A stretch of DNA of 64,000 nucleotides from Norana najaformis (Eukaryota; Annelida; Clitellata; Crassiclitellata; Hormogastridae): the NCBI GenBank assembly GCA_964023275.1, contig OZ029915.1, positions 16,694,275 through 16,758,274 of the forward strand, written 5' to 3'. Under the pieces are notes generated by a model. The model was given only the letters and a program-made list of their open reading frames with translations, had not been told where the DNA came from and searched no databases. Shown one piece after another: positions 1-64,000 of the stretch; positions within the stretch are counted from its first letter, which is position 1, and every line of letters starts with the position of its first letter. Made by a program: the position numbers and the translations under genes.

Positions 1-1
1 C

Positions 2-37
2 TGACGTAAGATGACGTCAGCAGTGTACTATATAAAG
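2..37 (+). promoter_or_regulatory. CRE-like site plus TATA box of transposon copy 1
   Basis: A perfect CRE octamer TGACGTCA lies at 12-19, preceded by a near match TGACGTAA at 2-9, and a TATA box (TATATAAAG) follows at about 29-37. The ATG of the long reading frame is 115 bases further on. The same CRE-then-TATA order precedes copy 2 at 11,214-11,243, so this is probably the element's own promoter. CRE boxes are bound by ATF/CREB-type bZIP factors in animals; use here is inferred. Confidence 0.6.
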
Positions 38-151
38 CGAGTCGGAACGGTTGAGCATTTACAATATTACAGACTTTGTGCGAGACAGTTTAAGTTACTG
101 TTTTATAAAACTATTATTACTTTATCCATTTAGATACAATACAGAACAGTA

Positions 152-1717
152 ATGCCTCGGAAGTGCGTAAATACTGTGGACAACTTTTGTTACATTTGTG
201 GGGAAGTGACATTTGCCAACCAGAAGAAAAGTATCACTTATCAAGTCAAGAAGGCATATCATGCTTACTTCGAATGCAAGGTTGGTGACCAAGACAAGCC
301 ATGGGCCCCGCATATATGCTGTGCTACATGTACAACACAGCTTTCACAGTGGTTGAATGGCAAAAGACCATCAATGCCGTTTGCAGTTCCCATGGTGTGG
401 AGAGAGCAAAGCAACCACGTAGATGACTGTTACTTCTGCTTGGTTCCTCCTCTTTCCGGTGGAATAACGAAGCAAAAGAAGTCGACAATAGTCTACCCAA
501 ACATTCCGTCAGCATTGAGACCAGTTCCACATGGTGATGGACTTCCTATTCCAGAACCTCCAGCAGAATATATTTTCCTTGATTCATCTGATGAGGACAA
601 GGGTGAGCCGACATGTTCTTCTCCTGGTCCGTCAGCGTGCAGTGATCCCGATTTTCACTGTGGTGCATCATCAACCCCACACAGAATAACACAGGAAGAA
701 CTAAATGACCTTGTTCGTGATTTGGACTTATCCAAAAACAAGGCAGAATTGCTAGGATCAAGACTCCAACAATGGAATCTTCTAGAAGAAGATGTCACAA
801 TTACTTCATATAGAAAGCGCCATCAGCAGTTGGAACCTTTCTTTATGAAGGAAGGTAATCGGGTATTCTGTTCCAATATTGACGACCTCATGAATGCCTT
901 ACAGATCACTCATGACCCACAAGAATGGAGACTCTTTGTAGACTCTTCAACACTGAGTCTTAAGGCTGTGGTTTTGCACAATGGAAACCGTCTTCCATCT
1001 ATTCCATTAGCGCATGCTGTCCACATGAAAGAGACATACGATAACCTAAAACAGCTACTGCATTCCATTGACTATAACAGGTACAAATGGCACCTGTGTG
1101 GTGATTTGAAGGTAGTTGCCATTTTAATGGGACTGCAGCAAGGATATACAAAATATATGTGTTTCTTGTGTGAGTGGGATAGCCGAGCAAGAGAGTTGCA
1201 CTACGTGCGGAAGGAATGGACTCCCAGACAAAACATGGGAGTTGGACAGAAGAATATCCAGCACCCAGCTCTGGTCGAGGCTCACAAAATCCTACTACCA
1301 CCCCTTCACATCAAACTAGGTTTGGTGAAGAACTTCGTGAAAGCCATGGACCGCACTTCGCCAGCTTTCCGATACCTGCATGAAAAATTCCCTCGACTCA
1401 GCGAAGCAAAGATTAAAGAGGGAGTTTTTGTGGGTCCTCAGATTAGAGAACTCTTCAAAGATGACCGCTTCAACAACTTGCTGGAGGGTGATGCGAAACA
1501 AGCATGGAATGCTTTTCGTCTAGTGTCTACAGACTTTCTGGGGAATGTTAGGGCAGAAAACTACAAGCAACTAGTAGAAGACATGCTCAAGCAGTACCAG
1601 AAATTTCGCTGCAATATGTCTCTGAAGATGCATTTCCTTCATTCCCATCTGGATTTCTTCCCTGACAACTGTGGTATGGTTAGTGACGAACAAATTTCTA
1701 TGGCGCATACCTCTTAG
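152..1717 (+). CDS. Copy 1: candidate transposase of an unnamed DNA transposon family, 3' truncated
   Basis: This is the longest copy of the family, 521 aa and unbroken until its 3' end. The N-terminus has cysteine pairs (FCYIC near residue 13, CCATC near 57, CYFC near 96) around a conserved GDQDKPWAPH segment, giving a treble-clef or ZAD-like look. An acidic Ser/Asp-rich linker follows at about 130-180. The C-terminal part holds LFVDSS (D264), GDLKVV (D318), CFLC (C337, C340), PPLHIKLGL, FLHSH (H494, H497, H499) and SDEQ (E513). The D, D, C-x2-C, H, E order matches what is known of several RNase H-like DDE transposases; the assignment is inferred. Compared with copy 2, the conserved tail (GERFHQD to the C-terminus) is missing. 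The last residues (ISMAHTS) are foreign and run into piggyBac sequence. No intron is apparent. The left terminus lies outside the window. Confidence 0.72.
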   Translation: MPRKCVNTVDNFCYICGEVTFANQKKSITYQVKKAYHAYFECKVGDQDKPWAPHICCATCTTQLSQWLNGKRPSMPFAVPMVWREQSNHVDDCYFCLVPPLSGGITKQKKSTIVYPNIPSALRPVPHGDGLPIPEPPAEYIFLDSSDEDKGEPTCSSPGPSACSDPDFHCGASSTPHRITQEELNDLVRDLDLSKNKAELLGSRLQQWNLLEEDVTITSYRKRHQQLEPFFMKEGNRVFCSNIDDLMNALQITHDPQEWRLFVDSSTLSLKAVVLHNGNRLPSIPLAHAVHMKETYDNLKQLLHSIDYNRYKWHLCGDLKVVAILMGLQQGYTKYMCFLCEWDSRARELHYVRKEWTPRQNMGVGQKNIQHPALVEAHKILLPPLHIKLGLVKNFVKAMDRTSPAFRYLHEKFPRLSEAKIKEGVFVGPQIRELFKDDRFNNLLEGDAKQAWNAFRLVSTDFLGNVRAENYKQLVEDMLKQYQKFRCNMSLKMHFLHSHLDFFPDNCGMVSDEQISMAHTS

Positions 1718-1779
1718 TCATACACCAGCTCCCTGAACTTCAGAACTACTGCAGTGCAGACCCATTATTGAGTGTTCCA

Positions 1780-2663
1780 TCGGTCAGCTTAGTCATGACT
1801 TCAAAGAAGTTCAAAAAATTTGTTGAGACCACTGCAATGGCAATTCTCCCAATACACCACATAACCAAAACGTTCATGACAAACTGCACAAGGTTAGACC
1901 ACTTTTGAACAAGCTTGGTTCCAGTTGTGCTGCTGTCATCAGGATCACTTTCCACAAATGAGTCAATGAATCCTTTCACAGGGCGATCGACGTTGAAGCA
2001 GTATATGCCCATGAAGCCATGCAGGAAAGCGTGGATACAGTATGGTATCTGGCAGATTCAGCGAAGGCATTCATGATTACACGGGAATGTGTGCAGAGAA
2101 GAACAGTGATACTTGCACTCTTGGTGAGAGGGTGGTTATGGGATTATGTTCCAAGGCAAGCCTGGAACCATGGAGTACCATTGCCTTTGATAACTTCTCT
2201 ACTACCATCAAGCTAATGCAGACACTGTACAGTTGACAGCTGTATTCAGTAGGTACTGTCAGAGTAAACCATAAGGTAGGTACTGTCAGAGTAAACCATA
2301 AGGTAGGTACTGTCAGAGTAAACCATAAGGTAGGTACTGTCAGAGTAAACCGTAAGGTAGGTACTGTCAGAGTAAACTGTAAGGTCCTGCCAGACACGAC
2401 GAAGAAGAAATCAAGACTGAGAAGAGGTCAGTTCATGTTCCGCACTAAAGGACATGTTTTTGCTGTGAAGTGGATGGACAACAAGGAAGTGACTGTCCTG
2501 TCAGCTGCTCACGATCCGAGAGAAATCTGCTCCGTAAATTGGCGAGCAAAAGATGGAACAAAAAATGCTGTGATGTGTCCCTTAGCTATTGCAGAATATG
2601 ACAAGAACACATGGGTGGAGTTGACCGTTTTGATCAAATTCCATGGAAAGTAGTGAACACTAA
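1780..2663 (+). pseudogene. piggyBac transposase relic (PGBD4-like)
   Basis: Translated pieces in shifting frames follow the piggyBac order. First come a KKFKKxVE-type helix and an HDKLHKVRPLL-like stretch (about 1795-1910). NESMNPFTGRSTLKQYMPMKP follows at about 1957-2020 (family form DESMxPFxGR...LKQYMPxKP). Then YTGMCAEKNSDTCTLGERVV, IAFDNFSTTIKLMQTLYS (2042-2236) and FRTKGHVFAVKWMDNKEVTVLS (2435-2653). At least four frame changes and stops make it inactive. A run of 27-bp repeats lies between the DNFxT block and the VKWMDNKEV block. piggyBac transposases cut and paste at TTAA. The fragment begins about 60-90 bases after copy 1 is broken off, so copy 1 and this element form a composite. 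Confidence 0.75.
2252..2386 (+). repeat. 27-bp minisatellite inside the piggyBac reading frame, 5 units
   Basis: Five head-to-tail copies of a 27-base unit (starting GGTACTGTCAGAGTAAAC) differ at only a few positions. 27 is nine codons, so the expansion repeats a GTVRVN(H/R)K-like peptide in frame. Only one such segment is expected in piggyBac proteins (a GTVR.N motif after the DNFFT block), so this is a local expansion. Confidence 0.85.
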
Positions 2664-2987
2664 ACAGTCAAAAACTGCCTCAAATATCTGACTGTAAATC
2701 ACGTGCCTTGCTACTGTTGGATCAAAGGAATAATCTCATTTGTCTTTTATTATTCACTTGAACTGAAAGAAAAGTTTTTGGTGAATTTCGATTGCGCTGT
2801 CTTTGGATTATGTGATGACCCTCGTGGGCACTGGGAAGTATATTTCCCAGTATGTGCATAGTTATTTTTTATTTGGAATATGGATACATACAAATTATTT
2901 ATCAGATGGTCCTATTTTTGTAAGATTTTAGCAATAGAAACCCAAATTGCACTATTGATCTAAAAAATGTGCCCATGAAAGGGTTAA
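2664..2987 (+). mobile_element. piggyBac 3' untranslated part and right terminus
   Basis: Non-coding AT-rich sequence follows the transposase relic and ends CATGAAAGGGTTAA at 2974-2987. piggyBac right ends typically finish ...GGG followed by the TTAA target, so 2983/2984 is the likely right border and 2984-2987 the target copy. The matching left end was not found, as expected if the 5' half was lost when it joined copy 1. Confidence 0.5.
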
Positions 2988-3031
2988 ATGCAATAAGCAT
3001 AGTTATAAAACCAGCACAAACATTTCATATA

Positions 3032-3160
3032 ACCTTCATCTTTGTAAGTGGAGCTATATATATATATATATATGCATATATGCACATATATATATGTATA
3101 TGTATGACATTGCCAGTTACACACACACACACACACAGCTCCACTTACAAAGATGAAGGT
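3032..3160. repeat. Perfect 24-bp inverted repeat with a TA/CA microsatellite loop
   Basis: Bases 3032-3055 (ACCTTCATCTTTGTAAGTGG plus AGCT) are the exact reverse complement of 3137-3160. The 81 bases between are almost pure (TA)n and (CA)n repeats. The structure is a long hairpin and could be a fold-back MITE or a palindrome made during repair. Confidence 0.85.
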
Positions 3161-3339
3161 AAAGGGAAGTTAAGCAATTCTCCGCTTCCCAGGCTTCCTC
3201 CACTTCATTCACTGCCTCAGTCCTCCAGTCCCTCCAACTGAAAACATCCATCGAATTCCCTGAATGCTTCTTCAGCTTGCTCTGTCACCCAACAACTGAC
3301 TTAAGACTTCTATATAGTCATCTTCCTCGTTCACTGTGC

Positions 3340-3600
3340 ACAACAGCCCATCCTACCTTCTTGCTATCAAGGGAAGTTTCCTGCACACCAGGTAAGGTCT
3401 CAGAGTATGACACATTTTGCTACAATATTGTATAAGCTGCACTGACTCATTTCTCAACCATCTTTGATAAGAAAGATAAGTTGGATATAGGTCAATAACT
3501 GGCAATGTCATTAACATGAAGACCACAGACTTAAGAGAAGTCAAAACAAAAGCCTGTTTCAGAGAAGTGGGAAGTTAATCCTCCCCCAAAGTAAACATAA
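3340..3600 (-). mobile_element. LINE reverse-transcriptase fragment
   Basis: On the minus strand, translation in changing frames gives PISNLSFLSKMVEK followed by a degraded VSAQL-like stretch. This is the start of the reverse-transcriptase domain of CR1/L2-type LINEs. It is heavily broken, and the neighbouring bases to about 4,100 show nothing clear. Confidence 0.45.
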
Positions 3601-4890
3601 CAAAAGCAAAAAAAGGTAGAAGATCATCCACAAAGTCATTTATTAGCAACAGAGCAGAAGGTCAAGCTCACATGGCTTTGAGGGTGATGACAGCAACAAC
3701 TGGCACTGGTCTTGGAAGGAGATAAGTCCAACTGTGACATCCTGCAGTCACCCTGCAGGGAAGGTCAGCAGTGGAGCTCCATCAGTAGAGCAAATGACTG
3801 GGTCAATCTTTTTCTTTAAAAAATCCAGATAATCTGTGGCAAAGACAAGGGTTACATAAAACTTTTAATTGAAGCAGAGCAGCTGAGGATACTGGGTAGC
3901 AACGACCACAATCATTAAGGTTGTCTGCATCTCCTTCGATCACTTTTTTCTAGTGCAGCATCTCCTTTTCTCTTGAAAACAACATGCATTTGTCTAGGCA
4001 ATACAGTTCTTAGCACAGTACGTTCGCCTGAAGCAATGCTCAAGTAGTCTGACTTCTCAACAAAGACCATAACAGGCTCCATTGAAACATGGAGTGAGCC
4101 TGGTGGGTCTTCAGTCTTAAAGCAAGGAGACTGTTAATCCAGGTATGTAAGTATGTATCAAGATATTTAATATAGTGCCATTTAAGTACTGCATAAAGGC
4201 ACTACTTGCACTAGCTTAAATGATGCTAAATGTCAGCAAGCAGTGTTCAGATAACTAGAATTGTCACTGGTAGAGCAGACTTGTGCAAACACGCTGAGCT
4301 GAACTAACAAGTTCCATCCCAAGTTGACAGATGACAACGCGTTCAGTATCCGCATTACACGAGAACACCAACGTTCAAAGCCATCCCTTGTAGGTGATAC
4401 AAGATGCTGCGTCTGTACATAACTTGAGCTACCAGGTCGATCTGTGATGGACAGCTGTTCAACTGATGGTAGAACCCCTGTGGATGTAGATGCTCACATT
4501 GCCAGTGATGGTAAGGCAAAGATCCTAACCCAGGTCGTGGACACCAATGGTGTTGGCAATATTGAGGAATTGATCGCCAATTACAGGTGGCTGACTGTAG
4601 ACTACATCCATCACGGCTGGAGGCCCTTGCCCTGGCAGACAGCAAGGGGTGGCTGTTAGACTTGGAAAACTAGGTTGAACTGCGTGCAGTGACAAGGCAC
4701 ACACCCTAGTGCTGGATCATTGCCACAACTGTAGCCTGAAAATAGTCTTATGTATGCTATGCTGTATAACTAGACCAAGCAGATCAAGTTCAAGTACCTG
4801 TAGCTGTAACAGTGTGTAAACGCAGACAGGAAGAGTGTCCACAAGCAGCACCACGACCAGTAAGTTATAGATGAAAGGGAAAACTGTGAA
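3601..4890. other. Unassigned spacer
   Basis: No convincing gene. A plus-strand frame of 71 codons (4444-4659) and its overlapping minus frame have no recognised motif and no splice-site support. This is probably eroded repeat sequence. Confidence 0.4.
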
Positions 4891-5089
4891 GCAAATAACA
4901 CCCAAAATGCAAGCTGACTTTCAAAGTGACTGTTATATGAGATTTAGATGTGGATTAATCAGTCTCTTTCTGCACAAAAATGGATATAAACCATCAGCAA
5001 AACAGATGTCGGTGTTTGAGGCTGATGCACAAACCGGAAGTATCCAGAATGATGGCAGCAACTGACTCAGATACATTTGTATGGGCACC

Positions 5090-6010
5090 AGTTCCACTGA
5101 GCACAGGGCTCAGTTCTAGGGCAGCTTCTTAACGTTCTGTACATAGCTGATCACATCCCTTGGAGCTTGGGTTCACCAATATGTGATGACATTCAGTTGT
5201 ACAAGTCACATCACCTGTCACATACACTTGCTTGTGTGTCTAAAATGCAGCAATTCTAACCAAAGTACAAACCTAGACATCCTCAACTCGGCTGAGATTG
5301 AATCTAACAAAGACTAAATTCAGCTGGTTAGGCATACAACAAGCAAGAGCAAAAGATGGACAGGGAAGTGATAGCAGCAACCTTCCCAGGGTGGAAACCA
5401 CAACACACTGTTCGGGACATTGCCCTGCTCCTAGATGAAGATTTATTGATGGTGTACCATGTCACCTCTCCCTGCAGGTCCTGCTTTACCAACTGCATCA
5501 GATGGGGTGTCAGATAGGGTTTTCAGCAGAATCACATTATCACATTATCACATGACGCCACTGTGACACTTCATCATAACATGTTTTAACTATTGAACTT
5601 TGTGTAACTTCTGAATTCACCACCTTCAGTTTGTCCTTAACTCCTGGTCAAAGCCAATACGCCAAAATGCTCGCAAGTTTCAAACTACATGCAAGAGACA
5701 GTGAACTGGCTCCCAGTTGAAGATAGAAGTTCATTCAAGATCCTCCTCTTCAGCTCAGCATTGATAGTTGGTTTGGCTCTGAAATACATCACACAGTTCT
5801 GTGTTCCTGTATCAAGCCAGCGAGATCAACACACTACACTGCAGCAAGGGAAAACCTGTTGGTTCATTACTTCCGTATAGCGATTCGTCCATTGAACCAT
5901 CGCCATGTAACAGTCTTCCACAAAAATTTGTACTTTATTGCCACAAACAGCTTGAGTCATTTTCTGCTTATCGTAAGACACATCTTTTTAAATCTGTTAG
6001 ACATAATTTA
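5090..6010 (+). mobile_element. Old CR1-like LINE reverse-transcriptase relic
   Basis: Scattered frames spell degraded LINE landmarks. SVLGQLLNVLYIADHIP (about 5106) corresponds to the GSVLGPLLF block and CDDIQLYK (about 5180) to the YADD active site. WLPVEDRSSFKILLFSS (about 5707-5760) and ALKYITQFCVPVSS (about 5776-5817) match the C-terminal thumb region. Many stops and shifts show it is ancient. It abuts the opposite-strand LINE that begins near 6,070. Confidence 0.6.
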
Positions 6011-6101
6011 TTATTTATTTATTTAAAGCACTTCTAACTTGCAATGTCAGTACACCTGAATCTAAGGCATGGATGTACGTTCACCAGGGGCCAAGACAGA
6101 A

Positions 6102-7600
6102 TCATGCAAAAGTCAGGGTGAAGTTAGTCTTAAGAAGGTATATAAAAGATGATAGCGAGTTTGAAAGTCGGGCCTTTTGTGGTAGACGATTCCAAATAAA
6201 TACGAGGAGCACAGCAACTAAAGGCAGTTGTGATCCTACAATTGTCCTGAACCTTGGTTCTTGCAACAAACTAGTATCAGAAGAATGCAAGAATCTAGAA
6301 GGGCAATATGGAATCAGCAAAGTATTAAGATATGATGGAAGGCCAGTATTCTGAGCCTTAAAGGTCAAGCATGAAATTTTAAACTTAACACAGCACTCAA
6401 CAGGAAGCCAGTGATGTTCACAAAGGCGATCTAATGCAGTTGATGAAGAAGAACATGTAACAACCCTAGAAAGAGAGTTTTGAACCCTCTGGAGCTTTTT
6501 TACATTAAGAGAAGATATACCGTATGACACTGCATTTGCATAGTCTAATCGAGAACCAACAAGTGCACTTGCCACTGTTTTAGCCATGTCATTAGTCAGA
6601 GATTGTCTGATGTGGCAAAATGCCTTGATGTGGTAGAAACAAGACCTGTAAATAGAAAATACATGTGAAGTCATAGTGAGCGAGTTGTCAAGGGCGACAC
6701 CAAGAGTTTTAATTCTGTCTGATAGTGGGATTTTGGTTCCTGCAAGGTCAATAGATGAATGTGAAGAGAAAGACTGCATATGCTGGTGAGTTGTAAAAAT
6801 AACTGCCTCTGACTTATCTGGATTGATTGTAAGATCTTTACACCAGAACCAATTGTGAAGAGAGGACAAACAGTTTTTGAGTTCAGTTTTAGCTCAGGAA
6901 TCTGTTGGAGAGAGAGAAACGTAGAGTCAAGTATCGTCAGCATGTTGCTGGACCAATGTATTATGCATGGGTGCAATTTGATAAAAGGGTAAAAATAAAG
7001 ATAGAAAAAAGGAGAGGCCTGAGGACAGAACCCTGAGGTACACCTGAGCAATAGCATCACAGTGAGACGAGTTTATGTTGCTACTCGTTGAGAACAATTA
7101 TTGAGATAAGAAGATCCAGTGAAGAGCAGAACCTGTAATTCCAAAATATGTATAGAGTCGAGACAGCAAAAATACCATGATCTACAGTATCAAATGCAGC
7201 ACTCAAATCAAGAGATATAAGAAGAGATGCTTTGCCAGAATCCATTGAATTAAATACATTGTTAAGTGTGCCAGTAAGAGCAGTCTCAGTTGAATGGCTA
7301 CGAGAAGCCGAATGAAAAGGACTAAAATTCGGAGGAGATGTTACATGCCCCTGAAGACGTATGAGAAATAGGCATTCAAGCAGTTTGCAGATATTACTCA
7401 GATTGGAAATAGGTCGATAATTAGCCAGACAGACTTTATCAAGATCAGGTTTTTTAGTAGAGGTGTCACAACAGCAGGTTTAAAAGCTGAGGGAAAACGG
7501 CCTGCACGAAAGGAGAGATTAGCCAGGAATGAAGCAGCTTCTTGATGATGCTCCATCGGTCTTTAGAAGTTTTGGCAATGTCCATCTGGCTACGGTAGAA
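6102..7600 (-). pseudogene. CR1/L2-like LINE reverse transcriptase
   Basis: Reading right to left, RT fingers (PISNLSNICKLLECLFL, then HSASRSHSTETALTGTLNNV) lie at about 7,200-7,420. The palm block LDLSAAFDTVDH is at about 7,170. The thumb and C-terminus fall in a 255-codon frame at 6869-6102 (LTINPDKSEAVIF, IKTLGVALDNSLTM, SRLDYANAVSYGI, HWLPVECCVKFKI, FIWNRLPQKAR). Stops and shifts separate the blocks. Together with the endonuclease at 7831-8645 it forms one minus-strand element of about 2.6 kb, lacking its ORF1 end. Confidence 0.8.
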
Positions 7601-7830
7601 CTGCTGTCAAGATCTTACAATTAGTTTATAGATACCCTGCATGCTCCGGTAGGCAATTTGATCATTTCCTGCAGAGTTTTCTTCCACCAACGTTCCAGGC
7701 AACAACGATCATGTTTGGGCATGTTTGCTCAATCAGAAAGCCATTTTGTGATTGGCTTTGCAGGTCTTCTAAAGTAGGTGTGAACTGGTGCAACTTTATC
7801 CAACTCCCTCAGAACAATGGTAGAGAGTTG

Positions 7831-8645
7831 CTATACAAAAGCATCTGCTGTCTGGGCTGGACCTGAAAACATTTCAGTGTTGAACAGTGCCTGCTCAAAT
7901 TGACTGTGTTGGTCAGCCTGTTCAGGTGAAAGGAAAAGCAACCTGGATGTACTCACTGCTCCTGTAGCAGTGATAAGACTGTGGTCAGATATACAGCCAG
8001 TATCACTGACCCGAATATTTCCAACCGTCGCAGGATTATCAGTGATTAGTAAATCCAGCAGATTTCCACCACGAGTAGGAGTTGAAACATGCTGGTTGAG
8101 ATCAAATGATATTAATAGATCGTCTAACCCAAGGTCAATATGATTTCCATCACTGCCTGGACAGTTAAAGTCGCCACAAACGAGCAGACGATCATTTGTA
8201 CTGGCAGTAATTGTGGAAATCATGTCCGAAAATTCGTCATAGAAGGTATGAATGGAGCTTGATGGTGGACGATAGATGTTGGTGGTGATCAAAGAGGATG
8301 CAGCCTTACCTACTCGGACCATCTGAAGCTCATATGATGACGGATGAAAGGAGTCAGGCAAAGGGTGGACGGTGACTTGAATGGACAAATGGTAGATGAC
8401 TGCAAGACCACTGTCTCGGCCAGGGCTGCCGTCAACTGGCCGCCAGTGAACATGTTGTGTGGAGAAAACTTCAGGTGCCACTCCTTGCTTGATACAAGCT
8501 GGTGCATCAGATGTAATCCATGTCTTGGTTAGAGCAAAAACATCCAGTCATTCATCAGCTATGATGTCGTGGATATTCTCAGCATGATGTACAGCAGAAC
8601 GAATATTCAGGGCTCCAAACTTCAGTGATGAAGGTTGAAGCATTG
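7831..8645 (-). pseudogene. LINE AP-endonuclease domain (upstream half of the 6.1-kb LINE)
   Basis: The minus-strand frames carry LNIRSAVHHAENI, DVFALTKTWITSDAPACIKQG, SGLAVIYHLSI, TTNIYRPPSSS, LLVCGDFNCPG, LDLLITDN and CISDHSLITA. These are the ordered motifs of an APE-type endonuclease (E in the TETW-like block, GDFN, D, SDH). They nick target DNA for target-primed reverse transcription. At least one stop lies near the N-terminus. The element runs on into the reverse transcriptase at 6102-7600. Confidence 0.8.
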
Positions 8646-8829
8646 CCCTGTTTACGCATCCATGCGGTGGTCCAGGGTTGAGTTCGATGTTTCCAGAAAT
8701 GATCAGCAGTAGTGCCACAAGAAAACCACTTACTGACCGTCTCTTCCAAGGACAAAACGGACATCCAGTTCAAACACAAGTCAGAAAGAATGGGAAACTG
8801 TAGATAGAGGAGTGAGGGGAACAACAGTA

Positions 8830-9785
8830 TTATTTACTGACCATTTATTGACCATTTATTGACAATTATTTATTGACCATTAAATTTATTGACCATTAAA
8901 CATATATAGATAAAAGGGTGTAAACGTACACAGGGCATTCAACGATTAAACTCAACAGATCATTAAAATATGAACAAATATTCAAAAATCATTCTGCCTC
9001 TGCACATAGTTCAAGATTATAATCGTTAAATCCATCGCATAAAAGTACGACTCGTAAATTTGACCTTTTAATACAATAACAAGCCAGCACCAAAGTTTAA
9101 AAGCCATCTCGGCACCACCTAGTGAACATCAACATCATGAACATCATTAGTGCCTCAGCCAACGACTTTGTGAGGTTCTTAATTTAAAATATTTTAGTGC
9201 TACACAAGTGGTCAGATACATACATAAATACACACATACATACACGCGCACATGCACACACCCATGCATACACTTAGCTCCATCATCAAGTGATTTCTTC
9301 CATCATGTTCTGTTCGAAACCATCTCATTCCATCCATGTTTTGGCTTGCTAAGCAGAGCAATGCAGAGAATAGTTATGTGAGTGGAATACCATTTCCAGA
9401 GAACAGGGCTGGACAGAGAATGGATCCAGCTTCTAAGCAAAAAGCACTCCTTCTAGAACAAGGAACAGTGCTACTGGGAATATCTGATCTCTTGAAACTC
9501 AAAGGACATGTTAATGTTTATGGATCATTTGCACATTATGCAGAGTCCATCGTTCTCCACAGAGGACTTCTTGAGCCATATCTGTACGAAAGTATCTGAC
9601 CTCTGCATACAGACAGATGGCTCAACTCCATCAACATACTTGCTGACACAATTCCACCTGGACCAGCCTGAAATGCAGAACAGTGAAGACCTTAAATAGC
9701 TCTTTCTATATTCTCCTTTAAAAACGTGCTTGCTCGACCCTACTCCAACCTTCCACCTTCACGAACTCAGCGATGAGCTGTTTCT
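8830..9785. other. Spacer with TTGACCATT-type short repeats
   Basis: Between 8,836 and 8,900 the phrase (A)TTTATTGACCATT recurs about four times. The rest is AT-rich with an ACA-rich patch at 9,220-9,270. A frame at 9336-9599 has no recognisable motif. Confidence 0.4.
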
Positions 9786-9789
9786 TTCT

Positions 9790-10357
9790 TAGTGCAGCTC
9801 TGCAATTCATCGCTGGCCAACGATATTCTACCAGCAGGTCAAAAATGCACAACTATCCTGCCTTTGCTGAAGAAGCCAGGAGTGAATCCAGAAAACATCA
9901 CCAACTACCAGCCAATTTCAAACCGTAGATTTCCACTGAAGGTTACTAAGAAGATTGTCACTCAGGAAAAGTTATGTTGGAAGCAAGTAACCTATGCTGA
10001 AGCTACAAACCGTTACAGGAATGGACATTCCATGGAAAAGGTCCTGCTCAGACTCATCACAGAGACCTGCAATGCCAATGACTCTGGATGTTTCATCATA
10101 ATGTTCTCACTTTTTCTTGATGTGAAGTAAGACTTTCGATAAGGTTGATCATGACATCCTGATCATGGGTCTTAGCACTGCTTATGGAAACGATGGTCAA
10201 CCTCTGGACTGGCTTCAATCCTTCTTGGGTGAACAAATGATAGCATCCATTAGCTCAAAACTGCACAGTTTGGACATCAGTTCCAATTGATGTCCTGCAG
10301 GCTCAGTGGGCTGTTTTTGTACATCTTATACACAGTTGACCTGACTCAGATCATCAC
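9790..10357 (+). mobile_element. LINE reverse-transcriptase fragment
   Basis: Translation gives NSSLANDILPAGQKCTTILP, LLKKPGVNPENITNYQPISN, GHSMEKVLLRLITETCN and, after a stop, a DVK-x-DFR-like remnant of the (F/Y)LDxxKAFDxVxH palm. These follow the fingers-to-palm order of CR1-like LINEs. It ends where the hAT terminus begins at 10,358. Confidence 0.65.
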
Positions 10358-10922
10358 CAATGTTCCCTCTAAGCTATACATGTGTGTGTGCACACACAAC
10401 ATTTGAGGATAGCATGCACAGCAGTTTCCTCCTAGTGCACAATTCTCGTGAGTATTCTTGTTGTTTCAGAGTTAAATTTTGCCCACTGTTACAGCTGATG
10501 GAATATTTACTCTACGATGTTCAGAAGACCAAAATGAGGCCCATTTGTGAAACCATATGGCATGTCTGCCCATCTAGGTTTTGACATGCCCTCAGACACA
10601 TCCATTTGGCCCACATAATACATCTGTGCAATAGCTGACCACCAGTTGTTGCCAGGTCTCTCAGCTTCTCTGCAATCTGAACTCGAGCCCGCATACGATG
10701 GATGCTCCGTGATACACCGGTGTAAATATGACTGCAGTCTCCAGTCTTCATTTTGCTTGGTCTGGTGTGAAAGTAGTCCTTCACGTTAATGAAACAGTTG
10801 CTATTAGTCATTTTACACCTACAGCCTAATAAACTTGACTGGATAGCTCTACAAGTTTGCACTCTCTACATTCATCCTGTATTCATCATTTGCAATTAAA
10901 TTAAATGTCAAAACAAAAATTA
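10358..10922 (+). mobile_element. Left end of a hAT (Tip100-like) element
   Basis: CAATGTTCCCTCTAAG at 10,358-10,373 matches, from memory, the characteristic CAxTGTTCCCTCTAAG terminus of Tip100-type hAT elements. Coding remnants of a hAT transposase resume at about 13,330 on the same strand. The two parts are separated exactly by transposon copy 2. No right terminus was found before about 15,400. Confidence 0.5.
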
Positions 10923-11047
10923 CACTGGATCACAACGATTTTGCTACTGAAAGTAATGCATGTGCCTTATATTGATTCAAATGTGCTGATTCCAAATATG
11001 AAGTCAGAATCTGCCCAGCACGTCTAGATTTTAAGTTATGCATGCAT
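10923..11047 (+). repeat. Left terminal inverted repeat of copy 2
   Basis: It pairs with 13,165-13,307. The outermost 15 or so bases match almost perfectly and the inner block (GTGCTGATTCCAAATATGA) differs at only a few positions. Confidence 0.8.
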
Positions 11048-11213
11048 TCAAGTAATGACGTAAGGACTCGTTTTCGGTTATGTCCATACATTCTGTTGTA
11101 TGTGTCTCCACGATTGCTGCCAGTGATACGTGCATGTTTGCAAGTGTTGCCTGAAATATTCCTAACAGCAAGCCTGCAGCAGCCGCTAGACATGATTGGG
11201 CATGTCAGCGAGC

Positions 11214-11243
11214 TGACGTCAACATCAATACCAGTATATAAGG
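11214..11243 (+). promoter_or_regulatory. CRE plus TATA box of copy 2
   Basis: TGACGTCA at 11,214-11,221 is followed 13 bases later by TATATAAGG (11,235-11,243). The ATG is about 70 bases downstream at 11,314. Order and spacing resemble copy 1, although the coding parts have diverged to roughly half identity by eye. Confidence 0.6.
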
Positions 11244-11313
11244 CGAGATTGCGTAGAACGAAGGTGAAGTTTTCTTATATAGCTGTATCTAGTGTGTGAG
11301 ATTTAATTTTGAA

Positions 11314-12957
11314 ATGAATAGGCGAGGCTGTGTTAACCATCCAGACAATTTTTGCTATGTCTGTGGTAAATATACTCTTTGTGACCAGCGCAAGAAGTTA
11401 ACTAAGAGAGTGACGATTGCTTACAAGTATTATTTTGGATGTCAAATCGGAGACCAGGATAAAAGTTGGGCACCGTGCGCTACTCTGGGCTTACACAGTG
11501 GCTGAATGGCAAAAGGAATTCAATGCCGTTTGCTGTGCCTATGGTGTGGCGCGAGCCAAGAAATCATCATGCAGACTGTTATTTCTGCATTACTAAAGTT
11601 GCTGGATTTTCAAAGAAAAATAAGTCTAAAATCGTTTATCCTGATTGCGAGTCCACTCTAAAGCCAGTGCCGCATGATGAAGAGAATCCAGTACCATTTC
11701 CGCCTGCTGCGGGTGCTGATGAAACGGACAGTTCTGATGGTAATACAGAAGATGACGTTACTGCTTATGAATCCAGTGATCAAGATTTGGAAGAGGGTAG
11801 GCCGCATTTGATAAGGCAAGATGAGTTAGATGATCTGGTGAGGGACCTATCTTTGTCAAAGGAGAAATCTGAACTGTTAGCCTCCAGACTAGGGGAGTGG
11901 AACTTGCTTCAAAAAGGTACCACAACATCACACTTCCGTTATCGTCACAAACAGTTAGCTACATATTAGAAACTGGAAAATGATATCTGTTTCTGTACTG
12001 ACGTGAACGGTCTCATGCTGAATTTAGGTTGCGAATACGTTCCTGATCAGTGGAGACTGTTCATAGATTCCAGCCAAGCGAGCTTGAAAGCTGTGTTGGT
12101 GCACAATGGTAACGAAAAGCCGTCTGTTCCTATACCCCACGCTGTAGGCCTCAAAGAGACATATGATTCAATGAAACTCATTTTGAAAGTGATCAACTAC
12201 TCAGACCACAAATGGAACATCTGTGCGGACCTCAAAGTGGTAGCACTTATTCTAGGCCTACAGCTGGGGTACACAAAACATATGTGCTTTTTGTGCTTGT
12301 GACAGCAACCATTACAAAGTGAAACTGTGGCCTCCTAGATCTGAGCACATTGTTGGTCGGTACAACGTGCAACACGAACCATTGGTTGATCCATTGAAAG
12401 TGTACTTACCACCACTTCACATTAAACTGGGCCTCATGAGGAATTTCGTAGTGGCAATGGATCGTACTGGACAAGGCTTCCAGTATCTGAGAGATAAATT
12501 TGGAGCCGTCAAAACTGATGCTAAGCTGAAGGCTGGAATTTTTATTGGGCCAGAAATCCGCGAACTAATGCGTGATACTGTATTTAGAACCAAGCTCAAC
12601 CCACTGGAATTTGCCGCTTGGGATGCATGTACGTTGGTGGTGCAAAACTTCCTTGGGAATCACCGAGCTGAGAACTATGCTGAACTCGTTAGCAACATGC
12701 TAACAGCATATAAGGAACTCGGCTGCCGGATGTCACTAAAAATACATTTCTTACATTCCCATCTGAATTTTGTCCCACCAAACTTGGGTGATGTAAGCGA
12801 TGAGCATGGAGAGAGATTCCATCAAGACATCTCCACCTTTGAAGCAAGATATCAGGGCCACTGCAATTCCAACATGATGGGCGATTACTGCTGGTTTCTG
12901 CAGCGGGCAACAGCGGCCACTCACAAGCGCAAGAGCAAGTGTCTAAAGCACTTTTGA
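11314..12957 (+). pseudogene. Copy 2 transposase-like gene with two frameshifts and one stop
   Basis: Conserved sequence runs from NHPDNFCYVCG to the C-terminus. A frameshift or small deletion near 11,480 removes the second Cys pair (after DQDKSWAP). A TAG stop lies at 11,967-11,969, and a second frameshift near 12,300 falls just after CFLC. Key residues remain: LFIDSS, ADLKVV, CFLC, PPLHIKLGL, IHFLHSH, VSDEHGERFHQD. It ends with a basic Lys/Arg-rich tail after MMGDYCW. The intact form would be about 570 aa. No introns are needed to explain the alignment with copies 1 and 4. Confidence 0.78.
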
Positions 12958-13164
12958 ACTCGTATAGAGTTAAGCTAGAGACAAAATTTCGAAATGTATG
13001 CTTTCATCTGAGTAACATACATATATTTATATTACATTTTAAAACATATTTTAATTTCAAGTTATAAAAGAATAACATTTTGTTTCTTGTTATGAATACT
13101 CTGAGTTTGCATAATTACACAGTTATAAGGAAATACTAGTTCTGTAAAGAGTTTGCATAATTAT

Positions 13165-13307
13165 TAGCATGTATGCTGCATATCTTAAGATCCTGACATG
13201 CTACACAAAATCTGACTTCAGATTTGGAATCAGCAGATTCGATTTAGTGTAGTACACATAACATATGCCTAATAACAGGCGAAAAAATTTTTTCGTGTGA
13301 TCCAGTG
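13165..13307 (-). repeat. Right terminal inverted repeat of copy 2
   Basis: Reading inward from 13,307 it starts CACTGGATCACACG and then has an A6T6 palindrome (AAAAAATTTTTT). The same motif occurs at the left end of copy 4. Confidence 0.8.
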
Positions 13308-13329
13308 TTATCCACCACCAGCTTTTCAG

Positions 13330-15005
13330 CTAGGAAAAGAATTTGTGAACAATTTAAGACAGAGTGGCTTGACGAATTTATTGAGACTGCACTACCATCA
13401 TTGGGTGCAAGGTAAACAGTTATGTTAAAGAAAAGTTTCTATATCTTGTGGCAATTCTGACCATGTTCTTTGCAATATATGTGCAAAAGCCAACACTCGT
13501 CGTGATTTCGTTATTTGTAAACAATGGGATGTTTGTTAAGGCGACATCTGATACAAAAAACTCAAGTTGATACTGTCACAAAATTTAGTACTATAGATAA
13601 AAGAGGCATTTGAAGATGCTCAAGAAATCAACCAGTGAAAAAGAAGTGAGAGTGGAGTAAGCACACCGGAAGACATCAAAGCCAAAACAGGTTCAAGTTT
13701 TGATTGATAATGCTACACTTGCTATTAAACTGAATGCATCGATGCCATCTGTTCAAGAAATTAATGACCATATGGCAAATTCCATTAATTTAGCAGACAG
13801 CTGGCACAGCTAAAATTACGCCTTTGAATTTGTGGCATCCACAAACATGGTTGTCAAAATACAAGTTTTGAACAAAATAAAAAAGCACAACTTTCCATTC
13901 TCATAGAGGATGAAAGCAGTGATGTGTCAGTGGACAAAAATGTTGATGCTAAACATTAAATTTCGTGCAGAAGGTTGCACAATTTATTAAACTGGTTTCG
14001 TCTGAATTCTTCAGTTACAAGCGTGTGAAAGCACAGCTATAACAACAATGGCCGCTGAGGAGTTCTGCAAAGACAATAACTTAGATTTACAGAAAATGGT
14101 GATTGAGCTTCAGCAATGCTGGGCAAACATGTCGAGAAATTCCACCCTTATTACAGCAACACTGTGTTGCGCACAGAGAGGACCTTGGCATGGAAAAATG
14201 TATCGCTAATGAGAGACATAGATTCTCTGTTAAGGACTATATACACACTGTTTAGTAAGTCTACTGTAAAATGAGCAGAATTTATTGAGCTGGAAAATGT
14301 TACAGGAAGTGATGCATTTAGACCGTTAAACGAGGTTCATTGGCTATCCCGCTACTTTGTGGTGAATGCAATGATGAGAAATTACAGCATACTGCATGAA
14401 TATTGTAAAGAACAGATGAATGAAAACAATGACCCTGTGTACAAGTATTGTGTCAAGCATTTAACAGATCTTCACTATCATGTTGCACTAACTGTTCTTA
14501 ATGCCATTTCTGAGGAGTTGGCTGCCCTTCATAACATTTTCCAGAAAAGCTGTTTTACAATGGTCAAAGAGTATCAATTAATGAAAGCAAAAATTAGTGC
14601 TCGCAATATCTCAAGAATGTGTATACTGTAGTGATGATGTTAGAGCTGTTGAGCAAATATCAAAATGTTGACACAGCTGCTGTTGTACAATTCAATGAGC
14701 GAGTCTGCAACCATTTGGACTGCAGATTTCTAGAAGAAAGAAGAATCACTAGAATGGAAAGTTTTTTAGTTACATGTGTTGGCAGGCACAGAAAGCTATG
14801 ATGTTGGTCAAACCAAGATTGCTAGATTAGCAGTGAATTACTTTACGCCACTTGATAAAACTGACGATGAATACAAGAAGCAGGTTGGCAAACATTATCA
14901 TGATTTCAAATACACTGTAATCCAAAAATTTAAGGCAGGCATGTTCAAGACATTAGTCGTTGTAGTGTCCTATATCCTGGAAATGAAGAACTCAGTAAGT
15001 TAGCA
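13330..15005 (+). pseudogene. hAT transposase relic (ZNF862/KIAA1586-like)
   Basis: Frames in order give a C-x2-C-containing start, CCAHREDLG-like text near 14,170, SLMRDIDSLLRTIYTLFSKS (about 14,208-14,267) and NEVHWLSRYFVVNAMMRNY (about 14,330). A helical stretch follows at 14,359-14,631 (VALTVLNAISEELAALHNIF), then more at 14,619-15,003. The HRxxL, WLS and insertion-domain order is typical of hAT transposases of this subgroup. Many stops and shifts are present. It continues the element whose left end is at 10,358; copy 2 splits the two. Confidence 0.65.
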
Positions 15006-15582
15006 CAGCTCGTCAGTATATGGAAGACTATTCTAGATGGCTAGCGCAGAATAGCTGTGTCCTCACTGGGAGAATTCAGACCAACTGTCTCAGATGTCAG
15101 GGAGAGACAAACAGTTTTGTGTAGCTTATTGCAGATCTGAATGGCTGGTATCAATATTGTCAGGGCTGCCCAAGTTCTGGTCATGTTAGCTCCAGTCCGT
15201 CCTCATATGTGCTGCCTAAGTTGTAGCCAGAATGCTCAAATATTAGCACATATATGTGAAAGAAAAATTACATTCATGATTCTCCTGCTGGGATGACCTT
15301 CAGTTAACCCACACCAGGATATATCAGGGACTACAGATCATTTTCAGTCTCAAGTCAGCCGGGTCAGTGATTCTTGCACTCTGCAGACCACTGGGATAAG
15401 CTGGTCCAACCCTTTTGCATGTCAAGTCAAGCTCATCATGCCTTCTTCCATGCTGGATCTTCCTCTTTGAACAATTTTCCGTTTCATTTACATTCTGCAG
15501 CATTTGACCCTGGTCAGCATACATTTTCAAACTGCTTTAACACACAGCTATTTTACAAACTGCTTTAACATGCAGTTATAGC
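15006..15582. other. Unassigned spacer
   Basis: No gene recognised. ACTGCTTTAACA occurs twice at about 15,530-15,572, just before a palindrome. Confidence 0.3.
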
Positions 15583-15632
15583 AAGTGCATTGATACATAC
15601 GTGCATGCATGCACGTATGTATCAGTGCACTT
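15583..15632. repeat. 50-bp near-perfect palindrome
   Basis: The arms 15,583-15,607 and 15,608-15,632 are reverse complements with a single mismatch and no spacer (AAGTGCAnTGATACATACGT then GCATG). Such a sequence could extrude as a cruciform. Confidence 0.85.
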
Positions 15633-15639
15633 ACTATAC

Positions 15640-15848
15640 TCCGCATATGTTTATTCTGCTCAGTCTCTTAGGTCATTTCAGTCCCAGTTCAAGACTCACC
15701 TTTTCAGCTGGCTTATGCACCTTAAGCTGTCTCTCTGTATCAGGGGGTCAACCTGGATATTGACCTGAATAATGCTAGGTTTTGATGCATCATCGGTGGA
15801 AGCCTTGTGCATTAGACACCGGCACTACAGAATTGCTAATTAATAATA

Positions 15849-15850
<2 letters not shown>
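15640..15850 (+). mobile_element. 3' end of an L2/CR1-like LINE family
   Basis: It ends CATCGGTGGAAGCCTTGTGC and then an AATAAT tail. The same tail phrase (TTGACCTGAAT..., GATGCA-CATCGGT-GATGCC, TTGTGCATTA) occurs at 39,090-39,180 and 42,650-42,725, and in shorter form at 39,340-39,420, 49,490-49,560 and 58,330-58,420. This defines one LINE family in the window. Confidence 0.65.
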
Positions 15851-15852
<2 letters not shown>

Positions 15853-15893
<41 letters not shown>

Positions 15894-15903
15894 ATATATA
15901 TAT
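15853..15903. repeat. (TA)n microsatellite
   Basis: About 50 bases of alternating TA follow directly on the LINE tail, which probably seeded it. Confidence 0.9.
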
Positions 15904-16965
15904 AACTAGTGACTTTAAAACACTTTGCAAAAAAGAGAAAAAGTTCTAGAATAGCTAGAACTCACTAAAGATGTAGCTGAAGATGATGTCAATGAAGCAC
16001 TAGATTATGATAACGTGCTGAAAATGGTAATTAATCTTCAAAGCTTCAACCCTTTGCGCTCTTCAATATCCAGAAGAGATCAGTCCACTAACACAGAAAG
16101 GTAGCTTATGGTGGGTAAGGAATTTTAAAAAGGTAAGTCTTACTGTATTATCTTGGGTATAATGTACACTTTTTCTGAATAAAACCTGCTCAAAGTCTGG
16201 GTGCACATTGTACATAGGAAAAAAGTTCTTAGATGTTTTAACCAAACGCCGACCATGCGTGAAGACCGCTGTTGCACTATCTAAAGGCAACAGAAGAAGT
16301 TTACATCAGCTGGTTTCATTTATTTAACTTGCATTTAGTAGGTTAATTTTATAACAAGATTTTAAAATATTTTTTAAAATTTTAATTCAGAGTGCATAGT
16401 TATGTTTGAGAAGGAAAAGAAAAGAAAACCAAGTCACTGAATGTTGTTTATTTTATTCCATAGATATAAATATGTACAAGAGCAGTCAGGCTGCAATTAA
16501 GTACAATAATGGTTTTATAGCGCCTATATTAATGCTTTCGACTTCACATTTACACGGGCACGCAGAACTTAGCTTGTGCGTTACACATAAGTACTAAGAC
16601 TTACATTAGGATAACTTTTGAAACTCAGGGTGCGCATTATGCATGAGTGTGCATTACACCCAAGATAATATGGTAAGCTGAGAACGAAATGACACAAGTG
16701 ACTGAGCAGAATGATAATGATAAGTCTGGGGAATAAGCACTGGTTTTAAGTATTGTGGCTGGCCAGAGTTCAATGTTTTATAAACTATAAGTCCAAATTT
16801 GAAATAAGTAATTTACTGAACCTAAGAACCTGTTGGCATGGGAAGAGAACCAGGGCTTGGAAGGGCATGCACCAACCCTTATAGACTTAGGAAGAATGTG
16901 CCTGTCCAGAATTTCAGATAAAGTTGAATTTAGCGGGAAAGCAAGCTTGGTAGCAGTCTGTGCTG
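15904..16965. other. Unassigned AT-rich spacer
   Basis: The only structure seen is a loose inverted similarity. TACTGTATTATCTTGGGTATAA at 16,141-16,162 resembles the complement of 16,655-16,676, with further matching bases between. These could be the ends of a short MITE (about 16,140-16,676). No gene seen. Confidence 0.35.
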
Positions 16966-16969
16966 GGCA

Positions 16970-18150
16970 TGATCAGTCAGTAGGCAATTAAGGATGTTGG
17001 CTTTGAAGCCTTGGGCAATTTCCAGTCTGTCACTAATGAGAGTGTATGGAGAGCAGTTTCTGACAGAAGGAAACTGAGCAGTAATGGCAGTGTGATCAGA
17101 CAAATATAACTCAAAAGTATATTTTTAACAGCAGAAGAGTTGGGCCAGGTTATAAGGAGATCAAGCATGTGTCCAACGTCATGGATTGGAAAAAAGAAAT
17201 GCAGCTTATCATCAATCCCGATATTTTTGTGAAGCACTGTGCAGAGTGTCCATGCACACGCTGAAGTCACCCTTTGTAATAAGTTCAGAAGGAGAAGGAA
17301 CCAGGAATTCAAGGAGTGATTATAATTCTGTCAAAATGTCAGAAATTGAAACACAGAGTGGAAAACACTGACAAAGGTGAGATGTTAATATCCAGAGTCA
17401 AGGCTAGATATAAGGATTTTGCATGACTTTGGAGTTGGAATAAGTGTAGAGAAGTGAGCAAGTTTTGCAAATGTGACTTATAAAGGAAGCAATTTTGCCA
17501 CCAAGTTCATCTGACCAAGGTTCATCATTTAGGAGAGAAAAGAAGGGCTGTATTATGACGAAATTAAGGAAGGTGTTTCAGATGGTTGGAACCAAGTCTC
17601 ATTGACAGCAACAATAGAATATCTACTGGATGAACCAAATTGTAGTTTTAATGAGATGAAGACTTATTCTGGATAGAATAGATATTAAGGTGACAGAAAT
17701 TGATAGTTTCAAGATGTCAAGAAGCAGTGTACTGACATCAACAGAAAGAAGTAACAGAAGGCAAACAGGAAACATGCAATTCTGGTAAGTTTTGGATCTA
17801 GATGTAGATCTGGAGAAATGGATTATGTTGCAGTAACAGAGCAAGTCAGAGAAAAGCAAATAGGTTTCTTAGACATGGCCGGTTGGAAAAGATGAAAGGA
17901 ATAGGCATCAGAAGGATGGCAAAATTAAATCAAGCAGTCTGTTCTGGCAACAACAATAAGGTGATGGCTGTTGAGACTGAGTGCACATATGTGAAGGTGA
18001 ACATAAAAGCCGGACAATAATTATGACCAGTGTAGAGAATTACGAGTACAGCATCATATTGGCTTGAAACTAGAAACAGTGACACCCTGCAGTATACTGA
18101 TAGGCATTGGATGTGAACCAAGAAAACGTGCACTGACTACAAAGACGGAA
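16970..18150 (-). mobile_element. LINE endonuclease-region relic
   Basis: Minus-strand frames contain HDVGHMLDLLITWPNSSAVK (about 17,100-17,180), the LDLLIT landmark of AP-endonuclease LINEs. VNETWFQPSE (about 17,600) is TETW-like, and FSTLIPTPKSCKILISS (about 17,430) matches the plus-strand fragment at 45,480. Many stops are present. Confidence 0.6.
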
Positions 18151-19690
18151 CCTATAGTCTAAAGACGGTGAATCAAGAATCTTTAGCTTATAGGCCAACT
18201 CAAAAGTGCAGTGCAATTAAAGGGTGTCAGTTGAGGACCTAGCTTAGAATTTTTACTAAAGAGAAGAAGGAACTTCTTGCATGCAACAGAATTGCAGAAA
18301 ACTGCCAGCGGGGAATGAATGGTAGCAGAGAACGAATGGTCTATAATACAGGAAGCAAGAAGTAAGCCAAATTATTTAAATAAAATACGAAAATGAATAG
18401 GTCGAGGTGAAACAGACAATAGTTCTTTGATTAAACACCAAACAAGCAACTGATACATAACAGTTTATGCAATTAGCTAATTTTAAAATGTTTACTATCC
18501 TATTTAACTAGGTGACTTTAAAACTAAAAAGTGCATAAATGCACTTCTAATAACAGAGCACAAGCTACCCCATGGTCTGGAGTAAAGCCCTGGTCACCAA
18601 CAATTTGACAGAACATCTGATAAAAATTTCTATTTCAGAGCCTATATTTTAAAAAATTCCTTTGAAAATTTGACTTTTAAAGGGTAATTCATGCATAAAC
18701 AACAAAAACTTCTTGATCAATACTGTGATGGTTGAATTTTAATCAAGTCATTACAGTTTTCACCTAGTTAAACTCCACCAACAAATCCCCCAGCAAATCT
18801 GGTCACTATGTCTGCAGCAGAACCCAAAAAGACAGGAAGTAAAGTTACCTGGCAAATGTTCAAAGCTTCAACCTTCATTAATTGTATCCAGAAGCCATGG
18901 CCACTGGAAATAGATGAATGATACCAATTAAAAAGCCTAATATCTACCCCATACAGATGCAGCTTGTAATGGCCTATCCAATGAATGAGTGGATGGCAAC
19001 ATCCAAGTACTAAACAGGCTCAATGTTGCCTAATTTGCTGTGCTTGTCTGCATCATATCTCCACCATCATGCTAAGATAGGTAAGTGTAGCCATTTATTA
19101 AAGGGTTCGTAATAAATGGCTGTGCGTACTTACCTTCCCTTCATAAAGGCTAAGGCAAATAAGTTCCTTAGTTGTGTACAGTAGCTGGTTACAATGTTTA
19201 AACAGGCAAAATCTTAGCCAAAACATATCAAATAAAAAGCCTTCTTCCCAAATTATTTTAAAGTGAACCAAAGTTATTATTACCAAGCACCAACTGTTTT
19301 AACATTTTTAATTAATTAGCTTTGACTTAATTTTTCAGCCATATTTAAATTACCAAACGTAATAGTCCTTATGACAATTTTCCTGCCGCTAGGAAACTGT
19401 TTTATCCAGTGCAGAAAATCAGTGCAACTTACAAATAAAGAAGATCCTCCAATTACTCAGACGTATTTATTGATAAGTTTACAAGATCACTCTTTCAGAT
19501 TCCACTGGCTTTACATAGATCTTTGGGCTTGCTTCTTTATTAAAAATCCCATGACATTAATCTTCAAAGCTTCAACCCTTTGCAGTCTTCATCTCTCTTC
19601 ATCTCATCCAAACACAGAAATCAATACATTCTGAATGACATCAAGTAAGAGAGAATTCTCTTCTCTTTGCAAACAGACTGTGCAATCTCA
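18151..19690. other. Unassigned AT-rich spacer
   Basis: No gene, tandem repeat or mobile-element terminus could be supported by reading. Confidence 0.3.
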
Positions 19691-20159
19691 CCCAATCAAT
19701 CTGTTATTGACTTGAGAATCTAGAACCTGGTCAAACCAGCTAGACCTAAATGCAAGCACAAGATGATATAACATGAATGCAGATGCAGAATTTGCACAGT
19801 TAACCATCCGAATGCCACAGGCTTTTGGCATGATTCTGTGCATCACTGGCTGCAGGAGCTCATCTCTGAAACTGGCCATCCATGAGGCCTCCATTTTTAA
19901 AAAACCCTAAGATGAATGTTAACAGTTAGCCACACAATATCTGCCATCAGTTTGCAAGTATTATTAGTCAGTGTCTAATATTAGTCAGTGTCTAAGAAGA
20001 AGTCCTAGCGGAATGCCACTAAGAGAAATTTCCGCAATTAAATATATTGTACTGATTCAATAAACAATTACTGTCTATGCTAAACCAATCCAATAAAACC
20101 ACACCAGCATCATCAAAAGCTGTTTTACACCCTGTTGATTTTTATCCTTTGAGTTAATA

Positions 20160-20165
20160 TTTATT
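20160..20165 (-). terminator. Possible polyadenylation signal AATAAA
   Basis: AATAAA on the minus strand lies about 80 bases after the possible stop codon at 20,247-20,249. Confidence 0.25.
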
Positions 20166-20246
20166 ATAATTCAGAACATCCAACATTAAAGGATTCCTCT
20201 AGAATGAAAACAGAGATTTTATAATAAAAATAAATCCCCTTGAAGA

Positions 20247-20287
20247 TCAGTCCAATTCCAGTTCATGAGGCCATCTAAAAAGTGCAT
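20247..20287 (-). CDS. Possible last coding exon of the gene starting at 24,195
   Basis: A pyrimidine-rich tract ending CCACCAACTTCAG precedes 20,287. The reading phase left open by the exon at 24,066 (one base over) continues as DALFRWPHELELD then a TGA stop. A polyadenylation signal follows. The match of phase is suggestive, but the exon is only 41 bases and other exons may lie between. RNA data would be needed. Confidence 0.22.
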
Positions 20288-20299
20288 CTGAAGTTGGTG

Positions 20300-22325
20300 G
20301 CATATGTAGACAGAAGCAGATGGAAAGATATCGGAGAAGAAACCCAGATTTCATGTATATGTGTCTCTCTGCACAGCTGAGCAAAGACCACATGGCTATG
20401 AGACAAATACTACTGTCATTTCTTACAGGGCAAGAGATTCAGTGGCAACAGAAACAAACACATGGGTTGTGGCAAGCCCAGATATACATCTGGCAATTTT
20501 ACATGGTTCTGCTACAGAACATTTGTGCTATTGCCATCATTAGTTTCGTTGTAATTATTACTGTTATAAGAATAGCCCTAGCTGTGTTCAAATAAATAAT
20601 TAGCAGGTCATTAAAATCTAGGTTTGCTTTAAGTACTCAAAATGCAAGCATAATTCCAAGTACTTCTAGAACACAAGTACCAAGTACTAAATTCCAGTTC
20701 AAACCATCTTTGCAGGAATTTAATTTCAACAACAAAAAGGAAAATTGATTTCAAGCTTTCCTGCTTTTAAACTGTTGCTTTTCAGTAAACTTCATAAATA
20801 AAATTGTTCTTTATTAAACTTGTAAATCTAACAAAAATGTAATCAAAAGTAACAAATATTATGCACAAAATGAGAAAACAGGAAATTGTGCACAAAGATT
20901 GATACATAGATGGCGATAGCTTGGAAGATAAATTCTGAAAGCTTGAGGTTCCAATGGTGAGGTGTGGCATATGTTAAGACGCTACCGTAACTGTAAACTT
21001 CAATAATCAAGAAACTGAGGGATAAAGAAATCTGGAACAAAAGCAAGATGGCCAAACAAATTAAACACGTTACATAGTGCACGGAGTGAGTTATGATAAC
21101 GCTTCAGGACAGACTGGGATCTGACTGGGTTCAGGCTTGTGAAGTAATGATATATATTCTGAAGTTCAGCTGCAAAAATTGAATATGGCCGATTTGCTAA
21201 GAACTGTGAAGTACCACAAGCAGTAGCTGGTGGTGGTGGTGGTGGTAGTGGTGGTAGTTCATTTCACATCATACATGACAATAAGAAGTTAGACAGGACT
21301 CCATTACCCATGGGCGCCTGCATGTTGGAGAAAGACAGGGCAATTGCCCCACTGGATTTTCAATCTAAATATATAAAAAATAAAACTATAATTAATTTTA
21401 AATAATGAAAATAGGTCACACCAACCCCTAGGTTTGCTTGCTTACTAACTTGTACAAGCAGTGTTTAGTGATGAGTTACTTTCTTGAGATATATTGTAAA
21501 TATGTAGGGGCAACGAAACCAGATTATCAGTTAACAGCATGATGTTGACAAATTATATCAATGAGCATGACAGGAGGTTTGGGACAGCCAACCAGATGCT
21601 GGATTAAGTGTGTTTTACATTTGGCCCGGTATAGAAATACATAAATAGGCCTACGAGGAGGGACTAAAAGGAATCATCTTACTACAGGAGTACATTTTAG
21701 TACAGTCCAAGTGTACGAGGACATCAATGGAAAACATACATTTGGTTGAAATTCATTTAGACCCATTGACATAAGGAGACTAGATCTATTGATGATGATG
21801 ATGCCAAGTGACAAATAAGGAAGGGGATAAAGAGGAGGGAGGCCTAGTAGTGAGTGTCTGTTGCATCGGCTTTCCTACCTTTTATAAACAGCGCTCCCTT
21901 GCAACCTAATGATACTAATAACAGGTGTTAAATTTTGGACAAGTGGGTTGAGAATTTGGCTGATTAGAGCAGTTAAGATTTAAAACAGGGAAGCTCAAAG
22001 CACGAAATGCAGTCGTGAAGTGTTTAGTGTAACAGCATAGTAATGAAATGAAAGTTTATCGTTTTATAATTATAGGTGATATTCACCGTACCACAGACTT
22101 AGTAGGCCTAAATTTATTTCACAATTAATATTTGACAGTGATATTGCAGATCAAGCATCAACTCAGCAGAAGTTTGCAACACAGACACTTCAGAGACAGC
22201 TTCTGTGCAGACATAGCAGATTATAATTAGTGCTATTATGCCTACAATAATATTTCTTCTGCCAACAAGAAAGTTGGTAGTGGCAAGTTATGATAATTTT
22301 AAATAATGCACTTTTCTATTTCTCT
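20300..22325. other. Possible intron or spacer
   Basis: If the 24.2-kb gene is real, this lies in its introns. A (GGT)n run occurs at about 21,228-21,257. One strong-looking acceptor on the minus strand (tttgttccag, near 21,035) is followed by no frame that fits the expected phase. Confidence 0.25.
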
Positions 22326-22445
22326 TTGGGGTGCAAGAAAATCTAGTGGTTTGTGTGCTTGACCATCAACTGAGAGGTCAGAGGTTCAAATTCCCACCAG
22401 GGCAGAAATATGTTTCAAAATTTCAGCTCTTCTTGCGCCCCATAG
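22326..22445 (+). repeat. tRNA-derived SINE-like fragment
   Basis: An internal-promoter-like pair is visible: AGTGGTTTGTGTGCTTGACC at 22,346-22,365 (box A side) and GAGGTTCAAATTCCCACC (box B) at about 22,381-22,398. It lacks a foldable acceptor stem, so it is a SINE head and not a tRNA gene. Confidence 0.5.
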
Positions 22446-24065
22446 CCCTATGCTGACCATACACTATCAGTGGGAAGATCAGATATTGAGGCAGTGGCCT
22501 GGCCCTCATGTGCCGTGGCTAGTAAAAATGAAGTCAGTAACACTTCAAATCCATGGCTGTTTCTCAGAGCTTAAGGAACTGCTCTTCTTCTTCTGCTTCT
22601 CTAGTTTCACCGAGCAGTCGTCAGGTCCTGCTGGACCACAGTGCGAATGTTTGACATTAGACATCACAACCCAAGCTAGAATTTACGATGAATGCTTACG
22701 TATCTGAATGCTTCACAGTTATACTGTTTTAGTATTTGGTACCAGTGAGAAGTTTGATGAAGTTCATGAAGCCGCAACTCGAGGGGAATAAGCCAGAATG
22801 TTGCATCTAAATTTAACATTGTTTTAAGAAAATAAAGAAACAGAAAATTTTAATAGAAAAATTTGCATTAATCATTTTTGTCATAAACTATGAAAATCAG
22901 TTTTAGCAAAAATGCTGAATAATGACATTCCTCTTCAAAATGCATTAAAGCATGCATTGTATTGTTTACATATAAAATGATAATTAGGTGAAATTTGTCA
23001 AAATTTGACAAGATGTGCCCTTTTAACAAGAGACATAGGCCTCCTGTCTTAGACATGAAGCAATTTGGCATGAATTAATCTACAAATTTGTTAATAATTG
23101 TTTTGCTACATGGATGTCTCTTTAATATGCAACCATCTGGCAGGATGACTAATTGCAAACGAAATAATACAAACCATATCCATAGTTTTACATCCTTATG
23201 ACATAAATGTGACCTATAATTTGTGGTGTATCTTCGCACCAACTAGTCTTTAATGAAGCCGTATATCTATGGCCGTCAGGCTCAAGCTTCCTCGACCATC
23301 AGTCAATCCAATTTATGTCAAAACCCCTATTTTGCAAAAAAATCATTGATATGACCTTCTGGTTTATACCCCTTGAACTACCTCACACAGGGTGAGAATG
23401 TATGTCTTCCCTACGAGTCTGGTGTCGCCCAGTGCAGAAATTAGCTAGAACCATTACAAATAAAACTTTCAGGAACTTATAGAATTGATCTGAGTATGAA
23501 ATCTCACTGTAGACAAGATCAGGCTAATTGTAATTTGTATTTAAAGTCTATTTCAAGCTAATTATAATTCATATTTAAAGTCTATTTCATCATTCTTGTT
23601 TTAAGCCTCTTAGTTAAGGATGAAAGTATATCAAAATGTAAAAGTAGGCCTAAATATTTTTCTAGAGCAACCATGTGGCCTTGACCTTGCTATTTCTTCA
23701 GTGAATTTATCAAAAGATCATATGAAGAAGAAAGCCAAGAAGCGAGTCAGTCTCACTTAAAGAAACATAAAACATTACTATACAGTAGTGAACATGCCAA
23801 TAATGCGATGCAGCTCATACAACTGTTACTGACAATACATACGGTCGTAAATCTCTACATGTGCATGATTTCTGTGCTACCTGATTCTGTCTCCCTTACA
23901 AAAATCTCTGCTCGCGCCCATGTTATTACCAGCTTGCGCCTGGCATCTACATCGTGGTAATAATAAGAGCGAAAACCCCGACAATACAGTTGTTAAACAT
24001 CTGTCACGCCAAGGGTTTCGTTGCCAGGCGCATACTACAGTCGCGTCGTCAAGCAGCTGACTTAC

Positions 24066-24195
24066 CGGCAACTATTCCCTTGAGGCTCTTACGCGAAGGG
24101 ATGAAACTGGGCATGGCAGCCATCGAGTCAACGGCCCCCGTCGGCCGACTAACAAAAGGACTGACGAAATTGTCACTCTTTCTGTGGCCAGCCAT
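24066..24195 (-). CDS. Likely first coding exon of an unidentified host gene
   Basis: Minus-strand ATG at 24,195 opens 43 codons (MAGHRKSDNFVSPFVSRPTG at the start, then Ser/Met/Pro-rich text to SLKGIVA). The frame ends in a consensus splice donor, G|GTAAGT, at 24,066/24,065, leaving phase 1. The exon and its upstream flank are clearly richer in GC and CpG than the surrounding AT-rich DNA, as expected at the start of a housekeeping gene. I do not recognise the protein. The downstream gene would lie to the left; one candidate last exon is at 20,247-20,287. Confidence 0.45.
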
Positions 24196-24199
24196 CGCC

Positions 24200-24500
24200 T
24201 CAAACTCTAACGATCGTCGTCTGACCCGTTTATTGACTGCGATAACGGCAGGTCCCAGCTCACTGTTTCTAGTCGGTCAAAGTCGCCGAGAACTATAAAC
24301 CCATTTACTAAACGCTAGTGTACACATCTGCTGGGCGGGCCCTGTCAACGAATACCGATACTGCCAGCCAAATTACACGATCGAAAACACCTTACGCTGG
24401 TCTCCCGCGTAAACGTCACTTCCGTCCCGCCCACTTAGCTGAGCCTTGGACGCACTAGCGCACCGGCACAAAAGAATCCGACGTAAATTGTAAATACGAA
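24200..24500 (-). promoter_or_regulatory. GC-rich promoter-like region
   Basis: This 300-bp stretch is CpG-rich against a methylation-depleted background and contains a GC box (CCCGCCC at about 24,427). It is placed just upstream of the 24,195 start. No TATA box is evident. Confidence 0.4.
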
Positions 24501-24775
24501 CTCCAAGTGTCTGGATCGATATGCAGTTGCGAATGGTCGTGACAAAACTCAGGATTCATCTTGTTCGTTCAAATGCATGCTTCCAACGCAACGAACATGG
24601 CATAGGCGTTAATTAGCTGGTATGCCTATGAGCACTATAGACAACGCAGTAGTGAAAAACTTAAATAAATAAAAGGGTTCACATAAAGGCACACTCAAAA
24701 TTTGGAAGAGCATCGATTGATAGGGGCATAAATAAATGTAAACGTAGGCCTACACGTTTTATATAGCTACGTATG

Positions 24776-25012
24776 GGTACGGGTGTAGATTTTGCCCCTA
24801 ATCCCGATTGGCATGAAATTTTACCCAAAGATAGCTCTCCAATAACTAGTCCAACGCGCCTATTCCCGACTTCCGCAAACGATCTGGCGATTTTCTATGA
24901 ATTTTTAAATTTCCAAGAAAACTAATGGAGAATGGCTGGTCTTTACACAAATTACGGAAGTGGCCATCTTTCCAAGGATGTTTGAACTCAAGGTGGTGAA
25001 CTTTTGTAGCGC
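24776..25012 (+). repeat. Left arm of a 240-bp inverted repeat
   Basis: It starts GGTACGGGTGTAGATTTTGC and is closely matched, in reverse complement, by 27,233-27,475. Matching stops abruptly at GCGC (25,012 and 27,233) and at the outer GGTAC. The arms enclose 2.2 kb. Either these are long terminal repeats of a fold-back element or two copies of a MITE in opposite orientation. No clear target duplication. Confidence 0.8.
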
Positions 25013-25069
25013 AATTCTTTAACATCACGTCAATGCACATCTAGTTTATGGTCACAACAGACTATTTGT

Positions 25070-25385
25070 TTTACTACTACTAATAATAATAAAACAATTT
25101 ATATAGTGCCGTAACATGACCGAGGTCGAAAATAATGGCTCTGTACATTCACCAGTGCATTCAGCCATCGAAGGATAGGCTGAAAAGGAAAGTTTTTAGC
25201 CGTGTTTCAAATGTGTATATCCGGTGGTCGAGTGCAGAAATCAAGTAGATTGTCCTGAGCACCGCCATTTAAGACTTTGTATGTCATCAGACACAGCTTG
25301 TCAGTGATCCGCTGCAGGACGCGCAACCAGTGAAGATTGTCCCGCAGCGGAGCGGTGACATCGTCGGATATTATCTTGCCGTAAA
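25070..25385 (-). mobile_element. LINE 3' fragment
   Basis: The minus strand reads APLRDNLHWLRVLQRITDKL then CLMTYKVLNGGAQDNLLDFC, the RT thumb and C-terminal pattern of CR1/L2-like LINEs, and ends in an ATT-rich tail. It lies inside the 24.8-27.5-kb inverted repeat. Confidence 0.6.
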
Positions 25386-25389
25386 TGCA

Positions 25390-26060
25390 ACATAAATGAG
25401 ACTAAATGTACTGTCACTTCTATTCAACCTAATGCTTGTGCATGGCAAAGTTCCAACAAATTTTGGCCTAGGCATCATCATACCTTTGGAGAAGGAGTCG
25501 ACCTTAGATAACAGCAAAAGTAATAACAATCGATGTATCACTTGTGAAATTTATATAAACTCTTTTAAATGTGTGGTAGACCATTATGGCACCTACTTAT
25601 TTGCATCCGACCGGCAGTTTGGATTCAAAAGGGGCTGGTTTGTTAACAAGCACTTCTTGCAGTCAAAGGAGTAGTTGATAACTTTACTAGTCATGGATCT
25701 ACTATAAACTTATGTGCCTCGGACATGTGTAAACTTTTAACAAAGTGAATCATTATGCCTTGCACATTAAGCTGTCGTGAACTTGGCCCTCTGGCTCCTA
25801 GTGTGTCCGTGGCAAGGAACCGGAGAAGATGTCATGCGGTCCGACCTCCGTGGTATATCAGAGGATTTTCAATGTAGAACACCCAGTTTCGAAACAACAA
25901 AGTTTTAATACACAAACCGTTTAACTAAACTGAACACAGAACTGTTATAGATCTGCTGTAAGTAATCCGTACTGGCCACACAATCGCATACAAGATCGCC
26001 TGTTTAATACGGTATCTATGCAGAGTAAGCCACTACAGAGATATCATTTTAATTTGCTAA
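25390..26060 (+). mobile_element. LINE reverse-transcriptase fragment of a second type
   Basis: The plus strand reads FNLMLVHGKVPTNFGLGIII, PLEKESTLDNSKSNNNRCIT, SDRQFGFKRGWFVNKHFLQ and GSTINLCASDM in shifting frames, then an ALFIKL-like remnant. This is the fingers-to-palm order of an RT distinct from the CR1-like pieces. Confidence 0.6.
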
Positions 26061-26900
26061 TCTTTGCCATGCAACAAATGAATGTATGCATGCCCAGAGA
26101 CCACAACGTGGAGGTGTTGGCAAGAAGGTCTCCATGGCTCATTCGCTTTCAGCTGTGAGAACAGTCTTTAAAAATCCTTGTTGAATTTGTAATGTTTGTA
26201 AACAGTTGTAACTCCTATTGCACTTCTTCTAAGAAAATGAAGCAGCTACAGGTGCAGAGAATATAACAAGTTTGACATAGTTGTAGACAGACACATCAAC
26301 ACACAGATGACCAGACATATGCAGGGATCAAGACAGCACTACAAATGAGAAGCAGAGGCTAGTCAGGAATATCAAGAGAGATACATGTAGGAGATACAAG
26401 GACAAACAAAAAGCTGAAGGCACAGGCAGAAGCACAGTGAGACTTAAATACAGGCAACATAAGACAGTACTATCTGTTCTTCATGCACATGGAAAAAGAC
26501 ACTGAAAAGGCGATACATGCACAACATAGGACAGACAAAGGTACAAAGTGGCAGAGAAACAAAGACAGACACAGGTGAAGAAAAAACTGTGCACAAGCAG
26601 AAACAGTTTCATAAGGTTTTGTTAACTGCTGACAATCGAAGGGATAGACTGGCATACAAATAGAGACACAGCAAAAGCAACACACAACACAATGGCAGAC
26701 AGATAGATACGGAAAGAGGAAAGTGAATGAAACATGACAAGAAAGAAACCCTCCCTACATCCCGTCCCAAGTTAAAAATTTGGATGAACTCTGCTGACGA
26801 ATGAGCCACCCAAATTAATACGTTAGGTAACTGAGAAGTGACACATTTGGTCATTACTTCTCAGCTTCCAAAAAATTATGGGGCAAAATTAAAGAAGCTA
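26061..26900. other. Unassigned spacer
   Basis: An A/C/G-rich, T-poor strand (26,280-26,720, many ACAGACA and ACACAG phrases) suggests a decayed simple repeat. No gene seen. Confidence 0.35.
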
Positions 26901-26902
26901 CA

Positions 26903-27031
26903 CAATTATGCAGTGATCATTCTTGAAGTTCAAAATATTACACAATTAGACAGTGCTGAATCCTGACATAACACAAAACAATCATGCAGTGATCATTCTT
27001 GAAGTTCAAAATAATACACAATTAGACAGTG
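26903..27031 (+). repeat. 53-bp direct repeat, two copies
   Basis: Copies at 26,903-26,955 and 26,979-27,031 (CAATnATGCAGTGATCATTC at the start) differ at two or three positions and are separated by 23 bases. Confidence 0.85.
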
Positions 27032-27232
27032 TATTATAAGTATTTTATAATTTCAAAACTGTAACTATTTCAGTCTTTTATAATTCTAAGTTTTAATTAC
27101 GGACACATTTTTAAACATTTATAAAGCTTCTGGCTAATTGCGCTGCAGAAGTTTCAATGTTGATTTTATTATGCTGTGTGTGACCATTTCCGGACGACAA
27201 GAGGGTCGTTTTGTGTGCTTTAAAGTGTTGAT

Positions 27233-27475
27233 GCGCTACAAAAGTTCACCACCTTGAGTTCAAACATCCTTGGAAAGAAGGCCACTTCCGTAATTTGTGT
27301 AAAGACCAGCCATTCATTCTCCATTAGTTTTTCTTGGAACTTTAAAAATTCATAGAAAATCGCCAGATCGTTTGCGGAAGTCGGGAATAGGCGCGTTGGA
27401 CTAATTATTTGGAGAGCTATCTTCGGGTATAATTTCATGCCAATCGGGATTAGGGGCAAAATCTACACCCGTACC
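27233..27475 (-). repeat. Right arm of the 240-bp inverted repeat
   Basis: Reverse complement of 24,776-25,012 with a low level of mismatches and small gaps. Confidence 0.8.
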
Positions 27476-27719
27476 ACCCTTCCAAAGAAGGGCACTAAAT
27501 AGACCTGGATATGAATAAAGGCAGCCGAAAAGTATGTGAATGTTCAGAATCCACAGTAACGTGATCATTTCAAAGAGAGCATATAAATCGAAAACATAGT
27601 AGGCCTAACGTAAAAACTTAGCGATTTCATTTTGGATGAAATGTATTTCCAGCGATTTTGTAATGAACTTAAAATGCGATGTATTAAGCGCCGATTTAAT
27701 TTTTTTTAAATATAGAAAT

Positions 27720-28700
27720 AATACACATGATCATGAAAGTCGCAAATCCAGAAACACGAAGATCAGAAAATATGAAAAAACGATACATACAGGTCGGAAA
27801 ATCAGAAGCACAAAGAAGAATAGCAATCCCTTAACATAAGCCCGAGAGTCAGACATGGGTATGAATTGTTAGCGACTTCACTTTGCCTAGCCTCGGCATA
27901 CGAGTGGCTAGTCCTGTACGGCGCCCAATCTTCCCACTGAAAGTGTAGGCTATTGTCCTCATTCTAGATGAGTTGGCCACGTGGTGTAACTGGAGCCGAA
28001 TTATTGAAAAAATGCGGGAGTTTGAACTCGCAACTTCCGATTGACAGTCCAGCACGCTAACCGTTGTACTACTGGTTACACCTGACAAAAAGACGAAGAT
28101 CGGAAAATGGGAAACAGATTGACGAAGGTAGGAACATCAGAAACAGATCCAGGGAAGTCGTAAACTCAGGAACAGACTGACGAAGGTCGGAAAATCAGAA
28201 ACACGAAAATCGGTCCATTAGGCCTAAGCTAGCCTAGAGAGGCAACCATGAGATAAGATGTTAGCGATTTTCCTGAGCCTCCGCATATGAGGGCGGATGA
28301 CCAAAACTTCACACTCGCCGTCTGATCTTCCCACTGACTATGTGCCCTGGTGAGTATGAAACTGCAAAATTTTGAGTGGCAGTACGCAAGCTAACCATGC
28401 TTTTAATTCATTGCAAAATGCTGGCGACTCTCCAGACACACGAAGTTTGGCAAATCCGAAACATAAATGTAAATGTAAGCTTGCATGTTTTCCTATGACG
28501 ACAGTAGGCTATGGTCTCGACCCTATCAGAAATTCAGAAGGTCACAAAATTTGAAACAAACTACAAGAAGGAACGAAAATCAGGAAAGGTACACGAAGGT
28601 CGGAAAATCAGAAATAGATACAAGAAAGTCGCAAATCCAGAAACACGAAGGTCAGAAATAAAAACACGAAAGTCGAATAAATAAAATAAATAACACGAAA
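27720..28700 (+). repeat. Degenerate array of a short GAAGGTCGGAAAATCAGAAAC-like unit
   Basis: A phrase built on ACGAAGGTCGGAAAATCAG recurs many times at irregular spacing (for example near 27,735, 27,780, 28,090, 28,115, 28,175, 28,580, 28,600, 28,640). One long stretch, GAAAGTCGCAAATCCAGAAA then CACGAAGATCAGAAA, occurs almost unchanged at about 27,735 and 28,625. A tRNA-like SINE interrupts the array. It looks like an eroded tandem repeat; function unknown. Confidence 0.6.
27950..28085 (-). repeat. tRNA-derived SINE, minus strand
   Basis: The minus strand reads GTGTAACCAGTAGTACAACG, GTTAGCGTGCTGGACTGTCA, then box B GAGTTCAAACTCC, the layout of a tRNA-Asp-like head (GTC at the anticodon position). 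The 5' and 3' acceptor halves do not pair, so it is a SINE head and not a gene. Confidence 0.55.
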
Positions 28701-29054
28701 GCCGAGACAACATGTCTAAGAAGGTCTCCAGTTGAGAAAGAGCAACTTTGTGAGTCCGATAGGCCTATAGGCAGACCATATGGGACCAAAGAAATTTTGG
28801 CAGCAAGCCCCAAATGGATTCTATGCGAGCAACACTATTTTACTTAGGCCCCCTATATGAGCCTAATATGGCCCCATATCAGAAAAAAGAAGGCAAGTCG
28901 TCGGTTTGCATCGGAAAAAAACGAAGAATGGATGCAACTAAAGCACGTGACCGGCCCTGTATAGAAAGCGTTTTGAGGGGCGTGGAGGAACAGCCGGTCA
29001 GGAAAGAATCATATAAGAAGGGAAAAGAATATTGCAATAACTGGCCTAGTTAAC

Positions 29055-29245
29055 AACATTGGTTAAGGCGTTCGTTAAGACGCCTCTGGCGCCTAAGGGT
29101 CGTGAGGATGCCGGTTCGCATACCGATCATGGTTTACTTCAGTTATTTGAATTTCGGGCATGGGGGCCTTAAATGGCGTTGCACCCATTCAAACGGGCAG
29201 CGGTAGTGACGCGGCGAAACCTATCGACAAATACAAATACATATC
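29055..29245 (+). repeat. tRNA-derived SINE with body and (ACAAAT)n tail
   Basis: A box-A-like TTGGTTAAGGCGTTCGTTAAG and a box-B-like GCCGGTTCGCATACC (about 29,110) are followed by a body (CTTAAATGGCGTTGCACCCA near 29,170) and an ACAAATACAAATACA tail. The body recurs on the minus strand at 54,565-54,668, confirming an interspersed family. Confidence 0.65.
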
Positions 29246-29339
29246 CATATTCAGGTTTTTTAAAGCATCACCTAGCGAAATGTAATGTTTCACCGTAAAT
29301 ACATAACGCGCGACACTGTTCACTAAATAATTGGAACTG

Positions 29340-29705
29340 GATTATTCGCGAATTAGATATGAAACCCATACACGGCCCATATGGATCTCATCAACGTGTC
29401 TATGTCCGCCCTGGCAGTGACACGCGTCGTATACAGATTCAAATACAGATTCGCCAAAATCCGGAAATGCAGGAGGTTGAAATACAGATTCGCCTATAAA
29501 AGCAAAATGAACCACACAGGTCAGCATGGTCGCGACTCATAAGGATTCATAAGAAACCCATACACAGCCCATATGGTCCTCATCAGATGGGTATTGGCCT
29601 GCTGCATTTCAAGTACTTCCCAGCACTGCCGACGACACTCCTGCAAGTGAGAAGAAAGACTGGTATCGGCTGTTATGTCGGCGAAGTCGCTGCTCGGCAT
29701 GGACG
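29340..29705 (-). repeat. Tandem/dispersed 190-bp repeat, about 1.5 units
   Basis: On the minus strand, TGATGAGGACCATATGGGCT (about 29,585) and TTGATGAGATCCATATGGGC (about 29,395) start two units about 190 bases apart. Each unit includes GTGGTTCATTTTGC and GCATTTCCGGATTT. A related copy lies on the plus strand at 38,290-38,570. The nature is unknown. Confidence 0.6.
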
Positions 29706-30123
29706 TTGACCGGATATTGTAATTGTAATTGTAATTGTATTCTGACATTTATAAAGCACCACTTCAAGAATAGGCTCATCAGAGGTGCTCCCGACCCGAA
29801 CCAGTGAGACCACTGTCAAATAATACAGACTTCAGGCGCTTGCGAAACTGCGGAAGAGACAAACTGAGGAATTCAAGCCGGAGCCCTCGGGAAAGGCGAT
29901 TCCAGCTATTAGGTCCAACATAGGCAAAGCTTCTAGACTGTGCTGTAGCAGCGCGCATAAGAGGGGCAGTCAGGAGTCCAAGGGAGGCCGACAGGAGAGT
30001 GCTACGGCCTGGAACCAAGGAGACCGAAATGCAGAAGCCCCTAAGATATGAAGGAGCAGAGCCAACGAGACAATTACACATAGGGATATAGCGGATAGCC
30101 ACCACCCTGTAATATTGCATCAT
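29706..30123 (-). mobile_element. LINE 3' end with (ATTACA)n-type tail
   Basis: A minus-strand frame reads GSAPSYLRGFCISVSLVPGR, SFAYVGPNSWNRLSRGLRLE, FRKRLKSVLFDSG, the C-terminal RT pattern. It is followed by GGGAGCACCTCTGATGAG and a tail of four TACAAT units (29,715-29,740). A sister 3' end on the plus strand is at 57,980-58,210. Confidence 0.75.
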
Positions 30124-30192
30124 GTTTTGCGCTTGGTATTCACGCTCAGTGAGATCGTGCCGGTATGCCCGTGTTGTGACTCCTGGCGCTAT

Positions 30193-31620
30193 TCACTTTA
30201 TCGTGTCCAGAAGGCTCAGGTTGGTCTTGTTCTGCTCGTATGCGCCCAACTGGCGTACACGGCTGACGTAGTGCTGGTTTTCACTGTCTACCAACAGTAA
30301 AAGATTGACTTTGTGGAATCTAGTATCGCTTGAGACACGTGTTGGATACAACCCGCGTTTCCACCCGTACACGCTTACGGCTATGGCCGGGTCCTGGCGC
30401 TCGAACTTGCCAACGTCGGACACCTTTACTGGGAATACGACCCCGGAGAAATTCAGCTGTCTTAGGTGGGCGCTGCATTTGATTGAGCGTTGGGGCTCAT
30501 TTCTGCAGGATACATTACCGACAACACAATCCACTCGAAGCAGCCGTTGTCTCTGTTTTGCACGTTATTGACAGCGCGCGTTCGAATGTAATTGCTGTCG
30601 CGAAACAGCCGATACTGAGCCGTACCTAGATCCAGTGCCTCTACTTCTGAGTCTCCACCCTGACCCTTCATTTTGTTCACTTCCTGGCGTCTCAGCATCT
30701 GCGCCTTTGTTGCTTCAAGTACGTCTTCGATGTCACCCACATTCGGGACCAGAATGGAAGTCCGCCATTATTGTCATTGCCTGGGATTCGACATTGCCTT
30801 CGTTTATTTGCGATAATGAGGGTGAGAGCTTCTCGATTTTTACAGTGAGGACCATTGCGAACTTCAGTCCATTACTGTGGACTTTGACCTCTTCTAGCTG
30901 AGCTACCGTATCCCGTGCTATAACGCTTGGGAATGCCAGCGCATCTTCCTCCAGTTTGTAGCCCAAAGGCTCGTTAGCGCGGTACTCTTGACGAATGCTT
31001 CTTTTCTGCGGTAGTTCGTGCCGACCCTGTATACGAAGCGGATCAGGCTCCCCCACGATGGCCATTCTTTTTCTCTCCTTAACATTTAGAGGCGGAGTAG
31101 GAAGTAAGTGTCGAGATAGAAGCAGCAGTTTCAGCAAGCACTGTTTTACTGCTTTCGGAATGGGCTTATCCACGATGTTCGGCACAGTTTACCAAAGAGC
31201 CGAAGGTTCTGGCTGTGTATACGCGGCCAAGGTCTTGTTCGTTGATGCACTTGTCCATGCGATGATACGTATACTAACCGTTGATCCTTTCTCTAATTTG
31301 GAATCGAATCGTCATTAACTCATCCGGGACTGTGGCGAACTTCTTTCTATCGCGTTTCTCATAATTGATTAGCTTGTGCGCTGCTGATTGACCATCACAG
31401 CCTCGGCACACACGGACTTTCGCGTGAGTTCTCGCACAAATTTGCGTCATGCGAAGGACTATTTTGCACCAGCCTGCAGTTAGCCCGATGTTTCTTGGAA
31501 TGGTAGGAGACACAGCTTCGGCCGCATATGTCCATAAGCCCAATTTTAAACCACGCACACTTATTCTGCCCAATTGGCATTGTCCTATTTGGGTGTGCGT
31601 ATGATGTTCCTTCCGTCACC
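30193..31620 (-). pseudogene. Broken gene of a family found in invertebrate mobile DNA (Polinton-like polymerase region?)
   Basis: From right to left the minus strand gives a short cysteine-containing part (31,619-31,274), then a long frame (31,185-30,733; HSNGLKFAMVLTVKIEKLSP, ESQAMTIMADFH). Next is NNVQNRDNGCFEWIVLSVMY (30,740-30,462), then FSGVVFPVKVSDVGKFERQD and VNLLLLVDSENQHYV (30,534-30,193). From memory, this order occurs upstream of protein-primed DNA polymerase B domains in Polinton/Maverick-like and related proteins. No polymerase motifs are visible here. Frame changes between the blocks show it is inactive. The assignment is tentative. Confidence 0.35.
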
Positions 31621-31904
31621 GTGTGTCTAATTGGGTTTATGAACTTTCACAGAACACTTATACGCTGACGAATCGTCACGATATGAGCAAAGAAGAACCT
31701 CCCAGTGCCCTTGTCAGCGGAGAAGGTAGGCCGTCCCCGAGGCTCTACCTGCCCAGCAGCGGCGTTTTGGGCCGGCCTCTTCGGATGGGCTCGGTTGGCC
31801 AATTTGTTTTGGAACGTAACGGGAATTGTGGATGGGGCTTCGGAAGAGGTGCGGTATGTCCCATACACAGCATAGAAGGTCTGTTACGTACAAACCGCTA
31901 TTTT

Positions 31905-31980
31905 ATTTCTTGTTCTTGTTCTTGTTGTTCTTGTTCTTGTTCTTCTTCCTCTTCATCTACTACTACTACTACTACTACTA

Positions 31981-32035
<55 letters not shown>
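31905..32035 (+). repeat. (TTCTTG)n and (CTA)n microsatellites
   Basis: A (T)TCTTG-rich run at 31,905-31,955 is followed by nearly uninterrupted CTA repeats to 32,035. Long poly-Thr or poly-Tyr frames here are artefacts of the repeat. Confidence 0.9.
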
Positions 32036-32036
<1 letters not shown>

Positions 32037-32447
32037 GTGGCGGTATATCCCCTTTTCTGGGCTGACGGAGACCGTCGACGTGACTACCTGGGTGCCAACG
32101 GAGGGTACCGGCTTGGCGCAGAGGGGTGGATGGGACTCTAAATAAGACCAAACCGGGAGCACCAGAGGACACACACACAGACTAACGAAAGGTGTGAGCA
32201 GGGGTAGAGAGAGTTTTGTTTAATGGCCGAGTCTGCAAATCACAATGTTGTAATTAAAGTGTTGTATTCGAATAAAACTGATTGACGTTTCTTCGACTTC
32301 GTTACTTCAGTCTCTTGGGGATCTCAAGAGCCTTACCGCGTGGATGAGCAGTAGGCTGGCGTTGGTAGTGGTCATCCTGGTAGAGTTTGCGGACAGACCA
32401 ACGCCTTGGAAGCCCGACCATTTCGGAAGCGGGTGATAAACGTCACA
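32036..32447 (+). mobile_element. Solo-LTR-like block between two microsatellites
   Basis: The block starts TGTGGCGG and ends CGTCACA, so the ends are inverted (TGTG/CACA). It contains a TATA-like CTCTAAATAAG (about 32,136) and an AATAAA signal within GAATAAAACTGATTGACG (about 32,270). Length (412 bp) and layout fit a solo LTR. The left flank is (CTA)n and the right flank is (CAC)n, so a target duplication cannot be judged. Confidence 0.4.
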
Positions 32448-32491
32448 CCACCACCACCACCACCACCATTATTATTATTATTATTATTATC
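32448..32491 (+). repeat. (CAC)n(ATT)n microsatellite
   Basis: CCACCACC... passes into ATTATT... without a break. Confidence 0.9.
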
Positions 32492-32537
32492 ATATCATTG
32501 TAACATTCGTTTTAACATCTGTGAATTGAGGAACCTA

Positions 32538-33600
32538 GGATAACTGTTCCGTTGAATCAGTGTGTATATTTGTACCTGCGCTTCGTCGAATGTATGTGAC
32601 GATGGGTCGACCATCTTTCGGTTGATCGTCTCTCTCACTTGCGCGTCTAGACTGACCTCCGAATCTCGTGATCCTGTCTGTAAGCGCCGTGGTGAAGAAG
32701 CAACCCTGAGTTAGCGGTCGCGTGAGTGTAGAGCGTTCTGTGGGCGTTTCTTCGATGGGGCGCAAGAACTTCCGGTGTGGATCGGACGAACATCCAGCAC
32801 CACCAACTCCCTCCTCTTCATCGCCATCGCCGTCTGCTTCGAAGGCGCCTGCGTCGTGGGCTTCACTGACGCGAGCGTCGACGTCTCCTCGACCTCGACC
32901 CGCAGGCTGTCCTTCGACAGGCGGTGTGGCTCCTTGACCCAGAGGATCGGTTGGGGCCCGTCGGCTGCGTCTCGACGACCAGTTCCAGATTCTCTCCTTT
33001 TCTTTAATCTTGGCTTCAGGCACGGTTATTGTTCTCTGGAATTGCCAGTCTTTGCTTAAATCTGGCTCCAAGAATGTGCCATTAAAGGCAATCGCGTTAG
33101 ATCGCTGGATGACAATGGCGAGGCGTTGGAACAGGAAAGAAGTCTTCCTCTTGTCTCCCGATACTTGGGTTAAATGGCGTCCGATTTTCTTGATGAGGCT
33201 ACAGCCTTCCTGATTTATGGGGCCTAGAGTCTCGAAGGCCAGAGGGACGAAGCAGTGTGTCGAGAGAATATCACTGTATTTTGAGGTCTTTCGTTCTGCT
33301 GCGATCTCAGCAGCAGCACCTGCGACCACGGCTGTTCTGGATCGATTAGAGACTGCCAGAGTATCGATTACTGTGGCGTCCCAGGTCAAGCATTTACCCC
33401 CTTCCCAAGGAATGAGGGTTGCTCCATCAGGTCGTCGGACCTAACCAATCCTGCTGGTTCTTTAGTTGATGGAAAGCCAGCCTTCACGAGGGCGCGCCAC
33501 ACGATGTCATTGATACAGGCGTGTCTTGCTCTTCTCCCTGGGCCTAAAGGGCGTGCTAGACCGTGCGAGCCGTCCACAGTGACCAGAAACCCGCAGGGGC
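32538..33600 (-). pseudogene. LINE C-terminal zinc knuckle and restriction-like endonuclease
   Basis: Downstream of the RT frame, the minus strand has CPCGFLVTVDGSHGLARP (C-x-C...H knuckle, about 33,595-33,545) and then HACINDIVWRALVKAGFP. Next is TWDATVIDTLAVS (about 33,390), AAAEIAAERKTSKYSDILS and HCFVPLAFETLGPINQEG. The D-T-D...E-x-x-K pattern (WDATVIDT, then E...KTSKY) fits a PD-(D/E)XK nuclease. It is joined to the RT by a frameshift near 33,510. A charged, low-complexity tail follows. Such nucleases nick the target in R2/NeSL/R4-type LINEs. Confidence 0.55.
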
Positions 33601-34655
33601 AAACGTGAGCTTAGGCCTGTTGCGATGCGTACAGCCTCATCGTCTAGCCTCAAGCCGCAGGCACTTATGGGCAGCGCCAAAAGCCAGTCGCCAGAGTGTG
33701 GTGAAGAAACTGCCTTAAATCTGGCTTCGTGGTACTCGGATGTTATTGAGGCTCTGAGGGTTGCCAGACTCTTTTGGATAAGTGGGCGGTCCCAAGTTGC
33801 CTGTTTATGGGATATTGGGGTCTCGGGATTGGGGACATTTAATTTGGCTGACCAGCGGGTCCGGGCTTGTTCCAAAGGGCCATACGGGGGAATGTCGCAA
33901 GAGCTAAGAATGGAATCCTGTAACGACGTGGTGCCTGCGGCTGAAGCCAAGAAGGCGGGAAGTGCCAGCGAGGACGCGCGACGTATACCAAGACCTCCGT
34001 CTCGGACAGGTAAAGATGCCTGATCCCAGCTCTGATCATTCAGAGCCAAGTTGAGCATGTTGGTGAGGCCTTTGCGCAGCAGTTGGTCGAATGTGTCAAG
34101 AGCCGGGTTGTCCATGCATGGTGTGCAGCGGAGTGTGTGGAGCAGGGTGCAAGAGCTTAGTGAGTTGCGAAGAAGAATTATGGCATCATGCCTAGATATG
34201 TGAGCCATACGGTCAATCCCTAGTGATAGTTGTGCGCATCGCTTCTCCAGTGCATCCCTTAGAGCTCCGCCCGTGGAAAGAGGTGCGCCCAAAAGACAAG
34301 CATTGTCAGAAGGTGTGACCGTGAAGCAGTCTAGAGGAGATGGCAGGTTGGTAGATTGGATGTGTGTTATCACTTCGCACTTACTGACATTTAGTGTCAA
34401 ACCCATTTCGCCCGCGACCCTGATAATAGATTCGACGTCTGCCGCCACTACGGATGCTTTCCCACCCAGAGTCAGGTCATCCAAATACCCAAGGCGTAGA
34501 GGAGAAGAAAGACCTGTTAGAAGCGGCTGAATGGGAAGACAGAAGAGAAGTGGACCGAGGGGATCTCCTTGCTGTGGACCTGTTTGTGAGAGTATAGTAA
34601 AATCGCCGTATTTAAGAGAGGAAGGTCTGGAATAAGCCAAACTGCAGTAGGGGTA
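33507..34655 (-). pseudogene. LINE reverse transcriptase with LGYLDDL active site, 5' truncated
   Basis: A 377-codon open frame starts inside the RT domain: TGPQQGDPLGPLLFCLPIQP (the QG block), LGYLDDLTLGG (catalytic DD, unusual YLDD rather than YADD), GLTLNVSKCEV (thumb), then SWDQASLPVRDGGLGIRRAS. The 5' part is cut off at about 34,655 by AAT repeats. The frame is long for an inactive element, suggesting a fairly recent insertion. Confidence 0.7.
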
Positions 34656-35178
<523 letters not shown>

Positions 35179-35335
35179 GCGAACATTTTTAATGAGCGCA
35201 AAGTCACACAGAATTGTGAATCAGAGGCGCAGTTATGCTGTCTCCAGGTGAAAACCCGTGAGAAATAGTGAGTTTTCAGGCGTTTCTTGAAGGAAGAAAA
35301 AGAGATCGAGCTTCGAAGAAACACTGTTAGTCATT
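35179..35335 (-). mobile_element. LINE 3' end
   Basis: The minus strand reads FLRSSISFSSFKKRLKTHYF then a short 3' UTR and the TAA tail. This is a CR1/L2-like C-terminus. Confidence 0.6.
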
Positions 35336-36386
35336 TCCATCCTTCGGGGCAACGGTGGGTGTAGCGAACCTCCTTTTCATCCGTATTTGATTTGGGTTCT
35401 TTTGCTTTTCATGTAGGCCTACAGTCTTATTAAAGTCGAGTTTAAGTGTTCAGATTAGTTACGGCAGTTAATTAAGATTTTGGCTTAACCTTAGCCGGCC
35501 AGCTATAGAGTAAGTAGGACTTTAATGTTACTGAAGACCAGCGTAGGTAGTTAATTAGATTTAGTTAGTTTAGATGCAGATTTGCACTGCCTTGACTAAG
35601 CGTTTTCAGTGCAAAAATAAATGTCCAGTGGAAATACTGTGAACGGTGAATCGGCAAAATCGAAAGATTTTGCAGACGACATTTTACCACGAAAACGGAT
35701 CGGGTGATAGTATCTTCGCCGAGTTTAGTGTCTACGTCACGGTTTGGCAGGCTATCTGCGATGTGCATTTAGGCGAAAGAACGTTGAAAATCAACAGTCT
35801 TGTGTTGGCCACGGGTTACGATAAAGCCGTGTCGACTGCCTTCACATTTCTCGAGTGAAAGTCAAGTTTCGGTGATTTAAACGTAACTAATAATGTGGAA
35901 AGTGGCAAGTAGTTGAGTCATAATTTCGGCAGAGGTAGCTGAAAGACTCGCCGTTAGAAAGATAGTTGATTTAGTCGTTAAGCGAACTATGAAAAGAAAT
36001 CCGTAGCCAAGACGTGGCTGAAGGTACTGTGAACTGCTATCGCAATGCAAAGCTGTCGAACTAAATCCATTTAACTTGTCGAAAGACAAGTTGCTGTTTT
36101 CGGTGGAACTATCATCGAAACAAGTTAGAGGTCGGTGAACTGATCATCGTAAATTACTATGAAGAAATCGCGAATTAACTGAAGATTTTCTACGTGTGAA
36201 TCGAAGTCTGCCACGACGCCATTTTCGAAAGCAAATCGGAAAAAAGAACAAAGTGCACAGTGACGCATTCGAAACCAAACTGTTGACGTTCATCTAAGGG
36301 ACTGGAAGAGGTGTCGAGTACAAAAGGTTAACTTCAAGCGGGAGAAAAGTCAACCTTTTCTTAAGTCAAGTAATTAGCTGGCCATA
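35336..36386. other. Unassigned, possibly retroelement leader
   Basis: No long frame. Composition is mixed and stops are frequent. Because it directly precedes an LTR-like block it could be internal retrotransposon sequence, but nothing identifies it. Confidence 0.25.
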
Positions 36387-37133
36387 TGTCACGGTCTAGT
36401 CTCGCGACTTGACCTTGCCAGCTTCCAAAGACCGGAAAGGTGGGAGAAATACCAGAAGACGCGCAACAACATGTCGGTGTGATTGCCTCATGAGAGGGAT
36501 ACCTCACGCACGGCCGACCCAAAGATGCGAAACCCGACACCAAGTAAAAGCGACCGACGTGACGACATGAGCAGAGTACACAAGGACACCACCACACCAC
36601 TCCCTCCGCATGACCACATCAGCGGGGAATCTGACACGAGTCTGAATCGCCCGACTTCGGTGACACTCGTCGTAACGTCCATAGACATTATAATTCTTAA
36701 TTCAACAGAGCGGACATTGTATATCCCGAGAAGCGGTTCTATAGCCCGTTAATTTAGGACTCAATAGGAAACGGAGAGGGCTATTGCTAATCAGTTCGCT
36801 TGGTTATATAATCGGCGATAGTGGCCATTGAAGAGGCCCTCTGTACATATGGTTACAGGAGTCTGGATCAGGGGTTGGATCATCGTCGTTCATCGTCTTC
36901 ATTGTTCGGGAAGAACTCGCCGCGGGCGACGGCTGTACCATCGTTCGCCGACAGAAGATTCTCGCCCGCATTCAGAGACTGGAACAGTTCGATGATAGAT
37001 TTAGATGGGAACTGTACTAGATTTCTTACCAACTGTAAATAAGTAGCCTGTAGTCACTTCATAGTTTGATTAAAATATTAAAAATCCCTTCTGGTTCGAG
37101 ATTGTAGGTGGCGCGCTCTCAACAGGCTACGAC
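36387..37133 (+). mobile_element. LTR-like block
   Basis: It starts TATGTCACGG and ends CTACGACATA, so the borders are inverted (TATGTC/GACATA). A TATA box (TTATATAATCGG, about 36,803) lies about 330 bases from the right end. An AT-rich stretch (TTAAAATATTAAAAATCCC, about 37,070) sits where an R/U5 boundary would be expected. No clear target duplication or primer-binding site, so this is tentative. Confidence 0.35.
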
Positions 37134-37520
37134 ATATCGAATGAGGGTTGGGACACCATAGGTAGGAAAGATTAGACAATTGTGGAACTGCATTATTGTA
37201 AATGGTATCTTGTGGAAAATAACTTTATAATATCATCAAGACTTTATTCATTGACTATCTATAAATGAGCCAAAACATTAGAATAGTCAAGTGAATGAAC
37301 AAGTGCTTGAATAAGGTGTGTCCAGCATGAGATCGATGTTGTAACACGGCGCTGCTCAGGTATCTGTTGCTATTCGTATAGCGCCTTTGCTTACATCGGA
37401 TACAAAGTAATGTCAAATTTAGAGAAGCGCCAAAGTATGGAATGCACGCGAGCCCAGTACAGTTCTGCATCGTGCCTCAGCCTTATCCGATCTTAGGCCG
37501 CGAGGAGGGATGCAGAGAGA
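37134..37520. other. Unassigned spacer
   Basis: No supported feature. Confidence 0.3.
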
Positions 37521-37529
37521 CTTTTCATT

Positions 37530-38285
37530 GAAGCTAGGTAGAAGTGCTTATGGTAAGAATTTTATAGGTCAGACAGGCTAATTTAAATCTTATGCGGAAT
37601 TCCACAGGAATCCAGTGCAGCTCGCTTACTAGAGCTAAGGAATTTGTATGAGGAAGTGCACGCAGCATCACGCGAGCCACGGAATTTTTGATGCATTGAA
37701 GCCTTCTGACTTCAAGATCTGAAATACCCGTAAAAACCAAGTTGGCATGATTAAGGCGAAAGCAGACCAGAGAACAGGCTACAGTTTGTGCCATGTCTTT
37801 GGTAAGAGCAGACCTGATGTGACGTAGCCTAATGCCCTCATATGACAGAAACAAGATTTACATCAGTTTGCTATGAGTCGAAATGTGAGTTTGCTGTCCA
37901 AAAATACCCCAAGTATTCTGCTCGATAGCGGAACAGTGCCAGCTAGATCAATGCTTTAATGTGAAGGGACAGAACTCAGTTGCTGGCATGAACCAAACAT
38001 GATCAACTCAGATTTGTCCGGTTTTCTGGCCAAACTACTGAAACAAAAACATGCATGAACAGAACAGAAACAGCCTTCAAGTTTCATCTTGTCTGCCTGA
38101 TCAGTGGGTGATAGAGCAATGCAAAGCCGAGTGTCATCAACTGCTGTACCTACGCTACAAAGTTGCTGGCTACGCGGGTGACTGGTGAAGCGAAGATTGT
38201 AAATAATAAAGGACAGATCCTTGTGGGACACCAGGAATGCAGATAGAATGATCAGTGGGTGACAGAGCATTTTATAGGTCAGACA
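37530..38285 (-). mobile_element. CR1-like LINE C-terminal RT fragment
   Basis: The minus strand reads LARKPDKSELIMFGSCQQL (about 38,025), then IRSALTKDMAQTVACSLVCF, RLNHANLVFTGISDLEVRRL, QCIKNSVARVMLRALPHTN and LHWIPVEFRIRFKLACLTYK (37,854-37,560). This is the same order as the 6.1-kb LINE. It is broken by stops, with a short duplicated piece (ATTTTATAGGTCAGACAGGC at 37,558 and 38,270). Confidence 0.7.
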
Positions 38286-38289
38286 GGCC

Positions 38290-38570
38290 AATTTTCTTAA
38301 ATTTGGCGAAACCGTACATGAATCTGTAAGCGACGACTGTCACTGCAAGATTGCAAACAGATACACTTGATAAGACCCATAGGGACCGTGTATGGGTTCA
38401 TTATGGACCTTTATGGCCATGATGACCTGAGTGGTGCATTTTGCTTATATAGGTGAATCCGTAGTTGAATCTGCTGCATTTCCGGATTTCGGCGAATCTG
38501 TATTGAATCTGTATGCGACGAATGTCACTGCTGGAGTGCAAATAGATACATTTTTATCGGTTAATCCTCT
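38290..38570 (+). repeat. Second locus of the 190-bp repeat
   Basis: GTGTATGGGTTCATTATGGA, GTGGTGCATTTTGC, GCATTTCCGGATTTCGGCGA and GTATGCGACGAATGTCACTG match, in the same order, the minus-strand repeat at 29,340-29,705. Confidence 0.6.
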
Positions 38571-38589
38571 TTGAAATGTGAGAAGCGAA

Positions 38590-39180
38590 TATTTCATTAT
38601 TATATCTAGCAAACGCACTGGTCTCTAGTCGCCTTGATTGTTGTAACTCGCTTCTTACCGGCATCGCAAAGTCAAACACGCAGAAACTTCAAAGAATACA
38701 GAACTCTTTGGCCAGAGCCGTAACTGTTACATCAAAATATGAGCATATAACCCCTGTACTTATCTCCTTGGGTTGGCTTCCTATTCAGCAAAGAATTTCT
38801 TTTAAATTGGGGCTTATAGGGCCTAGTTTACAAAACACTGAACTCTGGACAACCACACTACTTAAAATCAGTCCTTACTCCTCAAACCCTTTATTATTCA
38901 AACACGTAATCTGAATGCATTTTTCTTGTTGTGCCAGAAACTAGAACTGTTCTTGGTAAGCGAGCTTTCTCGGTTGCTGGACCGAAATTTTGGAATTCTC
39001 TTCCAGCATCAGTGCGTTATGTCATTTCGTTCTCGATTTAAAACTTACCTTTTTCAGATGGCTTTTCCGCCGTAGGCTGCCTCTCTGTCTTAGTGGACTG
39101 ATCTTCTGGATATTGACCTGAATGCGGCGTAAATTTGATGCACCATCGGTTGATGCCTTGTGCATTATTATTATTACAGT
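38590..39180 (+). mobile_element. L2/CR1-like LINE 3' end
   Basis: The plus strand reads SRLDCCNSLLTGIAKSNTQK, LQRIQNSLARAVTVTSKYEH and GWLPIQQRISFKLGL, then an FSVAGPKFWNSLP-like block, and ends in the family tail CATCGGTTGATGCCTTGTGC plus ATT repeats. The closest relatives in the window are 42,180-42,770 and 48,480-48,900. Confidence 0.75.
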
Positions 39181-42175
39181 CTCCGGACTAATTTTTTCAC
39201 CAGCTGAGGGATTATACCTACCTCGGGTAAAAAATAATAATTCGCTAGATGGCTGTACAAAAAGCCGCAAACTGTAACGGAAATGTATTTTTATCCGTTG
39301 GTAGATTTTACTACGTGCTTTTTCAACGGTTTATGATTTTTGACTGTGATTGTGACTTGAAGCGACCATCGACCGATGCCTTAGGCATTATGATAACGGC
39401 GTATTTAGATTAGATTCGATTCGATAAGCAGCAGTAAAGGACACACCGAATTTGGCGCTAGATAAAAAACAGAACAAGAACAAGACGATACTTATTATTG
39501 GGCGCAATGTAATATCTGTAGCCTTCATGATTGGGCGCATGGAGTAAATCGCAACAAACGATCTGATTATTGGATGGTGAACCTGGTGGTCAGCGCAGGA
39601 TTCTGTCAGCGCGCTCTAATTGTGAGACTCTTGTTGTAGACTTTAAACACGAGTTACATTTTAATGGAAGTTTTTTTTTAGTATTGCTATCTTAAAACAA
39701 ATACGACAAAGCCAGCAACGAAACACCCAGTCGTAAGTTGGATAGTGGGACCCAGTTCTTTCAAATCTTAGTCTGCTGTCAGAAAAATGCCAAAATTAAT
39801 TACATTTTCAAAATAAATTGTAAGTATTGTGAATTGGTGCATTGAAATGTGAGTTGTGCTTGGACCAGTTGCTCAGAGCATACTTTTTCTTAGAGAAACC
39901 GTAGGCCTACCCAAAGTTTAAGCGCCTTGGAAATATTTAAAACGAGCGAATATACCGCGCTCGTAATATATAATTTGACAGTGAGCACTGCCGAGAGCCC
40001 GAGTACCTTACAATGCTTGTTGGTCTTCTGGCCGAGGCGCGGGCTTTAAAGGGTACTGGCTGTATCTAACTGGGAGATCATGAGGTGGTTGAGCGGGCTG
40101 TGAAACGCATATGGCCTGTTGATGCTTTGCCCTCTCTCTGGGAAATCTGGAAAAGCAACTGGAGTTCGAGTTTCCTGCAGATTCAGTGCCTCTGATGCCA
40201 ATCACATTGCTGACTTCATGTGGCTATCAAGTCAAGGTTGACAGTGACACTGCCTGCGTGGTTGATAGTCTTTGGGTTCTTGTACAAGGTGGCAAAAATT
40301 GGCAGTCAGCATTGGTGGGGTGGCCCAGAGATTGACTTCCTAGAGAATGATTTGTCATCAGTGGGCAGGCTCGGATATGGAGCGCGAGTACAGCAGCTGG
40401 GTAATAGGACGTACTGCCAGTTGGCCTAGGGTGCAAGAGGCTTTACCATGGGGCCCGCACGTTATAAACCTTACAAACCACTTGAGGCTGACTGGCCTGT
40501 GGGAATCAGTGGAGGGCAAGACATGACTAACAAGAGTTATGCTGATAATCACAAGATTTGAGCTACAACGGCCACATTACACAGCAATGTGTCCAACACC
40601 AGGTCTACTATGTTCAGTAACACGCTCTACAGCCTCTGCTACCAATCTTACATCCATGGATTTCAACCTGGCAGTAGTTTCTGGCATTGGCGGTAATGGG
40701 CAACAGCTGCCCAGGGCCCTGCATTAAGGTCTAATGTCCAGCACTGATACTCATGTGAATGGCAGAGAGAGGCAGCAGTGCTGAATGCATCATGTCCTTG
40801 AAAATCAGTTGAAGTACGGGGGGTGATTTCACAGCTCTTAAGACATCCACCAGTTTGTTGCAGTTGTAGATGATAGTTGCAAGATCTACAGGCTCATGGA
40901 CTTTACTGTGGAGCCAACAAACACCAGACTTTCACAATTTCAGATATTTGTACACCACTTCAAAGCCTGGGTTGACCCATGGCTAGAGGTTTAAGCAGTT
41001 AAGAAACAGTGATAAGGGATAGCAGTACAAGGACCTCCCAGCACCAGTTGCCACACCCTCGTAATATCCCAAATTTGAGTAGAGTAACTGTCCACACTCA
41101 TGATGTTTACAGGGTAGTCGGACCAGTTATGAACCAGGCCACGGTTTAGCCGTTCATGGCCATATGAGTGCCAACTATCTCGAAGCTTTCTTTCTATGGT
41201 GCTCTTGCTTGACCTGGAGCTGCATAAGCTAGTCGCTGTCGGCAAGCGCACATCTAATGAAAGGTGCACTGTTAGCCTTACTGTTGACAATGCTCCAGTT
41301 TGTTCTGTTATGGTAGCTGCGGCTATGTACGAGTTTGATTTCACCACCATTAAGTGTCTACCTGCTTTGTGCTTTGGGCAAGCTGAAGTTTGTCATATAT
41401 ATCCATGGTGAATTATCAAAAGATTTGAACCTTGAAGCAACGGTTATTATTGAGCGTGTTTAATGGTGATGGTGTTATGTCTGACATTGGCCACCCAACA
41501 GCCCTAGTTGCAGACTTTCCGCCTACACAAAATCGGCGAGCTTGAGGCCTTCTTTCTATCTGAAGTAAAAACCCGCAGTCGCCTGCACAAGAAATACTGC
41601 AGGGCTGTGAAAGTGTTGGATGGTGCATGTGCCAGCCTTGCAGGCACCAGCCTAGGTATGGGATGGATTGTTGTCCCCGAACAAAGGCTGGTGCACAGTG
41701 GGGTGGTGGCAGCTTCATTGAAGATAATGGTGCCGCGTCTAAAACATTAGGTGGCCCCAAACGTCCATTTTATTTCGACTGCGTGTTCCATTATGCAACT
41801 CTGAGGAGATGCCACGTGAGAGGTGCTATAAAAGTATGTAATTACAATTATATTCTCTAAAGAATCAACTCAGGTCGAAGTAAGAACATGTAAAATAGGA
41901 AAACTCTAGCAACAACTCCACGGTTCCATACGCAAAAGAACCAACCCAAAATATACGCATTTCAAAATGGTCTCGTGCAATTCACTTAAAGAGATAATAA
42001 TAACATATTAGGCCCATAGTATAACTCTGCTGACTGTCAAGTAGTAGGTGTGCTCATAGGACCCAAACGGCCAGTGCCCATATGTTCTGGCACCCAAATG
42101 CCAGTACCCGAATGTCCTGCTTCATATTATTACTCTTTCATTCATGGCACCTGGCTTGTTTACTGTGTTTACTGA
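39181..42175. other. Mostly unassigned; short LINE tail at 39,340-39,420
   Basis: A LINE tail phrase (TTGAAGCGACCATCGACCGA) is at about 39,357. Plus-strand frames at 40,220-40,429 and 41,508-41,750 and a minus frame at 40,991-41,350 are open, but codon order is broken between them. The 41,508 frame (IGELEAFFLSEVKTRSRLHK, KYCRAVKVLDGACASL) looks protein-like and may be a relic of a mobile-element gene; I cannot name it. Confidence 0.3.
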
Positions 42176-42179
42176 TTAC

Positions 42180-42770
42180 TCTGCGTCGCTCTGATTACTG
42201 TAACTAGCTTATTTCCAGTATCATGAAGTCAAACATGCAGAAACTTCAGAGTTCAGAACTCTGGTTAGAGCCATAACTGATTTGTCCAGATATGAGCATA
42301 TAACCCCTGTACTTGAATCTTTGCATTGGCTTCCTGTTCAGCAAAGAATTTCTTTTAAATTGGGGATTGTAGTTTATAAAACAATGAACTTTGGCCAACC
42401 ACAATACTCAAAATCAGTCCTCATTCCTCAAATTTATCATTCTTCAACCAAGGCATCTGAATGTTTTCCTCTGGTTGTACTTAAAACTAGAACTGTGAAT
42501 GGGCTTTTTCATTTGCTGGACATAAATTTTGGAATTATTTTCCTGCAACTGTGCAATATGTTCAGTCTCTTGTGTCATCACGTTTTTCACAACTGAAGAC
42601 TTACCTTTTTCAGTTGGCTTATCTGCTATAGGATGCCTCTCAGTTTCAGTGGACTGACTTTCTGGATTTTGACTGCAGCTTGACTTTGGTGCACTATCGG
42701 TTGATACCTTGTTCATTAGATGCTGATGCTATAGAAGTGTCTAGTTAATAATAACAAATAAGAATAATTA
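42180..42770 (+). mobile_element. L2/CR1-like LINE 3' end
   Basis: Same blocks as 38,590-39,180 (YEHITPVLESLHWLPVQQRI, SFKLGIVVYKTMNF, FHLLDINFGI), ending CACTATCGGTTGATACCTTG. Many mutations. Confidence 0.7.
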
Positions 42771-44010
42771 TAATTTGCATTTTCATTGCATACTATGAGC
42801 TTCTTTTCAGTAGCTAAATCTAATGTAGGTTGACAAACTGATGTGGGCCTGGCACCCTTTAAATGTGCTGAGATTATGGAGATTATTAAGGTTAAAATTC
42901 TTGACTTGTCTTCTTTAGGTTATAAGATCCATCTGTTATAATGACTGAATTTTCTGGACTTTTTAATGCTAATCAGCGAAGCCATCTGTTTTTCCACTAG
43001 CAATCTATGCTTCAAATTTTCAAGCTACCATATAAACTCGACTATAAGTCGAGAAATTTATGTCTATTTCAGGGCTACGAAAAAAAAAGGCCTTCGACTT
43101 ATACTCGAGAGACAAAATAGACGGAAGATTTTCGGACCGAATATTCAACATTATGAAAATGGCCTTAAAAAATAAACGCTCATTTTATTTTAGTTGTCTT
43201 TTTTTTAATATCGTTTTTCAAGAAAAATCACATTTCAACAAATTACTACTACATACAGATCAGAACGAAATATTCTTCTCTTATAACAATGTTATTATAT
43301 ACCGGTACTTCTACAATATATTTCATGCATCGAAAACGATGTCCTTTATTATCGCTTGCTGAGACCTCCGCCAAAAGAAATCAGATATCATGGATACGCG
43401 CAGTAATGTCAAGCAAGAGAAAGACCTCCAACATAGGTGTAGAGATGTGTGCAAAACGAGGGAGTCGGGCTGTGAGCCTAGCTGATAAACCGTTTGAAAG
43501 GGGAAAGTCGCTGCATGGGGAGTCTCATAAGAAGCGATTGCAGAGATCATATTTCTAAGAGATTAAAGACAAGTGATTCTGGCTGAAATGAAATAATTTA
43601 CTCCATTCTGATATTTGAATATTGCAAATTATATGCCATTGTAAATGCACTTGGTAATATTTATTTGTAGGCCTATAGTGAAATTTGCTTGCATTATGCC
43701 GATTGGCCCTCATGATTGATCCCGGTGATTCAGTTCGCTTCCTACCAACTCTTTCCAGAAATTCTGTATAGAGCCATCCATATATTACGTACGCAATGAG
43801 GGGAGGGGGTGATCGGATTTAGGCGATTTTGCGTACGGGTGCGTATGGCGAGAGGGTGGGTCTCGACAAATGTGTACGTACGCAAAATAAATTTTCACAG
43901 CCTATTTATAACGCTGTATTATCCTATAGTCGTCCAATGGAATTTATTACATTATATAAAAGCACAGTTCTATAGCAAGATTTGACAGAACCCTCAAAAA
44001 TTAATGGAAT

Positions 44011-44054
44011 GCAGGTCAGAAAGTTATGATGTGAGGGCGAACTTTCTGACCTGC
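44011..44054. repeat. 15-bp perfect stem with 14-base loop
   Basis: GCAGGTCAGAAAGTT at 44,011-44,025 pairs with AACTTTCTGACCTGC at 44,040-44,054. It lies at the left edge of the LINE fragment and may mark the insertion join. Confidence 0.8.
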
Positions 44055-44099
44055 CATCTGGATGTCGTCTTTGACCAGTCAGGCACTACTAAGCCGACC

Positions 44100-44612
44100 C
44101 GCAAAATTAGTTCCTTCAGTTACAAAACCATATACATGTACCTTATGCGGGCGGCTGCACGGCTTATTGGTGGCATCTCTAGGTTTGGTCATGTCTCTGA
44201 TTTCATGCGAGATGAGTTGCACTGGCTTCCTATGAGTCAGCGCATTCACTATAGGGTCATCGTCTCTGTTTGGAACTCCTTGTTGGGTATTGCCCCCTCT
44301 TACTTGAGGGAGCTTTGCCTACCTGTCCGGTCCAATTTGGGACGTGCTTCTCTTCGCTCCGCTGCTAGTTGTAATCTACTAGTACCTCGCACTCGCACCT
44401 CGACCATGCAGCGTCGTGCTTTCTCTGTTGCTGGCCCAACCCTCTGGAATGGACTTCCTGTTACTCTGCGTCTTCTGCCCCGGGATTTTACTTCTATCTT
44501 CTATTCTTCTCTTAAGACTGTTCTCTTTCGCCGAGGTTGGTTTGGGAGCGCTTCTGAGTAGTTTTCTTGAAGGGGCGCTATATAAGTGTTCTGTATAAAT
44601 AAATAAATAAAT
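44100..44612 (+). mobile_element. LINE C-terminal RT fragment with (AAAT)n tail, inner shell
   Basis: An open frame reads MRAAARLIGGISRFGHVSDF, ELHWLPMSQRIHYRVIVSVW, SLLGIAPSYLRELCLPVRSN, AFSVAGPTLWNGLPVTLRLL, FYSSLKTVLFRRG and then stops. It is followed by GGCGCTATATAAG and six AAAT units (44,596-44,616). It is well preserved, so this is a recent insertion relative to its host elements. Confidence 0.8.
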
Positions 44613-45059
44613 AAATATGGTTTTGTAAATATGGAATGAAAACATATATACCCATATTCGTATAGTCGCCCTTTATAATTATATTCCCCACAGTCTCTGC
44701 ATGCTAGCCGAAGAAAGCTCCCTCTGTTAAATATATGATGGGTATGAAAATATAATTTTCTTTGCATACGTAATGTATGGACGGGCCTATATTATAAGGC
44801 TGTATATATGGGTTCGACTTATATTCGAGCTGTCGATTTTGGATGCTTTTTTCTCAATAAAGTACACTTCGGCTTATACTTGAATCGACTTATAATCGGG
44901 TATATACGGTATTATGATACCATACACTTCATTCATTGCAATTCTCATTGTTATTGTCCCTCTTTTCTGTTCTTTGTTACACGCTTGTGGTCAATGTCCC
45001 CATTCATCACCTCGTGGTGTCAGAACACTGTCAGAACTGATTTCAATTTTGTTTCACCA

Positions 45060-45637
45060 TCCTTCTGAAGCCAAGTGCTTTTACCTTATCAAACCAGGTG
45101 TGTCTAAAATATCTTCTTGCTTCTTTCTGACTTGGTAACTTCACCATAAGTCCCTACCTTAAGTTCTCCAAATCTACGTCTAGATCCAACACTCATCCAA
45201 ATTACTTGTTGCTTGTTTACCTTCTGCTGTTTCTATCTGGTGACATTGAACTCTGGTCCTTGCAGGCTTGAAACGGTTAACTTCTGCCACTTTAATTCTA
45301 TATGGAATTGAGTCCTCCTCATAATTACATCTTGGATCATCCATTAGGTATCCTTGCTCACAGTGAAGCTTGGCTTTAACCACCTGATGCACCTTCCTTC
45401 ATTTTGGACTTAACACCTCACTCCTTTTCTGTGCTAAATGGATATCTTTTATAAATCACACTTGAAACTTGCTAGCTTCCCTTCACATATTCCAACCCCA
45501 AAGTCATTTGAAATCCCTTTTACTGATCTGGATTTTGGAAATCAGTGCATCAGTTTGTCAGTGTCTACCAGCCTCCCTCCCTCATTTTTTGACTTTTTCT
45601 TAGAATTCCAGTTACTGCTTGATGAGTATGGCTGAGA
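45060..45637 (+). mobile_element. LINE endonuclease fragment, cut by copy 3
   Basis: LKLASFPSHIPTPKSFEIPF and SLPPSFFDFFLEFQLLLDEY match the endonuclease part of the minus-strand LINE at 17.4 kb. The reading stops within a codon or two of the first recognisable residues of transposon copy 3. Confidence 0.55.
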
Positions 45638-46389
45638 GGTCATCAAAGACTTGAAAATGGTAGCATTCCTGATGGGTGTCCAAGGCGGTTTTACCAAGTT
45701 TCCCTGCTGTCTTCGCCTTTGGGACAGCAGGGACAACAAGATGCACTACCACAGGCGGGACTGGCCACAGCGGACCAAGTTCTTTGTGGGGAGGAACAGT
45801 GTCAAGTGGGACCCCCAGAAGGTGCTGATGCCACCATTGCACATCAGATTGGGCCTTATGAAACAATTTGTCACAGCTCTAAATAAAGAGTCGGCAGCCT
45901 TCAAGTACCTTCGAGACTTCTTCCCTAAGCTGTGTGAGGCAAAGGTCAAAGCCAGTGTCTTCATGGACCACAGATGAAGATCTTGAAATGCAAGGAATTC
46001 CCCAAGAAGCTCACTAGGAAGGAGAAAGTGGCTTGGAACAGGTTTGTCGCAGTGGTTAGGGCTTCTTGGGCAATCACAAGGCCGAAAACTATGTGTAGCT
46101 GATTGAGACTCTGGTGAAGAAGTACAGCAAAATGGGCTGCAAGATGTCCCTCAAAGTTCATATCCTTGATGCTCATTTTGATAACTTCAAGGAGAACATG
46201 GGAGCATACTCAGAGGAGCAAGTCGAGCACTTCCACCAGGATATACTGGACTTTGAACGTCACTACCAAGGACAGTATAACTAGAGCATGATGGGAGACT
46301 ACATTTGGGGGCTGATTCATGAGAGTGATTTACATTATTATCATAAATCTAAAAAAAATACTTCTAAATCTTTTGTGGTCATTTTTGTA
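45638..46389 (+). pseudogene. Copy 3: 5'-truncated, frameshifted transposase of the unnamed family
   Basis: It begins at the second catalytic block (KDLKMVAFLMGVQGGFTK) and runs through WDSR, MPPLHIRLGLMKQFV, FKYLRDFFPKL, a frameshift near 45,970, then KLTRKEKVAWNRFVAVVR. Another shift and stop at about 46,090 precede KMGCKMSLKVHILDAHFDNF, AYSEEQ, FHQDILDFERHYQGQYN (stop) and MMGDYIWGLI. The C-x2-C has become C-x2-R. The N-terminal half and first Asp block are absent. This branch (EEQ rather than DEH, ILDAH rather than FLHSH) is distinct from the other copies. Confidence 0.7.
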
Positions 46390-46499
46390 TAGCTGTATTG
46401 TAAATACTTGTTAATATTTATTTATATGTTTTTTACTTTAATTGCATGAAAACATGCAAATTTGCCCATTTCTTCGTTGGAAATAGGTAATTTTCAAAA

Positions 46500-46621
46500 T
46501 ATTATTTGTCTGGTCACAAAACCAAAGTTTGAAAGGAATAACAGCTATTTTCTATACTTTTGAGGCATAAGCAAGTAAGAAATAACATTTATTAACCAGA
46601 CAAAAAAATTGTTACTTAGTG
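46500..46621 (-). repeat. Possible right terminus of copy 3
   Basis: Reading inward from 46,621: CACTAAGTAACAATTTTTTTG, then GCCTCAAAAGTATAGAAAA. This resembles the ends of copies 2 and 4 (CACTGG...ACA...AAAATTTTTT, and GCCTCAAATGTTAGAA in copy 4). No left partner is expected because the 5' half is missing. Confidence 0.4.
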
Positions 46622-46639
46622 TAATTGCTGCTACCAGGA

Positions 46640-46860
46640 TGCTGAGCAGCAAGCTTGAAAGGTTGCTTTGATGTTTTGGGCCCAATTATCATGGCCATTG
46701 TCAACCTTTATCTCATTGGAGGCTGCTTCCCTGCCAGTTGTGCATATGTGATAGTTTGCCCGCTTCTTAAAAAGCCATCTTGCTGTTTTAAGGATCTATC
46801 AAACTACTGCCCCACCTCTACTCCAGTTTTATTTAAGAAATTCTGGAAAAAGTAGTTGCA
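46640..46860 (+). mobile_element. LINE RT start, first copy
   Basis: It reads LGPIIMAIVNLYLIGGCFPA, CPLLKKPSCCFKDLSNYCPT, the junction into the RT fingers domain. It may be the continuation of the LINE split by copy 3. Confidence 0.55.
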
Positions 46861-47509
46861 AATCACTTAAGCTGTCACCTCTCATAGCACAATATGTACC
46901 CTCTATTCCAGTATGTGTACTACATTTATTGTTCCACTGAAACTGCATTAGTTAACCATTTCATCACTTAATCAACTCTACAGACGAAGGAAAGGTAACT
47001 ATTGTGATTCTCCTGTCATTATCTGCCACTGTTAATACTTTTGATTACTATATACAGTACTCTTTTACCACCTTGAACACTAGTTTGGTCTTTCAGTTTT
47101 GGTAAACAATGCAAACTTGTATGAAAACTTGTTCCATCTGCCAAATCTGCATATTTAGCTAATTTAACTGTTGAGAATTCTACATAAAAAACTGCATGTT
47201 TGGCCTAAATAATTATTACATTAGGAGAAGTTAAATTTATCCCTGCTGAATACTCAGCTACCCATTAGCTTGCCAGTAATTTCTTGACCTTTGCAGATAA
47301 CATTTCTCGCTTAAGGCTGAGAAATATAAGGCTGTGGATCAGATAATTTCTTCATCCTAATACTTCACCTTCTCTGTCTTAGACTACTTTCAACTAATAG
47401 CTCTGGCATAGGTTTGCAAATTTATCTTTTCCTCATGTAATAAAGCTAAACCTGATGTCTACATGGAACTATTTATTCTCTTTTGAAGGAGTGCTTTGAT
47501 ATCCTGCAT

Positions 47510-48900
47510 TCAACCATTACATAAATTATCAGTTTAAAGAAACCTCTTCTTGACCCTGTTGGTCTGTCTAATTACAGACCCATCTCAACTTTTAATTTAG
47601 TATCTGAAGTTTTTGAACAGGTTGTTATGAAATGTTTGCAAACTCGCATACCTTCTAACTTGCTAATCTCCCCCATTCATTCTGCATACCATAAGTTTTT
47701 TAAATGGAATCTGCCCTTCTTGCTGTCCACCATGACATCATGTGCTATATGGATGAGGAGGGTGACAGCACTTATTCTTCTTGACTTGTCTCTGATTTTG
47801 ATACTGTGAACCATTCTCTTCTTATGCATTGTCTCCCACACTGGTTTGGAGTTATAGTCCCATCTTGCTTTGGTTTGCTGCATAACTCAGTCCTTGCACT
47901 CAAATCAGTATATATTTAAATGGTTGTTATTCTAGTGCTTTGTTGAAATGTGCACCCCAAAAGATTCTGTGCTTGGTCCTCTTTTGTTTAACATTATGCA
48001 CCACAGCACTGAGTACACTGCTAATCTTTCAATGACTAGGAGATCATTTCTGTGCTGATGATGCTCAAATGGACATTTTGTTTGATGTTTGACAGTTTGT
48101 CTTTTCATTCTTCTGCAGCTGTTGCCAACTGTCTTTAAGGAGGTGTAGTCTTGGATGGAAGCTCAGAAACTCCTCCTTAACCTGTCAGAAACTGAGTTTC
48201 TCCTACTGGGCACTTGACAGCAGCTCAAGAAGTTTGAATGGCTTAAATCTTTAAAAATGGTTGACTCACTTGTTGAGTTGGGTGATGCTATTCTGAAATT
48301 GGGCATTGTTTTTGACTATGCAGTGTCTGTCATCAACTATGTGAATGGTATTTGTGACACATGCAGAATTAGGCATTATTTCCCATGTATTCTAGGGGTA
48401 TCTCTGGCAAAAACCTGTTGGTCTCAAGTCACCTCATGTGATTGCTGTAACACTTCTTACACTACTCACCAGTATTATAAAGTCGTACATATTCAGAGAT
48501 TTCAGAATTCTTTGGCTAGAGCCATAACTGATACGTCAAGAAATATGAGCACATAATCCCTGTACTTAAATTCTTTGCAATGGCTTCCTGTTAAGCAAAG
48601 CATCTGTTTCAAACCAGATCTTGAAGTTTAGAAAACATTGAACTGTAGCCAACTGCAGTACTTAAACTCAATTGTCAAACCTCGGGCATTATCCAACTGG
48701 GCGATCCAGTTACCTTTCTCTGGTGATACCTAAGACTAGAACTGTGCTTTGGTGAATGGGCTTTTTTGGTTGCTGGACCTAGCGTTTCCTGTATCTGTTC
48801 ATTCTGCTCAGCCTCTTGTCATTTCAGTTTCAAGTTAAGACTTACCTTTTCAGTTGGGGTGTCCACCATAAGCTGTTTCTGTTTCTTGGCAGACCGTTTC
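47510..48900 (+). mobile_element. L2/CR1-like LINE, RT domain to 3' end
   Basis: Ordered remnants: KPLLDPVGLSNYRPISTFNL (about 47,540), HSAYHKFFKWNLPF, SDFDTVNHSLL (palm, about 47,795), CADDAQMD (active-site DD, about 48,055), LNLSETEFLLL, RFQNSLARAITDTSRNM and LQWLPVKQSICFK. The 3' UTR then runs to about 48,900. Stops are many. Confidence 0.65.
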
Positions 48901-48904
48901 TGGG

Positions 48905-49120
48905 TATTGACTGTGTATTGTATTTGTATTTGGTAACTTATGTAGTGCTTCTTACAGAACAAACTACTCAGAGGCGCTCTTACCATGAGAACCCTGCGGA
49001 AATAAGAACGTCTTTGAACAACGAGATGACTGAGCTCTAGCACCAACAGAGACCCTTGCATGAAACGAAGGCATAAGTCCATTCCATAGAGATGGGCCAA
49101 TAACAGCAAATCAGGCATCC
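48905..49120 (-). mobile_element. LINE 3' end, opposite orientation
   Basis: The minus strand reads GPSLWNGLMPSF-like, SSRCSKTFLFPQGSHG and then GAGCGCCTCTGAGTAGTTTG, with an ACAAATACAATACA tail. It belongs to the 'GCxCCTCTGAGTAG' 3'-end group. Confidence 0.55.
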
Positions 49121-50048
49121 TACCTTTGCCCCTTGCTCACTCATCAACTAGCAAACATTGTACTCGATCAATGTCTCTGCTCCACATTATTTTAGTAGTA
49201 ACTACTGCAATATTTTAAGTGGTTTTGTATTTGAATCGAACCTAATGAATGAATGAAATGGTGTGCATTAGTATGCTATAGGGTTCTTATGCATTCTCGG
49301 TGGCTGGTGGTCTGATGCTTTGAAATGCACTGCCCAGTTCTGTGCATTCTGTGAGTTCTTTAATGTTATCTAGGTCTAAAGTTAAGACTCGTCCGTTTCA
49401 ACTTGCTTATCCACTCTAGCCTGACTTCTGGTTTTCCTGAACCATCAAATTTCAACGGGCTTCTCCAAGGATAACAATTTTTTACTATAGTTTAACTTGA
49501 AGTAACCATTGACAGATGCATTGTGCATTATGATAATGGTGCTACAGAAGTCATTAGGTTAGATTAGTTAGTGAGCTCTGTGAGGCATCCAGTGGCTGAG
49601 AGATTTGTTGAGATTATGATGGTGAAAGAAGTACGAAACATACATGTGCTCCATGTAGGTGTAAACTTCACCTTAATCAACCAGTCCATTTGTTAATTAA
49701 ATATTTCTTTGATGAGTGCTTTGTGCTGACAGCATGTTTTCTGAACCATAAAGTGCTATGCTGAGAGAACTAGCTTACTCACAGACACTTTTATCAATCA
49801 GTCTGTTTACGTTGTTTGTCCACCGTATTTTGTAGAACTAAACCAGCGCCTCATACTCTTACCAGATTTTCCTTGTACTCAGTACTGTTGACCAAACAGC
49901 AAGATGATATTGACCAGAGTCATTTTCAAAATTTTTCTTGCACCTTTTTAATACTGCACTTACCACATTTATATAGTCTTTTTCAACCATTGGCTTATTT
50001 GTGAGTCATTAAATCGACTTTAAAGTTAGTTTTCTTTTTTATTTGTCA
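49121..50048. other. Spacer and possible 5' UTR intron of the SAM-RA-PDZ gene
   Basis: A LINE tail (CATTGACAGATGCATTGTGC) lies at about 49,506-49,560. The rest has no feature. The right end is a splice acceptor. Confidence 0.35.
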
Positions 50049-50049
50049 G
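50029..50049 (+). promoter_or_regulatory. Splice acceptor upstream of the large coding exon
   Basis: TTTTCTTTTTTATTTGTCAG ends at 50,049, a pyrimidine tract followed by CAG. It sits 25 bases before the ATG at 50,075. This suggests a non-coding first exon further upstream and argues against a simple processed retrocopy. Confidence 0.5.
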
Positions 50050-50074
50050 AATAATCACTACAGAATATTCAGTC

Positions 50075-53000
50075 ATGTTTAAGGCCATCATCGGGACAAT
50101 CAATTCACGGAAGGCACGATCAAAGTCCGGCAAGAGTGAGTTGGTGAACCAGTTTGCCATTAACACTGATTCCTGTGCAGGTTCCTTACAAAACCTTGAA
50201 AACAAAAATACCACTCAAAGAACTCTTGATTCATCTAAATATACAACTGAAGATTTATCCATAAATACTGTTGGAAACATTGATAATGTGGAACCAGAGA
50301 TATTTAGATTAGCAAACACAAAATTGAGAGCATGTCGAAATGTATCAGTCAGTCTGGATGATCTAGAAGAAAAGGCTGGTGGCATGCTTGGCTTGGACGT
50401 AGACAGCATGTATGATTTAAAACCAGTAAAGTGGCTTTCTACGCTTAGATTTCATCCTGATGCTGAAGAAGATTACTTTAATGGAGATTATTATTTGACA
50501 GCTTCCTTGTCACTTCAGTCCGTAAATCCAGATATTAATAACTGTTATGTTAATGGAGAACAGACAAGTGACTTCAAGGAAAATACAATCTCGTGGAAGT
50601 CTTTTCTTGTGCGTCAGAACCTTGGTGAGCACAGCAAGGCAACTGGATTGCAGAAATCACATATTTTGCCATTAGACAGCAACTGCCGAATCTGTGATAC
50701 AACTTTGCCACCACATAGAGATCGTCCCAGTAGGGATCAGATCACATCAATTGCTGTGCCTCAAGAATATTATGCTAATGAGATTGCCTTGCCTGAAACC
50801 CATTCAAGAATGTGCACGTGTGCATATAGCAGGTCAGTTGAAATCCAAAACTCTGCCACTGTGCCATCGAAAATCCGTGAAGTAAACAGTCTAGCACAAG
50901 ACAGTGAAAGTTCCAGTGGTCTGCCAAATGCAAAGAAACTAATAGTTAATGATCATAACTTCAACACTTTTGGCACTCCATTAAATTTTAGTGCCAATTA
51001 TATTTTGAGTTCATCAGCCAAGGCTTTGGAGAAGGAGTCCGTTTGCTCACTACATTCATCATCTTCAGTCAATGAGAGTGAGCTGTACTTGCTTTCAACT
51101 AGTTTTCTTAATGATAGTAACTGCACTTATGTTTCAATGTTGAACAAAAGTGTTCCACTGTCAAAGGCTTTACCAGAGGGTAATGTGATAATTGAGGATG
51201 ATTATGCTTCAGAAGTAGTGGCATCATTTCTGGAACCTCGTCTTGAGACTGAACATTCCAGTTTAGATCTAAGTTTCGCTGTAAGAAATCCACAGTTTTC
51301 AGGAATATTCTACACAGATCAACAGTCAAACGATGACAGTGCATTACAAAATCAAAACACTCGGCAGCGTATTTTAAGTTCAAAAGTCTTGGACCAGAGA
51401 CTTCATTTTAGCAATAACTGGAAGACAGAGAAACAAGCCAACTGGACTCAAGGAGATGTCATGTCATGGGTATATGCTGTTGGACTGGAGAAGTTCTCAG
51501 ATCTTTTTAGAGAAGTTCCTGGTTCTCAACTGGAGAACATCAACACGGAGAAACTTACCTTTGAAGAAAAAGCAACTGTTGTGTCAAAGCTGTATCATTT
51601 GCATGAAATGCAAGAAATGCTGGTGGGTGATCCAGCTTCAAGTCGAAAGGAAAAAGAGTTGCAGCATGAGGGTAATTTTAGGACTCATGAACCAAGCAAC
51701 AGCAAAGCAATGCTGAGGAATGATGAAGGAGCATCAGCAGCAGACAAACAGCCATTGCCTGAAAATAATCATCAGCAAAAAGCCAGTGAAATGCAGAAAT
51801 TCTGTGTTTTTAGAAGTATTAGTGGAGTAATGAAGCAGTTGGTCATTTCAGTTACAAAGCAGACTACTGTTGCAGAAATAATTGAAACAATTTTACTTCT
51901 GGATAATGTGATAGAAGATCATAATCTTTATAGTGTAGTTGTGGTGAATGATAACCATAAAATAGACGGCAGTTACAAGGTGATGGCTCAGAGTGAAGTT
52001 GTTGCAGTTATGAATCAGAGCTTTTGCGCAGATGATGGATGGCATTTTGAGTTACACAAAAGTGATGGTCTGGAAATAACAATCACTCTTAATAATTCTT
52101 GTCTAGGAACAACAGAAACCAAACAGTTAACTGTTGCAAGGCACTCAAAAAGTAGTGAAGTGATTTCTTTGGCTGTTCGTACATTTGGTTTGCATGATTG
52201 CTCAGACGAGTCTTTCAGTTTAATAATAATTCAAGAATGTAGCAATGAAATGCTAGCAATACAAGAAAACAAAGTTCTTGCAGACTTAACATCTTCTAAT
52301 TTTCTGCTGTGTAAAAAAGAAAGTCTGGTACAAGGTGACATAGAGAATGTGAGTTTTGGAAGTTCCAGCAGTAATCTTTCAGGATGGGAACGAAAACAAA
52401 GTGATAGCACAGAGAATTTTATGGCTCTGCGTTCTGGTCAAGACAGCAGCATAGTGCAGCCAGGTTGCAAAATTATCCCCAGTTCTGCTACAAGGTCAGC
52501 TTCACCTGTTTCAGCTTCAGAACTCTGTGAGTTGCAACGGGCTTTGATGCATAAGAACTCTCTCATAGCAGCACTGGAACAAGAGAAAATAGAGCTAACT
52601 GAAAAACTTTCTGTGGTGGCACAACCCGACAGTGGTCCTAATGGCAACCTTTATGATGCCATTCAAGATACATGTGATTCAGCCTGTGTTTTTAGTGTAA
52701 AATTAGCAAAAAAAGCAGACAACACACTTGGCTTTATGTTAGGTGTGAATTGTGATGATCAGCCAATAGTGAAAAGGTGTCAGCCTGGAATCCCACTGAA
52801 GAAAGGTGATAGATTTCTAGAAGTAGATGGAATTCCAGTTTTCAACCTAACTGAGAACAATCTGTATAAAGTATTGGTGAAGCGTCCATCTTCAGAGATA
52901 AAGGTAGTTGTTTTGAGAAAGAATGAACCACCAGATGATGTGATTTCTGGTTTGTCCGAAGTAAATGCCTTGAAGCAGGATTTATATTTGGCCTTGCTGG

Positions 53001-53365
53001 AGTTGGAGATTGCTGAACAAGAAAACCAGGACTTAAATCATGCAACTTGTGAGCTAAAGCATTCCCTGCACATGTCAGAAAGCAGTTGTCAGCGGCTGCA
53101 AGCAGAAATAGAAGAACTGAAGAATGCAGTCCAGGAATATCAGTTTATTTTGAAGCAGGATCGTGAAATGCTATTATACAGTGGAAATGCCATAGAGGTG
53201 AAAGAAGGGAACCTGAGGGTAGTGGAGCAGCTGATGAAGGATAGCACTTTAAAGAATTGCCCTTATATTAAGCAGCTTGATGTTAGCAATAGCAGCAGTA
53301 TCAATGAAGGACAATGCATAAGCTCCGCACTTGGGAACGAGTTGCTAGAAACATCTAAGACATGA
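50075..53365 (+). CDS. SAM-RA-RA-PDZ coiled-coil scaffold protein, single coding exon
   Basis: A 1,096-aa uninterrupted frame. Residues 1-455 are Ser/Asn-rich and probably disordered. A SAM domain spans about 456-520 (NWTQGDVMSWVYAVGLEKFS, then a conserved helix ending LYHLHEMQEM). Two Ras-association-like ubiquitin folds follow, about 575-662 and 666-750. A short coiled coil is at 816-848 (LQRALMHKNSLIAALEQEKI). A PDZ domain is at about 871-950 (TLGFMLGV as the carboxylate loop, DRFLEVDGIPV). A longer coiled coil spans about 965-1030. SAM domains oligomerise, RA domains bind Ras/Rap-GTP and PDZ domains bind C-terminal peptides, so a cortical or junctional signalling scaffold is inferred. I know of no named protein with exactly this order; CNK, Tiam and neurabin share only parts. 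The start is chosen as the first ATG after the acceptor at 50,049. Confidence 0.88.
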   Translation: MFKAIIGTINSRKARSKSGKSELVNQFAINTDSCAGSLQNLENKNTTQRTLDSSKYTTEDLSINTVGNIDNVEPEIFRLANTKLRACRNVSVSLDDLEEKAGGMLGLDVDSMYDLKPVKWLSTLRFHPDAEEDYFNGDYYLTASLSLQSVNPDINNCYVNGEQTSDFKENTISWKSFLVRQNLGEHSKATGLQKSHILPLDSNCRICDTTLPPHRDRPSRDQITSIAVPQEYYANEIALPETHSRMCTCAYSRSVEIQNSATVPSKIREVNSLAQDSESSSGLPNAKKLIVNDHNFNTFGTPLNFSANYILSSSAKALEKESVCSLHSSSSVNESELYLLSTSFLNDSNCTYVSMLNKSVPLSKALPEGNVIIEDDYASEVVASFLEPRLETEHSSLDLSFAVRNPQFSGIFYTDQQSNDDSALQNQNTRQRILSSKVLDQRLHFSNNWKTEKQANWTQGDVMSWVYAVGLEKFSDLFREVPGSQLENINTEKLTFEEKATVVSKLYHLHEMQEMLVGDPASSRKEKELQHEGNFRTHEPSNSKAMLRNDEGASAADKQPLPENNHQQKASEMQKFCVFRSISGVMKQLVISVTKQTTVAEIIETILLLDNVIEDHNLYSVVVVNDNHKIDGSYKVMAQSEVVAVMNQSFCADDGWHFELHKSDGLEITITLNNSCLGTTETKQLTVARHSKSSEVISLAVRTFGLHDCSDESFSLIIIQECSNEMLAIQENKVLADLTSSNFLLCKKESLVQGDIENVSFGSSSSNLSGWERKQSDSTENFMALRSGQDSSIVQPGCKIIPSSATRSASPVSASELCELQRALMHKNSLIAALEQEKIELTEKLSVVAQPDSGPNGNLYDAIQDTCDSACVFSVKLAKKADNTLGFMLGVNCDDQPIVKRCQPGIPLKKGDRFLEVDGIPVFNLTENNLYKVLVKRPSSEIKVVVLRKNEPPDDVISGLSEVNALKQDLYLALLELEIAEQENQDLNHATCELKHSLHMSESSCQRLQAEIEELKNAVQEYQFILKQDREMLLYSGNAIEVKEGNLRVVEQLMKDSTLKNCPYIKQLDVSNSSSINEGQCISSALGNELLETSKT

Positions 53366-53760
53366 ATATATCGTGTAAGATTATCTAACAGTACAGAATT
53401 CTGATAGCTTTGATACCAAAAGCCCGTGTCCTGTTTTTCTGAGATCTGAATGCAGCTGTTAAAAATTTTCTCTGTTGCCACTGCAGTTTAAAGTTTTAAT
53501 TTTCTGTAATAAGGAAGTGGTGTTTTTTCATGAAATCCAAGAGAAAACAGTTTCAGTGTTTAGATTTCCAGCTTCAGTGAATACCGACTGCCCTGTTGCT
53601 TTTGTTAGTACATTGATGCAAAATACACAGAATGAGCTCTTTACAATGTTTGATGAAATTTGTAAGAGTGACTACCAGTAATTATTTTGAATTCATTAAG
53701 TCTATTTTAAATCCATTAAAGCACATTCTTAATTTAAACAACAATTTGGATAAGGTGGAC
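53366..53760 (+). other. 3' UTR of the SAM-RA-PDZ gene
   Basis: A non-coding T-rich stretch with a variant polyadenylation signal ATTAAA at 53,715-53,720. Confidence 0.45.
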
Positions 53761-53777
53761 ATTACTCAGTTACATTA

Positions 53778-54124
53778 GTCGCCCATTAAGGATGTCCGCA
53801 AAAATGACCAACTTTGGACCTCTCCCTCCCCGTTTCGCATTACCATCCCCTTTATGGACAGTTGCACTCCAGTGGAGTACTAAGGCCTAGATGAGGCTAC
53901 TTTGTTGATCTTGCAGGGCTAACAATGCTTCAGGATGTGGTACGTTGATACTCCTGCATCCATTAAAGGGGCCCTAGTTAGATTCAACGCAGTACGGGCA
54001 CAGACTACTGAAACATGCATGTAGCAAATTTTTATGCAGACGTCTGCATGGGGCATAAACCCTCATTTCCACGTCTGGGTGACCCATCCCTTCCTGTCAT
54101 TGCAGACATCCTTAATGGATGGCC
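53778..54124. mobile_element. MITE with CCATTAAGGATGTC terminal repeats
   Basis: The left end reads GTCGCCCATTAAGGATGTCC and the right end, inward, GGCCATCCATTAAGGATGTC. Each is followed by GC and an A-rich patch. Length is about 347 bp, with no coding content. The outer bases (GCC-ATCCATTAA) resemble those of the element at 43,771. Confidence 0.65.
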
Positions 54125-54564
54125 CTTTAGGCCTATTTTATGCATGTCCCTCAGCATATTGGGTGTAGCTGTATTTGAGAGGTGATCTCAGCAAAAACAG
54201 TATTTAGTGTAATTGCTAATTGTGGTCCTTGTATGCACAGTAACTTTGATGCTCAAGTGCACATTTTAATTTAAACACTTTCTGTTAACATTATTTTTTT
54301 GTGATTTTACATGTATTACAGTGGACATTATAAATTATCCTGTAGATGTGGGATTGGAAAAGAGCCCCTTTACTGAATCATAAACAGTATCATAAAACAG
54401 AAATTGCTGGCAAGAGGCCCTGATGAAGTGTTCCTTGAGTTGACAGCAATTTAACCATTATGTGCATCAGGAAAAAACAGTTAAATAAGAAGCGAATATA
54501 AATAGTTTCTAGAATAGCACAAGCTGTTGTCTTTTTCAAATTATAAATGATCTGGTGTACATGT

Positions 54565-54668
54565 ACATGGTTTTATATAGCAACCGTATGGCCATCGCCC
54601 TGCTGCCCATTTGAATGGGTGCCATGCCACTTAAAGTCCCTGTGCACGGACTGTGCTAGCCCGAGATT
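54565..54668 (-). repeat. SINE body fragment
   Basis: The minus strand reads CTTTAAGTGGCATGGCACCC then ATTCAAATGGGCAGCAGGG, matching the SINE body at 29,160-29,210. The tRNA head is missing. Confidence 0.55.
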
Positions 54669-54676
54669 TAAAACTC

Positions 54677-54813
54677 TGAAATACTATCAGTATGCAACCA
54701 GAGATATTTAGATTAGAAAATACAAAACTGAGAGCATGTCAAAATGTATCAGTCAGTCTGGATGATCTAGAAGAAAAGGTTGGTGGCATGCTTGAAATAC
54801 TATCAGTATGCAA
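54677..54813 (+). repeat. 95-bp copied piece of the SAM-RA-PDZ gene between 21-bp direct repeats
   Basis: 54,698-54,792 matches 50,294-50,390 (codons for EPEIFRLANTKLRACRNVSV onward) with about five substitutions. It is flanked by identical 21-base sequences TGAAATACTATCAGTATGCAA at 54,677-54,697 and 54,793-54,813. The parent piece is internal to an exon and has no poly(A). Confidence 0.9.
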
Positions 54814-55288
54814 ACCATCATCCTTGCATACAGAGGTGCCTTGACATGTTGAATTTACAATTGATATCACTGGCCAACAGAAAAAAATTTTTTTCTTGTT
54901 GCCTTCGGTTTTAGACCTGTTCTTGGGGTAATTTTGGGTGCTGATTCAGAAAATGTCATTGGATTGAGTGCATCAGGTCTAGTTTCTGAGATATCGTCGA
55001 TTTTGTAAAGAAAACCCAGTCCACTCTTTAAACGATGTCTTTGGCAAAACTAAAATGTCATAATAAGCTTTATTTATGGCTAATTATAATTCTTGCTGAT
55101 TCATATAATGCCTACATCCTTATAATGTAAAATCAGCATATCTTGCCGCGTGCTGAGATATTGCTGATTCAACGAAATAACTATTCCGTAGCCTACAGCT
55201 TACTCAGCACTAAATTCATGGCCTCATTTAGAATTTATTTGTGCTTATACAGCGTTTCATGGTTTCGAACTATGTAAATAGATTATGC

Positions 55289-55317
55289 TGAAGTCAGCAT
55301 TTATAGCCTGTATAAAC
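55289..55317 (+). promoter_or_regulatory. Decayed CRE-like and TATA sites of copy 4
   Basis: TGAAGTCA (one mismatch from the CRE) at 55,289-55,296 and TATAAACC at about 55,311 have the same order and spacing as in copies 1 and 2. The ATG is at 55,473. Confidence 0.4.
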
Positions 55318-55472
55318 CGCCTCCTGAAAGCTAGAGCAGCCGCAGTCGTCTTAGGGCACATTAAGAGTTGGTCGCAAGAACAATCTGTGAATGTGAGCAT
55401 TAAATAACTACATGTTCTTACTATTTTTTAGGTTAGTCATTTAATTCCTCAGATGCGAACATCCTTAAGGTT

Positions 55473-56904
55473 ATGGCTACTTCCAGACGGAGCTGCATTA
55501 ACCATCCAGACATATTCTGCTACATTTGTGGGGAATACACACTAAAAGCAAACAGGAAACCGATTTCTGAGTTTGTAAAAAGAGCATATGTAGGTTATTT
55601 TGGTGTCAAACTTGGAGATCAAGATAAGCAATGGGCTCCTCATACAGTATGCAAAACTTGTATTGAACAATTGCGCCACTGGACAATTGGAAAGAGAAGC
55701 TGCCTGAAATTTGGTGTACCGATGGTTTGGAGGGAACAGATAAACGACTTCGACGACTGTTACTTTTGTATGGTTAATATCATAGGCATCAATCGAAATA
55801 ATCGTCACAAGTTGTCTTACCCTGATATACCTTCAGCCAGGAGACCTGTTCCGCATTCGGATATTGTACCAGTTCCACCTTTTCGCGAACTACCTCAGCT
55901 CTCAGACGATGAGACTTGCATGTCCAATATCGGACAAGATGACGAAAGTGAAGAAAGTGGGGGCAGTGACAGTGATTTCCAATCAACTTCACACAGTGAA
56001 CGTTTTGACCAAAAAGAGTTGAGTGATCTGATCAGGGACTTAAATCTTTCCAAAGAGTCCTCTGAATTGCTTGCGTTCAGACTAAAGGAAAAGAATGCAC
56101 TTCAGCCTGGAACGAAAATTACAATTTATAGAAACAGAGAAAAGGATTTGCTGCCATTCTTAACCGAAGACAACAACCTAGTATTCTGTAATGACATCAG
56201 CAACTTATTGAAGAAAATTGGTCTGTCGGATTACAGCCCAGATGAGTGGCGTCTTTTTATCGACAGTTCAAAACGTAGTCTGAAATGTGTGCTTTTAAAT
56301 AACGGCAACAAATTTGGTTCTATTCCAATCGGTCACTCCACCAGGATGAAAGAAGAGTACAATGCCATCTCTTTAGTACTGGAAAAGATAAAATACAAAG
56401 AACATCAATGGGTAATTTGTGTAGACTTGAAGATGGTAAATTTCCTCCTTGGTCAACAAAGTGGCTACACAAAGTATCCCTGCTTTTTGTGTCTTTGGGA
56501 CAGTAGAGCCAAGCATGAACATTGGACAAGAAAAGATTGGCCTTCGAGGAAAGACATGGTGGTTGGAGCTCAAAATGTAATCAAGGAATCTTTGGTGGCA
56601 CGAGATAGGATCATACTGCCACCACTACATATAAAGCTAGGCCTGATGAAACAATTTGTCAGGGCTTTGAATAAAGAAGGTTCATGCTTCGAATACATAG
56701 TACACAAGTTACCAGGAATTACAATGGAAAGATTGAAGGCAAGGTGAAAGATTTCACCAAGACATCAAAACAATGGAAAATCGATATCAAGGAAGATGGG
56801 ATGCACACATGATGGCAGACTATTGCTGGAATATTATGCGCGATTGTTCCGGCAGATGCCACACTCGGAAATCGTACAAAAGGAGCTTCTTCGGTGTCAA
56901 ATGA
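55473..56904 (+). pseudogene. Copy 4 transposase gene with an internal deletion
   Basis: A 424-codon frame (55,473-56,747) carries the intact N-terminal module (NHPDIFCYICG, GDQDKQWAPH, CKTC, CYFC), LFIDSS, VDLKMV, CFLCLWDSR and PPLHIKLGLMKQFV. At about 56,741 sequence corresponding to about 100 residues, including the H-x-x-H block, is missing. The join shifts frame. The remaining tail (GERFHQDIKTMENRYQGRWD, MMADYCWNIM, basic C-terminus) is readable in another frame to a stop at 56,902-56,904. The upstream part is clean, so the deletion is the main lesion. Confidence 0.8.
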
Positions 56905-57216
56905 CTTGAAATTTTTATAACAAACTTGTTCTGTTTGGTATCATATAAGTACAGTTTCAGGTACTAACATTTTCTTTTAAGTATTTGTATTATTATGTTT
57001 ATTTAGTGTATCACATAATAAATTGAGCACTACATAATTATAGCTATAGCCTTATGTTTTATGGGCGAGCAGAGGCAAGGACTGGTATATGGCATATCTA
57101 TATCTCGAAAACTAGACCTGCTGGGAGAAAACTGGTGCCTTTTCTGGAATCAGCAGGTCAAATATACCCAGAAACAGTTCTAACATTTGAGGCAACAAAT
57201 TATGTGTTGGCCAGTG

Positions 57217-57979
57217 ATTTACATTTAAGATGAATATGATTTAGAATGTCAATCAACACAGCTGTCTTTTCAAGTTATAAATGTGCTGTTTGAATTTATA
57301 ATTTATTTTTTGTATTCACGACAGTGCAGTTGTATTTCTCAAATTATGAATCTGCTGTTTGGCTTTATACATCACGCATTGTGCAGAACTAACTGTTAAT
57401 TAATTTTAGAATGTTCTATTGCTTTAAAAATGAGAACTTAGCATATGTATTTGTATATTCAGATTTCATGAACATTGTTTTAGAAGTAACTAGGTAGGAA
57501 TTCAAATCCCTGTTATGTACCTTATTCTGCAGTTCATGGTTAACTGCCAATGACTGCCATTAGTCAAAAGTTATTTAATCTGCAATCTTATAAACACAAC
57601 CAGTCTTATTTTATCATATAATATATAAAATGATCGGTCTACTTTGTATCTTATCATGGAGTACATATTGCTGTTTGCAGTGTAAACTGCATACTAGCCA
57701 AGAGCTGTTTGTATACTTTTACGTCAGTCTGACAAAGTTCTGACAGCTGGAAGGGCATTCTCAGTGTAGTAGCTCTGTGGGTGGCTTCTGCTTCAGTGCA
57801 CATACACCAGTGATTTAACAATAACAAATTATGAACAGATTTTGCAACTTTAAATTGTGGACTGATCATTAAAGTTAATTATCATTTCAAATAATATTTC
57901 TTGATTATTCAAATCATCAGACTGATCAGGTTCCAGTTACTTTTCATCTGCACACTTCACGTAGGATTGCAGTTCACTG
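57217..57979. other. Unassigned AT-rich spacer
   Basis: No supported feature; a weak duplication (AAATTATGAATCTGCTGTTT near 57,340 and TATAAATGTGCTGTTTG near 57,278). Confidence 0.3.
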
Positions 57980-58210
57980 GCCCGAACTTCCACGGTCAAG
58001 CACAGAAGCTTTGTTGTTGGCCCATCTTTCTGGAATAAGCTGCCGTACAACTTGATACATGAGTTTCTTGGCCCTTCTCTGCCTCTTTCTTTAAGCGCTT
58101 TAAAACCATTCTATCTGATCGTGGTTTTGTGTTGTTTGGTCGGGAGCACCTCTGATGAGTTTCTCTTGAAGTGGCGCTATGGAAATTTGTGATTATAATT
58201 ACCATGGCAT
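57980..58210 (+). mobile_element. LINE 3' end
   Basis: FWNKLPYNLIHEFLGPSLPL-like text is followed by GGGAGCACCTCTGATGAGTT, TTGAAGTGGCGCTATG and GTGATTATAATTA. It matches the 3' end at 29,706-30,123. A second family tail (AAGTGACCACTGACTGATTG) is at 58,338-58,420. Confidence 0.6.
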
Positions 58211-58659
58211 TTGTCTCTGCTGTTTCTGATGCATCAGACTTTAATTTTGAATGTCTTTCCTTGGTCAACATCACAGGTATAACAAATTTAATGCAAAAAT
58301 ATGGCACATAAGAACAGGCAAGACACATGAGAAAGGTACTTCACTTGAAGTGACCACTGACTGATTGATGCCTTGGGCATTATGATAATGGTGCTATAGA
58401 AGTCAATAGATTAGCATTCCCTAAGTTAGCCCATCAGCTGAAAATGCAGTCTGTTACACGTCTGGATGGCTTTCTTCTAACTATAATCTATTCGAAGTTG
58501 TCTTGTGTTGAAAGCAATAGACCACTTAAAGAAAACTCTTCTTTGGTGGTGTGTTTTGTTTTATTTACAAACAAGAAAGGATTAAGTTCAATGGTTAAAC
58601 TAGCAAATAAGCTACAAAGATCAACACATTTCAAAACATGAATACATAACTCAAGGCAC

Positions 58660-58665
58660 TTTATT
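58660..58665 (-). terminator. Polyadenylation signal AATAAA of the ALKBH3-like gene
   Basis: AATAAA on the minus strand lies about 105 bases after the stop codon at 58,769. Confidence 0.55.
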
Positions 58666-58768
58666 TGCAGAAATACGTTAATCGTAAAATTTCTTGTCTC
58701 TCTTTCGTTAGATCGTCATTTCTGCCAAGTTAACTTGATGACTCTTGGTGATGAACTCACATGCTGCT

Positions 58769-58843
58769 TTATGGTGGTAGTATTGTCCGATAAGTAAGAT
58801 TTATCCTAGGTCCTCTGTCATGATATTCTTTTGGAATACGATG
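58769..58843 (-). CDS. ALKBH3: ALKBH3-like dioxygenase, last coding exon
   Basis: After an acceptor (TGTATTTAG|CAT at 58,844) the minus strand reads HRIPKEYHDRGPRINLTYRT ILPP and stops at 58,769. This is the C-terminal signature of AlkB homologue 3: the iron-binding His just after the splice site and the R-x5-R type arginines (RINLTYR) that bind 2-oxoglutarate. ALKBH3 is an Fe(II)/2OG dioxygenase that removes 1-methyladenine and 3-methylcytosine from single-stranded DNA and RNA. The phase (0) fits the exon at 60,071-60,175. Confidence 0.85.
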   Translation of the reverse strand, partial: HRIPKEYHDRGPRINLTYRTILPP

Positions 58844-58845
58844 CT

Positions 58846-60070
58846 AAATACAAAATAAAAAATACATTTAAACAAACTGCTATTTACTTAAAATGCAAGG
58901 ATATACACAAAGAAATATTTTGCTGCTTTTAGAGAAATATAACTAATGACACATATTTATAAAAAACCTCATTTGTCATTAAAGGCATTGAGCATGTTCT
59001 TAATGAAAACTGGCAGCATCAACTGATGCCATTTGCATTAAACAGTGGTGGTGCTTAAGTAACTGAGTAAAGTAGTCAACTTGTGTCTATTCTTAGGCTG
59101 GCAAAGGGACCAATCAGGACTTGTCACTGACTTCTCAGCTGATGCTGGTACCAAATTATACTGATTGGCGACAAAGGCATCCATCCATGTGCAAACAACT
59201 TACATAGCATCCAGAATGCATGTAGCTAGACACTTAACACAGTGCCTTTAATGTCTATGCTAGCCTAAGAGTGTTGAAGTTCATCAAGAACATGTTTATC
59301 TGTTAGTAAATAATACTCAGATAACTGGAAGTCACCACTGGTGGGCTCTCACACACAGGTAGAGTCCAACCAAAAGTCTCATCCACAGTTAACACCATGC
59401 TCAGAGTTCTTGTTCCACGTTTTACTGAGGATGAGGAATGATGACAGCTGGCCCACAGCACATGGTTATGCTCACCAACTGGCATTCATTGGGCATATTG
59501 TAAGACATACATACTGGGTACATCCTCAGGCTATCAAGTCTGTGCAGGATAGGCATTCACCCAACTGATCATAGAACCTCTCCATAACTGATGGTTGATG
59601 CCAACCCAAATCTTAAAACCAAGATTTCCTGGTTTTACTGATTTGTTACCAAATACCTTAACTAGCTCTTCAACACCACTGTGACCCTTGTTCACCCATT
59701 TGTTCTGGTGTAAACTGACTGCTGCAACCACATCCTTGCAGTTTTGTCAAAGTTCAAGATTCTGCTAGGACAAGTCTCCTTGGTCAGAATCACCCAGGAA
59801 TACGTAAGGAAGCCTTGAGTCAGCCAGACTGGTGATTGCTATGTTGCATAAGATGACCTCTATATGTTAGTCAGATATATCAGTTGGCATATTATGAGCT
59901 AAAATTATAAATATTTTTGAAGCTACAGAATGACACCCATTCAAAATCTGTTTACAGAAACGGACAAAACTTAACTAATCAAAACTTAAATAACCTGTGA
60001 TATCATTTTAGCCTCCTACTTTAAAGTAGCATGTTTGTATCTCTGGCACTTGAGAAGAAAGAACTCTAAC
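58846..60070 (-). other. Intron between the two ALKBH3-like exons
   Basis: GT at 60,070-60,069 and AG at 58,845-58,844 on the minus strand, 1.2 kb. It holds a possible piggyBac relic at 59,300-59,740. Confidence 0.7.
59300..59740 (-). mobile_element. Possible second piggyBac relic inside the ALKBH3 intron
   Basis: The minus strand reads FGNKSVKPGNLGFKIWVGIN (like the KQYxPxKPxKxGxKxWV block) and further down LLTDKHVLDELQHS then IDIKGTV (like the FFTSxxLLxxL...GTVR blocks). Many stops. Recognition is by motif order only. Confidence 0.4.
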
Positions 60071-60175
60071 CTGCCAGTCTTCTTGTACACAGCCTTCCAT
60101 AATGAGCAAGCTACCAGCATCTAAAGGTATCTTTATGTATTCAGGATAGTCCGAATCATTAGGATCTGCTACATC
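60071..60175 (-). CDS. ALKBH3: ALKBH3-like dioxygenase, penultimate coding exon
   Basis: 35 codons, phase 0 at both ends: DVADPNDSDYPEYIKIPLDA then GSLLIMEGCVQEDWQ. It is bounded by the acceptor TTTAACAACAG (60,176) and the donor CAG|GTTAGA (60,070). The GSLLIMEGxxQxDWQ block is the strand before the distal iron-binding His in ALKBH3. Joined to the next exon it gives DWQ-HRIPK, as expected. Upstream exons with the H-x-D motif were not found to the right and probably lie beyond the window, past the RTE-like LINE. Confidence 0.85.
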
Positions 60176-60397
60176 CTGTTGTTAAATGCCAATATGGTTA
60201 AAGTTACAGTTACAAATGAAAACTTGAAGTATACATATATTTGAAGACCAAATTGCAATTAGATAAAAATAATGTACATGATGTTCAGGGCCATTCTTTG
60301 GTGCAGGCAAGTTAGGTGGTTGCCTAAGGGCGGCAGTTGTCAGCGGCAGCTAAGTGAACTGGAAGATAACTTTTAAAAATAAAATTATTAGCCAATA

Positions 60398-61328
60398 CAG
60401 TGCAATTCACTTAAGACGAAAACGGATAGGACAAAATATCGCTTAGTACGAAATGAAAACTTAGTCCGTGCCGATGTAAATCAATAATAACATTAAATTA
60501 TTCTCTTAAGACAAAACTGATAAGACAAAAAGATCGGTTATTACGAAAATGATTTTCGGTCCCGTGCATTTATTTCAGTGCCAAGTCCGTCGCATAAGAC
60601 GAAATGTTGACTGAAACACAACAGCTGCAGCTTGCTGTAAGGTTTCGGGTTCGCATTTCTGTATACGCCTACGATAGTTTGACAGCGTAATTCTTTGAAG
60701 AATGTCACCACTCGAGGAATGAGGTAGCATACATGTTTATACTGTAATTGGGTGATTAACGGTAAGAGACCACAGCATCAGGCTTGTCAAAATGCGTTGG
60801 TGCATGAAACTGTTATAGCTATCTACAGTAATGTGGCCATTTCATTCGTGGGTATATTTTGTCTTACAATAAAGGTTATTAAGCTAGTCATGTGGCACAT
60901 TTATGGTAGTGAGATATGTAACCACAGTGGAAGAGCCCTACTGCTAGACGCATTAGACAGTTTAAGTATCTTTGACTAGTCTAGCTAGCTTAGTGCCTGC
61001 TGTTATCAGACATATATGTAACTTTCACAGCTCTTCTCAAGTAGCCTAATATCCTCGTTGACAAGTCTTTGCATATGGAGAAGACATTGGTCAATGGTCA
61101 GAATCTCCTAAGTGCCCTGCAAACTACAAAGGCATCCGCTAAAGTTCGTAGCCTACCGTGATCATCTACGGTTATGCGTCATTTGCTGCTGCATAGTTAG
61201 TCATGCAGCCATAACGCGTTTTTCGCTGGCATGCTGCGCTTACGTTTGCTTAACGGTTAATAAGAAATTCGGTTAAGACGAAATGTTTACACTGGTACCC
61301 TGTCTTTCGTCTTAAACGAACTGCACTG
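60398..61328. mobile_element. Pogo/Tigger-like MITE with TA target duplication
   Basis: Left CAGTGCAATTCACTTAAGAC and right, inward, CAGTGCAGTTCGTTTAAGAC are inverted, with TA on each side (60,396-60,397 and 61,329-61,330). Length is 931 bp. AAGACGAAA-like phrases recur inside near both ends. No transposase frame is seen. It lies in the intron upstream of the ALKBH3-like exon. Confidence 0.75.
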
Positions 61329-61330
61329 TA

Positions 61331-62355
61331 ATTTCAATTTCTTTTTTAAAGAATATTTTTTTTAAATTTATTTTATTTCTACATATAATAGCTCATAACA
61401 TAGGAGTCAGTAAGCATTAGCAGTGAGTACCAGTGACATTCTTGACCCAATAACTCTAGACCCAGCAACACTCCAAACAACCTTCAAACTTTAATGCCTC
61501 TAAGTTTGTATCAAGTGGCTAGCAACATCAATATGTATGTATGTATGTATATATATATGCACAGGAAGACTGCAAGTAGGACAAACTCCAGTTTAACTGC
61601 CCAGCTTTAAATCCTGTGCACAGCCTACAGGCAAGCCCAGATGTCATTCTCTGACCTCAGGATAAACTGATTTACTTATACTGAGATACTACTAATGAAT
61701 ATATACATGTTCTTCTAAATATGGTTCAACACAGGTTTCAGTATGCTATGAAACAGAGTAGGCTATCAGTTTCCAAGGCCTCTGGACCCTCAGTCCTACC
61801 CTTGTTTACAGCAGCATGCATAGAAGCAAGGGCAGGAGGCACTTATTGTACCACCATTCTTAGCAATATGATACCAAATTGGAGAGCTGAATGACACATT
61901 AGCGTTTATCAAAGACTATGTAAATATAGAAGGGTCTCATGGACTCAAGACCAGAGCAGATATTACACTTTTAGCAACGGTTTTTGGGACTTAAAATCCA
62001 TATGTTGTGTTGTAGTTTGGCTTGACATCTGATGTACAATAAATCCAGAAACCAGGATGCTTTAGAGTTGGAGCACTGAAAGACGTATGGAGAAGAGGAT
62101 TTGATTTGTGGAAAAGCATTGTCAGTTTTGAGTGAAAGACCTGCGCAGAGACTACAAGATGTGGTGCAACATACATGTGTTCTTGAATGAATCAGATAAT
62201 TGACATAATTCTGGGGGAATGTTATCTAGAGGGGCAGAGGAACTAGGAAATGAAGCTCATGGCCTGTAAAACTGTTGACATTAATGCAGTTGAGCTTTCT
62301 GAAGAATAAAAATTGCTTTGCAGGATTACTGAACAACATAGTGGACATGAGTGAT
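61331..62355. other. Intronic or spacer sequence
   Basis: A short (TATG)n patch at about 61,533-61,558. No ALKBH3 exon could be recognised on the minus strand. Confidence 0.35.
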
Positions 62356-62359
62356 AAAA

Positions 62360-62464
62360 TTTATTTATGATCGTTGTAGTGCAAATTTGGAAAATTTATT
62401 TATGATCGTTGTAGTGCAAATTTGGAAAATTTATTTATGATCGTTGTAGTGCAAATTTGGAAAA
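62360..62464 (+). repeat. 35-bp tandem repeat, 3 identical units
   Basis: Three exact copies of a unit starting TTTATTTATGATCGTTGTAG at 62,360, 62,395 and 62,430. Confidence 0.95.
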
Positions 62465-62814
62465 CAATGAGGGTTTTAGGTTTTTGCATAACGTAGACTG
62501 TATTATGTTGGCTAATTTAGTCATATGAATTAGTGTAATTTGTACGAACCACTGTGGAACAGTTAGGTGGGGTTATCATTAACGTGCAAGAAACGAGGCC
62601 ATTAGGATGCCCATGATTGACTGGTGGAGGTAAATGTGAGTGAGAGAGACAGAGAGAGAGAGAGGCAGAACAGACAGACACGGATCGAAGGGATGATTGA
62701 CAGAGGGTAGGAAAAGTCAAATGAGCGAAGAGCCATTCGCTAGACGTAGTGAAGTTTTCACTAACAGTAATGATAACCTATCATTAATGTAAACAACGTT
62801 TTCGTTAATGATAA

Positions 62815-64000
62815 CTATATATTTCTTCTTCTTCTTCCTTCTGGCTGGAAATAGTCCCTCCTAGGGGAGGGGTCAGCCAAATGAATCCTTTTCCATTTCT
62901 ATCTTTCTCAGTACCTTCTTTCTTCAGTCTGAGAAGCTTCAGGTCTTGTTGAATCATATCTCCCCATCTCTTCTTTTGTCTTCCCCGACTGCGGCGTCCA
63001 TAAACCTCCACTGTCATAATTCTTTTAATGCAATTTTCCTCTTCTCTCCTCATCACATGACCATACCATCTCAACTTGGCTTCTCGTACCTTGTCAGATA
63101 TACATGCCACTCCCAATTTCTGTCTGATATACTCATTCCTTTTCCTGTCTTTCAGTGAGATTCCAAGTATCCATCGCAGCATTCTCATTTCCGATCTCTC
63201 CAGCAGCTTCTCCTCCTCTTTCGTCAATGTCCAGGCTTCTGCTCCATGTAGCATCACTGGTCTTATCATTGTTTTGTACACCTTTCCTTTGAGTTGAACC
63301 GGCATTTTGACATCGCATAATACACCCGATAGGTCTTTCCATTTTTGCCATGCTGCCTTAATCCTGTTCTTGACATCATGTTTGCATTCTCTTTAGCATT
63401 CATTATCGATCCAAGGTATTTAAAGGTTTCTACTTGTTTCAGTGCATTTCCTGCAATGTTCTTGACCGCAAGTGTCTCATCCATTTTGGAGTGTACCATG
63501 GTCTCTCTTTTATTGATATTTATTTTAAGGCCCTTGCTCTCCAGTGCTTTCTGCCAATCAGTGAAACGCCCTTGTATCTTTGTCGCTGCGTCGTCTGCCA
63601 CTATGAGGTCATCAGCATGCAACATATCCCATGGTTCTTCTCTTCTCACATTTTCCGATATGGCATCCATTACTATGATGAACATCAGAAGACTCGGGCA
63701 GGATCCCTCATCCCTGATGTACACCCACTTGAATCTCAAACTTTAATGTGTTTCCTGTATTGCTCCTCACTGAAGTCTGTGCGTCTTCGTCCATTGATTT
63801 CACCAGTCGCACTATTTTCTCCGATACTCCCTTTTTCCCCAGACTCCAATATATGACCTCTCTTGGTTCTCTATCAAAAGCCCTCTCCAAATCTACAAAA
63901 GTCCAATATCTCTTGTTGTTTCCTTCTAGTATTTTCTCCTGCAACTGTCTCAGTATGAATATTGCATCCGTTGTGCCTCTGCCTGGTCTAAAGCCAAACT
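62815..64000 (-). mobile_element. RTE-like LINE, reverse transcriptase C-terminal half to 3' end
   Basis: The minus strand gives YWTFVDLERAFDREPREVIY (palm, near 63,900), EIQVGVHQG, then PSLLMFIIVMDAISENVRRE, MLHADDLIVADDAATKIQGR (active site, ADD), LKININKRETMVHSKMDE and ETFKYLGSIMNAK. The C-terminal module GKVYKTMIRPVMLHGAEAWT, RMLRWILGISLKDRKRNEYI, LRWYGHVMRREEENCIKRIM follows. It ends with a (GAA)n tail near 62,820. Frameshifts at about 63,735 and 63,300 disable it. The remainder is beyond the right edge. Confidence 0.85.

Follow-up and report, generated by a model that had tools for sequence, protein, structure and literature searches.

Elements and genes in the window

The stretch analysed, 64,000 nucleotides of Norana najaformis DNA (the window), carries sequences of one transposase family at four places (Table 1). 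Copies 1, 2 and 4 each belong to a separate family, designated F1, F2 and F4, respectively. A tblastn search of the window with P0001, one full-length relative, as query revealed 97% identity in copy 1 (152–1708; 97.5% over 519 aa), 52–56% in copy 2 (11323–12939, with frame changes and one in-frame stop), 44–45% in copy 3, which contains stops, and 47–57% in copy 4 (55488–56880, with an internal deletion). An earlier note on this DNA had listed copies 1 and 3 as truncated relatives.

Copies 2 and 4 share the outer borders CACTGG...CCAGTG, and one gene lies inside each. By direct reading, copy 2 starts with CACTGGATCACA and finishes with TGTGATCCAGTG, and copy 4 starts with CACTGGCCAACA and finishes with TGTTGGCCAGTG. 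The inverted repeats of both exceed 100 bp; end alignment revealed that, beyond the terminal 10–12 bp and counted from each end, positions 55–134 pair with 66–145 in copy 2 and positions 29–127 with 19–117 in copy 4. The long CACTGG inverted ends around one gene family, as described in the earlier note, are confirmed, the repeats being imperfect.

Neither copy 2 nor copy 4 can encode a whole transposase in the window, their genes being broken. Copy 2 is inactivated there by frame changes together with a stop (tblastn returned three pieces in two frames). The C-terminal transposase piece of copy 4 lies at 56743–56880, in a different frame from the N-terminal codons, and other F4 copies hold about 270 bp extra between copy 4 query positions 1873 and 1868; the flanks of copy 4 (..TAT / ATT..), read directly, show no exact 3-bp duplication. 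The left end of copy 1 falls 299 bp before the first position of the window, its right end is absent from the assembly, and the final codons of its 521-codon ORF are sequence from outside the element. Copy 1 is no ancient relic.

Table 1 Positions of transposon features in the window
Feature	Position	Strand	Basis
Copy 1, family F1 element, cut at about 1692	1..1692	+	L049 compared with other copies
Copy 1 transposase gene, 521-codon ORF open to the truncation	152..1717	+	ORF
Repeat of the 76-bp left flank preceding copy 1, marking a probable mis-join	1692..1767	+	L049 flank alignment, direct reading
Copy 2 left target duplication TTA, A before	10920..10922	.	Direct sequence
Copy 2, whole element of family F2, very probably Chapaev3-type	10923..13307	+	Ends and flanks read directly
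Copy 2 left terminal inverted repeat, imperfect	10923..11056	+	End alignment; inverted repeat I6
Copy 2 transposase gene, broken	11314..12957	+	tblastn and ORF survey
Copy 2 right terminal inverted repeat, imperfect	13163..13307	-	End alignment; inverted repeat I6
Copy 2 right target duplication TTA, T after	13308..13310	.	Direct sequence
Copy 3, relic of related transposase with stops	45621..46362	+	tblastn
Copy 4, family F4 element, internal deletion of about 270 bp within the gene	54868..57216	+	Ends; comparison with other copies
Copy 4 transposase gene, N-terminal 424 codons	55473..56747	+	ORF, tblastn

Three families recently amplified in the host genome

The search of the host genome (608 Mb in 17 contigs) with copy 2, in which the best 40 of 662 candidates were scored, revealed 34 further whole or near-whole places (query positions 1–2385, 1–2383 or 8–2385) with 95–97% identity, and that with copy 4, in which the best 40 of 1231 candidates were scored, revealed 39 further places that match bases 1–1873 of copy 4 (in one case starting at base 2) with 99–100% identity; this recurrence of copies 2 and 4 is far beyond chance. 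Most F4 copies seemed to lack the right 300 bp, an observation set aside because it coincides with the length of the stretch that was scored. In the protein search of the genome, the 83 best of 6307 candidates were scored and were 98–100% identical to copy 1; 80 of these 83 best-scoring F1 gene copies contained no internal stop. Genome-wide, F1 ends numbered 951 (left) and 918 (right) with up to 2 mismatches, and F4 left ends numbered 442 with up to 1 mismatch, the reversed controls yielding 0. F1 is present in about a thousand copies in the genome.

By the patterns used, both ends were kept in 16 of the 30 F1 loci and 29 of the 40 F2 loci fetched, and most of the others were truncated or altered at one end. 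The length was 2353 bp in 12 of the 16 intact-ended F1 copies and 2414 bp in 10 of the 29 intact-ended F2 copies; both families include intact single-exon genes, and 10 F2 loci among the 40 fetched (L009–L048, the last being copy 2) have the 557-aa frame open. Mean divergence between copies was 0.46% in F1 (n = 16) and 1.9% in F2 (n = 29), for the best-scoring copies, a comparison that older copies would escape. The F1, F2 and F4 proteins were 47–54% identical to each other, and dN/dS among the three families was unusable because synonymous sites were saturated. Within the limit set by comparing best-scoring copies, at least three separate families have been recently amplified, and F1 and F2 may still be mobile or mobilisable, open genes being common among the copies examined. 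The transposon is ordinary in kind, yet it provides a clean case, with at least three families in one genome.

Truncations follow the coordinates of the assembly

All 16 truncated copies (12 of 30 F1 and 4 of 40 F2 loci) were cut at the high-coordinate side of the assembly, whatever their orientation. Comparison of 150 bp on each side of the junctions revealed a flank repeat of 24–79 bp in 9 of the 12 truncated F1 copies; the junction repeats of L073 and L074 were 14 bp and borderline, and L076 had essentially none. The four truncated F2 copies scored 7–13, which was taken as background. By eye, the flank repeats of L065 and L069 contain single-base differences. The same lean was seen genome-wide, with 527 forward and 424 reverse left ends and 388 forward and 530 reverse right ends of F1, that is, 1057 low-side against 812 high-side ends; F4 left ends lean likewise (249 vs 193). 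This bias is probably best explained by mis-joins of the assembly at heterozygous insertions, copy 1 included. One-ended transposition was rejected as the origin of the truncated copies, since all 16 cuts follow assembly coordinates, which are invisible to transposition. If the truncations are an artefact of assembly, many of the insertions would be polymorphic.

Target sites of the insertions

An exact 3-bp duplication flanked 13 of the 16 intact-ended F1 copies and 23 of the 29 F2 copies (36/45 overall), compared with means of 4.8 and 10.2 and maxima of 10 and 19, respectively, when flank partners were shuffled 2000 times. The 36 exact duplications comprised TAA (18), TTA (13), TAG (2), and TAT, CTA and TTG (1 each); thus 31 were TWA. 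The base before the insertion was A in 38 of the 45 copies, and the base after it was T in 42. Nine of the 45 copies had no exact 3-bp duplication, and five of the 36 exact duplications departed from TWA.

Paralogous empty sites, sought in the fetched DNA and the window, were found for 4 of 31 joined-flank probes. Those for L071 and L010 carry a single TAA; two of the four were one base off the duplication, with TTG where the duplication of L020 is TAG, and GAA where that of L022 is TAA. By eye, the F1 insertion L071 and the F2 insertion L020 sit within a few bases of each other in a single repeat.

A cut-and-paste transposon is strongly supported by the precise shared ends, the 3-bp duplications, the empty sites and the RNase-H fold of the DDE transposase (see below), and on this point the earlier note is upheld. 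The target sites also bear on the possibility that the elements are Transib or ProtoRAG-like. Transib target duplications are 5 bp, whereas those found here are 3 bp and AT-rich, and no exact 5-bp duplication was present at any of the 45 intact-ended copies; a Transib or ProtoRAG-like identity is extremely unlikely.

The transposase and its relatives

Residues D264, D318, C337-x2-C340, H386, H494-x4-H499 and E516 (P0001 numbering) are fixed in F1 and F2. Across 177 aligned relatives, the C(2)C, LH and H(4)H motifs and the DDE residues are fixed or nearly so, with E513 or E516 as the candidate catalytic glutamate. Fold comparison revealed a RAG1-like RNase-H core. The catalytic fold is shared with Transib, ProtoRAG and RAG1 over about 350–370 residues, as are the C(2)C and H(4)H motifs and the CA..TG ends, with an identity of 10–15% over the fold alignments. 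RAG1 and HzTransib matched the transposase fold equally (Z within 1), and the fold therefore gives the CMCT group and not Chapaev3 specifically. According to PMC12730594, the C(2)C/H(3-4)H signature is common to EnSpm, Mirage, Chapaev, Transib and their relatives.

Named models and proteins contributed little. No Pfam model matched the window ORFs above cut-off; of 89 relatives, two weakly matched zf-AD at E up to 0.1. Neither the copy 1 protein (no match at E up to 1) nor the family profile (three matches at E 1.8–2.5, none credible) had a useful counterpart among PDB sequences. We counted 2081 relatives in the protein collection, and those bearing names were uncharacterized or hypothetical among the matches listed, as the earlier note had anticipated for similar proteins. 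When the moth relative P0113 served as protein query, no Chapaev name was shown among the 120 matches listed, and six peptide words of the transposase family had no match in a literature text search. The transposase had seemed unassignable because of this lack of a Pfam match above cut-off and the uninformative names of its relatives; a profile built from the more than 2000 relatives would label proteins that now have no useful names.

Probable assignment to Chapaev3

As described in PMC4079192, Chapaev3 elements have CAC/GTG ends and TWA duplications that always lie between A and T, carry the C(2)C, LH and H(4)H motifs, are mostly encoded by one exon, and have been transferred horizontally among insects and vertebrates; the type elements Garfield and Merrow measure 2,289 and 2,451 bp and encode 556 and 562 aa. 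The families described here share with Garfield and Merrow the CAC/GTG ends, a similar size and the motifs and, in F1 and F2, the TWA duplication between A and T. Garfield and Merrow genes have two exons (PMC4079192), whereas those of F1 and F2 have one, like most other Chapaev3. The name stems from Repbase Reports 2008, as cited in PMC4411706, and PMC12730594 treats Chapaev3 as a sublineage of Chapaev. CAC/GTG ends and CMC motifs are common to Chapaev and the present families, and the zinc domain may correspond to the Chapa domain reported for Chapaev; Chapaev duplications are generally 3–4 bp (PMC4079192), compared with 3 bp here, and in two Chapaev subgroups the Chapa domain is followed by a RING finger (PMC4411706), whereas no RING finger was found among the Pfam matches of P0001.

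By these published hallmarks, and not by a sequence match to a named protein, the families are very probably new members of Chapaev3, in the Chapaev branch of the CMC (CMCT) group; the earlier note had pointed correctly to CMC and to Chapaev. The same note had raised an undescribed superfamily or branch, and the silence of Pfam, the absence of a credible PDB match and the uninformative names of relatives speak for such a superfamily or for a deep CMC branch that would be new. However, the Pfam silence is uninformative because no Chapaev model appears among the Pfam matches, and the testable hallmarks published for Chapaev3 (PMC4079192) fit, apart from the exceptions given above. Since the ends, the A-TWA-T target, the lengths of element and protein and the motifs were already published for Chapaev3, this novelty is unsupported and very improbable. 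An EnSpm/CACTA identity accords with PMC12730594, in which CAC..GTG ends with 3-bp duplications are called consistent with EnSpm, but in target (A-TWA-T), element length and protein size the families agree with Chapaev3, and no CACTA transposase family was among the Pfam matches (E up to 0.1) of the 89 relatives, Pfam being a collection that may lack animal EnSpm; we regard this identity as exceedingly improbable. The elements, very probably Chapaev3, are recently active animal transposons distantly related to RAG1, the enzyme that rearranges antibody genes.

An N-terminal zinc domain resembling ZAD

The transposases carry a conserved N-terminal zinc domain with C5, C13, C16, C57, C60, H89, C93 and C96 (window positions 152–571 in copy 1). 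A Chapa zinc domain has been reported for Chapaev, Chapaev3 and RAG1 (PMC4411706), whereas canonical Transib is described in the same source as having no identifiable domain beyond the core, which further argues against a Transib identity here. When the zinc-domain profile was searched against 177635 PDB sequences, the RAG1 N-terminal domain ranked third, weakly (E 3.6). ZAD domains made up the top three Foldseek matches and the top four VIA-align rows for the N-terminal part. Of 28 N-terminal pieces, 10 matched Pfam zf-AD at E up to 1, the strongest at 2e-4, in addition to the two whole proteins mentioned above; the match of copy 4, at 17.3 bits, was under the Pfam cut-off of 28. The N-terminal part is thus alike in fold, and weakly alike in sequence, to the ZAD (zf-AD) of insect C2H2 transcription factors; unlike ZAD, it is attached to a transposase and has an extra C-terminal CxxC module (H89, C93, C96).

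It is conceivable, and we propose it tentatively, that the Chapaev3 N-terminal zinc domain, reported as Chapa also for RAG1, is a ZAD domain. ZAD domains pair proteins, and the N-terminal part is therefore suggested to pair transposase subunits. The literature search returned no joint mention of Chapaev with ZAD or zf-AD, and, for RAG1 alongside ZAD, no mention of RAG1 among the matches listed; the ZAD likeness may be new. It would tie transposases and RAG1 to the transcription factors of insects in a way that can be tested.

Proposed mechanism of transposition

On the basis of its likeness to ZAD, the N-terminal zinc domain may help to recognise or pair the element ends, or may pair subunits. 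Judging by the fold, the transposase would cleave next to the CAC ends, like RAG1 and Transib. The 3'-OH ends would then attack A/TWA/T with a 3-bp stagger, and repair would fill in the 3-bp duplication. Copies 2 and 4, which keep their ends, could move only with transposase supplied by other copies.

Other features of the window

An element-like structure of 2.7 kb occupies 24776–27475 and starts with GGTACGGGTGTAG. It has neither CACTGG ends nor an obvious target duplication; its arms of about 240 bp (24776–25013 and 27232–27475) contain pieces that are 97–99% complementary, and an inner repeat pair lies at 26902–27031. Long ORFs on the minus strand at 6102–8481 and 33507–34640 resemble, by eye, pieces of non-LTR retrotransposon endonuclease and reverse transcriptase. 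A 1096-codon open frame on the plus strand (50075–53365) has, by eye, the look of a host gene exon, and a segment within it (50274–50390) is repeated with 89% identity at 54678–54794, just before copy 4.
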